From Candidatus Woesearchaeota archaeon (GTDB lineage: Archaea; Nanobdellota; Nanobdellia; Woesearchaeales; JABIAG01): a stretch of 64,000 nucleotides of DNA. Shown piece by piece: positions 1-64,000 of this stretch. Position 1 is the first letter of the stretch. Each line of letters begins with the position of its first letter. A model generated the notes under the pieces. The model saw only the letters and a program-made list of their open reading frames with translations, did no database searches and had not been told where the DNA came from. The DNA lies in contig JABIAG010000002.1 of the NCBI GenBank assembly GCA_018653365.1, forward strand, positions 1-64,000. Reading direction: 5' to 3'. A program made the position numbers and the translations under genes.

Positions 1-1
1 G

Positions 2-394
2 GGGGGGGGGTCTTGGAGTTATTCTTATGAGTATTGTGTTGATAGTTTTGTTTCTGAGTGTGAGGTTGGTGCGTCTTGTCCCGCACGTTTTTGGAATAAG
101 TATGCTCAAGTTTCTGTAGGGGATTGTTCACAAAATAGAGATTCTGATTTGGGTAATAGGAAGCATGAAATGGGCATAACTACCGGTTTTGATGTTAATG
201 GGGATTATGTTGATCATGTGGATTTTTGTATTAATGATACTTATGTTATGGAAGGTGTGATTAATGATTGTGTTGTTGAGTTAGTTCCTGTTGAGTGTCC
301 TGTTGGTTGCGATTCTGAATTTGGGGCTTGTGTTGGTTCTGTTCCCTCTTCTTGGCCTGAGACTAGTGGTAGTGAGGTGGTAGAATGCGATTAA
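2..394 (+). CDS. C-terminal part of a secreted Cys-containing protein (5'-truncated)
   Basis: The reading frame is open from the first complete codon of the window to a TAA at 392-394, so the gene starts outside. The visible 130 residues are rich in Cys, Asp, Val and Gly, with the Gly-Gly-Gly-Ser-Trp start resembling a linker. Cysteines in pairs suggest an exported, disulfide-bonded protein. An internal TTG/ATG could be chosen as a start, but there is no ribosome binding site near it and the composition is the same upstream, so I treat it as a partial gene. The last 10 bases overlap the start of the next gene, which argues for one operon of surface proteins. No family recognised. The ten-G run at the very start may be partly an assembly artefact. 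Confidence 0.6.
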   Translation, partial: GGGSWSYSYEYCVDSFVSECEVGASCPARFWNKYAQVSVGDCSQNRDSDLGNRKHEMGITTGFDVNGDYVDHVDFCINDTYVMEGVINDCVVELVPVECPVGCDSEFGACVGSVPSSWPETSGSEVVECD

Positions 395-3300
395 AACTAT
401 TATTGCCTTTAATGTTATTATTGTTTGTTCCTTTTGTTTTGGCTGAGGATTTTGAGGTGCATCTTGACAAGGGGTGGAATATGTTTAGTATTCCTTTTGA
501 GTCTTTGTCTATTGATGATTTTAATTTGGCGTTGGCAGATGAGGGGTGCAGTATATCTTCTTCTGTTTGGGAGTATGGTGATGGGGAGTATGTTGATGTT
601 TCCGTTTTGAAGTCTGGTGAGGGGTATTGGGTTTATTCTGGTTCTGATTGTGATTTGGTTCTTTCAGGTGATGTTAATTTTTTTAAAAATGACCTTAGTG
701 TGGGTTGGAATTTGGTTGGTGCACCAGGGAAAGATTACACTTTTGCGGATCTTATGGGGAAGTGTGATGTTTCTTCAGTTATTTGGGATTGGGAGTATTC
801 TTCACAGGCAGGATTTTATGATTCAGTTTCGTTCTCTAGTGAGATAGTTCCTTTTTCGGGGTATTGGGTGTATGCTAATCATGATTGTACTTTTGGGGAG
901 TTGGTGAATAAAAAGCGTAATTATGGGGGGGTTTTTGATGCTGTTGAGGGTTGTAATGTTTTATATCCTGTTTATCAAGGGGATAGAACTGCGGATGAGG
1001 TAATTTCGCATTTGAAGAAGTATGCTTCTTATTTTAATGTTGATGGGGATAATGCAGTCACTCAAGATGATCTGAGATTGATTTATAATAAACGTAGAGT
1101 TTATGATAACCCTTTTTTTGGGGAAGAGCTTCGGTTGTCTCTTTTAATACCGAATTATTTAAAGGATACAATAAAGTTGTCTGCACAACAGGTTCTTGAG
1201 AATATTGAACGGTCTGAAAATCATTATGATTCAACTTCTGGTGACTCAGCTTTGGATGTAAATGATGATGGGCGTATGGATTTTTCAGATTTAATTTTGA
1301 TAAATCGTGCGTTTGTTACCTGTAATAAACTTCAGCTTCCTTTGAAGCAAGTTTTTGTTGTTTCTAATGAAAATTGGAGGGATGTGTTGTCTTTGGTTCC
1401 TGTTGCGGTTTGGTCTCAGCAAGAGGGGGATGATTCTGTTTGTTCAAGGGGTTATGGCGCTTCGGGTGATGTTTGTGTTTATCCTTTGCTTGTTTATCAT
1501 GAAGAAAAAGGGACGCAAACCTGGGTTCCTCAACCCTTAGATATAGCGCTTTATGATGAGAATGATGAGTTGATAGATTTGCTAGCAAGGTTAGTACTTC
1601 CTTCATCTTCTGTAGAAAAGAGCGCGATTCCTATTGGGGGAGATTATCGTTTAGATGTGAAGATCAATAGTTTAAGATCAGATATTTATGTTGAGAGTTT
1701 GGAGGTGCTGAATCTTCCTTCTCATTTAGTTCAGGAGTCACGTTTTATAGTTGGTGAAACGATTCTGAAGCGAGGGTCCGCATATGCTTATCCTACGATT
1801 AAGTCAATTTCTGAGCCTGATGATGCAATCACCTTAATTGATGCAGATTCTATTATTCATTTTATGCAACAGTATAGTGAAAAATCTCCGATTGATGGTG
1901 TTACCCTGTTTGGGGAGTCTCCTTTGGAGTTGGATGGGTTAATAACTGATGAGAATAACGAGTATGGTGCGAGGTTGGATGAGGATAGTGTGCAGAAGAT
2001 TTTGAAAAGGGCCGATCTTCCAGAGGGTGCCAATCCTGAGGATTATGTGTTATATGAAGATTTGATAAATTATTACTGGGAGTATTATGATTCTGTTGTT
2101 TTTGTCGAGGATGATTATGAGTTGGCTTTATTAGCTTCTACTTATGCTAGTTTAATCAATGTTCCGTTAATAATTGAGGGGACGGAACTGGATCAAGATA
2201 AGTATTTTGAAGGAAAACAGGTTATTTGTGTTGGAGTTGTTGGCAGGGTTTGTGATAGTGTTTATTCTTTAACGGATTTGCAAGAGGAGTATTTTAGTAA
2301 AACTCAAACTAATAAGTTAATTTTAACCAATCCTTCTGATTTAGATCTTAAAACGCTAGATGAATTAGAAACTGATAAATCGGAAGGGGATATAATAAAC
2401 TTGTATAGTAAAACTTCTTTGCTTGCACCGATTTTGGCAAGTGCAAAGCAGGAATTGATTCTTTCTGTTAATAGTGATGATTATGTTGTGGTTGATGATT
2501 ATTTGAAAGAGCAGTATGATAAGTATGTTGAGAGTGATATGAGAACATGTAATGCGGGGGAGGATTGTTCTTCAGGATTCGTGTTGGATAGTGTCCCTAT
2601 GTTAATATTTGAGAACGAGCTTACTTATGATTTTGTCGGGTTAAAAAAGCGCGCGGGTGTTGATCTATTAGGGGAAGCGATATTTTCTTCCTTACTTTTC
2701 TTTGATTGTGATGACTCTGTGCTTGAGGTGAGTCTATTTAATAATGATGTTCTGATTGGTTCAAAACTAACGGAGTGTCATCAGAGCTCGGAAGTATATG
2801 CATCAAAAGATTGGTATTATGGAGCATTTTATTTAAATGACCTTGAGGTTAACACGTTGGAACCGGGTACTTTAAGGTTAGAATTTGAAAATGCCAAGGT
2901 AGCTATTGATCAAGAATATGCCTATAATTATTTTCAGGTCAAAGCTGTTTACTTTATTGAAAATGTGTTACATTTTCAGGATTATGTGAGCTGTAAGTTT
3001 GATTACGCAGCAGATGGGACGTATGGTGTGAGAAATTGTATTGACCCTGAATTAGCACAATCAACTTCGGTTGAACAGCATGTTTCATCATCTGAAACAT
3101 TATTTAATTTTGATAATTTGGATGCCTCTAAAAAATATATGTTATCTGTTCAAGCAAGTGGACATTATCCTAGATCTGCACCTCTTGAATTATTTGGTAA
3201 TGATAATAAATTAGGGGAGCTAGTATTCGTAAGAGCGGCTGTGAGTGGGAGGTATGAAATTCCTCAAAGTATGATCGAGTCCGGTAATTTACAGGTCAAA

Positions 3301-4200
3301 TTCGTTCCAACAACTCCTCAGGGGGAGTATAATGTCAAGGTAAGTTTATCTGTTGTTGAGCCAACCTATTTAACTATATTTGCAGATGCAAAGGCAGTGC
3401 CTTATTCGAAAATTGATCGCATATACCGTTATGTTCTTAATTACGCTTTAGATCAAACTGAGTATGCAGATATTGATGGTGATTTTTATCCTGATCTTTA
3501 TACAGGTAGGATTATGGGCCTAACCACGTCCGATGTTTCAAGTTATTTGGCAAGAGATCTGTTTTATTCATCACTTGTTGACAATAATAAAGCCGCTTTC
3601 TTGGTAGGGAATGGATTTGATGATCATAATGGGGCTATGCAAAAGAATGGCAATGTTGCGCCCGTTTGGGCAAATTCGTTTAGTGCAGTGCAATATGCTG
3701 TGACCTGTTCTGAGGCAGATCCAAAAGGCGAGTCCTGTTTTCCTTATACTCCTCTCAATAAACGGGATGTTTGGAGGACTTCAATGAGCGGAAGAGAACT
3801 GATATTCTTAGCCAATCATGGTTCTACTTCAAGTGCAGGAATACATTCAGCATCAATACCTCCTCTTGAGAATAGCATAATCATTACTCACTCTTGTTCT
3901 ACTTGTGCCGCTAAACAATCAAGTGATTTTAAAGAGTTTGGAGCTCAGTCTTTTTGTAATAACGCTATTAGAAAGGGCGCAGTAGGGTATACTGGCGCAG
4001 TAAGCGTCTCTTATGGAAGTAATATTCAAAGAGAGATGATGAATAACCTTTATCTTGAAAATAAAGATTTGGGTCAGGCATTTGTAGCTTCTTATGAAGG
4101 AGCGACCGCTCGCTGGTGGAATGAGTTAATTGGGGATCCGACATTCAAGCTTAACCCTCAATACAATTTGTTGGAGCCTTTGGAGGTTGGATGGAAATGA
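385..4200 (+). CDS. Secreted gingipain-like (peptidase C25 family) protein with dockerin-like repeats
   Basis: Protein of 1271 residues with a clear signal peptide (about 1-20). Residues about 30-178 hold two copies of a beta-type repeat with the pattern GWN..S.P...W.Y...G.GYWVY. Residues about 217-312 hold two dockerin-like EF-hand loops (VDGDNAVTQDD and LDVNDDGRMDFSD), expected to bind calcium. The last 230 residues look like the caspase-fold C25 (gingipain) catalytic domain: a TGRIMG segment, His1145 in ANHGST, Cys1171 in THSCSTC, and the closing GDPTFKL motif typical of that family. I infer an exported cysteine protease or a protein derived from one; which of Cys1171 and Cys1174 is the nucleophile is uncertain. 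GAGGTGG lies 5 bases before the ATG. It overlaps the genes on both sides and probably shares their transcript. Confidence 0.7.
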   Translation: MRLKLLLPLMLLLFVPFVLAEDFEVHLDKGWNMFSIPFESLSIDDFNLALADEGCSISSSVWEYGDGEYVDVSVLKSGEGYWVYSGSDCDLVLSGDVNFFKNDLSVGWNLVGAPGKDYTFADLMGKCDVSSVIWDWEYSSQAGFYDSVSFSSEIVPFSGYWVYANHDCTFGELVNKKRNYGGVFDAVEGCNVLYPVYQGDRTADEVISHLKKYASYFNVDGDNAVTQDDLRLIYNKRRVYDNPFFGEELRLSLLIPNYLKDTIKLSAQQVLENIERSENHYDSTSGDSALDVNDDGRMDFSDLILINRAFVTCNKLQLPLKQVFVVSNENWRDVLSLVPVAVWSQQEGDDSVCSRGYGASGDVCVYPLLVYHEEKGTQTWVPQPLDIALYDENDELIDLLARLVLPSSSVEKSAIPIGGDYRLDVKINSLRSDIYVESLEVLNLPSHLVQESRFIVGETILKRGSAYAYPTIKSISEPDDAITLIDADSIIHFMQQYSEKSPIDGVTLFGESPLELDGLITDENNEYGARLDEDSVQKILKRADLPEGANPEDYVLYEDLINYYWEYYDSVVFVEDDYELALLASTYASLINVPLIIEGTELDQDKYFEGKQVICVGVVGRVCDSVYSLTDLQEEYFSKTQTNKLILTNPSDLDLKTLDELETDKSEGDIINLYSKTSLLAPILASAKQELILSVNSDDYVVVDDYLKEQYDKYVESDMRTCNAGEDCSSGFVLDSVPMLIFENELTYDFVGLKKRAGVDLLGEAIFSSLLFFDCDDSVLEVSLFNNDVLIGSKLTECHQSSEVYASKDWYYGAFYLNDLEVNTLEPGTLRLEFENAKVAIDQEYAYNYFQVKAVYFIENVLHFQDYVSCKFDYAADGTYGVRNCIDPELAQSTSVEQHVSSSETLFNFDNLDASKKYMLSVQASGHYPRSAPLELFGNDNKLGELVFVRAAVSGRYEIPQSMIESGNLQVKFVPTTPQGEYNVKVSLSVVEPTYLTIFADAKAVPYSKIDRIYRYVLNYALDQTEYADIDGDFYPDLYTGRIMGLTTSDVSSYLARDLFYSSLVDNNKAAFLVGNGFDDHNGAMQKNGNVAPVWANSFSAVQYAVTCSEADPKGESCFPYTPLNKRDVWRTSMSGRELIFLANHGSTSSAGIHSASIPPLENSIIITHSCSTCAAKQSSDFKEFGAQSFCNNAIRKGAVGYTGAVSVSYGSNIQREMMNNLYLENKDLGQAFVASYEGATARWWNELIGDPTFKLNPQYNLLEPLEVGWK

Positions 4201-5180
4201 AGAAGATTCTTTTATTAACGTTAATCTTGGTTTTTATATGTCCTGTTAATGCATTTATTGATGTAAGTTTGGATTCTGAGAGTTTTGGGTTGGGAGATGA
4301 GATTGTTCTTGTTTTTAATCTGTATTCTTTTAATGAGGATGTTTCTTTGAAGTATGATGTCACTGTAGATTGTCCTCAGTTGCCTACTGCTATGCTTGTG
4401 GATGAGGTAAGTGTGGTTGAGCTTGTGGCAAATGTTTCTTCTAAGGTTAATTATTCTTATTATAATGTAATTGAGGATACTGAGCCTCAGGTTTGTAAGG
4501 CGTTTTTTAATTTAGTGGAACCTAACAAGTATACTGTTACGAGGGAGTTTGAGATAATTACTGATCCGAGTTTTGATTTTAATATTAAGTTGTGTACTTC
4601 TGAGTCTTGTGAAGTGGAGTCTAAGTCTCATCTTAAAGGTGGGGAGGTATATTTTGATTATTTTGCAATGGTTTCGGAACCTTTGATAACGGCTTCTTTA
4701 ACTTATCCTGATAGTTCAATAAAGTCAATTACTTTACCTTCCTCAATCAACGCAAAACAGTTAGGTACTTACACTCTTAAGGTAACTGCTTCTAAGGATG
4801 GTTTTAAGACCGTTACTGACGAAGAGCAGTTTGTGATTTCTGATAGGCTTCCTAATATTGGTTTGGTTGAGAAGCGAGATGAACATGTTGTTAACGCTTC
4901 TGACTTACCGAGTATTCCTAGTTTAGAGGATCAACTTTACAAGACTAATTATCTTTTGACTGCGTTACTATCAATTATTTTAGTTCTTGCAGTAATATTT
5001 CTTTTGAATTTTGTTCTTAGGTTAAAAGAGGGTGAGAGAAGTGTTATTTTGAAGTTGGAGAATTATATCTTGAATGCTAAATCACAAGGTTATAGTAATT
5101 TTTCTATTAAGCGTGTTCTTAAGCGTAGTGGTTGGAAAATGGAGGAGATTGATCGTGCTTTCAGTCTGATTAAGAAATGA
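4191..5180 (+). CDS. Surface protein with C-terminal membrane anchor and cytosolic helical tail
   Basis: 329 residues: signal peptide (about 1-21), a beta-rich exported domain with Cys residues, one membrane segment (about 253-277) and a charged cytosolic tail of about 50 residues. The tail reads as two or three short helices with the pattern YI....GYS...IKRVL..SGW....ID.AF, which reappears at the end of the gene at 8859-9530. That tail pattern looks like a small UBA-like helical module; its role is unknown. The gene starts inside the end of the preceding gene and ends with an ATGA overlap into the next, so the three are translationally coupled. I do not recognise the exported domain. Confidence 0.6.
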   Translation: MEMKKILLLTLILVFICPVNAFIDVSLDSESFGLGDEIVLVFNLYSFNEDVSLKYDVTVDCPQLPTAMLVDEVSVVELVANVSSKVNYSYYNVIEDTEPQVCKAFFNLVEPNKYTVTREFEIITDPSFDFNIKLCTSESCEVESKSHLKGGEVYFDYFAMVSEPLITASLTYPDSSIKSITLPSSINAKQLGTYTLKVTASKDGFKTVTDEEQFVISDRLPNIGLVEKRDEHVVNASDLPSIPSLEDQLYKTNYLLTALLSIILVLAVIFLLNFVLRLKEGERSVILKLENYILNAKSQGYSNFSIKRVLKRSGWKMEEIDRAFSLIKK

Positions 5181-5821
5181 AACTTTCAGTAAATGTTATT
5201 GTGATTTTAATTATTGCATTAGTGGTTTTGGGTTTAATCCTGGGGTTTGTAGTTCCTAGGTTTCAAACAACCTCTTCTAAGTTTGTTTATGAACAAGAGA
5301 CGCCTGAACCTCCCATTCCTGATCCAGTCAACCAGTTGACTATTTCACAGGAGGTTGTTAAGGTTTCTTCACAACAAACTGCTATCAAGGCCAGCTTGTA
5401 TAATCCTTCTGATGAAAGCTGGGATGTTATTGGGCATTGGGGAATTTTATTCAAGGGTTGTGCAGCATCTGATTCTATTTGTTTTATTAACTCTTCTAAC
5501 ACTTTATGTGATGATTTTGGCAAGGATGTTGATTGTGCTTCTAGCCCTACTTTTATGCCAGGGGATGGTTGTTTTGTTGAAGATTTGAATGATGGCGATC
5601 CTGATTGCGCACCTCAAGATATCAAATTGGAGGTGTATTGTAATACTAAACTAATTGGTGAGAGTTATGTTCAAGATATTCCTGCTAATAATTTTAGAAC
5701 GTTTACACTTTTACTATCGGTTCCTGCTACGTTTGAAAAAAATGAGTTTCAGGAATGTATTTTAAAATCTGTTTCCCCACTTCCTCGGGAAAAGTCATTC
5801 TCGCTTTATGTTGAAAAATAA
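5177..5821 (+). CDS. Membrane-anchored exported protein, pilin-like N-terminus
   Basis: 214 residues. Residues about 3-28 form a single very hydrophobic segment (VIVILIIALVVLGLILGF) right at the N-terminus, as in signal anchors or pseudopilin-like proteins, followed by an exported domain with eight or so cysteines that could form disulfides. No type III signal cleavage site is obvious. It starts with an ATGA overlap on the gene before it and ends the operon that begins upstream of the window. Family not recognised; a structural subunit of the cell surface is an inference from context. Confidence 0.55.
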   Translation: MKLSVNVIVILIIALVVLGLILGFVVPRFQTTSSKFVYEQETPEPPIPDPVNQLTISQEVVKVSSQQTAIKASLYNPSDESWDVIGHWGILFKGCAASDSICFINSSNTLCDDFGKDVDCASSPTFMPGDGCFVEDLNDGDPDCAPQDIKLEVYCNTKLIGESYVQDIPANNFRTFTLLLSVPATFEKNEFQECILKSVSPLPREKSFSLYVEK

Positions 5822-5855
5822 AAACCCTTATAAATTTCAATTATTATAATTAGTT

Positions 5856-6875
5856 ATGGACATTTTATATGGTGTTACTGGTGTGGGTATGGGTCATGCT
5901 ATTCGTAGTAAGATTATTATTACACACTTATTAAAAAAAGGGCATAATGTCATAATTTTTTCTTATGGTCCTGCTTTTGAATTTTTAAAAAAATCATTTA
6001 AGAACGTTCATAAGCTTGAGGGATTGGAATTGTTTTATGACAATAATGTTGTTCATGTTTCTAAAACCTTGATTGTAAATTTGTTAAAGTATCCTCATAA
6101 GTTTTTACTTAATCTTCCTAAGTTTCTCAAGTACAAGCCCCAATTTGTTATTACTGATTTTGAGCCCATGACTTACATGTTTGCTAAGCGAAGAAAAATA
6201 AAGGTTATTGGTGTGGATAATATTAGTATGATCAAGAAGGTTAAAAATCCTAAGTTGAAGAATCGGAAAGCCAAATTTTTAGCTAATCTTGTTGCTTCGG
6301 TTATTACTCCTCATTGCGATCATTATTTGATTCCCTCTTTTTTTGAACAAGCGAAGTACCCAAACATTCAGGTTTTTAGTCCGATTTTACGAGATGAAGT
6401 TATTCGGGCTAAGCCAAGAGTTGGGAAGAAAGTTTTGGTGTATACCACTTCTCAAAATTATGAAAAGAAATTACTTAAGATTCTACCTCAAGTTGATAAG
6501 GAGTTTATTGTTTATGGTTTTAACAAATCAGCAAAAGTGAAAAATATCACGTTTAAGAAATTTTCAGAAAAAAAGTTCTTAATGGATTTGAAAAATTGTC
6601 ATTCGGTTATTTGTTATGGTGGCTTTTCATTAATTTCTGAAGCATTATATCTTAAGAAGCCAGTATTAGTTCTTCCCATTAAGGATCACTATGAGCAATT
6701 ATTGAATGCGGACTTTGTTAGGTCTAGTCAGTTTGGAATCTCTTCTCCAAGTCTAACTCCTGAAGTTCTGAATGCATTTTTTATTAGTTCTACTGAGTTT
6801 AGAAGGAATCTTGCTGCTTATACGGGGGTTGGTAATAAGGCCTTGTTTAGAGAATTGGATATTTTACTCAAATAA
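5856..6875 (+). CDS. GT-B glycosyltransferase, family 28 (MurG)-like
   Basis: 339 residues. The N-terminus has the glycine motif VTGVGMGHAIRS of the MurG/GT28-type acceptor domain; the C-terminal half has the donor-sugar-binding stretch CYGGFSLISEALYLKKPVLVLP followed by a D-HYEQ segment that matches the usual GGF/GG..E......P......Q pattern. It should transfer a nucleotide-activated sugar to a lipid or glycan on the cytosolic face of the membrane. A TATA-like box (TTATAAAT) centred near 5830 lies 26 bases before the ATG, so the mRNA is probably leaderless. With the PIG-L deacetylase at 8087 it suggests a local glycan-making function. Its end overlaps the convergent gene by 12 bases. Acceptor and sugar cannot be told. 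Confidence 0.7.
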   Translation: MDILYGVTGVGMGHAIRSKIIITHLLKKGHNVIIFSYGPAFEFLKKSFKNVHKLEGLELFYDNNVVHVSKTLIVNLLKYPHKFLLNLPKFLKYKPQFVITDFEPMTYMFAKRRKIKVIGVDNISMIKKVKNPKLKNRKAKFLANLVASVITPHCDHYLIPSFFEQAKYPNIQVFSPILRDEVIRAKPRVGKKVLVYTTSQNYEKKLLKILPQVDKEFIVYGFNKSAKVKNITFKKFSEKKFLMDLKNCHSVICYGGFSLISEALYLKKPVLVLPIKDHYEQLLNADFVRSSQFGISSPSLTPEVLNAFFISSTEFRRNLAAYTGVGNKALFRELDILLK

Positions 6876-7997
6876 TGCTTGTTTTAGTTTTGTCTTTGAT
6901 TCACTAAGTTTGTCAAGTAATTCAGAATAACTCACCCATTTATATTCTTGTTCAAACAGGTCAAACAAGTACATGTCGTATTCATCAAATATTAAATAAA
7001 CAAAGCTTCCTTCAACATACTCGTTTTCAGGTATTTGTATAACTTTATCTCTTCTCATATCAAACATTACCTCGCCGGTTTGTGGTTCAATTAACAGTGC
7101 GTTATTCATTGATTCTTTGATGCCGTTACTTAAGCTAGTATCCGAAAATGCTAACAGACAATGTCCTCCAATCAGCCAACTTTCTTTTGGAATTATTTTT
7201 GTTTCCCATGGTTTGAGGGGCAAGTTGCCACACACTATGTAATTATGCTTTAATTCAAACTTATAGTCTTTTGCGTCTTTTATGAAGTAGTCTTCTTTAT
7301 TTTCAATAAAATGTTTTTGTCCTTTTGCTTCTTCATAACCAATGAATGTTATGTGTTGGTATTCTTCTTTTTGGTTATTACATTCATCTTTTAAATAATT
7401 TATTTCTGCATTGGTTAGCAAAGATATGTCTTCACAATCCCCTCCCTTGTTTTCAAAGATTGATTTAAGGTCTTGCATAAAGTCTTCCTTTCCCAATTCT
7501 GTGTCGTTTAAATAAGAAAACCCATTTTCTTCTTCATTTATGAATGGAAGACAGCTTAATCTTATTTGACATTCTCGATTTTCTAAGTTCATGCAATTTT
7601 TACGTAATTCAATTTGCATTCCAGAATAATCTAAAACGTTATCAATGTTTGAATTTGTATTAAACCAATTTAGCGAATCAACTATTCTGCCCTCAAACAT
7701 TTCTACTTCTGCAAGTATGTTGTATGCTTCTACTCTTAATCCATCATAGTTTTCACTTAGTTCGTTTTTTTCAGTTTCTAACTGTTCTGCAGTTCCTTCA
7801 ATTGTTCTTTTTTCTTTTTCTACCTCTTTTAAGTTCGCTCCCAGATTTATTAGTTGTTCTTCTTTCTCGGTTATTTGTACTTTTAGAATTTCTATTTCTT
7901 TCTTTAAATTAGCTCTGCCACTGGAAAAAACGATTATTGTTCCTAATAGAACGATTACAAGAATAACTATTGTTGAAAGAGAGGATCTTTCATCCAT
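6864..7997 (-). CDS. Membrane protein with coiled coil and transglutaminase-like domain
   Basis: About 377 residues. The N-terminus has one membrane segment (ILVIVLLGTIIVF), followed by a coiled coil of about 60 residues, then a globular domain with GGDCEDISLL, GGHCLLAF and IEPQTG. The spacing of Cys, His and an acidic residue resembles the Cys-His-Asp triad of transglutaminase-like cysteine proteases. Whether it is active as a protease, amidase or crosslinker is unknown. An in-frame ATG 45 bases further upstream exists, but a TATA-like box centred near 8024 sits 27 bases from the ATG at 7997, so I choose the latter as a leaderless start. It converges on the glycosyltransferase and overlaps its end. 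Confidence 0.6.
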   Translation of the reverse strand: MDERSSLSTIVILVIVLLGTIIVFSSGRANLKKEIEILKVQITEKEEQLINLGANLKEVEKEKRTIEGTAEQLETEKNELSENYDGLRVEAYNILAEVEMFEGRIVDSLNWFNTNSNIDNVLDYSGMQIELRKNCMNLENRECQIRLSCLPFINEEENGFSYLNDTELGKEDFMQDLKSIFENKGGDCEDISLLTNAEINYLKDECNNQKEEYQHITFIGYEEAKGQKHFIENKEDYFIKDAKDYKFELKHNYIVCGNLPLKPWETKIIPKESWLIGGHCLLAFSDTSLSNGIKESMNNALLIEPQTGEVMFDMRRDKVIQIPENEYVEGSFVYLIFDEYDMYLFDLFEQEYKWVSYSELLDKLSESKTKLKQALFE

Positions 7998-8086
7998 TTG
8001 TCTTTTTGTAAGTTTATGAGTATAAAAAGATTTTGTAAACACTATTACGCAAACCTTTATATACGTTCTTTCTTACTTTTGTGCTT

Positions 8087-8728
8087 ATGGAAAATGTTTT
8101 GATTTTGTGCGCACATCCCGACGATGAAGTGTTTGGTGTAGGTGGCACTATAGCCAAGTATGTTAACGATGGGAATAAGGTAACTAGTGTTATTTTTTCT
8201 TATGGTGAGAAGGCACTTCCTTGGTTAAAGCCTGAAGAAGTGGTTAAAATCCGGAAGAATGAAAGTTTAAGGGCGGCTAAAGTGATTGGTACTCATAACA
8301 CGATTTTTTTAGGGTTGGCTGAAGGAAAAATTGGCGATGCTTCTAAAAAGATTCAAAATGAATTAAAAGTGATAATTAAAAAAATTGATCCTTCCAAAAT
8401 TTTTACTCATTCTCTAGATGATCCTCATGCTGATCATCGTGCAGTTTATAAGTTGGTTATGGAAATTTTAAAAGAGATTAAATATGTGAATGATTTGTAT
8501 GCGTTTGATGTTTGGAATCCAGTTCTTCTTAGAAAGAGAAATTCTCCAAAACTTTATGTTGACATAACTGATACGTTTAAGTTAAAACTTAGTGCTTTGA
8601 AGAAATTTAAAACACAAAATGTTCAGGGTAGGTGGCCTCTTATGCCTGCAGTTATTTCTAGAGCGTTTATTTATGGTATTATGAGTAAGCATCGTTTTGC
8701 AGAAAGGTTTGTTAAACTTAGTTTGTAG
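8087..8728 (+). CDS. PIG-L/LmbE family GlcNAc deacetylase-like protein
   Basis: 213 residues. AHPDDEVFGVGG near the N-terminus is the zinc-binding signature of the PIG-L/LmbE family, and HADHRAVY around residue 110 supplies the third metal ligand. Family members remove acetyl groups from N-acetylglucosamine in glycolipids or small thiols; here the neighbouring glycosyltransferase suggests glycolipid or glycan work. The reading frame could start at a GTG at 8081, but a TATA-like box (TTTATATA) centred near 8059 is 28 bases before the ATG at 8087, fitting a leaderless start. The last 46 bases of the gene are duplicated 96 bases downstream. Confidence 0.75.
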   Translation: MENVLILCAHPDDEVFGVGGTIAKYVNDGNKVTSVIFSYGEKALPWLKPEEVVKIRKNESLRAAKVIGTHNTIFLGLAEGKIGDASKKIQNELKVIIKKIDPSKIFTHSLDDPHADHRAVYKLVMEILKEIKYVNDLYAFDVWNPVLLRKRNSPKLYVDITDTFKLKLSALKKFKTQNVQGRWPLMPAVISRAFIYGIMSKHRFAERFVKLSL

Positions 8729-8824
8729 GCTCGACCGTTAGGGAGACCTACTTCGTTTGGCATTGGCGAAAGAATGCTGAGTGAGCATCGTTTTGCAGAA
8801 AGATTTGTTAAACTTAGTTTGTAG
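8683..8824 (+). repeat. Direct duplication of the 3' end of the PIG-L gene
   Basis: The last 46 bases of the gene (8683-8728, including its TAG) reappear at 8779-8824 with two mismatches. The 50-base insert between them has a GACCGTTAGGGAG word and ends in an imperfect inverted copy of the repeat: GCGAAAGAATGCT pairs with AGCATCGTTTTGC of the second copy, with two mismatched positions and a GAGTG loop. The second copy has no start and is not a gene. Confidence 0.85.
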
Positions 8825-8858
8825 AAACATTTATTAAGTAATTTGCTAATTTTTTAGT

Positions 8859-9530
8859 ATGAAATTAGGTCTTTATGTTTTCATGGTTATTATTTTTGTT
8901 TCTTTTGTATTTGCATTTGATTTGGATGACCTTCCTTTGGGTGATTTGCCAACTCCTAGTACTGGGGCGGATTCTGATTTAGATGATGCGTACGATTCTG
9001 CTTCTGCTGATGAGAGAGGTGACAATCTGCACTCTTCTACAACTTTTTATGATGATCCTCCTGAAAATTATAGTCCTCCGGCTCCAACTAATCCTGTTGT
9101 GCTAACTCAACCAAATACTATAAAAAATGCTTCTGAGCTGGTTGCTGATTTAAGAGCGGAGTTAAACTCTAAGTTTTTAACAGAATCTGAAATACAATCC
9201 TTAATCTCACAATACTCTCTTTCAGAGTCAGAAATCCTTGTTTTAATAGAAGAATATGTAAATGAAAAAAGATCCCCCTCTCATTATTTGACATATATTC
9301 TTTCTGGAGGAGTTATTTTTTTAGTTGTTTTAATCTTGATTATATTGTTTGTTACAAAGAAAAATTTAAAAGGTAAAGGTGTTAAGGTTGAAAGTAACGT
9401 TAATGAGTTGGTTGAATATATCAAAAAGAATTCGTCTTTTTCTTCTGTTCAGCTTAGATTGACATTAGCACAGGGTGGCTGGTCTGATAAGGACATAGCT
9501 CAAGCATTTAAGATTGTAGGGAGGAGTTAA
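8859..9530 (+). CDS. Surface protein with single membrane anchor and cytosolic helical tail
   Basis: 223 residues: signal peptide (about 1-20), an acidic low-complexity exported region rich in Asp, Ser and Pro, a short helix-forming region with LTESEIQSLISQYSLSESE, a membrane segment (about 142-167) and a cytosolic tail. The tail (VEYIKKNSSFSSVQLRLTLAQGGWSDKDIAQAF) follows the same pattern as the tail of the protein encoded at 4191-5180. A TATA-like CATTTATTA centred near 8831 is 28 bases before the ATG. GGGAGGAG at its end forms the ribosome binding site of the next gene, so the two are one operon. Function unknown. Confidence 0.6.
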   Translation: MKLGLYVFMVIIFVSFVFAFDLDDLPLGDLPTPSTGADSDLDDAYDSASADERGDNLHSSTTFYDDPPENYSPPAPTNPVVLTQPNTIKNASELVADLRAELNSKFLTESEIQSLISQYSLSESEILVLIEEYVNEKRSPSHYLTYILSGGVIFLVVLILIILFVTKKNLKGKGVKVESNVNELVEYIKKNSSFSSVQLRLTLAQGGWSDKDIAQAFKIVGRS

Positions 9531-9531
9531 A

Positions 9532-12396
9532 ATGAAAAAAATTATGTTATCATTAATTGTTTGTGTTTGTTTGTTTTTGGTGGGTTGTAGTAATGATTTG
9601 CCTCCTGAACCTGGTGCGATTGGGGGTTCTGATGATCTTACTGTTGGTGGTGCGATTTCTTATGCTACTTCTAGTTTTGGTCCGCCTTATGATATTAATG
9701 AGGGGAATGAGAATATTTTTTCGTTAGCTTCTTATGTTATAACGTTAACTGCAGGTGATACTACTGCTGATGTTGATGTTAATGTTGATCATGATGATGG
9801 TTTTATTTACAAGTATGGTTATTACTATACTTTTGATGGTTGGGAACAGTTTACTTTTAGTGAAAGCACAGTGGGTAGTTCTAACTGGATTAGGGACTCT
9901 GCTAGTGTTGAATTAGATATTGATGTTGATGATTTAGATGAAGGGCAAAATTTTGTTGTTGCTTATTCTTGTAAACTTTATGGAGGTTCTTGGAAGTGTG
10001 GTTGTGATTCTGTTGCTTGTGGTCAGTGGATGATTCAAGAATTTGACCTTGCTAAATTCCAATTCCCTGATAGTCCAACAGATCCAGAAGATTTACCTCA
10101 ATTTGAGGAAGATTCAGTGCTTATTAAAGCTAGTGGTAACAAATTAAATATTGGTGAAAGTATTGCGGATATTAGACCTAATGCTTTAGGTGACTCTGAT
10201 TTGCCAAATCTTTTGCGTGATGGAGTTTTTGAAGATTCAGAAGGAGCAAACCGAGACGACTATTCTTACACGCAACATTTAGCTTTTACTGATGATACAG
10301 GAACCCTGGCTGTTGTACAAGATGATGATGACGCACCCGATGGTGGTTTATATCTCGTATTTGATAGAAGTCTGGATGATGTAATGTATGAATATGACCT
10401 ACATTTTGATGATGCTGTTATTTATGATGCGTCTTCGTCAAACCTAGCTTGGATGGATTTGGTAAATCTGCCGTTAAATATTCAAGGAGAAGTTTATGGT
10501 GTTGTTTCAGTAATGTTAAAACAGGATGGTAGTGTAGATTCCTTGCGTTTATCAAACGCAGGGTTTGTTGCACAGTATGGTGGGACGGTGAAAATAGTTG
10601 CATTAAATGATAGTAAAGAAGTTGAAATTAATGGTATTAATATTGACGGTTCTGAAGTTGTTATTTATAGCACTCCTGGAGAGCTTGATAGTTTTATGAT
10701 TAACTACGTTCCAGAAGATAAAATTTATCTTGCTCCGGGTGATGAATTTGTTGATCCTGTTTTAGGTAATTTTAAATTTGTTTTTGCTGGATTTGAACCG
10801 GTTAATTTTGATGAAATTCGTTTTGAAACTGTTGGTCAAAATGTGGAGCTGATTTATCCTGATGAGGCTGGGGTGGAACAAACGGTTGAATTTGTTTGTG
10901 AAGGAGACTGTGATGCAATTGAAGATGGGATAACTTATTCCGGACCAACAACTATAACTACTGATAGCGGAGCACAAATTGTGATTCAAGAAAGCCAAGC
11001 AGGTGTTTTTAATGTAGTAATTACTGAACCTTCAGGCGTGTCTGATGGTGAAGATTCTTCATCGCAAATTAATATTGGTCTTCAAATTGATACTGCCGAC
11101 GAAGAATTACATCCAGTTTTTGGATCGGTAACTTCGACTTATCCTGAAGTTGATGTATCTGTTTCAGATAACATCAATAAGATTCTTTATACAGATTATG
11201 GAACGCGAATTGATTACAATTCAAATAATTTGGCAAGTACTGAACTAATAATTAATTTGCCTGAAGAAGAAATTAGTGCTAGAGTGTTTGTTACAGCGGG
11301 TCCGGGAGTGAGTATACCTTCTGAAGGGTCTGAGGCTTCTGCTGCAGTTGAACTTATTGCTGCGGACATTGGTGATTTTGTTTATGCTAGCTCTGTTGAA
11401 TCAACTACCTGTGAGCTTGCTTTGGGAACTTGTGAGGGTTCTGAAACTGCGACTTATACGGGAGACTTTGGGGTTGCTGCTACGGTTATGTCTTTTGATG
11501 CTGAAGTTGGTGCTTCGCAGTTACGTTCTGCTTTGCCTAGTACAACTTATGTTGCGGGGGATGTTGTGGGTGATGAGAATGTTTATCTTGCTCAGACGAG
11601 TGCAGACTGGTGTTATGTTTGGGTGAATGGTGAAAATGTTGTTAGAGTTTGTGGTGAGTCAGATAATAGTCCGTTTTCTGTTGCTGAAACGTATCTTACT
11701 GCGATTAGTAGTGAGTTAAATGCGGCATCTGTGTCTACTAAAGACTGTACGCTAAGTAATGTTGACTTAGATGGTAGTGGGGTTGTTGATGATATTGATT
11801 TGGCAACTTTTTCACTTGCAAACTTTTTGGCATTTAGTGCTGCCAACGATTTTTATGTGGATGATAGTAATCAAATTGATTTTAAAGATACTATGGCTTA
11901 TATTGATTGTTTTAATGAGCTTGTGACTGATGACTGGGCTAAGCCTCTTGTGGTGGATCGGATTATTAATGCTGTGCCGAGTGCAGAATTTGATTTTCAG
12001 ATTGCTTTTAAGAACTTTAAGTTTAATAGTTTAAAAGAGCTGGCGTATTATGATAAGGCCATAGTTGCCCCGCATAATAAGTTTCAAATTAATCCGAATT
12101 TTTATCCTTCGGATGGTATGATTTATATTAATTTGAGGGATGCTTCATATTCTGGCGAGCAAACGATTGAGTTAGAAACGGATATTGGTGTAATGACTGT
12201 TTGTCTTCCTGATATGAGTATTTCTGGTGTGTCTAACTTTTTATTAGTTGGGGATGATGGTTCTACTTATTGGTTGAATGAAGCTAAAACGCCTGCAACA
12301 ACGGTGGGGAGTACGTTTTGGTATCATCCTGATTTAAAGGATAGTTCTTTATTACTGCCTTTAAAACCAGGACAGCTTGCAAAAGAATGTGATTAA
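9532..12396 (+). CDS. Large secreted lipoprotein with dockerin-like calcium loops
   Basis: 954 residues. The signal peptide ends in LVGC (Cys19), a lipobox, so the protein is likely lipid-anchored outside the cell. The body is acidic, beta-rich and unassigned. Residues about 744-805 contain two dockerin-like loops, DLDGSGVVDDIDLATF and DDSNQIDFKDTMAYID, expected to bind calcium. A strong GGGAGGAG lies 6 bases before the ATG, inside the end of the preceding gene. The protein may be a cell-surface adhesin or structural component; I see no catalytic motif. Codon use changes little along its length, so no sign of fusion with foreign DNA. Confidence 0.65.
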   Translation: MKKIMLSLIVCVCLFLVGCSNDLPPEPGAIGGSDDLTVGGAISYATSSFGPPYDINEGNENIFSLASYVITLTAGDTTADVDVNVDHDDGFIYKYGYYYTFDGWEQFTFSESTVGSSNWIRDSASVELDIDVDDLDEGQNFVVAYSCKLYGGSWKCGCDSVACGQWMIQEFDLAKFQFPDSPTDPEDLPQFEEDSVLIKASGNKLNIGESIADIRPNALGDSDLPNLLRDGVFEDSEGANRDDYSYTQHLAFTDDTGTLAVVQDDDDAPDGGLYLVFDRSLDDVMYEYDLHFDDAVIYDASSSNLAWMDLVNLPLNIQGEVYGVVSVMLKQDGSVDSLRLSNAGFVAQYGGTVKIVALNDSKEVEINGINIDGSEVVIYSTPGELDSFMINYVPEDKIYLAPGDEFVDPVLGNFKFVFAGFEPVNFDEIRFETVGQNVELIYPDEAGVEQTVEFVCEGDCDAIEDGITYSGPTTITTDSGAQIVIQESQAGVFNVVITEPSGVSDGEDSSSQINIGLQIDTADEELHPVFGSVTSTYPEVDVSVSDNINKILYTDYGTRIDYNSNNLASTELIINLPEEEISARVFVTAGPGVSIPSEGSEASAAVELIAADIGDFVYASSVESTTCELALGTCEGSETATYTGDFGVAATVMSFDAEVGASQLRSALPSTTYVAGDVVGDENVYLAQTSADWCYVWVNGENVVRVCGESDNSPFSVAETYLTAISSELNAASVSTKDCTLSNVDLDGSGVVDDIDLATFSLANFLAFSAANDFYVDDSNQIDFKDTMAYIDCFNELVTDDWAKPLVVDRIINAVPSAEFDFQIAFKNFKFNSLKELAYYDKAIVAPHNKFQINPNFYPSDGMIYINLRDASYSGEQTIELETDIGVMTVCLPDMSISGVSNFLLVGDDGSTYWLNEAKTPATTVGSTFWYHPDLKDSSLLLPLKPGQLAKECD

Positions 12397-12421
12397 TTTT
12401 TTTTATTTTCTTTTTTTAGAA
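12397..12421 (+). terminator. T-rich termination region between convergent genes
   Basis: Two T tracts follow the TAA of the lipoprotein gene within 25 bases. Runs of T downstream of a stop are typical archaeal terminators. The opposite strand is not T-rich here, so it would serve the + strand gene. Confidence 0.4.
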
Positions 12422-15400
12422 TTAAATCTTTAAACTGGTTATTTTACTTATTCCATGTTCGTTCATACTAACGCCGTATAGATTGTCTGCTTCTCCGATT
12501 ACTGAGTCATTGTGTGATATTACTATATATTGTGCTCCGTTACAGTAACTTCTTACTAATTGAGCTAACTTTTCACTATTGTGTTTGTCTAGTGCTGCAT
12601 CTACCTCATCTAGTATGTAGAATGAGCCTGGTTCGTGTTCTTGGATTGCGAAGATGAATGCTAATGCGGTCATTGTTTTCTCCCCGCCTGATAGTCCACG
12701 AATATCCATGAATTTCTTTCCAGATAACTTAACCTTTATTGCTACTCCTGCTTCAAAAGGATTTTCTTTATTTTCTAGTTCTAAGAATGCATCTCCTTTT
12801 GTGCTTAGTGCATGGAATTTGTTGATGAAGTTTTTATTTACAACCTCGAAGGTGTTCATGAAGAGTTCTTTTTTCTTGCCCTCTATTTCTTCCATCATGT
12901 TCATTACTTTTTCTTTTTCGTTCATCAATACATTTTTCTTATCAACAAGTTTGTGGAATTCTATTTCGACTTCAGTATAAATTTCTAGGGCTCGCATGTT
13001 TATTCCCCCCAAATTATCTTTCATTCTTTCGAAGTCATTGATTTCTTTTTTTAGTTCTTCTTCTGTTTTTGTTATTTTGACTTTCATTTCTTTGTATTGG
13101 TCAAAGTCTTCTATTAGTCCTGAATATTCTGCGTTGGTTCTTGCTTCTTCTAGCGAGATCGTGTTCATTTTGTGTTCTGCTTTTCTTCTGTTTTCATCTA
13201 ATTTGTCAATACGTGATTCGTTTTTGGTTAGTTCTTCATTTGTTTGATTTCGTTTATTGAATAATGCCTTGAATTTTGAATAGAACTTCTTTTCTTTCTC
13301 TTCTTTTTCTTTAATCTCGCTATTTTGGCCTTTTATGACCTTGTTTAAACTTTCGATCTCTTCAGCAAACGAGCTAGTTTCTTTGTCATGTTGTTTTAGG
13401 ATTTTAACGATGTTTTCTTTTTCTGGTTCAAATATGGAGCTCACCTGGGTATTTAGGCCTTTTATTTCTGAGTTAATTTCATTTATTGAGTCATTGAGTT
13501 GTTTTCTTTTTTCTTCTAACGTGTTTAATTCTGCTAGGACTGTTGGGTTTCTTAATTCAGATATTTTTGTTTTAAGGTTTTGTTTTTGTATTTTTAGTTG
13601 TGCTAATTCTCTGTTTTTTTCAGTTATTGTATCTTGTACTTTTTCTATTTCATTTTCTACCTCTTTTATTCTTGTGCCCATTTCTTTTTTAGAATTAAGA
13701 CTGGATTCCATATCTGCGTCTTCTATGTGCAGACTTTTTTCCATTTTGATTATTTCTCCTTCTAGTTCTGCTTTTCTTGATCGTAATTTTTGAATTAGTT
13801 CTTCGTTTTCATCTCTTCGTCTCATGATGCCGCTAAGTTCAGCACGTAAATTCCCTACTTTTTCTTCTAGGGTAGTTATGTTTCTTCCGACCTCAACTTC
13901 ATTAAAGCCTATTCCTTTTCTTTTGCCTCTAAAGCCTCCTTGCATTGCACCCGAGGTTTCAATTACATCTCCTTCAAGAGTTACCATTCTAGCTTTTCCA
14001 ATTCCCACTCTTCTTCCAACCTCAACATCGTTTACGATTAGTGTATTGCCCAGAACGTATGAAAATGCTTTTTTGAATTTGTTATCAAAACTGACTAGGT
14101 TGATTGCAAGGTCAACAACGCCATTTGCTGATTTTAGTCGGTTTACTTCAGAATTTATCTCAACAGATTTTAGTTTGTTTAGTGGTAGGAATGTTGCTAC
14201 GCCATGTTTTCTTTCTTTCAAAAACTTGATACATCGGGCAGCTACACTGTCATCTTCTACTATTAAACTGTTAATTCTTCCGCCTGCTGCAATTTCTAGT
14301 GCAGTTGAATATTTAGAGCTTACACTTCCTAATTGGGATACCGTACCGTAGACTTTTCCTAATTCTTTATTGTCTAGTATTCTTTGGACTGCGTGATTTT
14401 GCATTGAGACCTCTTTCAGTCCTGCTTGTCTTACGCTTAATTTTGATAATTCTTCTTCATAACCTGCTAGTTCACGTTTTATGTTTATTGAGGATGCTGC
14501 TAGAGTTGAGTCTTCATTTAATTTTTTATTTAGTTCTAGTGTTGAATGTTTGAATTCTTCTCTTTTTCTTTTTAGATCGTCAAGTTCTTTTTTGTGTTCT
14601 TTGTCTATTTCTTCTACTTTTTTTATTCTTTCGTCTACACTTCCACACATGAATTCGAGTTTGTCTTTTTCTCTGATGAGTTCTTGTTGTTTCTCTCTTA
14701 ATTCATCAATTGATTTTTGTAGTTCTTCTGATCGAGAGTCAATTCCTTCAACTTCTTGGTCTACCTGTTCTAAATCTTTACCTAATTTGTTTTTTTGTTT
14801 GAATTTTTCAATGCTGCCATTGACCTGTTCTTTCTCTTTTTCTTTTGTGTTTATTTCTTGTTGTAGTCTTGATTTTTCTGTATCAAAATTTGTGATTTTT
14901 CCGTCAATTTCTTTATAACTTTCATCTAATTGATCTCTTCTTTGGGATATTCTTTCTATTTCATTTTTACATGAGTTGATTCTTTCTCGATTTTTTGCTA
15001 TGTCTATTCTTAGTGTTTCGAGTTGTTTTGAGAGTTGAACTTGTTCTTTTTCACCTTTCTGTTCGATTTCGTGTGCAATCTCATCCAGGGTTCTTTTCTT
15101 TTCTTCATTCTCTTTTTTTAGTTTCTCAATTATGTTATTATGTTTTTCAAATTCAGTAGTTGCAATGTTCTTTCTTTCAGTTAGTTCTTCCTTTTCTGCT
15201 TCTTTTCTTTCAATTTGAATTTTAAGATATGATGCTTTATTGTGTCGTATTTTGTCATTTAGATCTTTGTATTTTAGTGCTTGATCCCTGTCTTTTTTTA
15301 GTTCACGTAAATGGGTTTGTTTTTCTTTTAGTATAATTTCAGCACCATTAAGTCTTTCTTCTACTCTGTCTAGTTCTCTTACTGCTTTTTGTTTTTTTTC

Positions 15401-15922
15401 TTCATAAACGCTTATGCCTGCAATTTCTTCTACTAATTTTCTTCTTTTTTCTGTTGACATCTCTGTGAATTTTATAATGTCTCCCTGGAGTACTATGTTG
15501 TATCCGTCTGGGTTGATCCTTGCTGCAGCTAGAAGATCTAACACCTGATTTCTTGTTCGAGTCTTATCGCTTATTTTGTAAACAGAATTTCCATTTTTCT
15601 TAATGATTCTAGTTATCTTAATTTCTTCTTCAGTTGAGGGAAAGATTTTATTTTTGTTATCAAAGTAGATGCTGACTTCTCCTTGGGATGAGGGTTGTTT
15701 TTTCTTTCCACCATTATAAATTAGGTTGGATGATTTTTCTGCTCTTAGTGCTTTTGCGCTTCCTTTTCCAAGTACGAAGCACAAACTATCTAGAACGTTG
15801 CTCTTCCCACTACCGTTTGGTCCAAGTATGCAATTAAACTCATTTCCGAATAGAATTTCTGTCTTTTGGTTAAATGATTTGAACCCCTTCATTACCATCC
15901 TATTTATCTTAGTCATCTGCAT
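12422..15922 (-). CDS. smc: Chromosome segregation/condensation ATPase SMC
   Basis: 1166 residues, normal length for archaeal SMC. Walker A GPNGSGKSN near residue 35, a long coiled coil, a hinge domain around residues 510-660 with ATFLPLNKL, a second coiled coil, then the ABC signature LSGGEKTM and Walker B FYILDEVDAALD near the C-terminus. It forms dimers that organise and help segregate DNA. A TATA-like TTTATAAAT centred near 15944 is about 23 bases before the ATG at 15922, so the transcript is close to leaderless. No scpA or scpB partner is adjacent. The promoter region is followed on the far side by the repeat cluster at 15946-16108. Confidence 0.97.
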   Translation of the reverse strand: MQMTKINRMVMKGFKSFNQKTEILFGNEFNCILGPNGSGKSNVLDSLCFVLGKGSAKALRAEKSSNLIYNGGKKKQPSSQGEVSIYFDNKNKIFPSTEEEIKITRIIKKNGNSVYKISDKTRTRNQVLDLLAAARINPDGYNIVLQGDIIKFTEMSTEKRRKLVEEIAGISVYEEKKQKAVRELDRVEERLNGAEIILKEKQTHLRELKKDRDQALKYKDLNDKIRHNKASYLKIQIERKEAEKEELTERKNIATTEFEKHNNIIEKLKKENEEKKRTLDEIAHEIEQKGEKEQVQLSKQLETLRIDIAKNRERINSCKNEIERISQRRDQLDESYKEIDGKITNFDTEKSRLQQEINTKEKEKEQVNGSIEKFKQKNKLGKDLEQVDQEVEGIDSRSEELQKSIDELREKQQELIREKDKLEFMCGSVDERIKKVEEIDKEHKKELDDLKRKREEFKHSTLELNKKLNEDSTLAASSINIKRELAGYEEELSKLSVRQAGLKEVSMQNHAVQRILDNKELGKVYGTVSQLGSVSSKYSTALEIAAGGRINSLIVEDDSVAARCIKFLKERKHGVATFLPLNKLKSVEINSEVNRLKSANGVVDLAINLVSFDNKFKKAFSYVLGNTLIVNDVEVGRRVGIGKARMVTLEGDVIETSGAMQGGFRGKRKGIGFNEVEVGRNITTLEEKVGNLRAELSGIMRRRDENEELIQKLRSRKAELEGEIIKMEKSLHIEDADMESSLNSKKEMGTRIKEVENEIEKVQDTITEKNRELAQLKIQKQNLKTKISELRNPTVLAELNTLEEKRKQLNDSINEINSEIKGLNTQVSSIFEPEKENIVKILKQHDKETSSFAEEIESLNKVIKGQNSEIKEKEEKEKKFYSKFKALFNKRNQTNEELTKNESRIDKLDENRRKAEHKMNTISLEEARTNAEYSGLIEDFDQYKEMKVKITKTEEELKKEINDFERMKDNLGGINMRALEIYTEVEIEFHKLVDKKNVLMNEKEKVMNMMEEIEGKKKELFMNTFEVVNKNFINKFHALSTKGDAFLELENKENPFEAGVAIKVKLSGKKFMDIRGLSGGEKTMTALAFIFAIQEHEPGSFYILDEVDAALDKHNSEKLAQLVRSYCNGAQYIVISHNDSVIGEADNLYGVSMNEHGISKITSLKI

Positions 15923-15945
15923 AATTTCAACAGCTAATTAATTTA

Positions 15946-16108
15946 TAAACTTTTCTATGGTTTATACTCAGAACGACACATTGCTTGTGGAGTGAGGTTG
16001 TGTAAACTTTTCTATGGTTTATACTCAATGCAGATCGTTGAGTATTTCCAGAACGTTAGTGATGGTTTATACTCAATGCAGATCGTTGAGTATTTCCAGA
16101 ACGTTAGT
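15946..16108. repeat. Nested direct repeats with hairpins upstream of smc
   Basis: A 25-base sequence beginning TAAACTTTTCTATGG occurs at 15946-15970 and again at 16003-16027. The end of the second copy runs into a 48-base unit that occurs twice in tandem (16014-16061 and 16062-16108 without its final base). Each unit contains a perfect 8-bp hairpin (ATACTCAA / TTGAGTAT, 9-base loop) followed by TTCCAGAACGTTAGT. The first insert begins CAGAACGACAC and has a small CACA/TGTG hairpin. The first copy overlaps the smc TATA region. The space to the L15e stop holds no gene. Confidence 0.85.
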
Positions 16109-16156
16109 TAGGAGTTATATTGTTTTAATAAAATAATAAAAAGAAAAAATAAAATT

Positions 16157-16732
16157 TTATTTTTTATTGGCTTTTCTTTTGTATGCTGCATTCCTACTTG
16201 GTCGAAGTTTTTCCGCGCCTTTACCTTTATTTCGTAAGCCTCGGTTTTTTCTTCCAGCAGAAGTCAGTCCTCTTGATGCTCTTCCTTGCTTTAGAGAAAT
16301 CCAATTTAATTTTTCATTAGCAATGGTTGCAGGATGAGTTCTGTCAACTAAGATTACTTCATACCACATGTTTTGTCCATCTTCTGCAACGTAATAAGAG
16401 TTTAATACTTCACAATTGATGTATTTTTTATTTGCTCTCATTTCTGCAATTTGTTGGAAATTCATGTTTAGAACTTTTCTATGCCTGTATGCTTTTGGTC
16501 TTCGTCCGCCAGCAACAGCAGGTCTCATTCTTCTCTTTCGTGAAACCTTTTGTCGTACAATAATTATTCCTTGTTTTGCTTTGTACCCTAAACTTCTTGC
16601 TCTATCTAGTCTTGTTGGTTTTGCAAGTCTAACTGTGACTGGTTCTTTTCTCCATTGAACTAGTCTTTCTTTCCATAAAGAATTTTCTTTTGGCTTTTTC
16701 CAAGCCTCTCTAATATATTTGTATGCTCCCAT
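16157..16732 (-). CDS. rpl15e: Large-subunit ribosomal protein eL15 (L15e)
   Basis: 191 residues, full length for the family. The N-terminus MGAYKYIREAWKKP and the central SRKRRMRPAVAGGRRPKAYRH are characteristic; the protein is strongly basic with the usual Lys/Arg-rich C-terminus. It binds 23S rRNA in the large subunit. GGAGG lies about 9 bases before the ATG. A TATA-like CTTTTTAAAG near 16822 would place the transcription start near 16796, giving a leader of about 60 nt that contains a possible GGC/GCC hairpin, longer than the leaderless norm here. Leader-mediated control is possible but not shown. It is divergent from the gene at 16882. Confidence 0.97.
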   Translation of the reverse strand: MGAYKYIREAWKKPKENSLWKERLVQWRKEPVTVRLAKPTRLDRARSLGYKAKQGIIIVRQKVSRKRRMRPAVAGGRRPKAYRHRKVLNMNFQQIAEMRANKKYINCEVLNSYYVAEDGQNMWYEVILVDRTHPATIANEKLNWISLKQGRASRGLTSAGRKNRGLRNKGKGAEKLRPSRNAAYKRKANKK

Positions 16733-16881
16733 TTTTCTTAGCCTCCATTGTTATAATTTACTTTTTGTGATTCAGGCAAGCTACGCCCACATCTCACACT
16801 CTTTAGAACTGGTAACCGCTTTAAAAAGGTTATTATTTTATTCTAATAATCTTTAAATACTACCTTCACTTAATGATATTT

Positions 16882-17454
16882 ATGGAAAAAGAAGAAATTA
16901 AACTTAAAATAAATTTGCCCTTTCTTAAGTTAGAATTAAAAGGAGACCCTGCTAAACATCTTGGCGAGATTAGAAAGATCATCATGGAATTAAATAAGTT
17001 CTCTCTTAATGAATTAGAAGCAGATGCATTAGAAGAGTTAATGCCTTCTTTTGGTCTGCCTGTTTGGAAATTGTCTAGCGAATTACAAAAGAATGAGCAG
17101 GTTATGAATAACATTACTGAACTTTCCCAAATTGAGGACGGTGTTTTAGTTAAGAAAACATCTTTGGATAATATTAATGAAATTACAGATACTAAGACTA
17201 TTTCTAAACTTAATGTTAAAGAAATTTCTAGGTCTGTTTCAACGCTGTTTGATGACATTAATAAAACTCAGGTTAATTTTGCTATTGTTCATGCGATTGG
17301 TAATCTGCCAGCAGATAACTTTTCTATAATTTTTGATCAAGTAAAGAAACATCTTCCTAATACTAAGATTGAGGCTATTAAAACTAAAAAAGAAGTTCTT
17401 GGGAAAACAGTTATTGAGTGTGTTCTTTTTGGTAATTTTCCTAATGAAGAATAA
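16882..17454 (+). CDS. Conserved hypothetical protein, cytosolic
   Basis: 190 residues, no signal peptide or membrane segment, mixed charged helices and strands. An upstream ATG at 16873 exists, but the TATA-like CTTTAAATA near 16854 lies 28 bases before the ATG at 16882, which also starts the natural MEKEEIKLKINLPFLKLEL sequence. Family not recognised. The last 34 bases (coding VLFGNFPNEE and the stop) are duplicated at 17858-17891 on the far side of a small convergent gene. Confidence 0.6.
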   Translation: MEKEEIKLKINLPFLKLELKGDPAKHLGEIRKIIMELNKFSLNELEADALEELMPSFGLPVWKLSSELQKNEQVMNNITELSQIEDGVLVKKTSLDNINEITDTKTISKLNVKEISRSVSTLFDDINKTQVNFAIVHAIGNLPADNFSIIFDQVKKHLPNTKIEAIKTKKEVLGKTVIECVLFGNFPNEE

Positions 17455-17891
17455 TTAGTTTGATTTTTTCTATTAAGCAAAAAATTCACTTAAGAATGTG
17501 TAACTGGAGTCAACATTCGATTTTATCTCCACGTGATCATTGTCTTCAAATGTTCTTCTGCCTAAGGAAACGGTTTCTGCTTTACCTGATACTGCCACCA
17601 TCTTAACGTTTTGGTTTAATGTCACCGCACTTGCATATGCGTTTCTAGCAGGTTCATCATCAACTGCTCCTGGTCGTTCAAAGTTAAGGTCCATGACTAG
17701 GGCATCTGTTGGTGTTGATAATGCAGTTCTTAATTCATCAGCGTTTGTGCAACTAATAGGGTCATAGTCTAACATCTCCATCCTCACTTTCATGAGTTCT
17801 CTTAAGGAGGGATTGTGCATTGCTATTACTGCTCTTCTTTCTGTCATTTTATGTCTCTGTTCTTTTTGGTAATTTTCCTGAGGAAGAATAA
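17421..17891 (+). repeat. Duplicated gene 3' end flanking a receiver-like gene
   Basis: The 34 bases 17421-17454 (3' end of the gene at 16882, stop included) are repeated at 17858-17891 with two mismatches. The copy would encode VLFGNFPEEE and a TAA, but no gene leads into it. The 403 bases in between hold the convergent gene at 17473-17847. This has the layout of an insertion that regenerated the 3' end of its target gene. Confidence 0.85.
17473..17847 (-). CDS. Stand-alone receiver (REC)-like domain protein, degenerate acidic pocket
   Basis: 124 residues with the alternating strand/helix layout of response-regulator receiver domains. Asp53 in ALVMDLNF matches the phosphoacceptor, and MVAVSGK matches the strand that carries the switch Ser/Thr. 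The acidic pair at the end of strand 1 is missing (VIAMHNPS where VDD is usual), so magnesium binding and normal phosphorylation are doubtful. No histidine kinase is nearby. It lies 58 bases downstream of tfb on the same strand and inside the pair of repeats at 17421-17891, suggesting that it arrived as a cassette. Confidence 0.5.
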   Translation of the reverse strand: MTERRAVIAMHNPSLRELMKVRMEMLDYDPISCTNADELRTALSTPTDALVMDLNFERPGAVDDEPARNAYASAVTLNQNVKMVAVSGKAETVSLGRRTFEDNDHVEIKSNVDSSYTFLSEFFA

Positions 17892-17905
17892 AAATAAAAA
17901 AAGAT

Positions 17906-18814
17906 TTAAGCTACTGCTTTCTTCATAGCCTTACTCAAATACTTATTCTTAAGTCCTAATTTCTTAGAGAACTCTTTGTATCTGTTCCGGATTGTTACTT
18001 CAGTTACATTACTTACCATTGCTACCTTTTCCTGGGTTCTTTTTTCTCCATTCATGATAGCTGCTAAGTAGATTGCTCCAGCTGCAATTGCTTTTGGAGA
18101 TTTACCTGAGTTTAATCCATTTTTCTTGATACTATCAATTAACTTAAGAGCTTTTGTTTGAGTTATCGGACTTAATTCCAGGCGTGAAGCAAATCTATGT
18201 ACGTAGTTTACTGGGTCTGCCGGCATTAATTTAATGTCCAATTTTCTCATTACGAATCTGTAATTTTTACCAAGAGTTTTTTTGTCAATTCCTGCTGCTC
18301 TGCATACATCATCCATTGTTAATGAGCTATCATTAATTCTAGAGGAGATATATACTGCGCCTGCAACAATTTGTTCTAATCCTCTTCCTTTTACCAGTCC
18401 TTTTTGAACTGCTAGGGTGTAGATTCTTGCAGATTCTTCTTCTACTGCTTTTGACAGGTTTAGAATTGAACTTATTCTTTTTAGTTCAGATAGGGCTAGT
18501 TGCAAATTTCTTTCAATTGCTGTGCTAACTCTTCTTTGCCATTTTCTTAGTCTGAAAAATTTATCTTTATTTCCTAACCTGTAAATGTCTGCAGAACTTC
18601 CAATTTCTGTTCCTAGACCTTGGTCGTGTTGAGTGTATGTTAGTGGAGCTCCTGCTCTTCTTTTTGATTGATCGTTTGTATCGTGTTCTGTCCATTCTGG
18701 TGAAAAATCAACCATTTTGTCTTCTAGAACTAGTCCACACTCTTTACAAACAACTTCTCCTTTATCTTTATGATGCGCTAGTTTTAAACTTCCGCATTCT
18801 GGGCATTTTTTCAT
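17906..18814 (-). CDS. tfb: Transcription initiation factor B (TFB/TFIIB)
   Basis: 302 residues. N-terminal zinc ribbon CPECG...CKECGLVLED, B-reader/linker region, then two cyclin-like repeats (about 105-200 and 205-295) with SSRINDSS and KSPKAIAAGAIYLA. It bridges TBP on the TATA box and RNA polymerase, so it is the general factor behind the TATA-driven leaderless promoters seen throughout the window. The length is standard. The small receiver-like gene follows on the same strand. Confidence 0.97.
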   Translation of the reverse strand: MKKCPECGSLKLAHHKDKGEVVCKECGLVLEDKMVDFSPEWTEHDTNDQSKRRAGAPLTYTQHDQGLGTEIGSSADIYRLGNKDKFFRLRKWQRRVSTAIERNLQLALSELKRISSILNLSKAVEEESARIYTLAVQKGLVKGRGLEQIVAGAVYISSRINDSSLTMDDVCRAAGIDKKTLGKNYRFVMRKLDIKLMPADPVNYVHRFASRLELSPITQTKALKLIDSIKKNGLNSGKSPKAIAAGAIYLAAIMNGEKRTQEKVAMVSNVTEVTIRNRYKEFSKKLGLKNKYLSKAMKKAVA

Positions 18815-19029
18815 TTTAGATTCTCCTGTTTAGTTTTTGCACCCGATTTTCACCCCCAACAAAGAGTAAAAACTCAGTTCCGTTTATAAAGCTTATGCTT
18901 TTCCCCCTTTTATTTTAAAAAGATTCCCGAATATCTTTATATAATGAATACATAAGTATTCTATGTTTAATTCTAAAAGTTTGTTTGAACATACAAAAAT
19001 ATTAAAACCCCAAAATCTAATGCTCCCTT

Positions 19030-19758
19030 ATGGAAGAAGAGTTACTTAAAATCAAGGAAGCCCTAAACAAATCATACTCTATAGTATTAGGAACAAATTG
19101 TGAGATTACTTATTCTGGAAGAGCAGAGTCTTTCCTTCCAAAAGGGGACAGAATTATCTTAATCAAACAGGATGGAACGTTACTAGTTCATCAACCTACG
19201 GGTAATAATCCTATTAATTACATGAAGGAGGCTGAACACTCTCTTATTCTAGACAATAATGAACTTTGTCTTCAGTCTAAGAATATAAAAAATAAAGAAT
19301 TTCTAGATATCAAAATTCATAAACTTCACTTCCATACCATTCATTCTTTAGAAGACGCTGAAAAGATCCAGATCCAGGGAACTGAAAAGGACATGGCAGA
19401 TTTAATAATAAAACAGCCTGAATTAATCTCTAAAGACTTCAAGCCAGTCTCTCAAGAAGAACAAACTAAGTACGGATTTATTGATGTTCTTGGTCATGAT
19501 AAAGATAATAATCTAATTGTAGTAGAATGTAAACGTTACAACGGGGATCTGGCTGCAGTAACTCAATTAAGAAGATATGTCGAAAAACTCCAAGAGTCAA
19601 AAGGGGTAAATGTAGTAAAAGGAATCCTGGCCTGTCCTAAAATGTCTTCTAACGCAAAGAAAATGTTAAAAGATTGGGGTTTTAAGCACGTTTCTGTTTC
19701 TCCCCCAAAATACCTGGAACGTTATGACAATAAACAAAAAAAACTTGGAGAATACTAA
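19030..19758 (+). CDS. nucS: Mismatch-specific endonuclease NucS/EndoMS
   Basis: 242 residues. An N-terminal beta domain with GRAESFLPKGDRIILIKQDG and LLVHQPTG, typical of the DNA-binding/dimer half of NucS, then a RecB-like nuclease domain with GFIDVLGHDKDNNLIVVECKR and the QLRRYV helix. The motif D..G..D......E.K....Q supplies the catalytic Asp, Glu and Lys. NucS cuts both strands at mismatches and works with PCNA. A TATA-like box centred near 19003 is 27 bases before the ATG. The end overlaps the convergent small gene by 4 bases. Confidence 0.93.
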   Translation: MEEELLKIKEALNKSYSIVLGTNCEITYSGRAESFLPKGDRIILIKQDGTLLVHQPTGNNPINYMKEAEHSLILDNNELCLQSKNIKNKEFLDIKIHKLHFHTIHSLEDAEKIQIQGTEKDMADLIIKQPELISKDFKPVSQEEQTKYGFIDVLGHDKDNNLIVVECKRYNGDLAAVTQLRRYVEKLQESKGVNVVKGILACPKMSSNAKKMLKDWGFKHVSVSPPKYLERYDNKQKKLGEY

Positions 19759-19964
19759 ACCTCTTCTACCTCGAACCCTTCTTTTTTTCCAATTCTAAAA
19801 CAAGATTGATTGCTTATTATTCGTTTAGCATCTAGATCAATAAAAATGAATTCCTTGAATCTGCCATTAAACTCTTCCCCCTCCAACAACTTAATAACCT
19901 CTCGCCAGTGCAGGAATGCATGTTTTATCTTTCCCTCTTTAACACATACGTTAATGAACGTCAT
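19755..19964 (-). CDS. Small hypothetical protein
   Basis: 69 residues, mixed charge, no membrane segment. It fills most of the gap between nucS and the ZIP gene and reads as a compact alpha/beta protein (HAFLHWREVIKLLEGEEF, FIFIDLDAKRI). I see neither a good TATA box nor a ribosome binding site before the ATG. Plausible as a gene from length, position and composition, but not recognised. Confidence 0.4.
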   Translation of the reverse strand: MTFINVCVKEGKIKHAFLHWREVIKLLEGEEFNGRFKEFIFIDLDAKRIISNQSCFRIGKKEGFEVEEV

Positions 19965-20078
19965 CTGATTTTTGTCTTTTTTGTCTTAATAAGCTCTTGC
20001 TAAGATTTTTCGTAAATTTTTCAATATTTTCAGAAGATTTTCAATAGATTTTTAAACTAGGCTTTCAAAAGATTTAAG

Positions 20079-20822
20079 ATGAATGTTTGGGGTTACGCAA
20101 TTCTTAGTTCAGTTATAGTTAGTGTTATCTCACTAGTGGGCATATTTACACTTTCTTTAAAAATTAACCAACTTAAAAAAATTGTTTTTTATCTTATCAG
20201 TTTTTCAGCAGGAGCACTATTGGGGGATGCATTCCTTCATTTAATTCCTCATTCACTGGAGGGGGGATTTCATACATCAACTGCTTTTTTGATTTTATTT
20301 GGTGTATTGTTTATGTTTTTTATTGAAAAAATTATTCATTGGAGGCACTGTCATGAACCAACTTGTGAGTCTCATCCACACCCTTTCGCAATTATGAATA
20401 TTGTGGGAGATGTAATTCATAATTTGATTGATGGTTTAATTATTGGGGCTTCATATCTTGTAAACATTCCTTTAGGTATAGCCACTACTTTAGCTGTTGT
20501 TTTTCACGAGGTGCCTCAAGAAATTGGGGACTTTGGAGTTTTAATCCATGGAGGATTTTCAAAAGGAAAGGCAATTTTCTATAATTTTCTTACTGCATTA
20601 ACTGCCATTGTGGGGGTTGTATTGGCATTACTTATTGGTTCTAAAGTTGGCTCTTTAGCTCATCTGCTAATACCTTTCGCTGCAGGATCCTTCATATATA
20701 TTGCTGCTTCAGATCTCATTCCTGAGATGCATAAAGAACAACGGTTTTGGCGAGGCCTGTTACAGTTAGGGTTGATCGTGTTAGGTATTTTAGTTATGTT
20801 TGGATTGTTATTGTTGGAGTAA
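20079..20822 (+). CDS. ZIP-family divalent metal transporter
   Basis: 247 residues with about eight membrane segments. The metal-site motifs are HLIPHSLEGG in segment 2, HNLIDGLIIGASY in segment 4 and HEVPQEIGDFGVL in segment 5, the pattern of ZIP transporters that import zinc or related metals. A His-rich loop (HWRHCHEPTCESHPHP) lies between segments 3 and 4, as in many ZIPs. TATA-like TTTTTAAAC near 20053 is 26 bases before the ATG. The following membrane protein starts three bases after its stop and may be cotranscribed. Confidence 0.93.
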   Translation: MNVWGYAILSSVIVSVISLVGIFTLSLKINQLKKIVFYLISFSAGALLGDAFLHLIPHSLEGGFHTSTAFLILFGVLFMFFIEKIIHWRHCHEPTCESHPHPFAIMNIVGDVIHNLIDGLIIGASYLVNIPLGIATTLAVVFHEVPQEIGDFGVLIHGGFSKGKAIFYNFLTALTAIVGVVLALLIGSKVGSLAHLLIPFAAGSFIYIAASDLIPEMHKEQRFWRGLLQLGLIVLGILVMFGLLLLE

Positions 20823-20825
20823 ATA

Positions 20826-21158
20826 ATGGATGATTTGATAAAAAGAAAAGGACAATTTTTAACTCGCTTTTTACATAGTCTTTTAGCATCAATTATTTTA
20901 GTATCAATTATAGTAATTTATTTTAGTGTTTTTACGAATGAGATTAATGGATTAACACATTTGTCTGTTGCAGTTGTTGTTTTCGAGGCAGCCATTTTAT
21001 TTATTTTTAAGGGAGATTGCCCATTTGTTTTCTTGCATCAACTTTTTGGAGATGAAAGAAGTTTTTTTAATTTGTTTATGCCTGAAAAGTTTGTTACTCC
21101 AGTAATCCTGGGCATAGGGTTAGTGGCTCTGGTGGGAATTGTTCTACTTGTATTTTAA
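20826..21158 (+). CDS. Small three-segment membrane protein
   Basis: 110 residues with three predicted membrane segments (about 18-38, 45-62 and 88-110). The loop between segments 2 and 3 has GDCPFVFLHQLFGDERSFFNLFMPEKF, with a Cys-Pro and several conserved-looking aromatic residues, similar in style to small DUF2784-like proteins. Start is four bases after the ZIP stop, so translation is likely coupled. Function unknown; a role alongside the metal transporter is only positional inference. Confidence 0.6.
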   Translation: MDDLIKRKGQFLTRFLHSLLASIILVSIIVIYFSVFTNEINGLTHLSVAVVVFEAAILFIFKGDCPFVFLHQLFGDERSFFNLFMPEKFVTPVILGIGLVALVGIVLLVF

Positions 21159-21209
21159 TAACTTCTTGACCAACAAAAAATATATAAACATAGTATGCCA
21201 AAAAAGAGC

Positions 21210-22145
21210 ATGTCTGATATAAAAACTGATGTTGAGCAAAACTTTGTAACGTTTTTAAGAGAAGCTAAAAGTTTAGGACTTGACTTACCTTTGGAAGAAT
21301 ATGATTCTGTGGTTGTCGCAGGAATGGGTGGTTCAGGAATATCTGGAGACTTATTGAAAATCTTAATCCCAAATATCACAACAGTTCATGATTATTCTCT
21401 TCCTGATTGGGTTAATAATAAAACGTTAGTTATTGCATGTTCTTACTCAGGTAATACTGAGGAAATGATTGCATTGTATAATGATGCAAGAAAAAAGATT
21501 TGTCAAGTAGTAGTAATCTCTTCTGGGGGGAGATTGAGAGAAAAAGCACTAAAGGACAAACTTCCCTGCATTAGGATTCCTTTTGGGATTCAACCGCGTG
21601 CATCAATTCCTTATATGTTGCTTCCTTTAATGAATATTTTAAAGCAACCAATCCCTGATTTGACTAAACTGATTGAAGCACTTAAAAGTTCAAAAATAAG
21701 AAATAAGGCTAAAGAACTCGCAGTAAAACTTGTTGATAAAGTTCCAATAATTTATTCTTCACAACGAATTTATCCTGTTGCATACCGTTGGAAAACTCAG
21801 TTTAATGAGAATGCAAAGATTCATGCATTTTCAAATGCATTTTCTGAATTGAATCATAATGAGTTAGAGGGATTTGTTCATTTGAAGGCAGATTTTCATG
21901 TAGTTATTATTGTTGATGATGAAGACAATGCAAAGATAAAGAAAAGAATGGCAATAACAAAAAAATTAGTTCTGTCTAAAGGCGTATCGGTTACAGAAAT
22001 CGCAATTACTGGGAAGAAATTGTTTAATCGAATTATCACGGAGTTATACCTGGGGGATCTTACCTCGGTTTATCTTGCTGAAAATTACAAAATTGATCCT
22101 ACTGAAGTTCATCTTATTGAACAATTCAAGAAACAACTGAAATAA
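21210..22145 (+). CDS. Bifunctional phosphoglucose/phosphomannose isomerase (SIS domains)
   Basis: 311 residues. Two SIS (sugar isomerase) domains: VVAGMGGSGISGDLL near residue 35 and ACSYSGNTEEM near 75 mark the first sugar-phosphate site; FSNAFSELNHNELEGF near 210 carries the conserved Glu/His of the archaeal bifunctional enzyme. It interconverts fructose-6-phosphate with glucose-6-phosphate and mannose-6-phosphate, feeding glycan synthesis. An ATG at 21195 is in frame, but the TATA-like ATATATAAAC centred near 21184 lies 26 bases before the ATG at 21210, so I prefer that as a leaderless start. The next gene follows after three bases. Confidence 0.9.
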   Translation: MSDIKTDVEQNFVTFLREAKSLGLDLPLEEYDSVVVAGMGGSGISGDLLKILIPNITTVHDYSLPDWVNNKTLVIACSYSGNTEEMIALYNDARKKICQVVVISSGGRLREKALKDKLPCIRIPFGIQPRASIPYMLLPLMNILKQPIPDLTKLIEALKSSKIRNKAKELAVKLVDKVPIIYSSQRIYPVAYRWKTQFNENAKIHAFSNAFSELNHNELEGFVHLKADFHVVIIVDDEDNAKIKKRMAITKKLVLSKGVSVTEIAITGKKLFNRIITELYLGDLTSVYLAENYKIDPTEVHLIEQFKKQLK

Positions 22146-22148
22146 ACA

Positions 22149-22643
22149 ATGGACCTAAAACAAATAAAAGAATTAAATGAAATGACAAAGACTTTACAAA
22201 AACACGGTCTAGCTAATAATTCTGAGGAAGGAGTAAAACTTGCAGAAGGCATTTCGGATGCAGATGTTCCAGAAAAAGATGTTAAATCTTCAGTTTCAAA
22301 AGAGTATGTGGAAATCATGTTTGAACGAAATAATCGCAAAATTTCAGAATACGTTTCAAGTTTAAAGGATGAAATCACTACTCTAAAAAATAAGGTGGAT
22401 CTTCTTGAACAAAGTATCCCTTCACATAAAAATTACACTTCCGAACCTGAAAAAATTGAAATAAAAGATGATGCAAAACCTGTTGTAGAAGAAGCTAAAC
22501 CTGCAGTTCAAGAAACTCTGTCTAAAGATGATACGCGAGATAACAAAATTACTAAAGATGATGTTAAGAACGGGCGAGACCCTGATGAGTTGGATGGGGC
22601 TGATGTGTCTGTTGAGAATATTTTTTATTACGGGAATAAGTAA
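22149..22643 (+). CDS. Hypothetical protein with coiled coil and acidic low-complexity tail
   Basis: 164 residues: helical N-terminus, a short coiled coil around residues 55-95, then a Lys/Asp/Glu/Pro-rich low-complexity region ending in DVSVENIFYYGNK. Cotranscribed with the isomerase (three-base gap). No family recognised. A structural or scaffolding role is only a guess. Confidence 0.5.
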   Translation: MDLKQIKELNEMTKTLQKHGLANNSEEGVKLAEGISDADVPEKDVKSSVSKEYVEIMFERNNRKISEYVSSLKDEITTLKNKVDLLEQSIPSHKNYTSEPEKIEIKDDAKPVVEEAKPAVQETLSKDDTRDNKITKDDVKNGRDPDELDGADVSVENIFYYGNK

Positions 22644-22687
22644 CCTAGTACAACAATAATTATAAAGCAATTTTCTCATTAAGAATC

Positions 22688-24742
22688 ATGCTAATTAAAA
22701 CCCTAAAGCTCAACAACATAAGAACATATTTAGATGAAACTATAATTTTTCCAGATTCTTCAATAATGCTTTCAGGAGATATTGGGTGTGGAAAGTCATC
22801 TATTTTATTAGCAATAGAGTTTGCATTGTTTGGGATCTTACGAGGTGAACTGTCTGGAGAATCATTACTAAGAAAGGGTTCTACTGAGGGGAGTGTTGAA
22901 CTAGAGTTTCAAATAAACGAGCTTCCTTTAACAATAAAACGAACTCTTAAACGCTCGCCAAAAGGCGTGCAACAATCGGCAGGTTTTTTTATAGAAAATG
23001 GAATCAAAACTGAGGCAACTGCAATAGAACTAAAAACAAAAATTCTAACTCTGTTAGGTTATCCACAATCATTACTCACAACATCTAAATCTTTAATTTA
23101 CCGTTATACAGTTTACACGCCACAGGAAGAGATGAAACGAATAATTCAAGATGATGAGGAGTCTAGATTAAACATACTTAGAAAAGTTTTCAACATGGAC
23201 AAGTATAAGCGAATAAAAGAGAATGCAAGTACATTTCTTCTAACTTTAAGGGATGAATTACTTATTGATGATACTAAATTACAATCACTTTTTGATAAAC
23301 AGCGAGATCTTGCTGAAACGTCTTTGCAATTGAAACAAGTTGATGAACATCTTAAGTTGAGCTCTCCAAAGGAAGAAGTAATTGTTGCTGAGAAGAAACT
23401 TAAAATTCAAAAAATTAATGAAATTGAAACACATTTAGTGGAATTGAATAAGCTTAAGCAAACACTCTCAATTCAAGAAACTAACCTAAAAAATATTGAA
23501 ATTAAAATATCTGCTAATATTAATAAGATTTTTGAGACTAAGAATAAAAAAGAAACTCTTGAGTTAGAACTTGCTCAAACAAAATTGGATGATGAAGAAG
23601 AATTAAAGTCTAAAATACTTGCTTTAACAACAGTACTAGCTAATTTAGAACAAAAAGAGCGTGATGTAATTGCAAAAACATTTTCATTTAAGGAAAAAAT
23701 AAAAGAGGCTGAACAATTAAGTGAAAAGATAGCACAGTTAAAGAATTGCCCGCTATGTCTACAACCGGTTAATGATCTTCACAAAAAACTTGTCTCAGAA
23801 GAAGAACAAAAGAAGATTGCCGAATTTAAACAACAAATAGAATTATTAAATAAGGAACCCTCAAATGCTGAAGAAAAGAAGGTACAATTAGATGAATTTA
23901 AGAGATCTCTTAATAAAATCGAACTTATTAATTTCAAAAAGAAAACTCTTGACGAATACATTTTAACAATTAAGGAGTTGGAATCAGAGAACTTAGAGTC
24001 CAAGACAAAGATTGAATCCATAAACCAGGTTAAATCAGAATTGGTGTCTAAGATTGCAGGATTTGCACAATTAGAAGAACAGTATAAAAAGATTAAGCAA
24101 CAATATCTTGAGGTTTTAGAATCTGAAAAATCTTTGCACGTTAAATTAGCAGAACTAAAAACAAAGAAAGAAGCCTATTTTATTACTACAAAAAAGCTTG
24201 AAACCGAAATTGACTATCTTCTTAAGCTTCAACAGGAAGTAAAGAAACGAAGAGCTTTACAGAATTGGATCAAGGAACACTTTCTTAAGGTTGTAGATCT
24301 TATTGAACGTCATGTAATGCTTAAAATTCAACAAGAGTTCAATGGCTTTTTTCAGGAGTGGTTTAATTTTATGTTGGAGGATGAAAACATTTCTGCAAGG
24401 TTAGATGAAAAGTTTTCTCCAATTGTAACACAGAATGGTTATGAGATCGCATTTGGAGATCTTTCTGGGGGGGAAAAGACTAGTGTTGCTCTCGCTTATC
24501 GGTTAGCGCTTAACAAAGTTATTAATGATCTTATCTCAACAGTAAATACTAAAGATATTATTGTTCTTGACGAGCCTACTGATGGATTCAGTTCTGAACA
24601 ATTAGATAAACTCAAAGATGTTTTAGATCAACTAAATATGAATCAGGTAATTTTAGTGTCTCATGAATCTAAAGTAGAATCGTTTGTAGGTAGTGTTATT
24701 AGAATAACAAAAAATGCAGGTGTTAGTAAAGTTTTAGTTTAG
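22688..24742 (+). CDS. rad50: Rad50-like SMC-family ATPase
   Basis: 684 residues, shorter than the usual 850-900 for archaeal Rad50. Walker A GDIGCGKSSILLAIEF at about residue 34, long coiled coil, a zinc-hook-like NCPLCLQPV (Cys354, Cys357) at the apex, second coiled coil, then signature LSGGEKTSVALAYRLAL and Walker B IIVLDEPTDGF. In the Mre11-Rad50 complex it tethers and processes DNA ends. No mre11 gene lies within the window next to it. TATA-like TTATAAAG near 22663 is 25 bases before the ATG. The shorter coiled coils account for the reduced size. Confidence 0.88.
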   Translation: MLIKTLKLNNIRTYLDETIIFPDSSIMLSGDIGCGKSSILLAIEFALFGILRGELSGESLLRKGSTEGSVELEFQINELPLTIKRTLKRSPKGVQQSAGFFIENGIKTEATAIELKTKILTLLGYPQSLLTTSKSLIYRYTVYTPQEEMKRIIQDDEESRLNILRKVFNMDKYKRIKENASTFLLTLRDELLIDDTKLQSLFDKQRDLAETSLQLKQVDEHLKLSSPKEEVIVAEKKLKIQKINEIETHLVELNKLKQTLSIQETNLKNIEIKISANINKIFETKNKKETLELELAQTKLDDEEELKSKILALTTVLANLEQKERDVIAKTFSFKEKIKEAEQLSEKIAQLKNCPLCLQPVNDLHKKLVSEEEQKKIAEFKQQIELLNKEPSNAEEKKVQLDEFKRSLNKIELINFKKKTLDEYILTIKELESENLESKTKIESINQVKSELVSKIAGFAQLEEQYKKIKQQYLEVLESEKSLHVKLAELKTKKEAYFITTKKLETEIDYLLKLQQEVKKRRALQNWIKEHFLKVVDLIERHVMLKIQQEFNGFFQEWFNFMLEDENISARLDEKFSPIVTQNGYEIAFGDLSGGEKTSVALAYRLALNKVINDLISTVNTKDIIVLDEPTDGFSSEQLDKLKDVLDQLNMNQVILVSHESKVESFVGSVIRITKNAGVSKVLV

Positions 24743-24776
24743 AAAAGCTTATATATAAACTTATCATAAAAAATAT

Positions 24777-25760
24777 ATGGATTATCCTAATTTTAAAAAA
24801 AAGATAGACCCTGCTTTTAGAGCACAATTCTTTGATCATAGTGCCCATCATATGGAACATCATCTAAAAAAGATTATGGATCAATTAACTACTAAATACG
24901 ATTCTTATGAGTTGGAATTTTGGGAGTGGATTGCTGAACATGTTCATTTAATGTATGATTTAAAAGATGCATTAGAATATTTAAACAGTAATTTTTCAGC
25001 TAAAGAATTATTAGATCAGTTTCGTACAGCAAGAACTTTGGGTAGGGTATTATATGCGGGATTTTACACTGATTATTTTAAAGGAAAGACCGGGCAAGAA
25101 ATTTTGGCAGAAAACAATATGGATAATCATAAATATTATGAAAAGATTAAAGAAATTATAAAAGAGATAGAAAAATATAGGGATGAGATAAACCAAAACG
25201 GAAAAATCTTGAAGACCGAACGCCAGAGCATGGATTTTTATTACTTAGAACTATATCCTGCCCTAAAGAGAAATAAACAATTACGATTTTATCTTACCGC
25301 AAACCCCTTGCATCTAAGAGATTGCATATTTAGATTGTTAGAAGAACTTTTTAAAGTAGCGAATGAAGATCAAACTAGAATAGATTTTAAATTTTATGCG
25401 GGGGGAAAGGGGTATAGGAGAGATAGCATAGTTATTTATGGTCAAAAGAAAATTAAGAGCGTAATAAAAGACCTCCCCGATAATTGGTTTTTAGAGTCTC
25501 ATCTTCCTTTTGGTAAAAAGATTGCTAGTGGGAGAACTATTACTAAAGATAAAGGTAAAGAGATAAACGAAAAAGTTCTGGATAGCCGTGCCGAAAATTC
25601 AAATGGTTCGGCGTTAACTCAAATACTTGCTGATGTTTTGTATGGGACCGTTAAACATAATGATAAAATGCCTGAAAAACCAGAAGCGCAGTTTAACATA
25701 ATTCTTGATGTATGTTACAACCTTTTTATTAAAAGAGTAAAGATTCATGATGGATTGTAA
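24777..25760 (+). CDS. Hypothetical protein, possibly HopA1-like C-terminal domain
   Basis: 327 residues, cytosolic, His-rich near the N-terminus (HSAHHMEHHLKK). The middle and C-terminal part (YPALKRNKQLRFYLTANP ... IDFKFYAGGKGYRRDSIVIYG) resembles the HopA1-family domain known from type III effectors and from lanthipeptide-synthesis proteins, where a K-F....RRD..V.Y pattern is typical. The similarity is from memory of the pattern and needs a profile search. TATA-like TTATATATAAAC near 24752 is 25 bases before the ATG. No biosynthetic partners are adjacent. Confidence 0.4.
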   Translation: MDYPNFKKKIDPAFRAQFFDHSAHHMEHHLKKIMDQLTTKYDSYELEFWEWIAEHVHLMYDLKDALEYLNSNFSAKELLDQFRTARTLGRVLYAGFYTDYFKGKTGQEILAENNMDNHKYYEKIKEIIKEIEKYRDEINQNGKILKTERQSMDFYYLELYPALKRNKQLRFYLTANPLHLRDCIFRLLEELFKVANEDQTRIDFKFYAGGKGYRRDSIVIYGQKKIKSVIKDLPDNWFLESHLPFGKKIASGRTITKDKGKEINEKVLDSRAENSNGSALTQILADVLYGTVKHNDKMPEKPEAQFNIILDVCYNLFIKRVKIHDGL

Positions 25761-25854
25761 AGTTTTAACTTAACTCAATACTTCTTCTCTATCATCAAAA
25801 GATTTATAAATTTCTGTGATTATTTCTCTTTTATCACAGTTGTGAGGGGATTAT

Positions 25855-27297
25855 ATGAAAAAATTACTGATTTACGCATTATTATTAACACTTTTAGTTA
25901 CTTTTGTTTCTGCAACTGATTTTACTGTAAAGACCACGGCAATAAAGGAGGTAATTGATATTGAAGATGTTGCTTCTTTTGAGCTAGCAATAAAAAACTT
26001 TGGGGTTTCAGACTCTTTCAGAGTTTATTATAATGGTGTTGAATGGGATATTCCTGTAGTATCTTTAGATTTACAGCATAAAGAACAAAAAACAATCACG
26101 GTTAATGCTCGTCCATTATATGTTAATAATGGACAACATGCAATAACACTTAATGTTAAATCTGCTGAAGGGAATGAGGTTGAAAAAATCCCCCTAATTA
26201 TTAATGTGCGAGAAAAAGATATATCCTCTTATCAACCTAGTGTGGGTGTTGTTATTCTCATGCCTGAAGAAACTTCACCAGATAGTGATCTTCCAATAAC
26301 CCTAATTTTTAAGAATAAGAACCCTTTGGAATTGGACGATATTGAAGTTAGTGTTGAAAGTTCACAATTCTCTGAGACTAAATCAATCTCTTTAGAATCA
26401 ACAACCTCAACTCAGGTTGGTGAAGCATCTTTTGATTTAGTATTGCCCTTGGAATCAACGCTTATTGCTGAACCCTTGCTTATTACGTTTACTTTATCAC
26501 ATCAAGATGAAATAATTTATCAAAATCAAAAAAGTGTTAATGTGGTGGGTTTTTCTCCTGATTTTGTAGTTGAGAAGAGGGTTGAGAAATCTTTTTTTAG
26601 AGTTACTGAAGATATTGCAGTAAAAAATTCAGGTAATCAGAATAAGAAACAAGTTTTTAAATTAAAAACCTCGGTTATTAAAGATCTTTTTTCATCTGAA
26701 ACTCCTGATGCAAGCATTTTAAAAGAGGATGGCGCAAGATATCTTTTTTGGGAGTTGGATCTGGAACCGGGGGAAGAATTCGAACTTGTTGTTGTAAGAA
26801 ACTATCGTCCGTTCTTGTTATTTTTGTTAATCCTCATTATTGTCATCACACTTTATTTCTCTCTTAGAAGTCCTCTTGCACTAAATAAAACTGCAGAAGT
26901 TTTTAAGAAGGACGAAGGTGGAATTTCAATGTTAAAGGTTAGGCTGAAATTGAAGAACATCTCTGAAAAAACCGTGAGTGATGTTAAAATTTACGATGCT
27001 ATACCTCACCTTGCAGGTTATGTTCAAGAAGAGCATGTTGGAAGTTTGACTCCAATTAAGGTTTTAAAACATCAACATAAAGGAACCTTGATTAAATGGG
27101 AAATTCCTGTTTTGGAGGGTTTCGAAGAAAGAATAATTAGTTATAAAATTCAGGCCCAACTTAAGATTTTGGGAGGGTTGACCTTGCCTGCAGCTTCAGG
27201 GCGGTTTAAGACTTTAAAGGGTAAGGATCGTTTTTCTAAGTCTAATATTTTTAAGTTATTGCTTAAATCTAAAGATTCTGAAAAGAAACAGCAGTAA
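25855..27297 (+). CDS. Surface protein with CARDB/NEW3-like beta domains and membrane anchor
   Basis: 480 residues: signal peptide (about 1-20), two or three beta-sandwich-like segments with ELAIKNFGVSDSF and LIFKNKNPLELDDIEV that look like CARDB or NPCBM-associated (NEW3) folds, a membrane segment at about 320-341, and a cytosolic C-terminal domain with a DUF11-like KLKNISEKTVSDVKIYDAIP. GAGGGG lies 7 bases before the ATG and a TATA-like TTTATAAAT near 25806 gives a leader of about 20 nt. A surface sensor or anchor is plausible; no catalytic motif. Confidence 0.6.
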   Translation: MKKLLIYALLLTLLVTFVSATDFTVKTTAIKEVIDIEDVASFELAIKNFGVSDSFRVYYNGVEWDIPVVSLDLQHKEQKTITVNARPLYVNNGQHAITLNVKSAEGNEVEKIPLIINVREKDISSYQPSVGVVILMPEETSPDSDLPITLIFKNKNPLELDDIEVSVESSQFSETKSISLESTTSTQVGEASFDLVLPLESTLIAEPLLITFTLSHQDEIIYQNQKSVNVVGFSPDFVVEKRVEKSFFRVTEDIAVKNSGNQNKKQVFKLKTSVIKDLFSSETPDASILKEDGARYLFWELDLEPGEEFELVVVRNYRPFLLFLLILIIVITLYFSLRSPLALNKTAEVFKKDEGGISMLKVRLKLKNISEKTVSDVKIYDAIPHLAGYVQEEHVGSLTPIKVLKHQHKGTLIKWEIPVLEGFEERIISYKIQAQLKILGGLTLPAASGRFKTLKGKDRFSKSNIFKLLLKSKDSEKKQQ

Positions 27298-27369
27298 GAT
27301 TTATAAACGCGTTATTTTTCTTTTTACTTATCCCCGTCTGGCTTAACTGGCTAGAGCACTTGGCTGTAG

Positions 27370-27421
27370 ATGTTGTGTAGAGTTGTCTTTTAAAGACTGA
27401 GATGAAACACGACCAGCTGTT
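27370..27421 (+). other. Canonical-position tRNA-Tyr intron (anticodon loop 37/38)
   Basis: 52 nt. Bulges AGA (27368-27370) and TTA (27420-27422) sit either side of a central helix formed by CTGT and GCTG (one T-T mismatch), with the anticodon stem as outer helix. Inside is a perfect GTCTTT/AAAGAC hairpin. Cutting at AG^A and TT^A gives the loop CTGTAGA. Confidence 0.8.
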
Positions 27422-27443
27422 ACCGAGGGATTCCTGGTTCGAA

Positions 27444-27532
27444 ACGCACCGTAGGAGCGTTTCGCTCAGAACGAAGCCATTTCATGGCGTAGTGATGATG
27501 CGAAATTCATAATCTCTTACTATGCGAGAAAG
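27444..27532 (+). other. Non-canonical tRNA-Tyr intron in the T-loop (59/60)
   Basis: 89 nt. Bulge-helix-bulge: outer helix is the T-stem CCTGG/CCGGG; central helix TTCG with AGAA (three pairs plus G-A); bulges AAA (27442-27444) and AGT (27531-27533); inner helix CGCA with TGCG. Cleavage after the second base of each bulge restores T-loop TTCGAAT. The intron also contains CGAAACGC/GCGTTTCG, CAGAACGAAG, the small hairpin CCATTTCATGG and GTGATGA. Confidence 0.8.
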
Positions 27533-27629
27533 TCCGGGGACGGGGATACACTATTTTATAAGGTTTCTAATATCATTGCTGTATAGTATATGCATAATAT
27601 TTTTAAATAATCTTGCCGCCCAAAATGGT

Positions 27630-27803
27630 ATGATTGACGACATAAAAGACGTTAAAAAGTGTCCAGATTGTTATGGTGATGAACTCATCTATAAGGATCA
27701 GGATGATCAAGTAGTTTGTAGAACCTGTGGGGGGATCTTTGAACCTTTAACGCCTAAAGAAGAAGAAGAAGAGTTTGAGAAAACTCACGACATAACTAGT
27801 TAG
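27630..27803 (+). CDS. Small TFIIB-type zinc-ribbon protein
   Basis: 57 residues. Two CxxC knuckles, CPDCYGDELIYKDQDDQVVC RTCG, in the arrangement of the TFIIB zinc ribbon, followed by an acidic tail. The frame stays open 108 bases further upstream, into the tRNA-Tyr gene, but the TATA-like TTTTTAAATAA near 27605 lies 25 bases before the ATG at 27630, which I take as the start. Probably binds nucleic acid or a protein partner; too small to be a TFB. Role unknown. Confidence 0.75.
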   Translation: MIDDIKDVKKCPDCYGDELIYKDQDDQVVCRTCGGIFEPLTPKEEEEEFEKTHDITS

Positions 27804-27842
27804 TTTTTTTATGAACTGGTTGTTAGAACTAAATATTTCTCT

Positions 27843-28814
27843 CTACTTCCAGGTTATTTCGATATCATCAGTTCGTTCATAGGGTCGTATTGTACTATCT
27901 GTTGTTCTTTTTCCAGATTCGTATTCTACTTTTCCTTGTACTGCAATCATAGCCGCATTGTCTACTAAGTACTGATTTTCTATAATGAAGAATTTACATC
28001 CTCTTGCTTCACACATCTGTTTGCACATTTCTTGAAGTCTGGTGTTACATGCGACTCCTCCTCCCAATAATAACTCTTTTTTCCCGGTGTGGGCGAGGGC
28101 TCTTTCTGCTACCTCTACCATCATTGAGAATACTGTTTCTTGAACAGAATAGCACAGGTCTTTTTTGTCAAATCCTTTTTTGAGTTTGTCTTTTAGGTTT
28201 GTCATTAGTCCACCAAACCCTACATCCATTCCTTTTACTGTGTAAGGAAGTTCAATGTAATTTTTGCTCTTTTCTGCGAGTGCAGCAACTTTTGGACCCC
28301 CTGGAAAGCCCAGTCCCATATTTCTTGCAAAGCTATCTAGAAAGTTTCCTATTCCCATATCTAGTGTTTCTCCAAATATTCTGTATTTGCCGCCTTCATA
28401 TGCAATTACTTGGGTATTGGCTCCTGAGACGTATAACAAGACTGTATCTTTTGCTCCAGTTAATTCTTCACCAATTGTTAAGTGTGCAATACAGTGATTA
28501 ACCCCTATCAGAGGGATGTCGTTTACAATACTTAGTGTTCTGGCGGTCATTGCACCTACTCTAAGTGTGTGTCCCATTCCAGGTCCTTGTGAGAAGGATA
28601 TTAAATCAACATCTTTCATGTTAATTCCTGCAGTTTCTAGTGCGTTTTTGATAACTTCATCACAAACTTTTACGTGATGTTCTTGTGCTTTGAAAGGAAT
28701 CATACCGCCCTCTTCAGTTGTATAACTATCTTTTACATTAGCTAAGACCTCTTTGTCTTTGATTATTCCTACCCCGAATGTGTGGGCCGTTGATTCTATT
28801 CCTAATACTATCAT
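27843..28814 (-). CDS. kae1: tRNA N6-adenosine threonylcarbamoyltransferase Kae1 (TsaD)
   Basis: 323 residues. ASKHA-fold ATPase of the KEOPS complex that makes t6A37 in ANN-decoding tRNAs. MIVLGIESTAHTFGVGI starts the fold; HH in KAQEHHVKVCDEV and the Asp in YLVDNAAMIAVQG are the metal ligands; GGGVACNTRLQEM and SGANTQVIAYEGG are family motifs. There is no Bud32 kinase fused at the C-terminus, unlike in several euryarchaea, and none adjacent. A TTG 9 bases upstream would overlap the PHP gene; I use the ATG that begins the conserved sequence. It forms an operon with the PHP gene. Confidence 0.95.
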   Translation of the reverse strand: MIVLGIESTAHTFGVGIIKDKEVLANVKDSYTTEEGGMIPFKAQEHHVKVCDEVIKNALETAGINMKDVDLISFSQGPGMGHTLRVGAMTARTLSIVNDIPLIGVNHCIAHLTIGEELTGAKDTVLLYVSGANTQVIAYEGGKYRIFGETLDMGIGNFLDSFARNMGLGFPGGPKVAALAEKSKNYIELPYTVKGMDVGFGGLMTNLKDKLKKGFDKKDLCYSVQETVFSMMVEVAERALAHTGKKELLLGGGVACNTRLQEMCKQMCEARGCKFFIIENQYLVDNAAMIAVQGKVEYESGKRTTDSTIRPYERTDDIEITWK

Positions 28815-28819
28815 TTTAT

Positions 28820-29473
28820 TCAAGTTCCTCTTAATTTTAGATATAGTTTGAAGGATTCAACAAGACCTAGATGTCTTGTTTTTCTTCTTACTTTTCCTTG
28901 TTTTATTGCGTTGATTACTGAACTAATGTTTTTTTCTGCATCAATTAGCGTGTAGTTCTCTCCTAATTGTTCTATAAAGTGTGTGTCTGAGTTTGCAACT
29001 ATTGGTTTGTTTAATTTTTTAGCTACTCTTATTGCTTTTCTATTTAAATTTACAATTTTGTTATGCATAAAACAAAATTCTACCGCATCAAAAAGTTCAG
29101 CATACTTTTTTAGTTTTTTCCCTACACATGCTTTCGAAAGAAAAAAGGGGTGGGCAGCTATTACTAATTGTTTGTTGCCTTTTTGTTTTCTTAAATCCTC
29201 AAAATGTCTTATCTCTAATGCTTTTTTTTCATTAAAGTTGTATAATAATACGTGTGCTCGTTCTATGTTTCTTTCCATTCCTGGAATTAATAATATTCCT
29301 TTTTCTTCAGCATATGCTTTTATTTCGTGATAGAATGTCTTGTTGTGAAATGTGAAACTTAGTACATCAAAGTTTAGTTCTGCTGCTTTATCTATGATCT
29401 CTTTTGCAGTTACAGATACTTTGTCCTGTCCGTCTTCCGCTGCATGTATGTGTAGGTCTGCTTTTAATGTCAT
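28820..29473 (-). CDS. PHP-domain metal-dependent phosphoesterase
   Basis: 217 residues. Metal-binding motifs of the PHP fold are all visible: DLHIHAAEDG at the N-terminus, an Asp/His around the SFTFHNKTFY segment, IAAHPFF near residue 108 and NSDTHF near 160. Such proteins hydrolyse phosphate esters or form the proofreading unit of polymerases; the small size points to a stand-alone hydrolase. The stop lies just before the kae1 ATG, so both are on one transcript. Substrate unknown. Confidence 0.85.
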   Translation of the reverse strand: MTLKADLHIHAAEDGQDKVSVTAKEIIDKAAELNFDVLSFTFHNKTFYHEIKAYAEEKGILLIPGMERNIERAHVLLYNFNEKKALEIRHFEDLRKQKGNKQLVIAAHPFFLSKACVGKKLKKYAELFDAVEFCFMHNKIVNLNRKAIRVAKKLNKPIVANSDTHFIEQLGENYTLIDAEKNISSVINAIKQGKVRRKTRHLGLVESFKLYLKLRGT

Positions 29474-29562
29474 TTTGTTATTTTTGAGCTCATCTGAATA
29501 GTAAGTCTCATACTAAGAAAACTCGGATTTGATTTAAAAAACTATTGGTAAAAACTCTGTTT

Positions 29563-30270
29563 TTAATTATTTTTAATATTGAAAGAAGTTAGCTTCCCCT
29601 CTTTTTCTTCCATGACTGCTTCAGTTATTTTATTTTTAGAATTTAGTTTATTCAATATTAGCCATTCATCGGAGGGAATGACTTTTTCTAGTTTGTTTAT
29701 GTCAAACCAGTCTGGCTTTCCATGTTCTGATTCCTTAAGTTCGTTAGTTTCAACGCTAACTTTTGTAAAAAATAATATGAAGCTGTGTTTTATGATCTCG
29801 TCTCCTTTGACTTGTTCGTGTAATATTGCGTTGGTTGATACAAATTGGCAATCCAGTCCTGTTTTTTCTTTTACTAATCTTTTACTTGCTTGTTCAAAGC
29901 TTTCTTCAATTAACATTTTTCCACCAACCAAAGACCAGTAGCCTTTGTAGGGGCGTCGTTTTCTTTTTATCAGTAATATTCTTTCATCCTTGATAACTGC
30001 AACTAAAACAACAGGTAATGGGCTCATTCCCTCTCCAGTTATGTGTGGAAGTATTGGCAAATATCTTTCTGCCTCTTTTGTTAAATAGTAGTACATCCCT
30101 TTTTTTTCTAACAACCCCTCTTCTTGCATTTTATCGAGATGATAAGAAACCATATTTGAACGTATTTCTAGTTTCTTTTCTATTTCATTAAACTTTAATT
30201 TATTATCTCCTAAGAACATTCTAAATATTTCTTCTCTTTCTTTTTTTACTAAACTGCCTGAATATCTCAT
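29563..30270 (-). CDS. Winged-helix plus Nudix-like domain protein (NrtR-style regulator?)
   Basis: 235 residues. Residues about 10-75 form an ArsR-like winged helix (LKFNEIEKKLEIRSNMVSYHLDKMQEEGLLEKKG). Residues about 85-215 form a Nudix fold, but the Nudix box is degenerate: GGKMLIEESFEQASKRLVKEKTGL has RLVKEK where REuxEE is needed, so hydrolysis is doubtful. This suggests a ligand-sensing repressor in the manner of NrtR. TATA-like TTTTTAAATAA near 30299 is 29 bases before the ATG. An intact Nudix gene is divergent from it and shares the intergenic space, an obvious candidate target. Confidence 0.75.
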   Translation of the reverse strand: MRYSGSLVKKEREEIFRMFLGDNKLKFNEIEKKLEIRSNMVSYHLDKMQEEGLLEKKGMYYYLTKEAERYLPILPHITGEGMSPLPVVLVAVIKDERILLIKRKRRPYKGYWSLVGGKMLIEESFEQASKRLVKEKTGLDCQFVSTNAILHEQVKGDEIIKHSFILFFTKVSVETNELKESEHGKPDWFDINKLEKVIPSDEWLILNKLNSKNKITEAVMEEKEGKLTSFNIKNN

Positions 30271-30342
30271 CTTTACTCAAATGAAGTTGAGGGATTATTT
30301 AAAAATATTGGATTTGTGTTTATTTCTATTGGGGGTATTAAA

Positions 30343-30816
30343 ATGGATGAATTTAAAGAAAAAGCGCATTATATTGCCGTGACAGGCATAATTAAGAAAG
30401 AGGGTAAGTATTTAATTTGTAAGAGAAGTCCTAATGAGAAGGCTTTTCCTGAAAAGTGGTGCGTTCCTGGGGGAAAACTTGAAGTTAAAGACTTTGTTAA
30501 CACTCCTAAGGATACTGAGAACCATTGGCTTGGTGTTTTGGAGAAAACGCTTAAACGAGAGGTTAAGGAAGAGACTAATTTGGATATCAAAAATTTGGGT
30601 TATGTTTCTAATATTGCTTTTTTGAGAGGTAATGGTTTTTCTACTGTCATTCTTAGTCTGTCTGCGGATCATGCAGAAGGTGAAGTGAAGTTAAAGGAAG
30701 ATGAATTAACTGAGCATGCCTGGGTTACTTTGGAAGAGGCTAAACAATATGATTTGATTGAGAATATTTACGAGCAGATTGCTAAGGTGGACTCATTAGG
30801 ATCAAAAACTATTTAA
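30343..30816 (+). CDS. Nudix hydrolase
   Basis: 157 residues. PGGKLEVKDF ... LKREVKEETNLD is a complete Nudix box apart from an insertion of about 17 residues (VNTPKDTENHWLGVLEKT) between the glycine and helix parts, so metal-binding REVKEE is intact. It should cleave a nucleoside diphosphate derivative; LICKRSPNEKAFPEKWCVPGG is typical of housekeeping or nucleotide-sugar hydrolases. The ATG at 30343 follows a G-rich stretch (GGGGG) and is preferred to an upstream in-frame ATG without a ribosome binding site. Divergent from the winged-helix/Nudix gene. Confidence 0.85.
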   Translation: MDEFKEKAHYIAVTGIIKKEGKYLICKRSPNEKAFPEKWCVPGGKLEVKDFVNTPKDTENHWLGVLEKTLKREVKEETNLDIKNLGYVSNIAFLRGNGFSTVILSLSADHAEGEVKLKEDELTEHAWVTLEEAKQYDLIENIYEQIAKVDSLGSKTI

Positions 30817-30839
30817 ACGCGCTTTTTATTCTTTCTTTT

Positions 30840-32033
30840 ATGATTATTGGTGTTGTTGGAAAACCTTCGGTAGGAAAGTCGACTTTCTTTAAAGCTGCTA
30901 CTTTGGCAGAGGTGGACATAGCAAATTATCCTTTTACAACAATTAAACCTAATGAGGGGGTTGGTTTTGTTAAGACTGAAGATGCTGCTGCTTTCTTTGA
31001 TAAGGTCTCTAATCCACGAGAGGGTTATGTTATTGACAAAACAAGGTTTGTGCCTGTTCAGATGATTGATGTCGCAGGGCTTGTTCCTGGAGCTCATAAG
31101 GGAGAGGGTATGGGTAATCAGTTTTTAGATGATTTACGTCAAGCCGATGTTTTAATTCATGTTATTGATGTTTCTGGTTCAACAAATGAGAAAGGTGAGT
31201 CTATTGAGACCGGGTCTTATGATCCTTCTAATGATATTAAGTTTTTAGAAGAGGAACTTGATCAGTGGTATTTTGGTATTTTAAAGAAGGGTTGGGAACG
31301 CTTTGCTAGACAGGTACAACAAGAACACCTGGATATTAAAAAAGCTCTAGCGAAACAATTATCAGGGTTAAAAGTAGATTTGCCAATGATGGAAGATACT
31401 GTTAAGAAACTTGCACTTAATACTGAAAAGCCAATTGAGTGGACTGAAGAACAACTTTTTAGTTTAACTAGGGAGTTGCGAAAGTTAACAAAGCCTATGA
31501 TTATTGCATGTAATAAGGCCGATGTTAATAATGGTAAAGAGAACTTTGAAAAGTTACAAAAAGATTTTCCTGATCATCTTCTTATTCCGTGTTCAGCAGA
31601 ATCAGAGATTGCGTTGAAAGAGGCAGCTAAGCATGAATTGATTGATTACGTTCCGGGAGCTAATGATTTCACAATTAAGGGTGAATTAAATGATAAGCAA
31701 ACGAGTGCGTTAGAATTCATAAAAACGCATGTTTTGAATACATTCAATTCTACTGGAGTTCAACCAGTATTAGATCAAGCAGTTTTCAGTTTACTAAAGT
31801 ACATCACCATATTCCCTGGCGGAGTTAATAAGTTAGAAGATAAAAACGGTAATGTGTTGCCAGATTGTTTTTTGATGCCTCCTAATACTACTGCGCTGGA
31901 CTTTGCTTACAAACTACATACCGACTTTGGAAAGAATTTTATTCGAGCTATTGATGTTAAGACTAAGCAAACTATTGGTAAAGAACATTTGCTTAAGTCT
32001 GGCGATGTTGTAGAAATTATTAGTGGTAAGTAA
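30840..32033 (+). CDS. YchF/OLA1-related TRAFAC GTPase with TGS domain
   Basis: 397 residues. G1 GKPSVGKSTFF, switch II region DVAGLVPGAHKGEGMGNQFL, G4 CNKAD, helical insertion, and a C-terminal TGS domain (CFLMPPNTTALDFAYKLHTDFGKNF, ending in GDVVEIISGK). This is the archaeal Obg-family NTPase related to YchF, thought to act with ribosomes. TATA-like ATTTAAACGC near 30813 is 27 bases before the ATG. Stand-alone gene. Confidence 0.93.
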   Translation: MIIGVVGKPSVGKSTFFKAATLAEVDIANYPFTTIKPNEGVGFVKTEDAAAFFDKVSNPREGYVIDKTRFVPVQMIDVAGLVPGAHKGEGMGNQFLDDLRQADVLIHVIDVSGSTNEKGESIETGSYDPSNDIKFLEEELDQWYFGILKKGWERFARQVQQEHLDIKKALAKQLSGLKVDLPMMEDTVKKLALNTEKPIEWTEEQLFSLTRELRKLTKPMIIACNKADVNNGKENFEKLQKDFPDHLLIPCSAESEIALKEAAKHELIDYVPGANDFTIKGELNDKQTSALEFIKTHVLNTFNSTGVQPVLDQAVFSLLKYITIFPGGVNKLEDKNGNVLPDCFLMPPNTTALDFAYKLHTDFGKNFIRAIDVKTKQTIGKEHLLKSGDVVEIISGK

Positions 32034-32066
32034 TCTTTTTAAACATAATTTCCTTCTTTTCTTATT

Positions 32067-32903
32067 ATGACTACAAAATTAGTTGATATTGAATTACATG
32101 CCCACCTGCACTTTGATCATTATAGTTTGTATGATGTAATTGAGGTAATGGAAGATAACATGTTGGATGTGCTTGTTCCATTACATTTTGGTTTTGGGTG
32201 TTTTGATGAGGTGGCAATGGCTGCTAAAGATCTTCCTGAAGGGTTTTTTAAGGTGGAAAGGGATGAGTTAATGTTGAGAGTTGAACATGAGGGAATGTTC
32301 TCTTATTTCTTACGAGGAGTAGAATTTTCAACTCAAGAAGCTAATTGTGATGTTGCCCACATGATTATGGTGGGGCATGATCAGTATGAAGAGAGGCAAC
32401 CAATGGATGTTATGATTGATAGAGCATTAGATAAAGATGCACTAGTTATTCTGGATCATCCTTTTGTTGATGCTAAAAATTTGATGAAGGCAATAACTCC
32501 TGAGATTGGTCTGGCTTTATTTGAGAGATGTAAAAGATATTCTGGTCGGGTAGCTTTGGAATATAATGGTTATTGTATCCCTTGGGTTAGAGCCCTTTTG
32601 GGTGGTAAAGATGTTAATCAGTCTGTTCAGGATTTATCTTTGGCTTTGGAACTTGATGGGTCTAATGTTCCTGTTGTTTCAGGTACTGATCTCCATGCAA
32701 GAACTAGAAGGTCATTAAATGCTTTAGGTACTGCTAGAACTTCTATGGATGTGGATACTTCTTCTGGGAGAGCTATGGTGGATTCGTTAAAACAGCAGAT
32801 CTTTGATGGGTCACATACCAATAGATATCAAACAGTTCCTTTTTTTACTCATCTCGCACCTTGTTGGGCTATTCCTCATATGTATAGAAAGGTTATGGGT
32901 TGA
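32067..32903 (+). CDS. PHP-domain protein
   Basis: 278 residues. ELHAHLHFDHYS at the N-terminus, GVEFSTQE in the middle, ILDHPFVD and SGTDLHAR towards the C-terminus make up the metal ligands of a PHP fold, though the first motif is longer than usual. Probably a metal-dependent phosphoesterase. TATA-like TTTTTAAAC near 32039 is 28 bases before the ATG. It converges on the nucleotidyltransferase gene with a three-base gap. Substrate unknown. Confidence 0.7.
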   Translation: MTTKLVDIELHAHLHFDHYSLYDVIEVMEDNMLDVLVPLHFGFGCFDEVAMAAKDLPEGFFKVERDELMLRVEHEGMFSYFLRGVEFSTQEANCDVAHMIMVGHDQYEERQPMDVMIDRALDKDALVILDHPFVDAKNLMKAITPEIGLALFERCKRYSGRVALEYNGYCIPWVRALLGGKDVNQSVQDLSLALELDGSNVPVVSGTDLHARTRRSLNALGTARTSMDVDTSSGRAMVDSLKQQIFDGSHTNRYQTVPFFTHLAPCWAIPHMYRKVMG

Positions 32904-32906
32904 ACA

Positions 32907-33335
32907 TTATTTTTTAATAAACGTTCTTATCATATTTGCTTTTTCTTTTCTTCCTGTTTTTTCATAACATTCTGCCTCTGTTTTAAGGTCAAAAACGTTT
33001 ACCTCAACTTCTGCACATTTGATTCTTTTTGTTTCATCTAATTTTCTGGAATAAATGCTAGTTTCGTAGTCGGCACAAATTTGTACTTCTACATCTTTGA
33101 TATGCACATTAAATTCTTCACATTCTTCAGAACTGTTTTTTTTGATTTCTGTGGTTTTGTAGTCTTTAAATGCACGTTTTACTTTTTGTATGTCTTTGTT
33201 TTTTATGAGAATGTCTAAATCTTTTGGTTTTGTGTTTATTCCTTGAAGTGCCAAGGAAGTGCTGCCTATTATTGCCCATTTAATGCTTAATCTATTAAGT
33301 ATTGATGCAACGTTTTTTATTACTTCAGATTTCAT
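32907..33335 (-). CDS. Minimal nucleotidyltransferase-fold protein
   Basis: 142 residues. IIGSTSLALQGINTKPKDLDILIKN holds the GS...DxD motif of polymerase-beta-like nucleotidyltransferases, and EVQICADYE could supply the third acidic residue. Members transfer nucleotides to proteins or small molecules, sometimes as toxins; no antitoxin-like partner is adjacent. Last gene of the operon that starts with the GTPase at 34741; it overlaps the upstream Zn-ribbon gene by four bases. Confidence 0.7.
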   Translation of the reverse strand: MKSEVIKNVASILNRLSIKWAIIGSTSLALQGINTKPKDLDILIKNKDIQKVKRAFKDYKTTEIKKNSSEECEEFNVHIKDVEVQICADYETSIYSRKLDETKRIKCAEVEVNVFDLKTEAECYEKTGRKEKANMIRTFIKK

Positions 33336-33715
33336 TTCTTAATAAATTCTTTAAATGTATTCGGTAAATCAATCATGTATTTACCTTCAGAAAGTTTTAC
33401 TATTAATGGTTGTTTTTTAAACAAGCTAACCAGATCTAGTTCATACTTTCCTGGTTGCAATACGCGAACACTCTCAAAGTCTAGTATTACTGGGTCGTCT
33501 TTGTTCCAGTCCTGTCCTACTAAGTCAAAAACATCTTTTTCTAGTTCTGTTTTTTGTTCTTCGGATAACTTTTCAGCAAATTCTTGTTTTTTTAACTTTT
33601 CTAATTTTTCTTTTTTAATATAGAAGAATAATTTTCCACCGCAACTACATCCAGTTAGTATTGCTTTATCTCCGTCATCGTAGAAATTATTACACCGTAC
33701 ACATTGATGGGGCAT
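33332..33715 (-). CDS. Archaeal Zn-ribbon protein (DUF2072-like)
   Basis: 127 residues. CVRCNNFYDDG and GCSCGGKLFFYIKKE form a zinc ribbon followed by a helical/charged middle and a C-terminal beta domain (VRVLQPGKYELDLVSLF). The sequence and its place after a DUF2073 gene match the conserved archaeal Zn-ribbon family DUF2072. Function not known; partner of the GTPase by genome context. Confidence 0.8.
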   Translation of the reverse strand: MPHQCVRCNNFYDDGDKAILTGCSCGGKLFFYIKKEKLEKLKKQEFAEKLSEEQKTELEKDVFDLVGQDWNKDDPVILDFESVRVLQPGKYELDLVSLFKKQPLIVKLSEGKYMIDLPNTFKEFIKK

Positions 33716-33716
33716 T

Positions 33717-34109
33717 TTATCGCTTTTTCCTCTTTTTGGTATCTTTTGTTAATAATTCGATTTTGTCAGGATTTTGTTTTATTTCTTTTACTACTGATGC
33801 TGGTCCGATTATCGTTAGTCCAGTTCTATTTTTCCAGATTGCATTCATCATACTCATTCTTAGTTTGGTTAATAGTGCTGCATCTTTTGATTCTGGATTG
33901 ATTACTGCTAGTTCGATTCCTTTGAATTTTTTACTAATCTCTTCCATTGTTATCGCAATTAGATCTTTTTCTTCTTCTTTTTTTAGACGTCCTTCTAATA
34001 ATACGATTTTGTTTTGTTTAACAATGTCAATTAGTTTTTTTACCCTCATTGCAGATCCCATATCGGAGATCTGAGTGTGTGGTACAAATTGTAGTGTTAG
34101 TCCGGCCAT
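33717..34109 (-). CDS. DUF2073-like conserved archaeal protein
   Basis: 130 residues beginning MAGLTLQFVPHTQISDMGSAMRVKKL, alternating helices and strands, basic C-terminus. The order GTPase, DUF2073, Zn-ribbon is widely conserved in archaea, which is the main reason for the name. It starts two bases after the GTPase stop. Biochemical role unknown. Confidence 0.8.
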   Translation of the reverse strand: MAGLTLQFVPHTQISDMGSAMRVKKLIDIVKQNKIVLLEGRLKKEEEKDLIAITMEEISKKFKGIELAVINPESKDAALLTKLRMSMMNAIWKNRTGLTIIGPASVVKEIKQNPDKIELLTKDTKKRKKR

Positions 34110-34111
34110 TT

Positions 34112-34741
34112 TTATTTTACTAGATCAAACAAGCTGTCGTAAAACTTATTCTTGTTCTTTCCATATTTCGCACTTATTCCCACAATTCCATATTGGGGAA
34201 ATGCGCTTTCTATCTTTTTTATATTTGATCTTTTTAAATCTATCTTATTTGCGACTATTAGGACGGGTATGTCTCGGGCCTGTAGATTTCCAATGATTGT
34301 TATGTTTACTTGAGAATATGGGTCTTCGGTTGAGTCTAGAACAACAATTACTGCGTCCATGTTATCTAACCATTTGATTGAGTCTATTACTCCTTTTGTT
34401 GCCTCTTTTGCTCTTTTTTTAGCTTCTTCTTTCTTCATTCCTTTTTTAATAAAGTCTTCATAATCGATTTTTGTTGCAATTCCTGGGGTGTCAACAAGAT
34501 TAAATGTTAGTTCTTTTCCATTTCTTTCTATGTTGATTTGTTCTTTTATGTGGACCTCTCTTGTTTCGTGTGCAACATTGGAGACTGATCCCATTTCTTC
34601 TCCTAGCCAATCTTTACATATCTGGTTTGCTAGAGTTGTTTTTCCGCCGTTTGGGGGTCCATAAAGTCCTAGTTTAACGTGCTTTTTCTTCTTAAATACA
34701 TTCTTCAGAAATTTGTTTACAAACCTTTTTACGAGCCCCAT
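34112..34741 (-). CDS. Era/Obg-like small GTPase of the conserved archaeal GTPase-DUF2073 operon
   Basis: 209 residues. Short basic N-terminus, then G1 GPPNGGKTT, G3 DTPG, G4 NKID and G5-like ISAKYGK, all in order. A KKGMKKEEAKKRAKEATKG helical insertion follows G3. First gene of an operon with the DUF2073, Zn-ribbon and nucleotidyltransferase genes. TATA-like GTATATAAAG near 34787 gives a leader of about 20 nt with GGGG before the ATG. Likely acts on ribosome or RNA, by analogy with relatives. Confidence 0.9.
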   Translation of the reverse strand: MGLVKRFVNKFLKNVFKKKKHVKLGLYGPPNGGKTTLANQICKDWLGEEMGSVSNVAHETREVHIKEQINIERNGKELTFNLVDTPGIATKIDYEDFIKKGMKKEEAKKRAKEATKGVIDSIKWLDNMDAVIVVLDSTEDPYSQVNITIIGNLQARDIPVLIVANKIDLKRSNIKKIESAFPQYGIVGISAKYGKNKNKFYDSLFDLVK

Positions 34742-34915
34742 ATTGATCCCCTTTTCTTCATTTTTTTATGCTGGATTGGTGCTTTATATACTTTTCTATT
34801 TTCTAATCCCATTAACAAGTTACCACTCACGAGTAGCACAAAAACAAAACATTTATATATGAGTTATACGTTCTTACATCATATTAAATTTAAATAATAA
34901 AAAGAGGTTAAAAAA

Positions 34916-35578
34916 ATGGGACAAGCATGGAATGATTTTAAATTTGGATGCGCTTATCACCTTGGTGATTTGGGCATAGGACATTTTGCTACAGTTCTTG
35001 CTATTGCAGCAGCTGTTGGTGGATGTGCAAAGATTAGACCCGATAAACATGCAATGAATGCACTTACTGCTTTATGGCCTGAATCTGAGATAGTTCAATC
35101 TATGCCTGCAGAACCTGCAGAACCCGCTTTACCTAATGATCATTACGCTAACGAGTTAAGAAGTGCTTATAATTCTGCAATGACTTCCTTAGAAGGTAGA
35201 AAAGCAGAGATTATTCGTGCAACTGGTGCACAATCTAGTGAAGGAGGAATGTTAGCAAGTGTTTTGGGTATGGGAATTGATGCAAGACGTGCTCATGTTA
35301 ATGAAAGAAATTCTCGTTCAAGACGTAGTTCAAGACGTAAGTTTGATCATAAAAATTGGGATCGTGCTGCAAATCACGCTGTTGAAGGTGCTGATATTTA
35401 CTTTTCAGTTCCAGAAATTGAGGCAGATGTTGCTGCTTTAAGCCGAGAGTACGATCGGATTCTTGCTGATGGAGAAGTTACTAGAGCAGAAGCATCACGT
35501 TTCAGACCTAAACTGGATCTAGCAGTTGCAAGAAGTGGTTATGGTAAACGTAGACGTTCTACTAGAGGAATTTTTTAA
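34916..35578 (+). CDS. Hypothetical Ala/Arg-rich protein with one hydrophobic helix
   Basis: 220 residues. A hydrophobic helix at about 21-40 (IGHFATVLAIAAAVGGCAK) is followed by an Ala/Glu/Pro linker and an Arg-rich region around residues 120-150 (SRSRRSSRRKF). Arg is mostly CGT and AGA and the gene has both a good TATA (TTTATATATGA, near 34856) and a GAGGT ribosome binding site 8 bases before the ATG, so it may be strongly expressed. Family not recognised; the composition resembles the leader half of the pilin-like protein at 55883. Confidence 0.5.
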   Translation: MGQAWNDFKFGCAYHLGDLGIGHFATVLAIAAAVGGCAKIRPDKHAMNALTALWPESEIVQSMPAEPAEPALPNDHYANELRSAYNSAMTSLEGRKAEIIRATGAQSSEGGMLASVLGMGIDARRAHVNERNSRSRRSSRRKFDHKNWDRAANHAVEGADIYFSVPEIEADVAALSREYDRILADGEVTRAEASRFRPKLDLAVARSGYGKRRRSTRGIF

Positions 35579-35583
35579 TTTTT

Positions 35584-37074
35584 TTAAATTATTGTTTCTT
35601 TATAATTATCAGTAACCCACTTTAGTAAGGTAGTTATTTGATCGTCAGTTAATGTTGATGCCTTTGTGCTTAGTTGATTTTTAATACCTTTAACTTCTTC
35701 ACTTGTTAGTTTACAAGTTAGTTGAAATGGACTAAATTGCATTGCATTATTGTTGGGTTGTGTTACCTTGATATTTGCTCTTTGGGCCTGTTTTAAATCA
35801 TAATTGTAATCTGCTTTTAGAGTAGTACCTAACCTTCCTCCATGTTGACGTTGACTTCTTTCAAAAAACTCTTTTACAACTTCAAATAAGTTATCTCGTT
35901 TTTCTTTATTCTCTTGATCTATCTTTTGTGTACTTTCTAGTGCTTTTTTAATTGCTTCTTCTACTTGTTTCTCTCTTTGTTCGGCAGTTCTTAGGTTTCC
36001 TGCAACTTCTTTGTGTAGTGCATTTATTGCTGCGGGTTTAGCATTTACAACTAGTTTTCTTACCTTGAATTTTGTACTTGCTATTAGTGCTTCAAAAAAT
36101 TGAGCAAAACTTTTTCTGGTATTTTGTAACTTGCTAATTTGTGAGTTAAATCTGGTTATTTGTGTTGGATCAAAATCATTTGCTGCAAGGGTATTTTGTA
36201 TCGTTGTAATCATTTGATCAATATTTTGTATTTCTGCAATGTTATCTTCATTTTGTTTAAATTCTGTTTGTATATCGCTTAATTTGTGTTCGGCATTTTC
36301 TAAGACTTGTTTTCCTTCGGTACTTGTTCCGAATAGGTTTTGTATTGCTTTAAAGTTTGGGTGTGAAACATCAAATCGAGGTATGTTTCGTATTACTGTT
36401 GTTAATGCTTTTGTGTAAGCGCTTAGATTTGGTCTAATGTTGTGTGCATTTAGGTCATGTATTTTAGATGCCCCTTCTGTTAACATTCCTGAAGGGTCAT
36501 CGTTTAGAAATGCGTTGTCTCGTAAGTTTTTAACTGAAGCATTTATTGTATTTCTTGCACTGTCCATTAACTCTAGCCCTTCTGCTTCCATGGTCATTAT
36601 CGCACCCCTGTTTTTCGCCCAGACGCCTTTTAGTGCGAGTAACATTAGTACTACCACTACGACGATTGCAAATAACCCTACAATGGCCGTCATTCCAAAG
36701 AAGAATGCAACTAATCCTGCAATCATTTCTATTACTGGTGCCGCAAAGATTGATGTTAATGTTAACCCTATTGCTAGTCCTTTATGAACAGACTCTGTAT
36801 CTCCAAGTACTCTTTCTAAGAATTTTTTTGATAGTCCGAAAAATATAAAGTATAATCCAATACCCACGCCAATTGCTAACCAAATAAGAACTTTTTCACG
36901 TCCATAGTTTGCTGGGTGGGGTATTACTATCTCAAATGTTGCCACTTCATCTAACATGTCTAAAGATGGCTTTAACGGTGTTCTTCTTTCTACATCGTCT
37001 ACAGCAAATACAGAAACTGTGGATATTAAAACTAAGGTTAGAACAATCATCCACAGTAATATTTTTTTGTTCAT
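35584..37074 (-). CDS. Multi-span membrane protein with coiled-coil cytosolic region
   Basis: 496 residues: signal peptide (about 1-24), a first membrane span (about 60-80), two or three more between about 98 and 152, then a long helical region with coiled coil and KQVEEAIKKALES-type heptads. No enzymatic motif. It is the second gene of an operon with the coiled-coil protein at 37078-37515 and is divergent from the pilus-type ATPase, so it may be an accessory of that machine. That link is inference from position. Confidence 0.55.
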   Translation of the reverse strand: MNKKILLWMIVLTLVLISTVSVFAVDDVERRTPLKPSLDMLDEVATFEIVIPHPANYGREKVLIWLAIGVGIGLYFIFFGLSKKFLERVLGDTESVHKGLAIGLTLTSIFAAPVIEMIAGLVAFFFGMTAIVGLFAIVVVVVLMLLALKGVWAKNRGAIMTMEAEGLELMDSARNTINASVKNLRDNAFLNDDPSGMLTEGASKIHDLNAHNIRPNLSAYTKALTTVIRNIPRFDVSHPNFKAIQNLFGTSTEGKQVLENAEHKLSDIQTEFKQNEDNIAEIQNIDQMITTIQNTLAANDFDPTQITRFNSQISKLQNTRKSFAQFFEALIASTKFKVRKLVVNAKPAAINALHKEVAGNLRTAEQREKQVEEAIKKALESTQKIDQENKEKRDNLFEVVKEFFERSQRQHGGRLGTTLKADYNYDLKQAQRANIKVTQPNNNAMQFSPFQLTCKLTSEEVKGIKNQLSTKASTLTDDQITTLLKWVTDNYKETII

Positions 37075-37077
37075 TCT

Positions 37078-37515
37078 CTATCTCCTTGAATTTGGACTAT
37101 TTAAACCTTGCGATTTTTCTTTAATGATTTCTTCAACTTCGTTATGTGTTGCAAAGTTTATTGGATTCCAGGCATCTAAGTATTTTCTTAAAGTATCTAC
37201 TTCTTCTCTTCGTGCAAAGTTTTTTAGATCTGCAGCCATTTCTACTATTCTTCTTTTTATTAGTCCTATTTCTTTTTCTAATTCCATCATTTTTGAATTG
37301 ATGGTTTTGAGTTCGACGTTTTGTCTTTTATTTATGCTTAGAATGTTGTTTTCAATTAGTTCAGTTTTTCTATCTAAATTTGATAAGCGTTCTTCAATTA
37401 CTTTTACTGCACGTAGTGCTCTTCCTTCTGTGGGAGAAAATGTTGGGGCTTTTTTTGGCGTTTCTTTCTTCTTGCCAAAGGATATTACCTTCTTACCATC
37501 TTTTTCTTCTATCAT
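37078..37515 (-). CDS. Coiled-coil protein, possible archaellum/pilus accessory (FlaD/E-like end)
   Basis: 145 residues: basic disordered N-terminus, coiled coil at about 35-105, and a C-terminal EEVDTLRKYLDAWNPINFAT segment that recalls the end of archaellum proteins FlaC/D/E. Together with the ATPase and platform protein on the opposite strand this suggests a cytosolic adaptor of a pilus-like machine; the resemblance is short and weak. TATA-like GTATTTAAAAG near 37543 is 28 bases before the ATG. Confidence 0.5.
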   Translation of the reverse strand: MIEEKDGKKVISFGKKKETPKKAPTFSPTEGRALRAVKVIEERLSNLDRKTELIENNILSINKRQNVELKTINSKMMELEKEIGLIKRRIVEMAADLKNFARREEVDTLRKYLDAWNPINFATHNEVEEIIKEKSQGLNSPNSRR

Positions 37516-37588
37516 TTTTCATAATAAAAACTTTTAAATACCCATTGATTCAATACTATATTAATGTTTTGTAAAAAGAGGTGTATTG

Positions 37589-39856
37589 ATGCCTGAGGAT
37601 AAGGAATATAGTTACGAGGTAGTGCGCGAAGGTTCTGATGTAATTCTTAAAGTGAACTATGAGAATGTACTGAGTCCGCCCTCTATAGAGGAGGATCCGG
37701 TTTGTATGTCTCGTACTATTAATATGCTTTTAGAAGCGGGTAAAGTTACAAAACTTATCTTTCAACAGAAACGTGATTTTGAGTATGATTTTGATCAGGT
37801 TCAAATTATTCAAGAGATCGCTTCATTATATAACAAGTTTGTTAAAAATCGAGATTTGATGACGTTTCTACTTGCAAAAGATAATCCTGCTTCAAAATCT
37901 AGACAGGCACTTTTACAAAAGTTTGTTTATAGTATAATGAAAAAGGATCCTTTGGGTGCTTATGTTTTAATTAGAAGGGAGAGAAGAGAACAGGAACACA
38001 TTCTTGAATCTGACCCAAATAATCTTGATAAAGAAACTATTCAAGAGTTTGCTAGAGTTTTGGATCATATGCTTGATGAGTTTGAAGCAACAGCATTAAT
38101 TAAACTTGCTCAACCTTATGTTATGGGATATAAGTTGGGTGATCGTTCAATTTATAAGAAACTTTTCCATCCTACAATTAAACCTGATTTTATGTTTACT
38201 AAGCTTATGGCTTCATATCCTCAGGAAGGGGAGGTTTTAGCTAATTATTCAATTGCTAATACGGATGTTACTATTTTTGAACTTCCTGGTTCTGTTAATT
38301 ACTTGTATCATATTGTTCCTCCTGAGTTTAAACTTACTGAAGCAAAGTATGATTTATTAGACACTGCTAGATCTATAATGGCAGAACACAAACCTACTCG
38401 TTCCGAGTTTGTTAATCCTGCATTGATGCGTGAAGTTTTCTATAATGTTGGTCATGACTTAATTGAGGAGTTAGCAAACAAGCAGGATGTAAGACTTAGA
38501 TTAAAAGAGATCGATGAACTGGCAGAAATCTTAGTTCGATACACTGTCGGTTTTGGGTTAATAGAAATCTTACTTAATGATCCTCAAATTCAAGATATCT
38601 CTATCAATTCTCCAATGGGTAATATTTCAATGTTTATTGTTCATGGCGAGTTTGGAGATTGTAAAACTAATATTATTCCTACTGCTTCTGATGGAGAGTC
38701 CTGGGCTACTAAACTGAGATTGATGTCTGGTCGTCCTTTAGATGAAGCTAACCCTATTCTTGATACTGAACTCGAACTACCAACAGTTAGGGCGAGAATT
38801 GCAGTTATTTCTCCACCGTTAAACCCGTCAGGGTTAGCGTACTCTTGGCGTCGTCACAGAATTAAACCCTGGACGTTACCATTATTTATAAAATATAAAA
38901 TGATGAATCCCTTGGCAGCAGGTTTGATGTCTTTTATTGTTGATGGTGCACGAACTATTCTTGTTGCCGGAACACGTTCCGCTGGTAAGACCTCTTTGTT
39001 GGGAAGTTTGATGGTAGAACTTATGAGGCGGACTAGAATTATTACTGTTGAGGATACTTTAGAACTTCCTTCAGATGCATTAAGAAAGTTTGGTTATAAT
39101 ATTCAACCCTTAAAAGTTGCTGCAGCTCTTTCTAAGGGGTCTAGTGAAGTTCCTGCAGATGAAGGAATTCGGTCTACTTTAAGGTTAGGCGATTCGGCTT
39201 TGTTTGTTGGTGAAGTTCGTTCCACTGAGGCCAAGGCTTTGTACGAAGCTATGAGGGTTGGAGCACTAGCAAATGTTGTTGCAGGTACAATTCACGCAGA
39301 CTCACCGTATGGTATTTATGATAGGGTTGTTAATGATTTAGGCGTTCCTAAAACCTCTTTTAAAGCTACTGATATTGCACTTGTTGCTAATCCAATTAGA
39401 AGTCCGGATGGAATTCATCGTTGGAGAAGGGTCACACAAATTACTGAAGTTAGAAAATTCTGGGAAGAGGATCCTTTGAGAGAAAACGGATTTGCTGATT
39501 TAATGAAGTATGACGCAACAACTGACGAATTACAAGAATCTGAGGTTTTAATTAATGGTGAATCTGAAATTCTTAAGGCAATTGCAGGTAATGTTAAGGA
39601 ATGGGCAGGTAATTGGGATGCAGTGTGGGATAATGTTTTGTTAAGAACTAAGATTAAAGAAAGAGTTGTCAAGGCCGCTGCACAAACGGGAGATGACAAC
39701 TTATTAGAAGCGGGTTTTGTTATTGTTGCAAATGATGAATTTCATAAGATTTCAGAAAGGGTTCGTGAGGAGGTTGGAGCTCTGGATTCAGATCGAATTT
39801 ATTTTGAGTGGGAGTCTTGGTTAAAAACTGCGTTAACTAAAAAGAAATTTTTATAA
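37589..39856 (+). CDS. Type II/IV secretion-pilus assembly ATPase (GspE/TadA/FlaI class)
   Basis: 755 residues, long for the class because of an extra N-terminal domain of about 250 residues. Walker A GTRSAGKTSLLG at about 460, Asp box and Walker B LFVGEVRSTEAKALYEAMR, His box GTIHADSPYGIYDR. It is the hexameric motor that powers assembly of type IV pilus-like filaments. AGAGGTG lies 5 bases before the ATG at 37589. The platform-protein gene follows after one base. Which filament it serves is open: the candidates in this window are the pseudopilin at 55883 and the protein at 5177. Confidence 0.92.
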   Translation: MPEDKEYSYEVVREGSDVILKVNYENVLSPPSIEEDPVCMSRTINMLLEAGKVTKLIFQQKRDFEYDFDQVQIIQEIASLYNKFVKNRDLMTFLLAKDNPASKSRQALLQKFVYSIMKKDPLGAYVLIRRERREQEHILESDPNNLDKETIQEFARVLDHMLDEFEATALIKLAQPYVMGYKLGDRSIYKKLFHPTIKPDFMFTKLMASYPQEGEVLANYSIANTDVTIFELPGSVNYLYHIVPPEFKLTEAKYDLLDTARSIMAEHKPTRSEFVNPALMREVFYNVGHDLIEELANKQDVRLRLKEIDELAEILVRYTVGFGLIEILLNDPQIQDISINSPMGNISMFIVHGEFGDCKTNIIPTASDGESWATKLRLMSGRPLDEANPILDTELELPTVRARIAVISPPLNPSGLAYSWRRHRIKPWTLPLFIKYKMMNPLAAGLMSFIVDGARTILVAGTRSAGKTSLLGSLMVELMRRTRIITVEDTLELPSDALRKFGYNIQPLKVAAALSKGSSEVPADEGIRSTLRLGDSALFVGEVRSTEAKALYEAMRVGALANVVAGTIHADSPYGIYDRVVNDLGVPKTSFKATDIALVANPIRSPDGIHRWRRVTQITEVRKFWEEDPLRENGFADLMKYDATTDELQESEVLINGESEILKAIAGNVKEWAGNWDAVWDNVLLRTKIKERVVKAAAQTGDDNLLEAGFVIVANDEFHKISERVREEVGALDSDRIYFEWESWLKTALTKKKFL

Positions 39857-39857
39857 A

Positions 39858-42101
39858 ATGAATGGAAGTATAAAGGAGTTAAAAAAGAGGTATAGAGATG
39901 AGCTTGAGAAAAAGCTAACCGTTTCTTCTGATGATTTAAAACCTATTAAGACTAAAGAGTATGTTCAGTTTAAAAAAGAGTTAAAACCCAAGTCTGTTGA
40001 CTGGTATGAAAAATTATGTAACTCTTTTGAACACATTTTCAAATTTACTCCCTCTCCTAAAGCTAGACAAAAATTATTAGAACAAATTAACATAGCTCAT
40101 ATGAATGTTACGCCCGAGGGAGTTTACACCCTTTCATATTTACTTCCTCTCTCTTTACTTTTGCTTTCTGTTGTTGGTTTTGCGCTTGTTCCAATGTTGA
40201 TTGGGGGCAATATTTCCATGTTTTTCTTGGGGATGGCCATGATTGTTAGTTTATTATTGATCGTGCCTTTGCAAAAATATCCTTCTTATTTGGCCACGGC
40301 TTGGCGGTTGAAATCTTCTAATCAGATGGTTTTGTGTGTGTTTTATCTTGTTACTTATATGCGTCAATCCTCTAATCTTGAACGAGCAATAGAGTTTGCA
40401 GGCGATCATTTGGATCCTCCTCTTTCTTTGGATCTTAAAAAAATATTGTGGAACGTTGAAAACAGAACATTTAGCTCTATGACTGATGCTCTGGATGAGT
40501 ATCTAATAAGTTGGAAGCGATTTAGTGATGAATTCATTGATGCTATTCATTTAATTCAGTCCTCTTTATTGGAGGGGAATGAGAGTAGACGGTTGGCACT
40601 TCTTGACAAGTCTTTAGATGTTATTCTTGAAGGCACTTATGAAAAAATGTTGCATTATGCTCAAAATCTTAAGAACCCAATTACAACCTTGCACATGTTG
40701 GGTGTTATTCTACCTGTTTTAGGTCTAGTTATCCTGCCTTTGGCGGTTAGTTTTATGGAGGGTTTGCAGTGGTATCATCTTGCAGTATTTTATAATTTTT
40801 TATTGCCAATTGTTGTATTCTTTCTTTCTAAGAGTATTCTTTCGACGCGTCCTGCTGGTTATGGTGATTCAGATATTAGTGAGCACATTAAGGGTTTGAA
40901 GAAATATAAGAAAGTGGGTATTTTTGGTAAGAAGATTAGAATGTCTCCTGCATTAATTGGGGGCATGATTTTTGTTGTTCTTCTTTTAATTGGTTTAATT
41001 CCAATATTTGTTTTTCCTGCAGGTGTTGAAGATACGTGTTGGGATTTCAAAAATGAAGGCTTCTTTTGTAATGATATTGAGGAAGAGGCCTGTCGTATTA
41101 CTTATTGTGCTTGGCAGTATAAGCTAGTTGAAGGGCAATTTTCTCAGTTAATTCTTAATCCTAATTCTTTTGATGTTCGTGATAAGTTAGATCGTGGTGC
41201 GGACGTTATTGGACCTTTTGGGGTCATTGCAGCACTGATGAGTTTACTAATTCCAATTGGTGCAGGTGTTGGTTTGGGTTATTATTATAAGATGCGTTCC
41301 ACTCGTGTTCTAAAAGTTAGAAAAGAAACAAAGATGATGGAGAAAGAGTTCTCTACTGCACTATTTCAGTTAGGTAATCGGTTGGGTGATGGTCTGCCTG
41401 CAGAACTCGCAATTCCTCGGGTTGCTACAATTATGGAGGGTAGTATCTCTGGTAATTTTTTCTCTCAAGTAAGTATGAACATGCAGAAGTTGGGAATGGG
41501 TTTGGCACCTGCTATTTTTGATAAAGAACATGGTGCAATTAATTATTTCCCTTCTAAAATTATTGAATCCGCTATGAAAGTTTTGGTAGAGTCGGTTAAG
41601 AAAGGTCCTTTGGTGGCTGCTCAGGCAGTTAATAACATTGCACGGTATATTAAAGAGATACATCGTGTTAATGAACGTTTAAAGGATTTGCTTGCAGATA
41701 TTATCTCCTCTATGCGTCAGCAAATTAATTTCCTTGCACCTATGATTTCAGGTGTTGTTGTGGGTATCACTTCTATGATTACGTTTATTCTTGGTAGGTT
41801 AAAGACTCAGGCTGCTGGTTTTGATGTTGGTGATGCTTCCTCTTTCCTTACTATGATGGGTGAAGGAATTCCTACGTATTTCTTTCAGTTAGTTGTTGGT
41901 TTGTATGTTGTTGAGATAGTTTTCATCTTGTCTATTATGGCAAATTCTATTGAGAATGGTAATGATAAGTTGGGTGAACGTGCCACTCTTGGTAAGAACT
42001 TACTTAAGTCCACTATGTTATATGCAACTATTGCTTTCTTTGTAATGATGGCCTTCCAGTTAATGGCTGGTGAGATAATTAGTAAAACTGGTTTGATTTA
42101 A
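39858..42101 (+). CDS. Pilus assembly platform protein (T2SSF/TadC/FlaJ class), two domains
   Basis: 747 residues. Two T2SSF-type cytosolic helical domains, each followed by membrane spans; total seven to nine spans (for example SLLLLSVVGFALVPML near 95 and LIGGMIFVVLLLIGLIPIF near 370). The second domain has SRTLK/EKEFSTALFQLGNRLGDGLP and RVATIMEGSISGNFF, typical of FlaJ-like proteins. It anchors the motor ATPase encoded just upstream. An exported loop with four cysteines lies between the two halves (about 390-425). Confidence 0.88.
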   Translation: MNGSIKELKKRYRDELEKKLTVSSDDLKPIKTKEYVQFKKELKPKSVDWYEKLCNSFEHIFKFTPSPKARQKLLEQINIAHMNVTPEGVYTLSYLLPLSLLLLSVVGFALVPMLIGGNISMFFLGMAMIVSLLLIVPLQKYPSYLATAWRLKSSNQMVLCVFYLVTYMRQSSNLERAIEFAGDHLDPPLSLDLKKILWNVENRTFSSMTDALDEYLISWKRFSDEFIDAIHLIQSSLLEGNESRRLALLDKSLDVILEGTYEKMLHYAQNLKNPITTLHMLGVILPVLGLVILPLAVSFMEGLQWYHLAVFYNFLLPIVVFFLSKSILSTRPAGYGDSDISEHIKGLKKYKKVGIFGKKIRMSPALIGGMIFVVLLLIGLIPIFVFPAGVEDTCWDFKNEGFFCNDIEEEACRITYCAWQYKLVEGQFSQLILNPNSFDVRDKLDRGADVIGPFGVIAALMSLLIPIGAGVGLGYYYKMRSTRVLKVRKETKMMEKEFSTALFQLGNRLGDGLPAELAIPRVATIMEGSISGNFFSQVSMNMQKLGMGLAPAIFDKEHGAINYFPSKIIESAMKVLVESVKKGPLVAAQAVNNIARYIKEIHRVNERLKDLLADIISSMRQQINFLAPMISGVVVGITSMITFILGRLKTQAAGFDVGDASSFLTMMGEGIPTYFFQLVVGLYVVEIVFILSIMANSIENGNDKLGERATLGKNLLKSTMLYATIAFFVMMAFQLMAGEIISKTGLI

Positions 42102-42120
42102 TTCTTTTTAGAAAATAAGG

Positions 42121-42214
42121 TGGGGCAACCGGGATTTATGTCATCACTTCGTTCTGGACAAATCCCTATTGTTTGTAAACCAATTTAGGATAAGAAATGG
42201 GGCAACCGGGATTT
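42121..42214 (-). repeat. Duplicated 3' end of tRNA-Phe
   Basis: The last 17 bases of tRNA-Phe (42198-42214 on the + strand: TGGGGCAACCGGGATTT) are repeated exactly at 42121-42137. The 60 bases between contain, read on the minus strand, GGGATTT then CAGAACGAAGTGATGA then the second copy, so that GGGATTT and AAATCCC can pair around the CAGAACGAAG word. The spacer holds no gene. Confidence 0.85.
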
Positions 42215-42302
42215 GAACCCGGGACACCTGCGTCTTCAGCGCAGCGCTCTCCCAGTCTGAGCTATTGTTCTGGTTTCAAAAGCCGTAACTTCCAAAATCC
42301 CC
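42198..42302 (-). tRNA. tRNA-Phe (GAA) with acceptor-stem intron
   Basis: Reading on the minus strand: GGGG (42302-42299), a 31-nt insert, then CAATA. With the insert removed the tRNA is regular: acceptor GGGGCAA/TTGCCCC, D-stem GCTC/GAGC, anticodon stem CTGCG/CGCAG with loop CTGAAGA (anticodon GAA), variable loop GTGTC, T-stem CCGGG/CCCGG with TTCAAAT, discriminator A. Without the GGGG block the acceptor cannot form. A TATA-like TTTAAATATATG around 42333-42343 predicts a transcript start a few bases before GGGG, supporting that GGGG is the true 5' end. Confidence 0.9.
42268..42298 (-). other. Non-canonical tRNA-Phe intron between acceptor nt 4 and 5
   Basis: 31 nt. Minus-strand bulge-helix-bulge: central helix CTGG (leader CT plus nt 1-2) with CCAG; 3-nt bulges GGA and AAC; inner helix of nine pairs TTTTGGAAG/CTTTTGAAA including three G-U, closed by a six-base loop TTACGG. 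Cutting at GG^A and AA^C gives exactly the acceptor GGGG+CAA. The outer helix is weak. Confidence 0.8.
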
Positions 42303-42544
42303 AGTAAAACCCAGACAAGGTTAGGATTTATCATATATTTAAATGCTTTTCGTTTTTTTTCACTGGACATTTTTGTGCTGCACTGGACAAACGCTGCCCC
42401 AAAGTTTATAAAAAAACTTGATTCTGTTTTAAAAGAGCCTCGCGCAAAACTCTTTACAAAAACTTTTCCCTCAAAGAGGTCGGAACTGGTGTTCCTAAAA
42501 GTTTTTTGTGAGTTTCGCTGGTTGAGTCTCTTTTTTTGCCAAAT

Positions 42545-42572
42545 CCAAAGTTTTGTGTAGTGAAAACTTTGG
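42545..42572 (+). promoter_or_regulatory. Hairpin over the ribosome binding site of the LAGLIDADG gene
   Basis: A perfect 10-bp inverted repeat, CCAAAGTTTT and AAAACTTTGG with an eight-base loop, whose last two bases are the first two of the GGAGG before the ATG at 42584. The leader between the TATA-like GTTTATAAAA (near 42406) and the gene is about 150 nt and contains a second inverted repeat (42456-42467 with 42497-42509). Folding could limit translation; the palindrome could also be a protein-binding operator. Confidence 0.6.
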
Positions 42573-42583
42573 AGGTTAAGAAA

Positions 42584-43330
42584 ATGAATAAAAAACCACT
42601 TTTAGTATTTGATGATGTATTAAGAACATACAAGTCTGAATATCACGGAAGAAAAGCATTTGAGAGTTACATGTCTTGGTTTCCGTTAATAGTTTCCCCT
42701 TGTCTTGCGGGAATTGTTGCAGATTTAATGTGTGATGGACATTTACAAGGTAAAAAATGGAGGTTTGATTACACTTCCAATTCTATTGAAGAGTTAGAGA
42801 GATTCAACAGAACGATTCATTCTTTATTCAAAGTTAAAGGTAAAGTAAGAAAGTGTACAACCAATAAATATGAAACTTTTAATCTAGGTGTAAATAACAG
42901 TCCTTTAGCAAGAGTGTTGAAACTTCTAGAAGTCCCTGCAGGAGCCAAGGTTTTATCTAGTTTTTCCATTCCTGATTGGATTCTTGCTGATAAGACTCTG
43001 TTTGGTAGATTCATAAATCGTTTAGTTAGTTGTGAAGGGTCTGTTGATGTAAAAAATAAATGTATTGACATTAGAATGTCAAAGTCTGAAGACTTGATTG
43101 TTGACGGTTTGTCATTCTTCAAAGATATTCAAAATTACTTGTGGAATTATTTTGAGATTAAAACAACAAACCCTTTTTTAGATCGAAGTTTCAATTTAAG
43201 AAAAGATGGGATAAAAACAAAGACGATCCGACTAAAAATAAAAAGGAAAGAATCTCTTATAACTTTCAACAAATTCATAGGTATTGATGATAAAATTAAG
43301 AATAAAAAATTAAAAAGAATAATTGGTTAA
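42584..43330 (+). CDS. Free-standing LAGLIDADG homing endonuclease
   Basis: 248 residues. Two LAGLIDADG-type helices: LAGIVADLMCDGHLQG at about 43-58 and FINRLVSCEGSV at about 147-158, so a single-chain two-motif enzyme. The acidic ends (Asp in CDG, Glu in CEG) that bind metal are present. It is not inside an intein or a visible intron. It lies divergent to tRNA-Phe, which carries an unusual intron, and such enzymes often mobilise introns, so a link is possible. GGAGG lies 8 bases before the ATG. It converges on the SSB gene with no gap. Confidence 0.8.
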   Translation: MNKKPLLVFDDVLRTYKSEYHGRKAFESYMSWFPLIVSPCLAGIVADLMCDGHLQGKKWRFDYTSNSIEELERFNRTIHSLFKVKGKVRKCTTNKYETFNLGVNNSPLARVLKLLEVPAGAKVLSSFSIPDWILADKTLFGRFINRLVSCEGSVDVKNKCIDIRMSKSEDLIVDGLSFFKDIQNYLWNYFEIKTTNPFLDRSFNLRKDGIKTKTIRLKIKRKESLITFNKFIGIDDKIKNKKLKRIIG

Positions 43331-43711
43331 TTATTCTACAACTTCTTCTTCAACTGAACTTTCAGGTGTTTCTTCAGCTTCATCAGGTGATTCAGTTGGT
43401 GCAGCTTCTGTTGCGGGTGTATCTCCACTTACAACTTCTAACTTACCAAACTTACCTGTGGATAATTGTAATTCGCCTTGCCATTCTCCAACCCAGCCGT
43501 TCTCAATATGGATTTTGTCTCCAACGTTTACTTTGTCTACGTCTTCATTCCATAGTGTGAGTGTTACTGTTCCTGTTGAGTCTTTTACTGTTGCATTACA
43601 TACTTTGCCTGATTTTCCGAACTTTTCGAACTCTCTTGCTTCTGCTTTTTCTGCAACTTCTACTACTACATCTACATTTCCTGTTTTTGCTTTTAGATCT
43701 TTTATTTCCAT
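43331..43711 (-). CDS. ssb: Single-stranded DNA-binding protein, crenarchaeal type (one OB fold)
   Basis: 126 residues. One OB fold (KVCNATVKDSTGTVTLTLWNEDVDKVNVGDKIHIENGWVGEWQGELQLSTG) followed by a Thr/Glu/Pro-rich acidic tail ending EEEVVE. The layout is that of Sulfolobus SSB rather than of euryarchaeal RPA. The aromatic residues in W..E....W would stack on bases. GAGGT lies 8 bases before the ATG; TATA-like CTTTTATAAAG lies in the end of glyS. It may be cotranscribed with glyS. Confidence 0.85.
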   Translation of the reverse strand: MEIKDLKAKTGNVDVVVEVAEKAEAREFEKFGKSGKVCNATVKDSTGTVTLTLWNEDVDKVNVGDKIHIENGWVGEWQGELQLSTGKFGKLEVVSGDTPATEAAPTESPDEAEETPESSVEEEVVE

Positions 43712-43750
43712 TTTAAATACCTCATTGATAAAAAGAAATTAATTAGATCT

Positions 43751-45157
43751 TTATAAAAGTTTTTGTTGTAGATAATTTTTCAGCTCATCTATTTTTACTC
43801 TTTCTTGTTCGGTTGAATCTCGATCACGAACAGTCACACAGCCATCTTCTTCAAAGTCTACAGTTACACAAAAAGGAGTTCCTTCTTCATCTGCTCGTGC
43901 GTATCTCCTTCCAATTGAACCTGAAGAGTCAAACTTGCATATGAATTCGTTTCGTAATTCTTCAAACACTTCACGAGCTTCTTCTTTTAATTTATTTACT
44001 AGTGGGAATATCATTACTTTTGTTGGTGCTAGTTTATTATTGAAATGCAATACAATGTTTCCTCTTTTTTTGTCATCTTCATATGCTTCGTACATCAACA
44101 CCAAAAAGCTTCTTTCAACTCCTAGTGAGGGTTCTGCTACTACTGCGGGAATCACTTTTTCTTTTTTCTCTTCATCGTATAAGCTAAGATCTTTACCTGA
44201 TTGTTCTATGTGATTTTTTAAATCAAATTGTCCTCTGTCTGCAATTCCTTGTAATTCTTTCCATCCGAAGGGAAATTTGTATTCTAAGTCCCAACAATCT
44301 GTTGAATAGTGTGCTTTTTCATCTTTTTCGTGTTGTCTTATTCTAAAATTAGTGCCATTACATCCTAGTTCTAAGAAGAATCTTAATTCGGTTCCTAGCC
44401 AGTATGCGTGCCAGGGACTTTTTATGATGTTTTTTCCCAATGCGTCTTTTAGTTTCATTGGTTCCATTTTTTCGTTTTTTTCTTGCATTTCTGCTGAGTA
44501 AACGTTTATCTTAACATCTTCTACCTCTTTTACAAAGGGGCAGTCATTGATTGAATCTGGATGTATGAAATATTCAATTTCCATTTGTTCGAATTCTCTA
44601 TCTCGGAATATGAAGTTTCTTGGACTGATTTCATTTCTGAATGCTCTTCCTATTTGTGCTATTCCAAATGGTAACTTCATCCTGGCATTTTCAGCTACTA
44701 GTTTGAAATCTACAAACATTAGTTGTGCTGTTTCGGGTCGTAGATAGCTTTCTACTCCTTTTCCTGGGCCAACAGCTGTTTTGAACATTAGGTTAAAGTC
44801 ACCTTCAACAGCATAATCTCCCCCACATTCACATTTCACTTTTCCAACTTCTGATTTGTCGAGTTTATTTTCTTTTTTACATTTTTTACAGACTACGTAA
44901 ACGTCTGTGAAACAATCAACATGTCCAGAAGCTTTCCATACTTTTGGGTGTGTAATGATGGAACCATCTATTCCTACAATGTCTTCTCTGGATTGTACGT
45001 GGTATTTCCACCAGGCATCTTTTAAATTCTTCTTCAACTCACTTCCTAATGGTCCGAAGTCAAAGAATCCTGCCATTCCGCCGTAAATTTCAGAGTTTGG
45101 ATAGACAAAACCTTTTTTCTTACAAAAGCTTGCCATTTCATCTATTGATAATGTCAT
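43751..45157 (-). CDS. glyS: Glycyl-tRNA synthetase (alpha2 type)
   Basis: 468 residues, class II synthetase. Motif 1 region GMAGFFDFGPLGSELKKN, a zinc-binding insertion CKKCKKENKLDK...CECG, motif 2 FRNEISPRNFIFRDREFEQ, PETAQLMFVDF, motif 3 PSLGVERSF, then an anticodon-binding domain. A complete archaeal GlyRS. TATA-like ATTTTATAAAC near 45184 is 27 bases before the ATG, a leaderless start. Confidence 0.97.
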   Translation of the reverse strand: MTLSIDEMASFCKKKGFVYPNSEIYGGMAGFFDFGPLGSELKKNLKDAWWKYHVQSREDIVGIDGSIITHPKVWKASGHVDCFTDVYVVCKKCKKENKLDKSEVGKVKCECGGDYAVEGDFNLMFKTAVGPGKGVESYLRPETAQLMFVDFKLVAENARMKLPFGIAQIGRAFRNEISPRNFIFRDREFEQMEIEYFIHPDSINDCPFVKEVEDVKINVYSAEMQEKNEKMEPMKLKDALGKNIIKSPWHAYWLGTELRFFLELGCNGTNFRIRQHEKDEKAHYSTDCWDLEYKFPFGWKELQGIADRGQFDLKNHIEQSGKDLSLYDEEKKEKVIPAVVAEPSLGVERSFLVLMYEAYEDDKKRGNIVLHFNNKLAPTKVMIFPLVNKLKEEAREVFEELRNEFICKFDSSGSIGRRYARADEEGTPFCVTVDFEEDGCVTVRDRDSTEQERVKIDELKNYLQQKLL

Positions 45158-45220
45158 GTTGGTTGAGAAAGATGTTGTGTTTATAAAATTTGTGTAGAAA
45201 AAAATAAAAAAATAATGGAA

Positions 45221-45862
45221 TTACTTCCATATCCACCCAAATAGTCCTTTAGATTTCTTTTCTTTTGTTGCAACGTTGTTTAGTCTTGTTTGTTCTTGTT
45301 CCATCGCTGTTATTTGTTCTTCCATGATTGCTTTTTCTTCTTCTGTTGCTTCTTCTGTTAGAACTTTTAGTTGTTCGATTTTCTCTTTGTTTGACTTAAC
45401 TTTTTCTTCGATTTCTTTTGCTGCTTCTTCATCGCCACCGGCAAACATTCTTTTGAATTTACTTCTTTTTGCAATTTTTTCTTCTGAGTTTGTTGTGGCT
45501 TTAAGTGAGTTGTTAAAGTCTTTTGCGATTGCACTTACTTGTTTGCCAATTCCGCCCTCTCTGTTTTCCATTGTTAGTAATGATTTTACTGCATCTCTAA
45601 CTCTATTTTGGCTTTGTACTTCTGATCGTACTTGTTTTTGTACTTGCTTATTTTCTGTTGAATCTGTTTTATCTTCGTCATCATCCATTAGGTCATCATC
45701 TTCGTTATCTAAATTATCATCCATTCCCTGTCCACTTCCTGCTGCCTTTAGTTCAGGATTTTCAATTCCGGTTCCTGGTTCATGTACTCCCTCTCCTTGT
45801 CTTGCCATTGCTACACTTGCTAGCAATAGTGTAATACATAGTATTAATAATATTTTTTTCAT
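45221..45862 (-). CDS. Secreted coiled-coil protein with acidic linker
   Basis: 213 residues: signal peptide (about 1-20), a glycine-rich and strongly acidic stretch (DNEDDDLMDDDEDK), and a helical coiled-coil region, ending with GLFGWIWK, which could dip into a membrane. KFKRMFAGGDEEAAKEIEEK reads as a conserved helix pair. It overlaps the upstream membrane-protein gene by four bases. Not recognised. Confidence 0.5.
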   Translation of the reverse strand: MKKILLILCITLLLASVAMARQGEGVHEPGTGIENPELKAAGSGQGMDDNLDNEDDDLMDDDEDKTDSTENKQVQKQVRSEVQSQNRVRDAVKSLLTMENREGGIGKQVSAIAKDFNNSLKATTNSEEKIAKRSKFKRMFAGGDEEAAKEIEEKVKSNKEKIEQLKVLTEEATEEEKAIMEEQITAMEQEQTRLNNVATKEKKSKGLFGWIWK

Positions 45863-46449
45863 TTTTGTTCCTCCTTTGCAAATATTTTTGTAAAACTATA
45901 TAGTAATCGTAAAACGGTTTCAATAACGATGATCATTATTAAATAATATATTATTGTGCTTGTTAATGAAAAGCTTTGTTTTAACACCGTAATAGAACTT
46001 GATATGGTTATTAGATTGAAGTCAATAATAAAAACACCTAGTAGTGCTAAAGGTAACATTTTTGCCAAATCTTTTGCCAGGTCTTCACTTAGGTAGGCGG
46101 TTATTCTTATTGCTGCTAATATCGCGATTGAGATTAGTAGTATGTGATTTATTGTTTGATTTTGTGTTAATAAGGATAATAGTCCAACTAATATTGCGAA
46201 CCAGATGAATGCAAATATTGGGAATAGTATTATGTATTCTACAATGTAAAGAAGGATTCTTACTGTTTTTTCTAGTGTTGGGTGTTGAGCAGTGTTGTAT
46301 TTTTTTAAGTTTAATTCAAATATGTTTTTTGCTGATATTCGTTTATATAAGACAAAAACAAGTACTGCATATATTACAATTCCAATTATAAAATAGAACG
46401 TTGGTTGTAGAACGGTTATTCCTTCAGCTATGCTTAAGTTTGAAATCAT
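45859..46449 (-). CDS. Five-span membrane protein
   Basis: 196 residues, about five membrane segments (for example FYFIIGIVIYAVLVFVLY, IEYIILFPIFAFIWFAIL, HILLISIAILAAIRI). No functional motif. Operon partner of the secreted coiled-coil protein that follows, by a four-base overlap. The two could form an envelope complex; this is inference. Confidence 0.5.
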   Translation of the reverse strand: MISNLSIAEGITVLQPTFYFIIGIVIYAVLVFVLYKRISAKNIFELNLKKYNTAQHPTLEKTVRILLYIVEYIILFPIFAFIWFAILVGLLSLLTQNQTINHILLISIAILAAIRITAYLSEDLAKDLAKMLPLALLGVFIIDFNLITISSSITVLKQSFSLTSTIIYYLIMIIVIETVLRLLYSFTKIFAKEEQK

Positions 46450-46496
46450 GAATTTAAATTAGAAAACTACTATTTAAATGTTAAGAAAAAGAATTA

Positions 46497-47669
46497 TTAT
46501 TTTCTAAGCCAGGTTATTTCTTCTTCTGATAGGTCAAACTCTCTGAATTCTTTTCCCTTTTTTATCATGGTTTGAACATAAGGTAGTACGTCTGAAATAA
46601 CTCTTTTAGCAGAAGTATGAGTTTTTTCAGCTATCTTTCTAGCTATTTCTTTTCGCTTTTGATATTTCATGTTTGCCATCCATATTTTAAGGATGCGCGA
46701 GGTTGGTTTGTATGTTATCATTTCTTTGTATTTTTCTTTTTTCGATAGTGCAACTCCTGCACTCATTAACGTACCTGCATATACTAAGAATCTCCAGTGT
46801 TGCCATCTTCTTATTCTTCCCATGTAAACACTTGCTTTTGATAAGCAATCAAATGCATTAGCTATATCTTTTCCTTTATATTCTCTTGGAATGTTCTCTT
46901 CTAGCCATAACATTTGTTTGTCAATGTCTTCATTTACATTCCAAAATGCAGAATTTGCAACGTTGGCATCTGTTGTTTTAAACACTTTTAGTAATGCATT
47001 TAGCATGTTTTCTGTTTTGTCTCTAAATCCAATTAGTTCTAAATTGTCAAGTTTTCCCTCACCGGTTAACATTTGTAAATCGTTTATTGCTGCTCTTAAA
47101 TCTCCCCCACTTCTTCTTGCTAAATCAGATAGTAATTCTTCTTTATATTCGATTCCTTCGTTTTCACAAATATGTTTTAGTTTGTTTAAGATTGCTTCAT
47201 GGTCGAGTGTGTTGAATTCAAGTAGGGTGCATTTTTTTCTTAATCCTGAGAATTTTTTGTCAAAGGGATCATTTGCTGTGATGATCATTGGGAATGGTGA
47301 ATCAATGATTAGTTTTACTAATGCTGTTACTCCTCCGCGATCTTTTTGTCCAGATATGCCATCTACTTCATCTATTAATACTATTTTGCCCTTGTTAAAT
47401 GAGAATAGGGATTGTTGTTGGGTTGCACTTCCTACTATGTCTTCTATTTGGCTTTTATTACGTGCATCTGATGCGTTTACCTCGAATACTTCCATTTCGC
47501 TTTCTGCAGCTATGGCATATATTGCGGATGTTTTTCCACATCCTACTGGTCCGTATACAAATGCTGCTTTTCCTTTTTTGAAGTTGCTAACAAATTCTTT
47601 TAACCCTTTCAAATCCTGGCCTACTACTTCAGCAGAAGTTTTTGGCAGGTATTTATCTGTGTAGTTCAT
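46497..47669 (-). CDS. rfcL: Replication factor C large subunit
   Basis: 390 residues, on the short side because the C-terminal region is compact. YTDKYLPKTSAEVVGQDL start, Walker A GPVGCGKTSAIY, Walker B IVLIDEVDGI, sensor region GDLRAAINDLQ, then the helical collar. It loads PCNA with RFC small subunits; none is nearby. A C-terminal PIP-like box is not obvious. TATA-like TTATATATG near 47698 is 29 bases before the ATG. Confidence 0.95.
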   Translation of the reverse strand: MNYTDKYLPKTSAEVVGQDLKGLKEFVSNFKKGKAAFVYGPVGCGKTSAIYAIAAESEMEVFEVNASDARNKSQIEDIVGSATQQQSLFSFNKGKIVLIDEVDGISGQKDRGGVTALVKLIIDSPFPMIITANDPFDKKFSGLRKKCTLLEFNTLDHEAILNKLKHICENEGIEYKEELLSDLARRSGGDLRAAINDLQMLTGEGKLDNLELIGFRDKTENMLNALLKVFKTTDANVANSAFWNVNEDIDKQMLWLEENIPREYKGKDIANAFDCLSKASVYMGRIRRWQHWRFLVYAGTLMSAGVALSKKEKYKEMITYKPTSRILKIWMANMKYQKRKEIARKIAEKTHTSAKRVISDVLPYVQTMIKKGKEFREFDLSEEEITWLRK

Positions 47670-47702
47670 TAAGAATTATTAACTTTTAATCATATATAAC
47701 TA

Positions 47703-49862
47703 TTATTGTTTCTTACTTTGTCTTTCTATGTTTCGACATTTGGGGTATGCATCGCATGCTAGGAAGTGTCCATATACTGATTTTCTTAACACCATTTTTC
47801 CTTTTTTACATTTGGGACATTTTTTGCCCTCGTTTTTTGCCTCTATTTTTTTAGAAGGGCAGTCTGTGTTTATGCAGACTTCTTGTGGTCGTTTTCCTCT
47901 TTTTATCATTGTGATCATTATTGAGTTGCATTCTTCACATATTTTTTCTGATTTTTTTACCATGCCATTTGAAGGTATGGAAAAAGTTGTCTTACAATCA
48001 GGGTATTTGTCACATGCTATGAATTGGCCAAATCTGCCTCTTCTTATTCTTAGTACTCCCTCTTTGCAGTTGGGACATTTTCCCATTGTTTCTATTTGGT
48101 CTCGAGTTTCAGTGAAGGTTTTTCTTAGTTCTCCGCCTACTTTTGCTTCTTTTAGTCCGAAGTCTTTTATTATTTCAATTATGATTTTTTTTGCTTCTGC
48201 TAATACTGATTCTGGTTTTTTCTTTTCTTTTCTTATCTTTTCCATTTCTTCTTCGAAATGTCTTGTCATCTCTTCATCAGTTATTTTTGGTACGTATTTT
48301 GCTAGAATTTTATCAACTTTAAGTCCTAATTCTGTAACCTCTAATTTTTTCCCATCAAGATAATGTCTTTGGAATAATGTATCGATGATAGAAGCACGGG
48401 TAGCTTTGGTTCCTAAATTTCTTTTTTCTAATTCTTTAATTATTGAGGCTTCTGTAAATCTTTTTGGGGGTTGAGTTTCTTTGTCTAATTTTTTTATTTT
48501 CTTGCTTTTTACTTCTTCACCGGTGGTTGTTTTTGGTAGTTCTTCTTCTTTTTGTTTTCCAAATGTTCCGTAATATTCCAGCCACCCTTTTTCTTTTGTT
48601 ACTGTTCCTTTTGTTACGAATATTTCTTCATTACAGTCTATATTGTATGTTACTGTTTCTTTTAGTGCTGGTTCTCCGAATGTTGCTAGGAATCTTCTTA
48701 CAATTAGTTCGTATAATTTTCCTTTTCTACTGTCTAGTTTCTTTGGTGAGTCGCCTGTAGGATATATTGCGGGGTGGGCTTCGTCTTTTTTCTTTCCATT
48801 ATTGGGTTTTAGACTTTTGCCCATTAATTCTGTTGCATGTTTTTCAAATTCTGCTTGATTGGCTAATTTTTTCAAAATTTTCTTGTACCCAATACTTTCG
48901 GGTAATTGTTGGGAAGAAGTTCTTGGATAAGAAATTGCTCCGGAAGTATACAGCTCTTGTGCTATTGATAGGGTTTCTTTTGGTGGAATTTTTATTTTTC
49001 CATATGCTTCAATTTGTAGTGAGGTTAAGTCAAAGGGGTGTGGGGGTTGTTGTTTAAACTCCCTACTTTTTATGTCTTTGATGTTGGCTTTTTTACCTTT
49101 TGTTTTTTCAAGAATGTCTAAAACCTCTTTTTCTTTTTCGAACTTTCCATTTTTGTGTGATGCGATTACTTCACCATTTTCTAATTTACCTGTTAGTTCA
49201 ATTTCCCAGAAGGGTGTTGGTTTGAATTTTTTTATCTCTCTTTCACGATCTGCTAATAATTTCAAAGCAGGTCCCTGAACTCTTCCTGTAGATAATAATT
49301 TGTATGTGCCTGCACTTGATATTGCTTTTGTTAGTGCTCTTGATATGTTGATGCCGTAGAACCAATCTAGTTTGTGTCTTGTCTCTCCTGCATTTGCTTG
49401 TCCCCAATCGAGATGCGATTCTTTTTTCTCGTAAGAACTAACTAGTTCGTCTTTAGTTAAAGTAGAGAACTTCATTCGGTTTGCATCTTTTTTCTTTGCA
49501 ACATATCTTACAATGTTTAGACCTATGACTTCTCCCTCAATATCAAAGTCTGTTGCAACGGTGAATGTGTCACATTGTTTTGCTAATCTTTTCAAAGTAT
49601 TCAAATATTTTTTTGAGAAGTCTGCTTGTTTTCTTAGTTCGGATGAGGGTACCCAGTCAATATCAAATAGGGGGAATCCTTTACCTTTTGCTTTTAATCC
49701 ATATAAGTGACCAACTGCACATCCTACAATTATATCGTTATTTTTATATTTTAGTTTGTAAAATGGTACTTTGTTGTCGCTTTCTTTTGTTGCTTTACCG
49801 TCGGAAAGAGCGTCTGCAATTCTTTTGGCTGCATTTGGTTTTTCTGAAATGATTAATTCCAT
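47703..49862 (-). CDS. topA: DNA topoisomerase I, type IA
   Basis: 719 residues. Toprim domain with ATDFDIEGEVIG, catalytic domain with ISYPRTSSQQLPES (Tyr nucleophile) and GAISYPR, then three C-terminal zinc-ribbon-like units: CPNCKEG...CDKYPDC, CEECNS...CINTDC and CPKCKKG...CDAYPKC. It relaxes negative supercoils by single-strand passage. TATA-like CTTTTTATAAG near 49891 is 29 bases before the ATG. Complete. Confidence 0.95.
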   Translation of the reverse strand: MELIISEKPNAAKRIADALSDGKATKESDNKVPFYKLKYKNNDIIVGCAVGHLYGLKAKGKGFPLFDIDWVPSSELRKQADFSKKYLNTLKRLAKQCDTFTVATDFDIEGEVIGLNIVRYVAKKKDANRMKFSTLTKDELVSSYEKKESHLDWGQANAGETRHKLDWFYGINISRALTKAISSAGTYKLLSTGRVQGPALKLLADREREIKKFKPTPFWEIELTGKLENGEVIASHKNGKFEKEKEVLDILEKTKGKKANIKDIKSREFKQQPPHPFDLTSLQIEAYGKIKIPPKETLSIAQELYTSGAISYPRTSSQQLPESIGYKKILKKLANQAEFEKHATELMGKSLKPNNGKKKDEAHPAIYPTGDSPKKLDSRKGKLYELIVRRFLATFGEPALKETVTYNIDCNEEIFVTKGTVTKEKGWLEYYGTFGKQKEEELPKTTTGEEVKSKKIKKLDKETQPPKRFTEASIIKELEKRNLGTKATRASIIDTLFQRHYLDGKKLEVTELGLKVDKILAKYVPKITDEEMTRHFEEEMEKIRKEKKKPESVLAEAKKIIIEIIKDFGLKEAKVGGELRKTFTETRDQIETMGKCPNCKEGVLRIRRGRFGQFIACDKYPDCKTTFSIPSNGMVKKSEKICEECNSIMITMIKRGKRPQEVCINTDCPSKKIEAKNEGKKCPKCKKGKMVLRKSVYGHFLACDAYPKCRNIERQSKKQ

Positions 49863-49904
49863 GAATTTAATGGTAACTAAAGAATCTTATAAAAAAGTAT
49901 CTAT

Positions 49905-50275
49905 TTAGTGTAAAAATTCGGTTGTAAATGCATTATTTACATCCATTCCTTCTGAAACTATTCCCTCTTCTACTAGTCGATCATATGTTTCTTTGAACAT
50001 TTCATAATCCATATGTCCGTCAACACTAGTAACTGAATTATCAATAATTAATCTTTTCATTTCTGTTTCTGCATTAAGTTTTGCATTTCTTTTCACTGTT
50101 GATTTAACTCCGTCTTCTGGATTTTCAACAACATAGTTCACTCCTTTTAATGTTGCCCTCACAAATCGTTGTACTGTTTCTGGATGTTCTTTAATCATTT
50201 CTTCTGTCGCAAATAAGGTAAGTCCGTGTGTATTAATTCCATAATTTGCAGGAGATATGATATTAAGTCAAAACA
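49905..50275 (-). pseudogene. Remnant of an NMT1/SsuA-like ABC-transporter substrate-binding protein
   Basis: The 97 residues from the ATG at 50198, together with the in-frame residues before it (ISPANYGINTHGLTLFATEE), match the C-terminal third of thiamine-precursor/taurine-type substrate-binding proteins: PANYGIN..G, then EEMIKEHPETVQRFVRATLKG and ENPEDGV. An in-frame TGA ends the match at 50276 and no signal peptide or N-terminal domain remains, and no permease or ATPase gene is nearby. I read it as a decayed, probably acquired, gene; a translated fragment from 50198 cannot be excluded. Confidence 0.65.
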
Positions 50276-50316
50276 AAATGCTGAACGGTATAGAAAGTTC
50301 TTTCACTCGGTTTGGT

Positions 50317-50589
50317 CTAGGCAATCATCTTAACAAAAACTAGTATTAATGCAAGATTGATTCCTACTGCTGTTAGTCTAAACATCTTTTCTATTTTTTG
50401 TATTTTGTGAGCGTTTAATCTTTTAATGTATGCATCATACTCTTTTACTTTTGCAGAATAGAAATCTTCAGCATCATTGAAGTCATGGTAAACTCCATTT
50501 TTTCTTTTATTTTTTTCTAATTCTAAATGTGCTACATACTTGTAAGTGTGTGCTAGATGTAATCGGTTTTCAATCTCCCCCAGTTTCAT
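50317..50589 (-). CDS. Small tail-anchored helical protein
   Basis: 90 residues: charged helical body (about 1-68), then one membrane span at the C-terminus (AVGINLALILVFVKMIA). TATA-like ATTTATATAG near 50616 is 27 bases before the ATG, giving good support for a real leaderless gene. Not recognised. Confidence 0.6.
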   Translation of the reverse strand: MKLGEIENRLHLAHTYKYVAHLELEKNKRKNGVYHDFNDAEDFYSAKVKEYDAYIKRLNAHKIQKIEKMFRLTAVGINLALILVFVKMIA

Positions 50590-50633
50590 GCTTTTTTATA
50601 GAATCTTAACTATATAAATTTTGTGTCATTAGA

Positions 50634-51056
50634 TCAGGGAGCTTCCATTCGTGCTTTAAGATCTCTAAATGTGGTTTTTAGTCCATATGGGAGTCGATCT
50701 TGTAAGTTAAGATCTTTGCTGTGCCCTTTTGCTCCTCTTTCAATTTCTTTTCTTGCAGAGTCTGGACATCGGTCTTCCAGTTTTGCTATTATTTGTTGGC
50801 CGACTTCTCGCGATCTTCCTGAAGAACATAGGGGTTGGTAGGGACAGCGTAACGTATTGCAGATGTGGTCTGAAGTTTTAACAATCTCTATTCGGGTCAT
50901 ATCTCGAACTGAGACTGAGAATGCCAACAACCTATCATAAAAAGGACCGTATGCATGAATAAATATTGCACGGTTTTTTTCTCGCTGTCTCTGGGTTATG
51001 GTCTGAGCAGCAATTATGAATGTGATGTGGTGGGGTTTTAACCTTATGTAATCCAT
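50634..51056 (-). CDS. Cys-containing protein, possibly DUF1284-like
   Basis: 140 residues. The start IRLKPHHITFI, a YGPFYDRLLAF region, IEIVKTSDHICNTLRCPYQPLC and a later Cys recall DUF1284 (a predicted iron-sulfur protein with LRPHH at the front and a D-IC..CP...C cluster). Four Cys at about residues 88-99 and 119 could hold a metal or cluster. TATA-like CTTTAAATAA near 51082 is 26 bases before the ATG. Function unknown. Confidence 0.55.
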   Translation of the reverse strand: MDYIRLKPHHITFIIAAQTITQRQREKNRAIFIHAYGPFYDRLLAFSVSVRDMTRIEIVKTSDHICNTLRCPYQPLCSSGRSREVGQQIIAKLEDRCPDSARKEIERGAKGHSKDLNLQDRLPYGLKTTFRDLKARMEAP

Positions 51057-51148
51057 GGTCGAGGGAGGGGTTGTGATTATTTAAAGATTGAGGAATTATC
51101 GGTTTTAATGTTAGAAAAAGTTAAAAACATTCCGTTTAGAAGAGGATC

Positions 51149-52093
51149 ATGGATCAAATAATCGATGAACTCTTACAATCTTTGAGTGAGACTATTAACA
51201 AACCCAGCACTAAAGCATTGTTTCAGGGCAAAGACTATCATGAAATTCCTTTTAATCAGTCTAACTTCAATCCAATAACTCCAATAAAGGGTAAGTTGGC
51301 ATTTGTTGACGGGGGTAATGCAGAAATACTTTCAGCCGTTAACTTCTCTTTACAATTCTTCAGAATATACTATTGTATTTATGAAAATAACAAACTACTA
51401 AAACAAGATAAGAAAGAGTTCTTTGCTTTAATTAATTCTATTCCAAAAAATAATAAAATCTTTTTTCAAACTAAACTATTTCAATCAGACCTAGAAATCC
51501 CCTTAATACAATCTACTGAAGTTGAATCACTAGCATCAGTTGCAGACCTAATCAGAAGAGCAGCAGAAATAGAAATCACAAAAGAAATAAATTCAGAATA
51601 TGTTATTCTTGATGGTAATCTAAAAGCAGATGCAGAGTTCATTAGGGAATTGCTAAAAAACAAAACATTATACGCGTTATCAAAAACTAACGAATTATAC
51701 ACTGATTCAGGAAACTCATTAACCGTTGAACTTTCTACCCTTTCCCCGTTCGATTCTTGGCAGTACACCAACTTAGTTAAGATATCTTCAAAAATGCACA
51801 ACGCAGATATTGTAATAACCAAACTTCATCCATTATCAAAATACATTTTCAAACTCGAAACTCCTAAAGATACTGATTTAAACATAATTCCTGTTCTGGC
51901 TTCTAATTCAACAGATCCAGTATTTCTTGGTTATCCGTACGGGCTTGTACAAGCAGATAAACATGCAAGGGTCTCAAATCAAGAAAAAGAATATTTTAAG
52001 GTGAAACTTCTCACTTCCTCTAAAAATAAGGAGAAATTATCACAATATTTAAATACTATTAACGCGCATAATATTTTAGATAGCATATTATAG
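51149..52093 (+). CDS. nurA: NurA-type nuclease domain protein
   Basis: 314 residues. GKLAFVDGGNAEIL near 50 carries the first catalytic Asp, EYVILDGNLKADA near 150 the second, and SNSTDPVFLGYPYGLVQADKHARVS near 250 the C-terminal NurA motif with D-P-F-GYPYG. NurA resects 5' DNA strands together with the HerA helicase during double-strand break repair, usually near herA, mre11 and rad50; none of these is adjacent here, though the Rad50-like gene lies 27 kb away. No clear TATA box at the expected distance. Confidence 0.75.
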   Translation: MDQIIDELLQSLSETINKPSTKALFQGKDYHEIPFNQSNFNPITPIKGKLAFVDGGNAEILSAVNFSLQFFRIYYCIYENNKLLKQDKKEFFALINSIPKNNKIFFQTKLFQSDLEIPLIQSTEVESLASVADLIRRAAEIEITKEINSEYVILDGNLKADAEFIRELLKNKTLYALSKTNELYTDSGNSLTVELSTLSPFDSWQYTNLVKISSKMHNADIVITKLHPLSKYIFKLETPKDTDLNIIPVLASNSTDPVFLGYPYGLVQADKHARVSNQEKEYFKVKLLTSSKNKEKLSQYLNTINAHNILDSIL

Positions 52094-52101
52094 AAAGTAA
52101 A

Positions 52102-52566
52102 ATGGTTAAAAAAAGGGGTGTAAAGAAAAGAGGCAGTACTAAGAAGTCTTCTGTTAAGTCTCGTTCTAAAAAAGCACCTAAACGTTCTAAAAAACAGAAA
52201 ATAATCTTAGATATTGGAAAAGGAGGTTTTGTTTTCGGTATTATTCTTGCGATTGTTGTAGGTATTTTGTTAGGCACTTCTAATGTCAAACTTGGTTTAG
52301 GCGTGGGTATTACATATTCAATTATTTTTCTATTGGGTTTAATTGTCGGTATTTTGAATATTACGGTTGATGAAATTAATGAGTTTTTAATTGCAGCCAT
52401 TACTTTTTTAGTTGCTGCTGGCGTTAACGTTTTTGTTATTAAGATGACCTTGCCTTTATTTGGGGGAGTTATTGAACAAATTTCTGTTGCGATTGGAGTT
52501 TTCGTTGCTCCTGCTGCAACCATTGTTGCGATCAAAGCAATGTATGAATTAGCAAAGAAAAAGTAA
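52102..52566 (+). CDS. Small membrane protein with basic N-terminus
   Basis: 154 residues. The first 35 are very basic (KKRGVKKRGSTKKSSVKSR), followed by four membrane segments. It starts 8 bases after the nurA stop, so shares its transcript. The basic tail could bind nucleic acid at the membrane; no family recognised. Confidence 0.55.
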   Translation: MVKKRGVKKRGSTKKSSVKSRSKKAPKRSKKQKIILDIGKGGFVFGIILAIVVGILLGTSNVKLGLGVGITYSIIFLLGLIVGILNITVDEINEFLIAAITFLVAAGVNVFVIKMTLPLFGGVIEQISVAIGVFVAPAATIVAIKAMYELAKKK

Positions 52567-52659
52567 AGTTTATAAAGGAATTCTCACTACTTTATCATAT
52601 GGATGCGAAATCAATTATAGGAATGCATCATTAACAACCCTTCTCATAGTTTTTACTTT

Positions 52660-52733
52660 GGTGACCATAGTGTAGCCTGGTAGCATTGAAGCCTGTGGAG
52701 CTTTAGGGGCGGGTTCAAATCCCGCTGGCCACC
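52660..52733 (+). tRNA. tRNA-His (GTG)
   Basis: The encoded G-1 (52660) pairs with C73 (52733), the histidine identity feature. Acceptor GTGACCA/TGGCCAC with an A-C mismatch at pair 4-69; anticodon stem GAAGC/GCTTT around loop CTGTGGA (anticodon GTG); T-stem GCGGG/CCCGC with TTCAAAT. No intron. The nearest TATA-like box (GTTTATAAAG near 52571) is some 90 bases upstream, so the tRNA may come from a longer precursor. Confidence 0.92.
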
Positions 52734-52795
52734 CTCTTTTTAATTTCTTAAATAAGGAGTAGTAGAGTCATATCTATACTTCTTGGAGGACTAAA

Positions 52796-52861
52796 ATGAA
52801 ACAAAAAACAGAACAGATTAGGGAGGCTAAGGCACAGGGTGCTGGTTGTATTCACTGTTAG
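52796..52861 (+). CDS. Possible 21-residue leader peptide overlapping the GNAT gene
   Basis: ATG with a strong TTGGAGGA ribosome binding site 6 bases upstream opens a frame of 21 codons ending GCIHC and TAG at 52859-52861, overlapping the GNAT start by 23 bases in another frame. It could be a translational-coupling leader, or the true N-terminus of the GNAT gene displaced by a frameshift. Confidence 0.35.
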   Translation: MKQKTEQIREAKAQGAGCIHC

Positions 52862-53345
52862 GCCGTATGATTGCAAGGACCTAAATAGTGTGATATCTAT
52901 TTATCAAGCAGTATTTGCTGAACCGCCCTGGAATGAAAGTTGGACAAGAGAGGAAGTAATTGAAGACCTGAGAAGTGCATTAAGACAACCGCAAACAACC
53001 CGGCTTGTTGCAGAATCTGAGAAGCAAGTACTCGGATTTACTTGGGGATATCAATTGCCATCTGAAATGTTTGGTTTGTTGCCAAACTTAACTAAATTTA
53101 GTTACATGGATGAGATGGCTGTTCGCAAGGGAATAAGAAAGAGAGGAATTGGAACACTTCTTGGAGAGGCGTATATAGAAAATGTTAAAAACCAGGGATT
53201 GCCTGGAGTTGTGTTAAGAACCGATCAAAGAAATGATGCATCCATGGCATTGTTTAAACGGTTGGGTTTTTCTTCGGATTTTAATGGAAGAAAAATTTAT
53301 GACCCAAAATATCCTGACAGAGTTTATCTGTGGAGGACGACATGA
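52839..53345 (+). CDS. GNAT-family N-acetyltransferase
   Basis: 168 residues from a GTG. VFTVRPYDCKDLNSVISIYQAVF begins the GNAT fold; MDEMAVRKGIRKRGIGTLLGEAYIE is the acetyl-CoA-binding motif A (R..G.G..L), and MALFKRLGFS is motif B. Substrate unknown. The GTG lacks a ribosome binding site at the right distance (GGGAGG is 12 bases away), which is why the leader peptide before it matters. It ends in an ATGA overlap with the peptidase gene. Confidence 0.8.
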   Translation: MLVVFTVRPYDCKDLNSVISIYQAVFAEPPWNESWTREEVIEDLRSALRQPQTTRLVAESEKQVLGFTWGYQLPSEMFGLLPNLTKFSYMDEMAVRKGIRKRGIGTLLGEAYIENVKNQGLPGVVLRTDQRNDASMALFKRLGFSSDFNGRKIYDPKYPDRVYLWRTT

Positions 53346-54298
53346 ACGCAACAGAATTAACAAAGGAATTATTAAAAATTCCTTCCCCTTCTGGGGAGGA
53401 AAAAGAAATAGGTAACTACTTAGTTAATAGATTGAAAACTAATTTTGAGGTAACAACTCAAAAGGTTGATAATAATTTCAATATTTTTGCAATTAAGGGT
53501 AACCCAAAACTTGTTCTACAAACGCACATAGATACTGTTCCCAAACAATTGGAGTTAAAAGAGGATGTAGGATTTGTTTATGGTAGGGGTGCCTGTGATA
53601 CTAAAGGAATTATTGCATGTATGGTTCTTGCTGCTGAAGAAGCTGTCAAGGTAGGGAAAACTAATTTTGGATTGGTTTTTACAGTATGTGAAGAGACTAA
53701 TTTTGCAGGAATTAAGCAAGCAGTAACGCAGTTGGATCCTGAATTGGTGATTGTTGGCGAACCAACTGATTTTAAGGTTGTTTATGGACAAAAAGGAATA
53801 TTTTCTTTTAAGATTGAGTGTAAGGGTAAATCTGCTCACAGCGCAATGCCAGAAAAAGGAGACTCTGCAATAATCAAATTGTTGGATGAGTTAGATAGAA
53901 TAAGAAAAATTAAACTTCCAGAGAACGAATTAGGTAAGACTACCTTGAACATTGGGACAATCAAGGGTGGAACAGTAAACAATGTCATTCCTGATTATGC
54001 AGAAGCAGATATTTCAGTTCGAACTACTGTGAGTGCAGAAGAGATAAAAGAATTGTTGGGAATTAAAGAAGCAGTTAGTTTAGATCCCACCATAATAACT
54101 GACCAAGAATTACTCGACAAGTTTTCATATGATAAAATAACTGTTCCTTATTTTACGGAAATGTATTTTTGGAAGAAAGCAATTGTGTTTGGTCCAGGCA
54201 AAATAGAATTTGCACACAGTGATGATGAAAAAATCAGTAAGACTGATTTGGAAAGGGGAAAAGAAGAGTATTTGCAAATTATTAATTTATTGTCCTGA
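53342..54298 (+). CDS. M20-family metallopeptidase (ArgE/DapE-like)
   Basis: 318 residues. LQTHIDTVP carries the first metal ligand, GRGACDTKG the second Asp, TVCEET the catalytic Glu pair, VIVGEPTD and the final AHSDDEKI the other ligands; residues about 160-260 form the dimerisation (lid) domain. It deacylates an N-acyl amino acid or peptide. TGGAGGA lies 4 bases before the ATG, which overlaps the GNAT stop, hinting at an acetylate/deacylate pair. The 3' end overlaps the convergent gene by 12 bases. Confidence 0.87.
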   Translation: MNATELTKELLKIPSPSGEEKEIGNYLVNRLKTNFEVTTQKVDNNFNIFAIKGNPKLVLQTHIDTVPKQLELKEDVGFVYGRGACDTKGIIACMVLAAEEAVKVGKTNFGLVFTVCEETNFAGIKQAVTQLDPELVIVGEPTDFKVVYGQKGIFSFKIECKGKSAHSAMPEKGDSAIIKLLDELDRIRKIKLPENELGKTTLNIGTIKGGTVNNVIPDYAEADISVRTTVSAEEIKELLGIKEAVSLDPTIITDQELLDKFSYDKITVPYFTEMYFWKKAIVFGPGKIEFAHSDDEKISKTDLERGKEEYLQIINLLS

Positions 54299-55762
54299 AC
54301 AAGCCTGGCGTAATTTTTCATCAAAAATATTCCCCATTTTTATGTAGTGGTTGCCCTCTTCTTCAGGTAGTGGAATTTCCATAATTAAATAATTAAGGGC
54401 ATCAATTCCTGATCTAATTGCTGCTTGGACATCCCTAGTTCTTCCCTGTCTTTGATAATATGCTGCCTTATCCATTGCTCTTTCTACTGTGGCAGCTAAG
54501 AACTCATGTAAAAAACTCTCTTCTATTTCACCTCCCTCTGTTATCACGTAATCAGCATATCTTTCGGCAGCCTCAACTTTTTCTTCCATTGTTTTGTAGA
54601 ATGGAACAAACCCGAGTATGTGAGCTGCTTCTGCAGCATATGTTGCGAGTCCTTTATCGGCAGTATCTAAAAACATAATTCCTCCCTCTTCTAATGCCAT
54701 TAGGTTGTCTGTGTGTGGGTCACGACTAACACATCTTCTTCCTTGTTCTATTGTATTGGCTAGTGTATCTGTGTGTTCAACAAGGCGTGCATCAAATTCT
54801 GCTGCATGTTTTCTTGCTTTTGTTAGATAATCATAGGGTGTAAAACTTTCTCTGGGAGTGTGTACGTTGGCTTTTGCTAGCTCTCTTAATGCATTGTCAT
54901 ATGTGTCTTCACTTAAGGCATTAGCTTTTATTAATTCAGTTAGCACTTCTCCTTCTGCAAATTCCATAACATAATATTGTCTATTTCCTGTTGTTAGTAA
55001 AATTATTTCTTGTGGGACTCTTACTATTCCTTCACTTATTCTTCTTACCTGGAGTTCTCGTTCAAATCCCTCTTCACTCTCTTTAACGGCGAGGGTTCCA
55101 ACCTCTCCCTGTCCCACTGTGCTTATTTTTGACATTGCGATTCGGTAGGTTGTGAATTGTCTTAGAAAAACCCCTTTTCTTATCATTTTTTCAACCATTG
55201 ATTGGAGTAGTGGTTGAGTGATATCGTTTCCAAGTTCTAATGTTCTGTAAATTCCAAGTAATGCTTGGAATGCCATCCAGTCTTCATTAGTTTCGTCTTC
55301 TGTCATAGCAACTAATCTTTTTATCATGCTTCTATCCTCTCTTAGAAAATAGTTTGTGTAGAGGAGTGCAGCATTTATTTTTCCCTGATTTATGGCCTCG
55401 TCTAATGTTCTTTCAGCTTTTCTGGGATCTGTTTCAAAATAGTGCAGTGCTAGTGCTTGGTATGTTTCTGGCCTGGCTTCGCCCTGTTCTTTTAGTCTTT
55501 CTAATACTTCTAGTGCCATTTCTTTGCTAAAACCTTCATCATCGTCATCGTACATTGTTAGTCGTAATTGTGCAGGAAATTCCATTCCTCTATCTCCCAA
55601 TAGGATTAGGTGATCAAGATCGTGTATTATTTCTTCACGTGTTGCGGAACCTCTTTCGATTTGTTCTTGTAATTCTGTAACTTTTTGTAGGCCTTCTTTA
55701 TTATGTTGTCGCATTCGAGATATTTCTCTTGCTGTTTCAGAATCAATTGGACTTTCATTCAT
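54287..55762 (-). CDS. Protein with helical repeats and an aminoglycoside-phosphotransferase-like kinase domain
   Basis: 491 residues. Residues about 60-200 form helix-turn-helix repeats like TPRs (RPETYQALALHYFETDPRKAERTL). Residues about 225-470 look like an APH/choline-kinase fold: MEFAEGEVLTELI is a hinge-like segment and RDPHTDNLMALEEGGIMFLDTADKG fits the catalytic H.D....N and metal-binding D, although Arg-Asp-Pro replaces the usual HGD start. No P-loop visible. Acidic overall. Substrate unknown. Confidence 0.55.
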   Translation of the reverse strand: MNESPIDSETAREISRMRQHNKEGLQKVTELQEQIERGSATREEIIHDLDHLILLGDRGMEFPAQLRLTMYDDDDEGFSKEMALEVLERLKEQGEARPETYQALALHYFETDPRKAERTLDEAINQGKINAALLYTNYFLREDRSMIKRLVAMTEDETNEDWMAFQALLGIYRTLELGNDITQPLLQSMVEKMIRKGVFLRQFTTYRIAMSKISTVGQGEVGTLAVKESEEGFERELQVRRISEGIVRVPQEIILLTTGNRQYYVMEFAEGEVLTELIKANALSEDTYDNALRELAKANVHTPRESFTPYDYLTKARKHAAEFDARLVEHTDTLANTIEQGRRCVSRDPHTDNLMALEEGGIMFLDTADKGLATYAAEAAHILGFVPFYKTMEEKVEAAERYADYVITEGGEIEESFLHEFLAATVERAMDKAAYYQRQGRTRDVQAAIRSGIDALNYLIMEIPLPEEEGNHYIKMGNIFDEKLRQACSGQ

Positions 55763-55882
55763 GCATTTGGTTAATTTCCTGGTTATTATAAAAATTTGTA
55801 TATACTTTAATGAATTTCACCACTCAAAGGTAACACATAACCAAAAACTTTAAATACTAATTATGCTTTACTGGTCTATAAT

Positions 55883-56893
55883 ATGAGACAAATGCTTGCT
55901 AAATACAGTGGTGCACTAAGAGATTCTTTTAATTATGCTAGACGTACTTCTGTTTCTGATGCTGGTAAAGACCTTAGTTCTTATGTTGGTCGTGTTGCAG
56001 GTGATGCTAGATCTTATGTTTCTGATGCACGGGATTCTATTGGTGAATTTTCTAATGGATTTTTTTCTAATGGATTTGTTAGCTCGATGAGACGTTTAAG
56101 TGGTAATCCTATGCAATCTTTGGCTTTTGCTGGTGGTTATGCTCAACGTATGCCTGAAGATAGACAACAAGAACTTGCTGGTCGTGGTTATGATGCTTTA
56201 AGAGCTCAACACGGTAAAGGTGCGGGTAAAGCACTTGAAAAACTTCAATCTCAACATAAAGATTTCACACTTATAGAATTACTTGTAGTAATTGCAATTA
56301 TAGCAATTCTTGCAGGTATGTTACTTCCTGCTTTGGCTGGTGCTAGAGAAAAAGCAAGATCTTCACAATGTATTAATAATTTGAAACAGCAAGGACTTGC
56401 TGCAACAATGTATGCTCAAGATTATGAAGGAATGTTCCCACAAGCTTCTGGAGCAGACCCTTATGTTACGCCTACAATTAGATTGCGAGCGGGTGCTACA
56501 GCAATTATGGGGGCTGGAAGACTTATTGATGGAAATTATGGTGTTGGGCCAGAACAATTTGAATGCCCTTCTAATTCTAATAAGTGGTTTAGGGGAGGAA
56601 AAGTGGTAAGTAATTGGGGGAGTTTAGCAACTGTTGATAATGCTTACATGTGGACTGGTATGCGAAATATCCGAAGGGATAGATCTCCAACTAGTTCTGT
56701 TTTGGCTTTTGATGCCAACGTTCTTGGTGGCGGAAGTGCAAGTAATGGTCATCCTGGTGGGGTTAATTTAGTTCGTGCAGATGGTGGAGCACAACGTGAG
56801 AACGATACTGCGGGAATTTCTCGTCCATTGACTAGTTCTAGTACTAATATGGCTGATGCTTCAGATCGTTTACAAACCCAATTTGGTCAATAG
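55883..56893 (+). CDS. Pseudopilin of PVC-bacterial type (FTLIELL, H-X9-DG) with a 127-residue leader
   Basis: 336 residues. Residues 128-155 are [20 protein letters not shown]..., the class III prepilin hydrophobic helix with Phe+1 and Glu+5, followed by [19 protein letters not shown] and [10 protein letters not shown], and near the C-terminus [14 protein letters not shown], the H-X9-DG motif. This combination is typical of pseudopilins in Lentisphaerae, Planctomycetes and Verrucomicrobia. Two oddities: the residue before Phe is Asp, not the Gly needed by known prepilin peptidases, and the part before it is 127 residues of Ala/Arg/Ser-rich sequence instead of a short leader. TATA-like CTTTAAATAC near 55853 is 30 bases before the ATG. 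Confidence 0.85.
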
Positions 56894-56937
56894 TTGGCTT
56901 TCTAAATAAAAACATTTAAATAGTTCTTTTCTGATAC

Positions 56938-56980
56938 GTTAAACATATTAACCTAATTTAACAGGTTAAACTTGTTTAAC
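56938..56980 (+). promoter_or_regulatory. Palindromic operator before the RHH-like gene
   Basis: GTTAAAC (56965-56971), two T, GTTTAAC (56974-56980) is a perfect inverted repeat ending one base before the ATG. Further copies of the half-site occur just upstream: GTTAAAC at 56938-56944, then TTAACC and TTTAAC forms. A TATA-like CATTTAAATAG near 56917 places the start of transcription at the first half-site. Probable binding site of the protein encoded next. Confidence 0.65.
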
Positions 56981-56981
56981 T

Positions 56982-57140
56982 ATGAAGTCAAATAAACTAA
57001 TTAAAAATCTTGATGAACAAACCTGGAATAAGTTTGTTGCTTTCTGTAAGCTAAAGAATGTTAAGGTAGCTCCTGAACTCGAAATCATAATAAATACGCA
57101 TTTAGATAAGAATCTAAAACAATTGTTCAATAAAAAATGA
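56982..57140 (+). CDS. Small ribbon-helix-helix-like DNA-binding protein
   Basis: 52 residues, basic. A short N-terminal strand (KLIKNL), helix DEQTWNKFVAFCKLKN, turn, and helix APELEIIINTHLDKNLKQLF match the size and pattern of RHH (CopG/MetJ-like) repressors seen in archaea and plasmids. Its stop overlaps the ATG of the surface-protein gene (ATGA), so the two are coupled. The palindromes in its leader suggest that it represses itself and that surface-protein gene. Confidence 0.6.
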   Translation: MKSNKLIKNLDEQTWNKFVAFCKLKNVKVAPELEIIINTHLDKNLKQLFNKK

Positions 57141-59689
57141 AAAATAGAATACTTGCATCACTAACCTTGGTTTTTGCACTTTTCGCAGTGTTTGCATTTT
57201 ATAATCAGGGGATTACGGGGTTTGTTGTTAATGTGGGGGCATGTAATTTTAATGCAGATAGTGTGGGAGAAACATACACTTTATCAGGAAACCTGGGAAC
57301 TTGCTCTGGGGAAAATGCAATTAATGTTTTAGCTAATAACATTATTGTTGATTGCAATGGTAATGAGATCATTGGAAATGGGGTGGCGGGGAGCGCAATG
57401 GGTATAAATGTGGGTGCTAGTCTGACGGGAATCACCCTCAAGAATTGCATAATTAAAGATTTTCTTTTTGGTATTTCAACTGCGGGTTCGGGGGTTTCTA
57501 TTGAAAACGTTCAGATTTATGATGATGATATGAGCTCTTGTTATACTGGAGGAAATCCCACTGAAGTTGGAGATCTTAATTACTGCGGTGCCGAAGCTGA
57601 TCTGCCGGTAACAGACAATGCTCCAACTATAACATCTTTAGATTTTCCTCCTGATGATGAAACTATTATTAATGTTCCTGTTGATTTTAATTTTACTGTT
57701 TGGGATGATTTTAATGTTTCTACCTGTGACTTGTGGTCGAACTTTAGCGGTACGTGGGAATTAAACTCTTCCATTGCTCCTGAGAATAATCACTCTGAAA
57801 CGTTTAATTTTACCCTATCGCCTTTGGATGGCGAATATATTTGGAATGTTAATTGTACTGATAATGCAACAACTCCTAATTCTGTTTGGTATGCTGCAGG
57901 TAATTATTCAGTAACTATCAACACAACTGATCCTCCTCCAACCATTACAGAATTAACTCATCCCTCTTCAACGTTTAGTGCGATTGCCGAACCTTTGGAT
58001 TTTAATTTCACTGTTCATGATAATTGGAATGTTTCAAATTGTTCTTTGTGGACAAATATTTCAACTGTTTGGGCTGAAACTGCGTTTAGAACTATTGGTA
58101 CTAATGTTTCTGCCACATATAATATTTCGTTGGTTGTTGGTGTGGGAGACTATATTTGGAATGTTAATTGTACTGATAATGCTTCTAATTCTTCGTGGTA
58201 TGTGTCTAATGCTTCAGTTGTTATTTCTGATCCTGCTCCAACATTAAGCTTATATTCTCCAAGTTCTGCTTCAACAGTTTCTGCAGTTCCTATGAATTTT
58301 ACGTTTAATGTTTCTGATAATTATAATGTTTCGAGTTGTTCTTTATTTGCTAATTTTAGTGGAGCTTGGAGTCAGAATGATTCTTTGGAAATTCAAAATA
58401 ACACTCAAGGTATTTACAACTTGACTCTTTCCCCGACTGATGGAATTTATTTGTGGGGTGTTAATTGTTCAGACAATGCATCTCAAACAACTTGGTCTGA
58501 TAATTATACTGTTACTGTCAATGCAGTGGATGATTATCCTACGGTGACTCTGGCTTCGCCAAGTAATGCAGCATCAATTACTGCATCGTCAACTACTTTG
58601 CAAATTACAACTTTGGATGATTATAATGTTACGGCTTGTACTTTGTGGACTAATTTTAATGGTTCTTGGGCAGCTAATGAAACCCTGAATGTTAGTGTTC
58701 CTGCTTCCACAACAACGTCATTTACTGTCTCTCCAGCATATGGTACTTATACTTGGAATGCTAATTGTACTGATAATGCTTCTCAGTCTTCTTGGGCAGC
58801 AGATAATTTCACATTTGCTTTACAACAAGCTACAACAACTAGTAATACTGGGGGAAGTAGTGGGGGGGGAAGCGATGACGATGATGAGGAAGAGGTTACT
58901 CCTGCTCTTGTCATTCCTGCTGTAGTTCCTGTTGAAGAAGAGGAAGAAGAAGTTGAAGAAGTCATTGAGGAAGTTGTTGAAGAAGAATTGTTTGCTCCGC
59001 CTGTTGAGGAAGAGGAAGCAGAAAAACAAGAATCAATATCAAATGCAAAAAGGTCAAAATCAGAGATAGTTGAGGTAGAGTGTGATCCTGCAGAGAGTAA
59101 TTGTGATGAATGGTTTGATAACTTAATAACAAAGATGGATCGTACTTTGGATAAGGTTGATTTGACAAAGAATGTGACTTTTGATAACGAAACTAATACT
59201 ACTAAAGTCGCGATTAGTATTGTTCCTGAAGAGGATCTTGAAGATTTCAGGTATTATCAAAGTATTCCGAAGTGTATGGCAATTTATGTTCACTTAGTTA
59301 AGTTTAAGAATACTGATTTCGAGGTATTAAAAGACGATCCTTTGATTGTTTGGAGTTTTGCAAATGTTCAAAAAGGTGAAGAATTAGATCTTGGTTTTGA
59401 GGTTATGGGTGACATTCCAGAGAATTGTTATGAATTCATTTCCGAACTTCTTTATGAAGAACAAGAAAAGTTTTCTGGTAAGCATATGTTTGGGTTGATC
59501 ACTGGTTTGTCAGTTCTTGGTTTGGTTGCTTTGGGTATTACGTATTCTTCTAAGTATTCACACCATTTAGTTGCTGCTAAGAATGTTGGAACTAAGTTCT
59601 TTAAGAAATCATCTAAGTCTGAGATAAAAGTACCTGCTAAGGTTGATAAAAAGATCGATATCATCAAAGAAAGGATGAAACAATTATAA
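57137..59689 (+). CDS. Surface protein with four Ig-like repeats and C-terminal membrane anchor
   Basis: 850 residues: signal peptide (1-25), a right-handed beta-helix-like region (about 35-145, with NNIIVDCNGNEIIG), four tandem repeats of about 100 residues starting near 162, 267, 364 and 467 (each P.T...SP, ..DN.NVS.C.LW.N..., .Y.W..NCTDNAS), many NxS/T sequons, a Gly-Ser/Asp-Glu linker (about 574-640), a folded domain, one membrane span (about 784-803) and a basic cytosolic tail. Each repeat has two cysteines that could pair. Likely S-layer or adhesin. Translationally coupled to the RHH-like gene. Confidence 0.75.
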   Translation: MKNRILASLTLVFALFAVFAFYNQGITGFVVNVGACNFNADSVGETYTLSGNLGTCSGENAINVLANNIIVDCNGNEIIGNGVAGSAMGINVGASLTGITLKNCIIKDFLFGISTAGSGVSIENVQIYDDDMSSCYTGGNPTEVGDLNYCGAEADLPVTDNAPTITSLDFPPDDETIINVPVDFNFTVWDDFNVSTCDLWSNFSGTWELNSSIAPENNHSETFNFTLSPLDGEYIWNVNCTDNATTPNSVWYAAGNYSVTINTTDPPPTITELTHPSSTFSAIAEPLDFNFTVHDNWNVSNCSLWTNISTVWAETAFRTIGTNVSATYNISLVVGVGDYIWNVNCTDNASNSSWYVSNASVVISDPAPTLSLYSPSSASTVSAVPMNFTFNVSDNYNVSSCSLFANFSGAWSQNDSLEIQNNTQGIYNLTLSPTDGIYLWGVNCSDNASQTTWSDNYTVTVNAVDDYPTVTLASPSNAASITASSTTLQITTLDDYNVTACTLWTNFNGSWAANETLNVSVPASTTTSFTVSPAYGTYTWNANCTDNASQSSWAADNFTFALQQATTTSNTGGSSGGGSDDDDEEEVTPALVIPAVVPVEEEEEEVEEVIEEVVEEELFAPPVEEEEAEKQESISNAKRSKSEIVEVECDPAESNCDEWFDNLITKMDRTLDKVDLTKNVTFDNETNTTKVAISIVPEEDLEDFRYYQSIPKCMAIYVHLVKFKNTDFEVLKDDPLIVWSFANVQKGEELDLGFEVMGDIPENCYEFISELLYEEQEKFSGKHMFGLITGLSVLGLVALGITYSSKYSHHLVAAKNVGTKFFKKSSKSEIKVPAKVDKKIDIIKERMKQL

Positions 59690-59761
59690 GCCCTTGAAGA
59701 GATTTGAACTCTCGATCTTCTGCTTACGAGGCAGATGCATTAGCCGCTATGCTACAAGGGC
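59689..59761 (-). tRNA. tRNA-Thr (CGT)
   Basis: Acceptor GCCCTTG/CAAGGGC, discriminator T; D-stem GCAT/ATGC; anticodon stem TCTGC/GCAGA with loop CTCGTAA (anticodon CGT); T-stem GAGAG/CTCTT with TTCAAAT. No intron. The discriminator U and G1-C72, C2-G71 are threonine identity features. Its last base overlaps the stop codon of the convergent surface-protein gene. Confidence 0.93.
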
Positions 59762-59784
59762 ACTAACTGTTCTACTTTCATAAA

Positions 59785-59794
59785 CTATAAAAAG
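59785..59794. promoter_or_regulatory. TATA box shared by tRNA-Thr(CGT) and the gene at 59815
   Basis: CTATAAAAAG lies 26 bases before the ATG at 59815 on the + strand and 28 bases before tRNA-Thr on the minus strand, where it reads CTTTTTATAG. No other TATA-like site serves either gene. Confidence 0.45.
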
Positions 59795-59814
59795 ATTTCC
59801 TCCTAGACTTAAGT

Positions 59815-60561
59815 ATGGCTTCTATTGGATTGTGGAAAAAGGCGGCAAACATTGAGGGGGTGGGTTTACTTTCAACTACTGGTGTTTATTCCAAGATTAA
59901 AGGGATGGGTTTGAAAACAGTTCAATGGATTAAGTTTTCGCCAAGTTCTAAAAAAGATATTCTAAATATGAAAAAGCGGTGTTCAGAATTCATAACTAAA
60001 CATACCCCCTGTTTGTTTATTTGGGAGCCAAGACACACTGGTGAGAAAGGTTATATTATTGATGTGAATGAAATAAGTCAAGTTGTTGAGTCATTAGCTA
60101 GTTTGCCTGTTTTGGCTTATTCTTATTTGATCACTACACAAATATCTAATCCTAAAAAGGGATTCATTGGAAGTGTAATCTCTGATGGTAAAGGGAAGTT
60201 GTATTGCGAAACTTATCATGAACCAGGAATTTGTAGTCATCGTGTGTTAAGTCAGTCAAAAATAGATGAGAATAAATCAAGTTTTTTTGGTAGATTCTCA
60301 ACAGTAAATTTCGACCTATTTAATTTGGAAGGAAGTGTTTTATCTTCTGCTAATGTGAGAACTATATTGAATAATTATTCTGGTATGAAGGGCTATTTTG
60401 AGTTTGTTTACGGTGTCCATCTGGGAAATTGGGAGTTGTGTACAACTGGTTTTGAGAATTTGGGTTTTATCACCTTTCCCGAACACGTTGTAAGCGCAGC
60501 TTTAAGTAGTACAGGAAACCGTTGGCGTGCTGAAACATTAAGACATTATTCTGATTTCTGA
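59815..60561 (+). CDS. Hypothetical protein
   Basis: 248 residues, soluble, with HTGEKGYIIDVNEIS and YHEPGICSHRV segments. The size and composition are those of an enzyme but I do not recognise the family. Leaderless start predicted from the TATA box at 59785-59794. The last 11 bases and what follows are part of the duplicated block at 60551-60616. Confidence 0.6.
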   Translation: MASIGLWKKAANIEGVGLLSTTGVYSKIKGMGLKTVQWIKFSPSSKKDILNMKKRCSEFITKHTPCLFIWEPRHTGEKGYIIDVNEISQVVESLASLPVLAYSYLITTQISNPKKGFIGSVISDGKGKLYCETYHEPGICSHRVLSQSKIDENKSSFFGRFSTVNFDLFNLEGSVLSSANVRTILNNYSGMKGYFEFVYGVHLGNWELCTTGFENLGFITFPEHVVSAALSSTGNRWRAETLRHYSDF

Positions 60562-60616
60562 CAAGGTGAACGTTAGAGAGCTTTTTCAGAAATCTCTGAT
60601 TTCTGACAGAGTGAAC
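60551..60616. repeat. Duplicated sequence at a convergent gene junction
   Basis: CTGATTTCTGACAAGGTGAAC at 60551-60571 recurs at 60596-60616 with two mismatches. The 24-base insert contains GTTAGAGAG and an inverted copy of part of the repeat (TCAGAAAT against ATTTCTGA). The first copy ends the + strand gene, the second codes for the end of the minus-strand zinc-ribbon gene. Confidence 0.8.
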
Positions 60617-60701
60617 AAATAGCTTTTCCTTTAACAATCGTACCTTTGATTTTATTTAAGAATGTTTTTTCTATTTTTTTATTACATTTACTGCATTTCA
60701 T
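60573..60701 (-). CDS. Very small zinc-ribbon protein
   Basis: 42 residues, MKCSKCNKKIEKTFLNKIKG then ...KAICSLCQKS: two CxxC pairs about 22 residues apart, as in rubredoxin-like or RNA polymerase-type zinc ribbons. TATA-like TTTTATATATC near 60731 on the minus strand is 30 bases before the ATG, so the gene is well supported despite its size. The last seven or so codons come from the duplicated block at 60551-60616. Confidence 0.65.
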   Translation of the reverse strand: MKCSKCNKKIEKTFLNKIKGTIVKGKAICSLCQKSEISEKAL

Positions 60702-60817
60702 ATTCTGTATAAATCTGGTTTGATATATAAAACTTACTCATAACAAAAACAATATTTTTGAACTTATCTGCAATAAGTACCAAAAAATATATAAGGCAAT
60801 TAATCCATTTTTTACTT

Positions 60818-61393
60818 ATGCCCGATCCAGACGTAGTTGCAGATATAAAAGTAGTTTATCAAGATCCTTTTCATTTTAAGAATTTGTACAAGCTTATTTT
60901 CCGTTTCTTATTGGATCATGGTTATTTGGATAAAAAGGTTTCTCCTGACACTAAAATGGAAATTTTGTATTCTGAACAGGTAAGATCTGGCGATGTGAAA
61001 GAGTATCATATTTGGTGGAGAACTAAGAAACAACCTAAAAATAGTTATTTTTTGTATAAGATTGATATTGATTATCTTGGATTGGGTGTTAAGAATACTG
61101 AGGTTTTACAAGGGGATAAAAAGCATAAAATGCAAATTGGCGAGATTACTATTCTGCTTAAGGGCACTTTAATGTTAGAAGCAAATGATTCTAAAGGTAA
61201 GTGGGAAACTGGTTTTTTAAGGTATTTTCGTAATTGGTTTAGAAATAAGTGGTATCATGCTAAGATTGAACAACATGAAGATGAATTGTATGAAGATGTT
61301 TACAAATTACAATCTTTTATTAAGGAATATCTTGAACTTAAACAGTTTGGTGTTTCTCCTGAGATTTTCTTTAAGAGAAAGGGTTTCGAATAA
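60818..61393 (+). CDS. Hypothetical soluble protein
   Basis: 191 residues, rich in aromatic and charged residues (FRNWFRNKWYHAKIEQHEDELYEDVYKL). An earlier in-frame ATG at 60758 exists, but the TATA-like AATATATAAGG near 60790 is 28 bases before the ATG at 60818. No family recognised. It ends just before tRNA-Thr(TGT). Confidence 0.6.
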   Translation: MPDPDVVADIKVVYQDPFHFKNLYKLIFRFLLDHGYLDKKVSPDTKMEILYSEQVRSGDVKEYHIWWRTKKQPKNSYFLYKIDIDYLGLGVKNTEVLQGDKKHKMQIGEITILLKGTLMLEANDSKGKWETGFLRYFRNWFRNKWYHAKIEQHEDELYEDVYKLQSFIKEYLELKQFGVSPEIFFKRKGFE

Positions 61394-61430
61394 TAACTTT
61401 TATAAAGTAATTATCTCTCCCCGTTATTGT

Positions 61431-61516
61431 GCCCCCGTAGCATAGTAGCTATTGCGTTTGACTTGTACGTTTTCAAGGATATCAAAAGGTCGTGAGTGCA
61501 ACTCTCACCGGGGGCC
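61431..61516 (+). tRNA. tRNA-Thr (TGT) with a 13-nt intron
   Basis: Acceptor GCCCCCG/CGGGGGC, discriminator C (unusual). D-arm GCATAGTAGCTATTGC is nearly that of tRNA-Thr(CGT). Anticodon stem TTTGA/TCAAA. The loop is CTTGTA, an intron CGTTTTCAAGGAT (61468-61480), then A; after splicing it is CTTGTAA, matching CTCGTAA of the other tRNA-Thr. CTTG pairs with CAAG as a bulge-helix-loop. T-stem GTGAG/CTCAC with an atypical loop TGCAACT. TATA-like TTTTATAAAG near 61403 is 28 bases before the start. Confidence 0.85.
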
Positions 61517-61576
61517 TTATTATAACTTGTTTTCAAGTTATGATATTCAAAAATCAGAGATTTTTGTTTTATTATC

Positions 61577-62470
61577 ATGAAACCTTTTTGTTTAGCGCCA
61601 ATGGCGGGAATTAATTCAACGGCTTTTAGACTTCTTTGTAAAGAGAACGGTGCAGATATAATCTATACTCAAATGTATGATGTTAACTTATTATGCACTA
61701 AGACAAAAGAAGAAGTTAAAAAATTGCTTAATATTAAAAAGGAAGAACATCCTGTTGTGATCCAATTAATTGGATCTAACCTGAAAAAGTTTCGACAAAC
61801 AATTCCGTTGGTGGAAGGTCTTGCAGAAGAGATTAATATTAATGTGGGCTGTATAGAAAAAAGGTATTTAGAACACGATTGTGGTGCAGCTTTGTTAAAA
61901 GATCCTGAAGAGTTGGGATATCTTGTTAAAAGAATTGTTGCATGTACTAAAAAACCAATCAGCGTAAAAATCAGAATTGGGTGGGATGGACAATCTCTTA
62001 ATGCAGTAAAAGTTTGTAATATTCTTGAAGATAATGGGGTTAAAAAGATCATTATTCATGGAAGAACGGCAATGCAGAAGTATGCGGGAAAATCTAATTG
62101 GACTATTATGAAACAGGTTAAAGAAAAATCATCCATTCCAATTATCGCTAATGGTGATGTTAAATCTTACCAGGATGGTCTGGACCTGTTAGAACGTACT
62201 GGTTGTGATGAGGTTATGGTGGGACGAGAAGCTAAATATGCGCCCTGGATTTTTAGTAACAAGCAACTAACAAAAGATGACATTATTAAACAAATCCTGA
62301 GATATATTGAACTTTACGAAACGTATGAAAATAGATGTTCCGTTAGTGAAGTTTACGATCAAGTTTTCAGAATGACGAGAGATATTGAAACTACAATAAA
62401 TAAAAGGGATGTTAAAGAATGCGCTTCCATTGCCGAGATCAAACAGTTTATTTCGGGGCTGAATTCTTAG
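61577..62470 (+). CDS. tRNA-dihydrouridine synthase (Dus)
   Basis: 297 residues. LAPMAGINSTAFRLLCKENGAD is the FMN-binding start; NINVGCIEKRYLEHDCGAALL carries the catalytic Cys region (NVGC in place of the usual NLGCP); KIRIGWDG, IIHGRTAMQKYAGKSNW and IIANGDVKSYQDG follow the TIM-barrel order and VMVGREAKYAPWIF ends it. The C-terminal helical tRNA-binding domain is short. It reduces uridines in tRNA. It lies just downstream of tRNA-Thr(TGT), with TTATTATAAC between. Confidence 0.9.
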   Translation: MKPFCLAPMAGINSTAFRLLCKENGADIIYTQMYDVNLLCTKTKEEVKKLLNIKKEEHPVVIQLIGSNLKKFRQTIPLVEGLAEEININVGCIEKRYLEHDCGAALLKDPEELGYLVKRIVACTKKPISVKIRIGWDGQSLNAVKVCNILEDNGVKKIIIHGRTAMQKYAGKSNWTIMKQVKEKSSIPIIANGDVKSYQDGLDLLERTGCDEVMVGREAKYAPWIFSNKQLTKDDIIKQILRYIELYETYENRCSVSEVYDQVFRMTRDIETTINKRDVKECASIAEIKQFISGLNS

Positions 62471-62515
62471 TGAAAAACAGAAAACAATTTAAATGGTTTA
62501 GTTATTGTTGGTTAA

Positions 62516-63070
62516 ATGAACAAACAAGCGATTATGGCATGGGTTGTAGCACTTATCTTTATTTCTAGTGCATTTGGTATGGTTGCTAGTAATATGACTT
62601 CCTCAAAAATAAGATACAACGATCACGTTATTAATGTTGGAGAAGATCGATATTTCTATGAAGTTGATGATGTAGAAGTTTCTTTTTATTCTTCGCCAGG
62701 TTCTGTTGAAAATGTGGTTCTTCCTGAAGACTTTGTTGGAGTTTTAAGAAATACTAAGATGATTTATATGACTGCTGAACTTAATGATACTTTGATTGAA
62801 CCTATCAGTGTTTTAATTTTTGATGTTAGTAAGTATGTTTTTGATACTGATTCAGTGTATGTTCAACCCGCTTTTACTACAAATGAGACTGAACTTCCTA
62901 AAATAACTTGTGAAGATGCGTCTTCTTCGGTTCCAGTAGTATACCTAAAGAAGGGATTAACGAGATCTGCAAGTTTTGTAGATAATTGTTTGAATATTAC
63001 GGTTGCATCTGCTTATGATGTTGCATCATATCGTGATAGATTATTATATGGTTTTTATGGGGTAATTTAA
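62516..63070 (+). CDS. Exported protein, paralogue of the next gene
   Basis: 184 residues with an N-terminal signal segment. The C-terminal half (VPVVYLKKG...FVDNCLNITV...YRDRLLYGFYGV) matches that of the following gene, so the two arose by duplication. Two Cys at about 142 and 166 are shared. TATA-like ATTTAAATGG near 62490 is 26 bases before the ATG. The next gene begins one base after its stop. Not recognised. Confidence 0.65.
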   Translation: MNKQAIMAWVVALIFISSAFGMVASNMTSSKIRYNDHVINVGEDRYFYEVDDVEVSFYSSPGSVENVVLPEDFVGVLRNTKMIYMTAELNDTLIEPISVLIFDVSKYVFDTDSVYVQPAFTTNETELPKITCEDASSSVPVVYLKKGLTRSASFVDNCLNITVASAYDVASYRDRLLYGFYGVI

Positions 63071-63071
63071 G

Positions 63072-63752
63072 ATGGAAGAACACGAAGTTAAAGATGTGGA
63101 AGAGCAAGAACTTGATAAAAGAAGCCAACGAAATATGATCTTTGTTATTGTTATTATTGCACTAGTGGTTATTGGCTTTATTGCGTTTAAAGCATTTCAC
63201 GAACCTGCACCTCAAACGGTTGATGATGTTTTTCAACAAGCTCTTGATGGCAAATTGGATGAGGATGTTGCATATAGTTACAATGGCTATGTTTTTGTTA
63301 ACATTATGGGTTCTTGGATGACGCGTATTCAGGTAGGAAATGAGATGATTGAAATTCCTTTACATTTCGGTCCAAGAGATTTAGAAAATAATATTAGTAT
63401 TATGGGTTCAGTTGATAACCGGTTTACTAGTAATCCTAACTTGTTTATTACTTTTGATCCTAACTCTACACAAATGAAGTATATTGCGTTGTCTGCTGCT
63501 GAACTGAGTTTAAGTCTGGCTAAAGGTATTAAGGTTAATCCTGTTGCGGCTTGTACCTCCAATGAAACAGCTTGTGAGGGTCGTCCAATTGTTACTTGTG
63601 ATTCAACTAACGCGCCAGTAATTTATATCAAGAAGGATAGTGATGCTATGATCGTTCAATCAGGTAATTGTGTTATTCTTTCAGGTAATGAGTGGGACCT
63701 GGTTAGAGTTGTTGATAGATTCTTATTGGCTTGGTATGGGATCATGCCTTAA
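63072..63752 (+). CDS. Membrane-anchored protein, paralogue of the previous gene
   Basis: 226 residues: charged cytosolic N-terminus (EEHEVKDVEEQELDKR), one membrane span (about 22-40) and an exported domain. APVIYIKKDSDAMIVQSGNC ... VDRFLLAWYGIMP parallels the end of the preceding protein, including two Cys. The pair may form a heteromeric surface complex. Function unknown. Confidence 0.65.
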   Translation: MEEHEVKDVEEQELDKRSQRNMIFVIVIIALVVIGFIAFKAFHEPAPQTVDDVFQQALDGKLDEDVAYSYNGYVFVNIMGSWMTRIQVGNEMIEIPLHFGPRDLENNISIMGSVDNRFTSNPNLFITFDPNSTQMKYIALSAAELSLSLAKGIKVNPVAACTSNETACEGRPIVTCDSTNAPVIYIKKDSDAMIVQSGNCVILSGNEWDLVRVVDRFLLAWYGIMP

Positions 63753-64000
63753 ACTTCTTTTATTTTATTTTCTTCTGTTGTTACAATTCGCATACCTACT
63801 CCTAATTTTAACACTGCACTGATTATTGCCATGTGTTCAGTTCCAGTTCCAGAAATTAAATTGACTGCGACCTCTTCAAAGCTTAATTTATTTTTTAAAC
63901 TAGCGTGGATCTGATCTCTCATCTCGTTAACATTGCCTTTCACAACTATTAGCTCTGCTTTTTCATGTGTGAATTTTTCTTTTCCGAAATCATTTGTAAT
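63749..64000 (-). CDS. C-terminal end of an uncharacterised protein (5'-truncated by window)
   Basis: The frame is open to the right edge of the window. The visible 83 residues (KAELIVVKGNVNEM ... VAVNLISGTGTEHMAIISAVLKLGVGMRIVTTEENK) form strand-helix-strand elements with an N-SGTG-HM pattern that recalls the NxTGGTKxM signature of CARF-like sensor domains, but the resemblance is short. The stop overlaps the end of the convergent gene. Confidence 0.55.
   Translation of the reverse strand: MTNDFGKEKFTHEKAELIVVKGNVNEMRDQIHASLKNKLSFEEVAVNLISGTGTEHMAIISAVLKLGVGMRIVTTEENKIKEV

Follow-up and report, generated by a model that had tools for sequence, protein, structure and literature searches.

Organization of the tRNA-Tyr gene

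The window (the whole stretch of DNA that was analysed, 64,000 nucleotides of a Candidatus Woesearchaeota archaeon) contains a tRNA-Tyr(GTA) gene on its forward strand at 27332-27546, built of three exons in linear order and two introns. Exon 1 (27332-27369; tRNA positions 1-37) carries the anticodon GTA at 27366-27368 and is followed by intron 1 (27370-27421), 52 nt long and inserted at canonical position 37/38. Exon 2 (27422-27443; positions 38-59) ends with the 5' strand of the T-stem, CCTGG (27433-27437), and the T-loop part TTCGAA (27438-27443). Intron 2 (27444-27532), 89 nt long, interrupts the T-loop at position 59/60, and exon 3 (27533-27546; positions 60-73) starts with T60 and provides the 3' T-stem CCGGG (27534-27538), the 3' acceptor strand (27539-27545) and discriminator A27546 (A73). 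The acceptor stem CCCCGTC/GACGGGG has 7 bp and the T-stem 5 bp, one of them G.U. A C1-G72 pair with A73 is typical of archaeal tRNA-Tyr. Both are present here, together with the GTA anticodon, stems of 7, 5 and 5 bp and a single gene copy. The 3' half lies downstream of the 5' half, hence the gene is not a permuted tRNA of the 59/60 type.

Upstream, an ORF for a membrane protein ends at 27297 and on the other side a short ORF runs in the same direction as the gene. A TATA-box-like TTTATAAA at 27300-27307, 25-32 nt upstream of the gene, may act as promoter, to judge from its letters and position. The box is part of a 21-nt leader TTTATAAACGCRTTATTTTTC (27300-27320) that is common to tRNA-Tyr and tRNA-Pro(TGG) (L178:200-220, minus strand) and was not seen in the other fetched loci; the two genes that share it are this genome's two 59/60-intron genes.

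ARAGORN in intron mode reports no tRNA in the intact gene, which is also missed by the Rfam tRNA model at gathering score. Upon removal of 27444-27532 ARAGORN calls tRNA-Tyr(gta) with a 52-nt intron at 37/38. The two introns proposed by the sequence-only reading are thereby confirmed: the T-loop insert has the length and the borders it gave, and the conventional intron in the anticodon loop is present, although its exact span had to be corrected to 27370-27421.

The borders of intron 2 can form a bulge-helix-bulge (BHB) motif. The central helix is formed by TTCG (27438-27441, T-loop positions 54-57) and AGAA (27527-27530), flanked by the 3-nt bulges AA|A (27442-27444) and AG|T (27531-27533), which according to the BHB rule would be cut after 27443 and 27532, respectively. 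On the intron side CGCA (27445-27448) pairs with TGCG (27523-27526) over all four positions, and the T-stem CCTGG/CCGGG serves as outer helix. The geometry that had been read from the sequence thus stands for the outer T-stem, the bulges AAA and AGT and the inner helix; the central helix consists of three pairs (T-A, T-A, C-G) and a G57.A mismatch, rather than of four pairs. When inserts were shuffled with the register kept fixed, an equally good BHB, defined as at least three central and at least four inner pairs, arose in 0.47%. The folded pre-tRNA is more stable than 200 out of 200 shuffles (z = -3.3 for the whole gene; z = -4.5 for T-arm plus insert), and the minimum free energy fold shows a 7x7 internal loop between the T-stem and CGCA/TGCG, at the place of the BHB core.

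A total of 579 BHB-like excisions was tested on the gene, of which only three restore a tRNA; the highest score is obtained for 27444-27532, the excision that had been proposed, which leaves the T-loop TTCGAAT. The second and third candidates use other registers and also yield a tRNA, as would be expected if the cuts were shifted by one or two nucleotides. The best BHB score is, however, found at the proposed register and relatives agree on AG|T, whereas a mature RNA that kept the insert in an enlarged T-arm would have an 89-nt T-loop, which would destroy the contact with the D-loop. We consider shifted cuts or retention very improbable. Splicing of both introns is inferred from these sequence features.

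tRNA introns in this genome and in the order

The assembly comprises 1.09 Mb in three contigs and is 94.9% complete by markers. Among the named relatives of the neighbouring Kae1 protein Woesearchaeota MAGs predominate, with ~58-67% identity for the best of them, which marks the organism as a DPANN archaeon of Woesearchaeota type. Another tRNA-Tyr gene was searched for, as the sequence-only reading had advised: the Tyr signature GAGCRNNYGGCTGTAG and a DNA search with tRNA-Tyr each gave one match in the genome, and no second tRNA-Tyr was found among relaxed Rfam tRNA matches up to E = 10 in this 94.9% complete assembly. At E <= 0.001 Rfam identifies only 27 tRNAs in the genome, since, as the relaxed search showed, further tRNA genes are interrupted by introns. 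tRNA-Pro(TGG) (C1:271458, L178) has a T-loop intron at 59/60 with a perfect BHB of 4/4/4 pairs, and the initiator tRNA-Met (L022) a 26-nt intron at 53/54. Computation places two introns in tRNA-Leu(TAA) (L174), at 8/9 and 37/38, a D-loop intron in tRNA-Arg(CCT) (L175), and in tRNA-Val(TAC) (L176) a D-loop intron plus, probably, one at 37/38. Inspection by eye indicates that Ile(TAT), Arg(TCT) and Asn(GTT) are interrupted at non-standard places, the positions in Arg-TCT (~30/31) and Ile-TAT (~29/30) being judged by eye only. Two or more introns each appear to be present in Leu-TAA and Val-TAC (computed) and in Ile-TAT and Asn-GTT (by eye). Given several such genes, multi-intron tRNAs are normal in this genome. 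The idea that they are rare outside Thermoproteales fails in general, as they have been reported from other Crenarchaeota, N. equitans, M. kandleri, Korarchaeum and ARMAN (PMC4033280).

A few loci deserve separate mention. L180 (C1:750890-751031, minus strand) is a probable tRNA-Asn(GTT) with three introns, in the D-loop and before and after the anticodon, for which the single-excision scan gave no clear intron set. L020 (C1:215884-215955; 40.5 bits) is an odd tRNA-like gene, probably Ala(GGC), that has G3-U70, lacks the normal D-loop GG and shows an atypical T-loop GTGCAAG. L012 (C1:472872-472955) is a probable tRNA-Val(GAC) in which position 33 is C rather than U and the 37/38 intron is very short, with 12 nt. 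Short T-loop introns were also sought in the genome with a pattern that left out both the window's 89-nt gap and the Pro motif CGAATG; one match versus one control match was obtained, hence chance level.

The Tyr signature is present in 196 of 353 genomes of the order, a set in which no other genome represents the window's own family. We read 118 motif matches, of which 81 have an intact T-arm, including the DNA-level relatives L026-L028 and L033. A clean 59/60 insert of 22-98 nt was found in at least 21 other sampled genomes, which belong to 14 families other than that of the window. A T-loop intron is not required, as it is absent from most Tyr genes of the order. The 21 loci were picked by T-arm and acceptor only, such that the letters of the intron form an independent test of the pairing. 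Together with the window they show 83 of 88 possible central-helix pairs, versus 37.2 +/- 4.3 in shuffles (maximum 51), and 62 of 88 inner-helix pairs versus 34.4 +/- 4.6. The consensus of these introns is TTCRAA|N...YGAAAG|T. The weak central pair is the fourth, between position 57 and the intron, with a purine-purine mismatch in the window as well as in L073, L076, L105 and L112.

Apparent Tyr matches at L071, L084, L089, L098, L103, L118 and L145 are chance motifs or neighbouring tRNAs and were left out. The 'inserts' of 4-9 nt at L070, L078, L107, L111 and L144 were not counted either; these are probably longer 53/54 introns with a misplaced 5' T-stem. Some other Tyr loci of the order, L069 and L123 among them, do have inserts at 53/54, a second class of T-arm introns that end in GGGAAA|TTCGAG and have the same geometry as the initiator tRNA-Met intron of this genome.

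These data bear on two alternatives. The first holds that the gene is a disrupted pseudogene and that the real tRNA-Tyr is located in the missing ~5% of the genome or lies in pieces elsewhere. The incompleteness of the assembly and the imperfect central helix agree with this, whereas all tRNA stems are intact, the BHB lies at the exact site, there is only one Tyr signature in the genome, and 14 other families have an insert at the same site with a conserved splice motif, which makes a pseudogene highly unlikely. The second considers the T-loop insert a self-splicing or mobile element, such as a group I-like intron or a transposon remnant. Group I introns do occur in archaea including Woesearchaeota (PMC6125680), but inserts of 89 nt here and of 22-98 nt in relatives are too short, none of the Rfam families matches at gathering score and the insert ends in relatives obey the BHB consensus; its probability is close to nil. 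A BHB intron in a working gene is the preferred reading.

T-loop introns are not restricted to tRNA-Tyr. A strict pattern for short 59/60 introns, GGTTCRAN...TGAAAGTCC, matches in 195 of 353 genomes of the order, versus ~16 for the reversed pattern used as control. ARAGORN identifies a tRNA at 28 of 29 pattern loci after excision and at 4 of 29 when unspliced. The isotypes restored include Pro, Phe, Leu, Ser, Asp, Ala, Ile, Arg and others, a few of which are doubtful owing to further introns at those loci. In a sample of the phylum 57 of 103 genomes of the same order match (control 3), versus 6 of 44 genomes of other orders (control 3), which indicates that the pattern is strongly concentrated in this order. 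T-loop introns at 59/60 thus occur in more than half of the order's genomes, which likewise speaks against the rarity argument of the sequence-only reading.

The order's Tyr introns at 37/38 show another feature: they often have a kink-turn-like NGAC...GRAUGAA above a 6-7 bp helix that adjoins the BHB (window 27370-27421 and loci L026-L149). RATGA occurs near the 3' end in 64 of 70 Tyr 37/38 introns (3.7 expected) and the full kink-turn-like geometry in 36 of 70 (0.2 expected). The window's intron 1 has a box-C-like GATGA (27401-27405) at the place of this element and missed the strict test. Archaeal H/ACA guides have a kink-turn 5-6 nt above the pocket, and in Sulfolobus Psi35 of pre-tRNA-Tyr can be made by an H/ACA RNP (PMC7991803). 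As a lead only, the element is a candidate L7Ae site or cis-acting guide for Psi35. Absence of TruD as the reason for a guide-like intron was ruled out: this genome has TruD/Pus7, as do 33 of the 40 genomes searched. The homologue (G000:C3:68322-69158) was matched in three pieces in one frame of 310 aa, which suggests an insertion domain that is shortened, as in many relatives.

Splicing enzymes and a proposed mechanism

The genome encodes a single PF01974 splicing endonuclease (E = 2.4e-31; 177 aa) and an RtcB ligase (E = 2.4e-170), thus both the endonuclease and the ligase expected of a host of BHB introns. Nearly all of 60 relatives likewise have a single strong PF01974 match. In the PDB the endonuclease is closest to 3iey_A, the alpha chain of N. 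equitans, and to 1a79, EndA of M. jannaschii. When aligned with A. pernix alpha, the 177-aa protein lacks the 9-residue insert that includes the K-P-R of the Crenarchaea-specific loop (CSL). A broad-type (alpha-beta)2 enzyme with CSL does not fit, as there is no K-P/V-R/K loop and, a strongly diverged beta aside, no separate beta by PF01974, and at 177 aa the protein is not the ~390-aa three-unit epsilon-2 protein of the ARMAN type. Its size, the context of the catalytic Y/H/K and the absence of the loop fit the alpha-4 type of M. jannaschii, a single catalytic subunit of ~180 aa that assembles as a homotetramer, as the present protein may do.

A structural second subunit that escaped detection would make this an (alpha-beta)2 broad-type enzyme as in N. 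equitans and hence not unusual; such a subunit would bear on the enzyme alone and leave the intron reading intact. It would agree with the N. equitans alpha chain 3iey_A being the closest solved relative, and a beta could be too diverged for PF01974. Yet N. equitans beta (3iey_B) still matches this alpha at 3e-15, so a similar beta should have been found, and PF01974 gives one gene here and a single strong match in nearly all 60 relatives. We regard a hidden subunit as unlikely.

Taken together, we estimate a probability of about 0.9 that this is a working tRNA-Tyr gene with two BHB introns that are cut out by the genome's single alpha-type endonuclease, the exons being joined by RtcB. A single transcript would fold into a cloverleaf with an archaeal, protein-spliced intron in each of two 7-nt hairpin loops, the anticodon loop and the T-loop. 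The conserved T-loop TTCR (54-57) would pair with a YGAA-type sequence borne by the intron and, with the T-stem as outer and the intron hairpin as inner helix, yield a near-standard hBHBh' motif. The alpha-type endonuclease would cut each bulge between its nucleotides 2 and 3 (behind 27443 and 27532), upon which RtcB would join the exons into T-loop TTCGAAT.

Site 59/60 is the T-loop twin of 37/38: in both cases a 5-bp stem closes a 7-nt loop that is cut between nucleotides 6 and 7, and nucleotides 1-4 contribute to the central helix, 5-6 to the 5' bulge and nucleotide 7, adjoining the stem, to the 3' bulge. This could explain how a single loop-less alpha-type endonuclease processes 59/60, and would account for the many tRNA species of the order that have an intron at this site although its type of enzyme is regarded as narrow. 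Alpha-4 endonucleases are considered narrow in specificity (PMC6379350), and broad intron diversity has been linked with special-loop enzymes of the (alpha-beta)2 or epsilon-2 type (PMC6379350, PMC12397907). The initiator tRNA-Met 53/54 and Arg-CCT D-loop introns of this genome have a weak outer helix, hence an alpha-4-type enzyme should cut them poorly. Two readings are open. Either the order's loop-less alpha endonuclease is broader than assumed, which is favoured by the 53/54 and D-loop introns, or 59/60 introns pass as strict BHBs, which fits the geometry of the loops. That Woesearchaeales-type archaea in general combine intron-rich tRNAs, with introns at 59/60 above all and also at 53/54, in the D-loop, at 8/9 and ~30/31, with a lone loop-less alpha endonuclease is a proposition we hold at even odds.

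Known systems and meaning

Position 59/60 is a listed non-canonical intron position of archaeal tRNAs, known in Crenarchaeota (PMC4090602). The non-canonical introns of Crenarchaeota, mainly Thermoproteales, share with the present ones the 59/60 site, the BHB cut rule and coexistence with a 37/38 intron (PMC4090602; PMC8450103). In contrast, the introns described here occur in a different phylum, of Woesearchaeota type, together with a lone alpha endonuclease that lacks the Crenarchaea-specific loop, and recur across isotypes in the stereotyped form TTCRAA...YGAAAG|T. In Thermofilum pendens tRNA-Tyr(GUA) and tRNA-iMet(CAU) are permuted with a BHB junction at 59/60 (PMC3218864); the tRNA species, the junction and the canonical 37/38 intron are alike, but here exon order is normal and we deal with a linear intron rather than a permutation. 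Nanoarchaeum equitans is a DPANN relative that has the nearest endonuclease alpha subunit and split or intron-bearing tRNAs of its own, whereas its alpha-beta enzyme and trans-split genes were not seen here. ARMAN (Micrarchaeota) also have small genomes and introns at many tRNA positions, but the epsilon-2 three-unit enzyme with its ARMAN-specific loop (PMC12397907) is absent here, where the protein has 177 aa.

A literature search, which was not exhaustive, identified no paper that deals with tRNA introns in Woesearchaeales. By itself the gene adds one more case to a class already known; what appears to be unreported is that the T-loop site is used throughout an order in combination with this type of enzyme. 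Besides in Thermofilum, 59/60 is also used by permuted tRNAs in red algae. Its repeated use would find a simple explanation in the geometry that it shares with 37/38.

Standard tRNA finders miss these genes, as a result of which this large DPANN order seems to have gaps in its tRNA sets that are not real. The accepted view that intron diversity goes with the type of enzyme (PMC6379350, PMC12397907) finds a clear test case in the order. If its alpha endonuclease indeed acts alone, broad intron diversity would require neither (alpha-beta)2 or epsilon-2 enzymes nor specificity loops, and the T-loop, as geometric twin of the anticodon loop, would be a second natural home of strict BHB introns.
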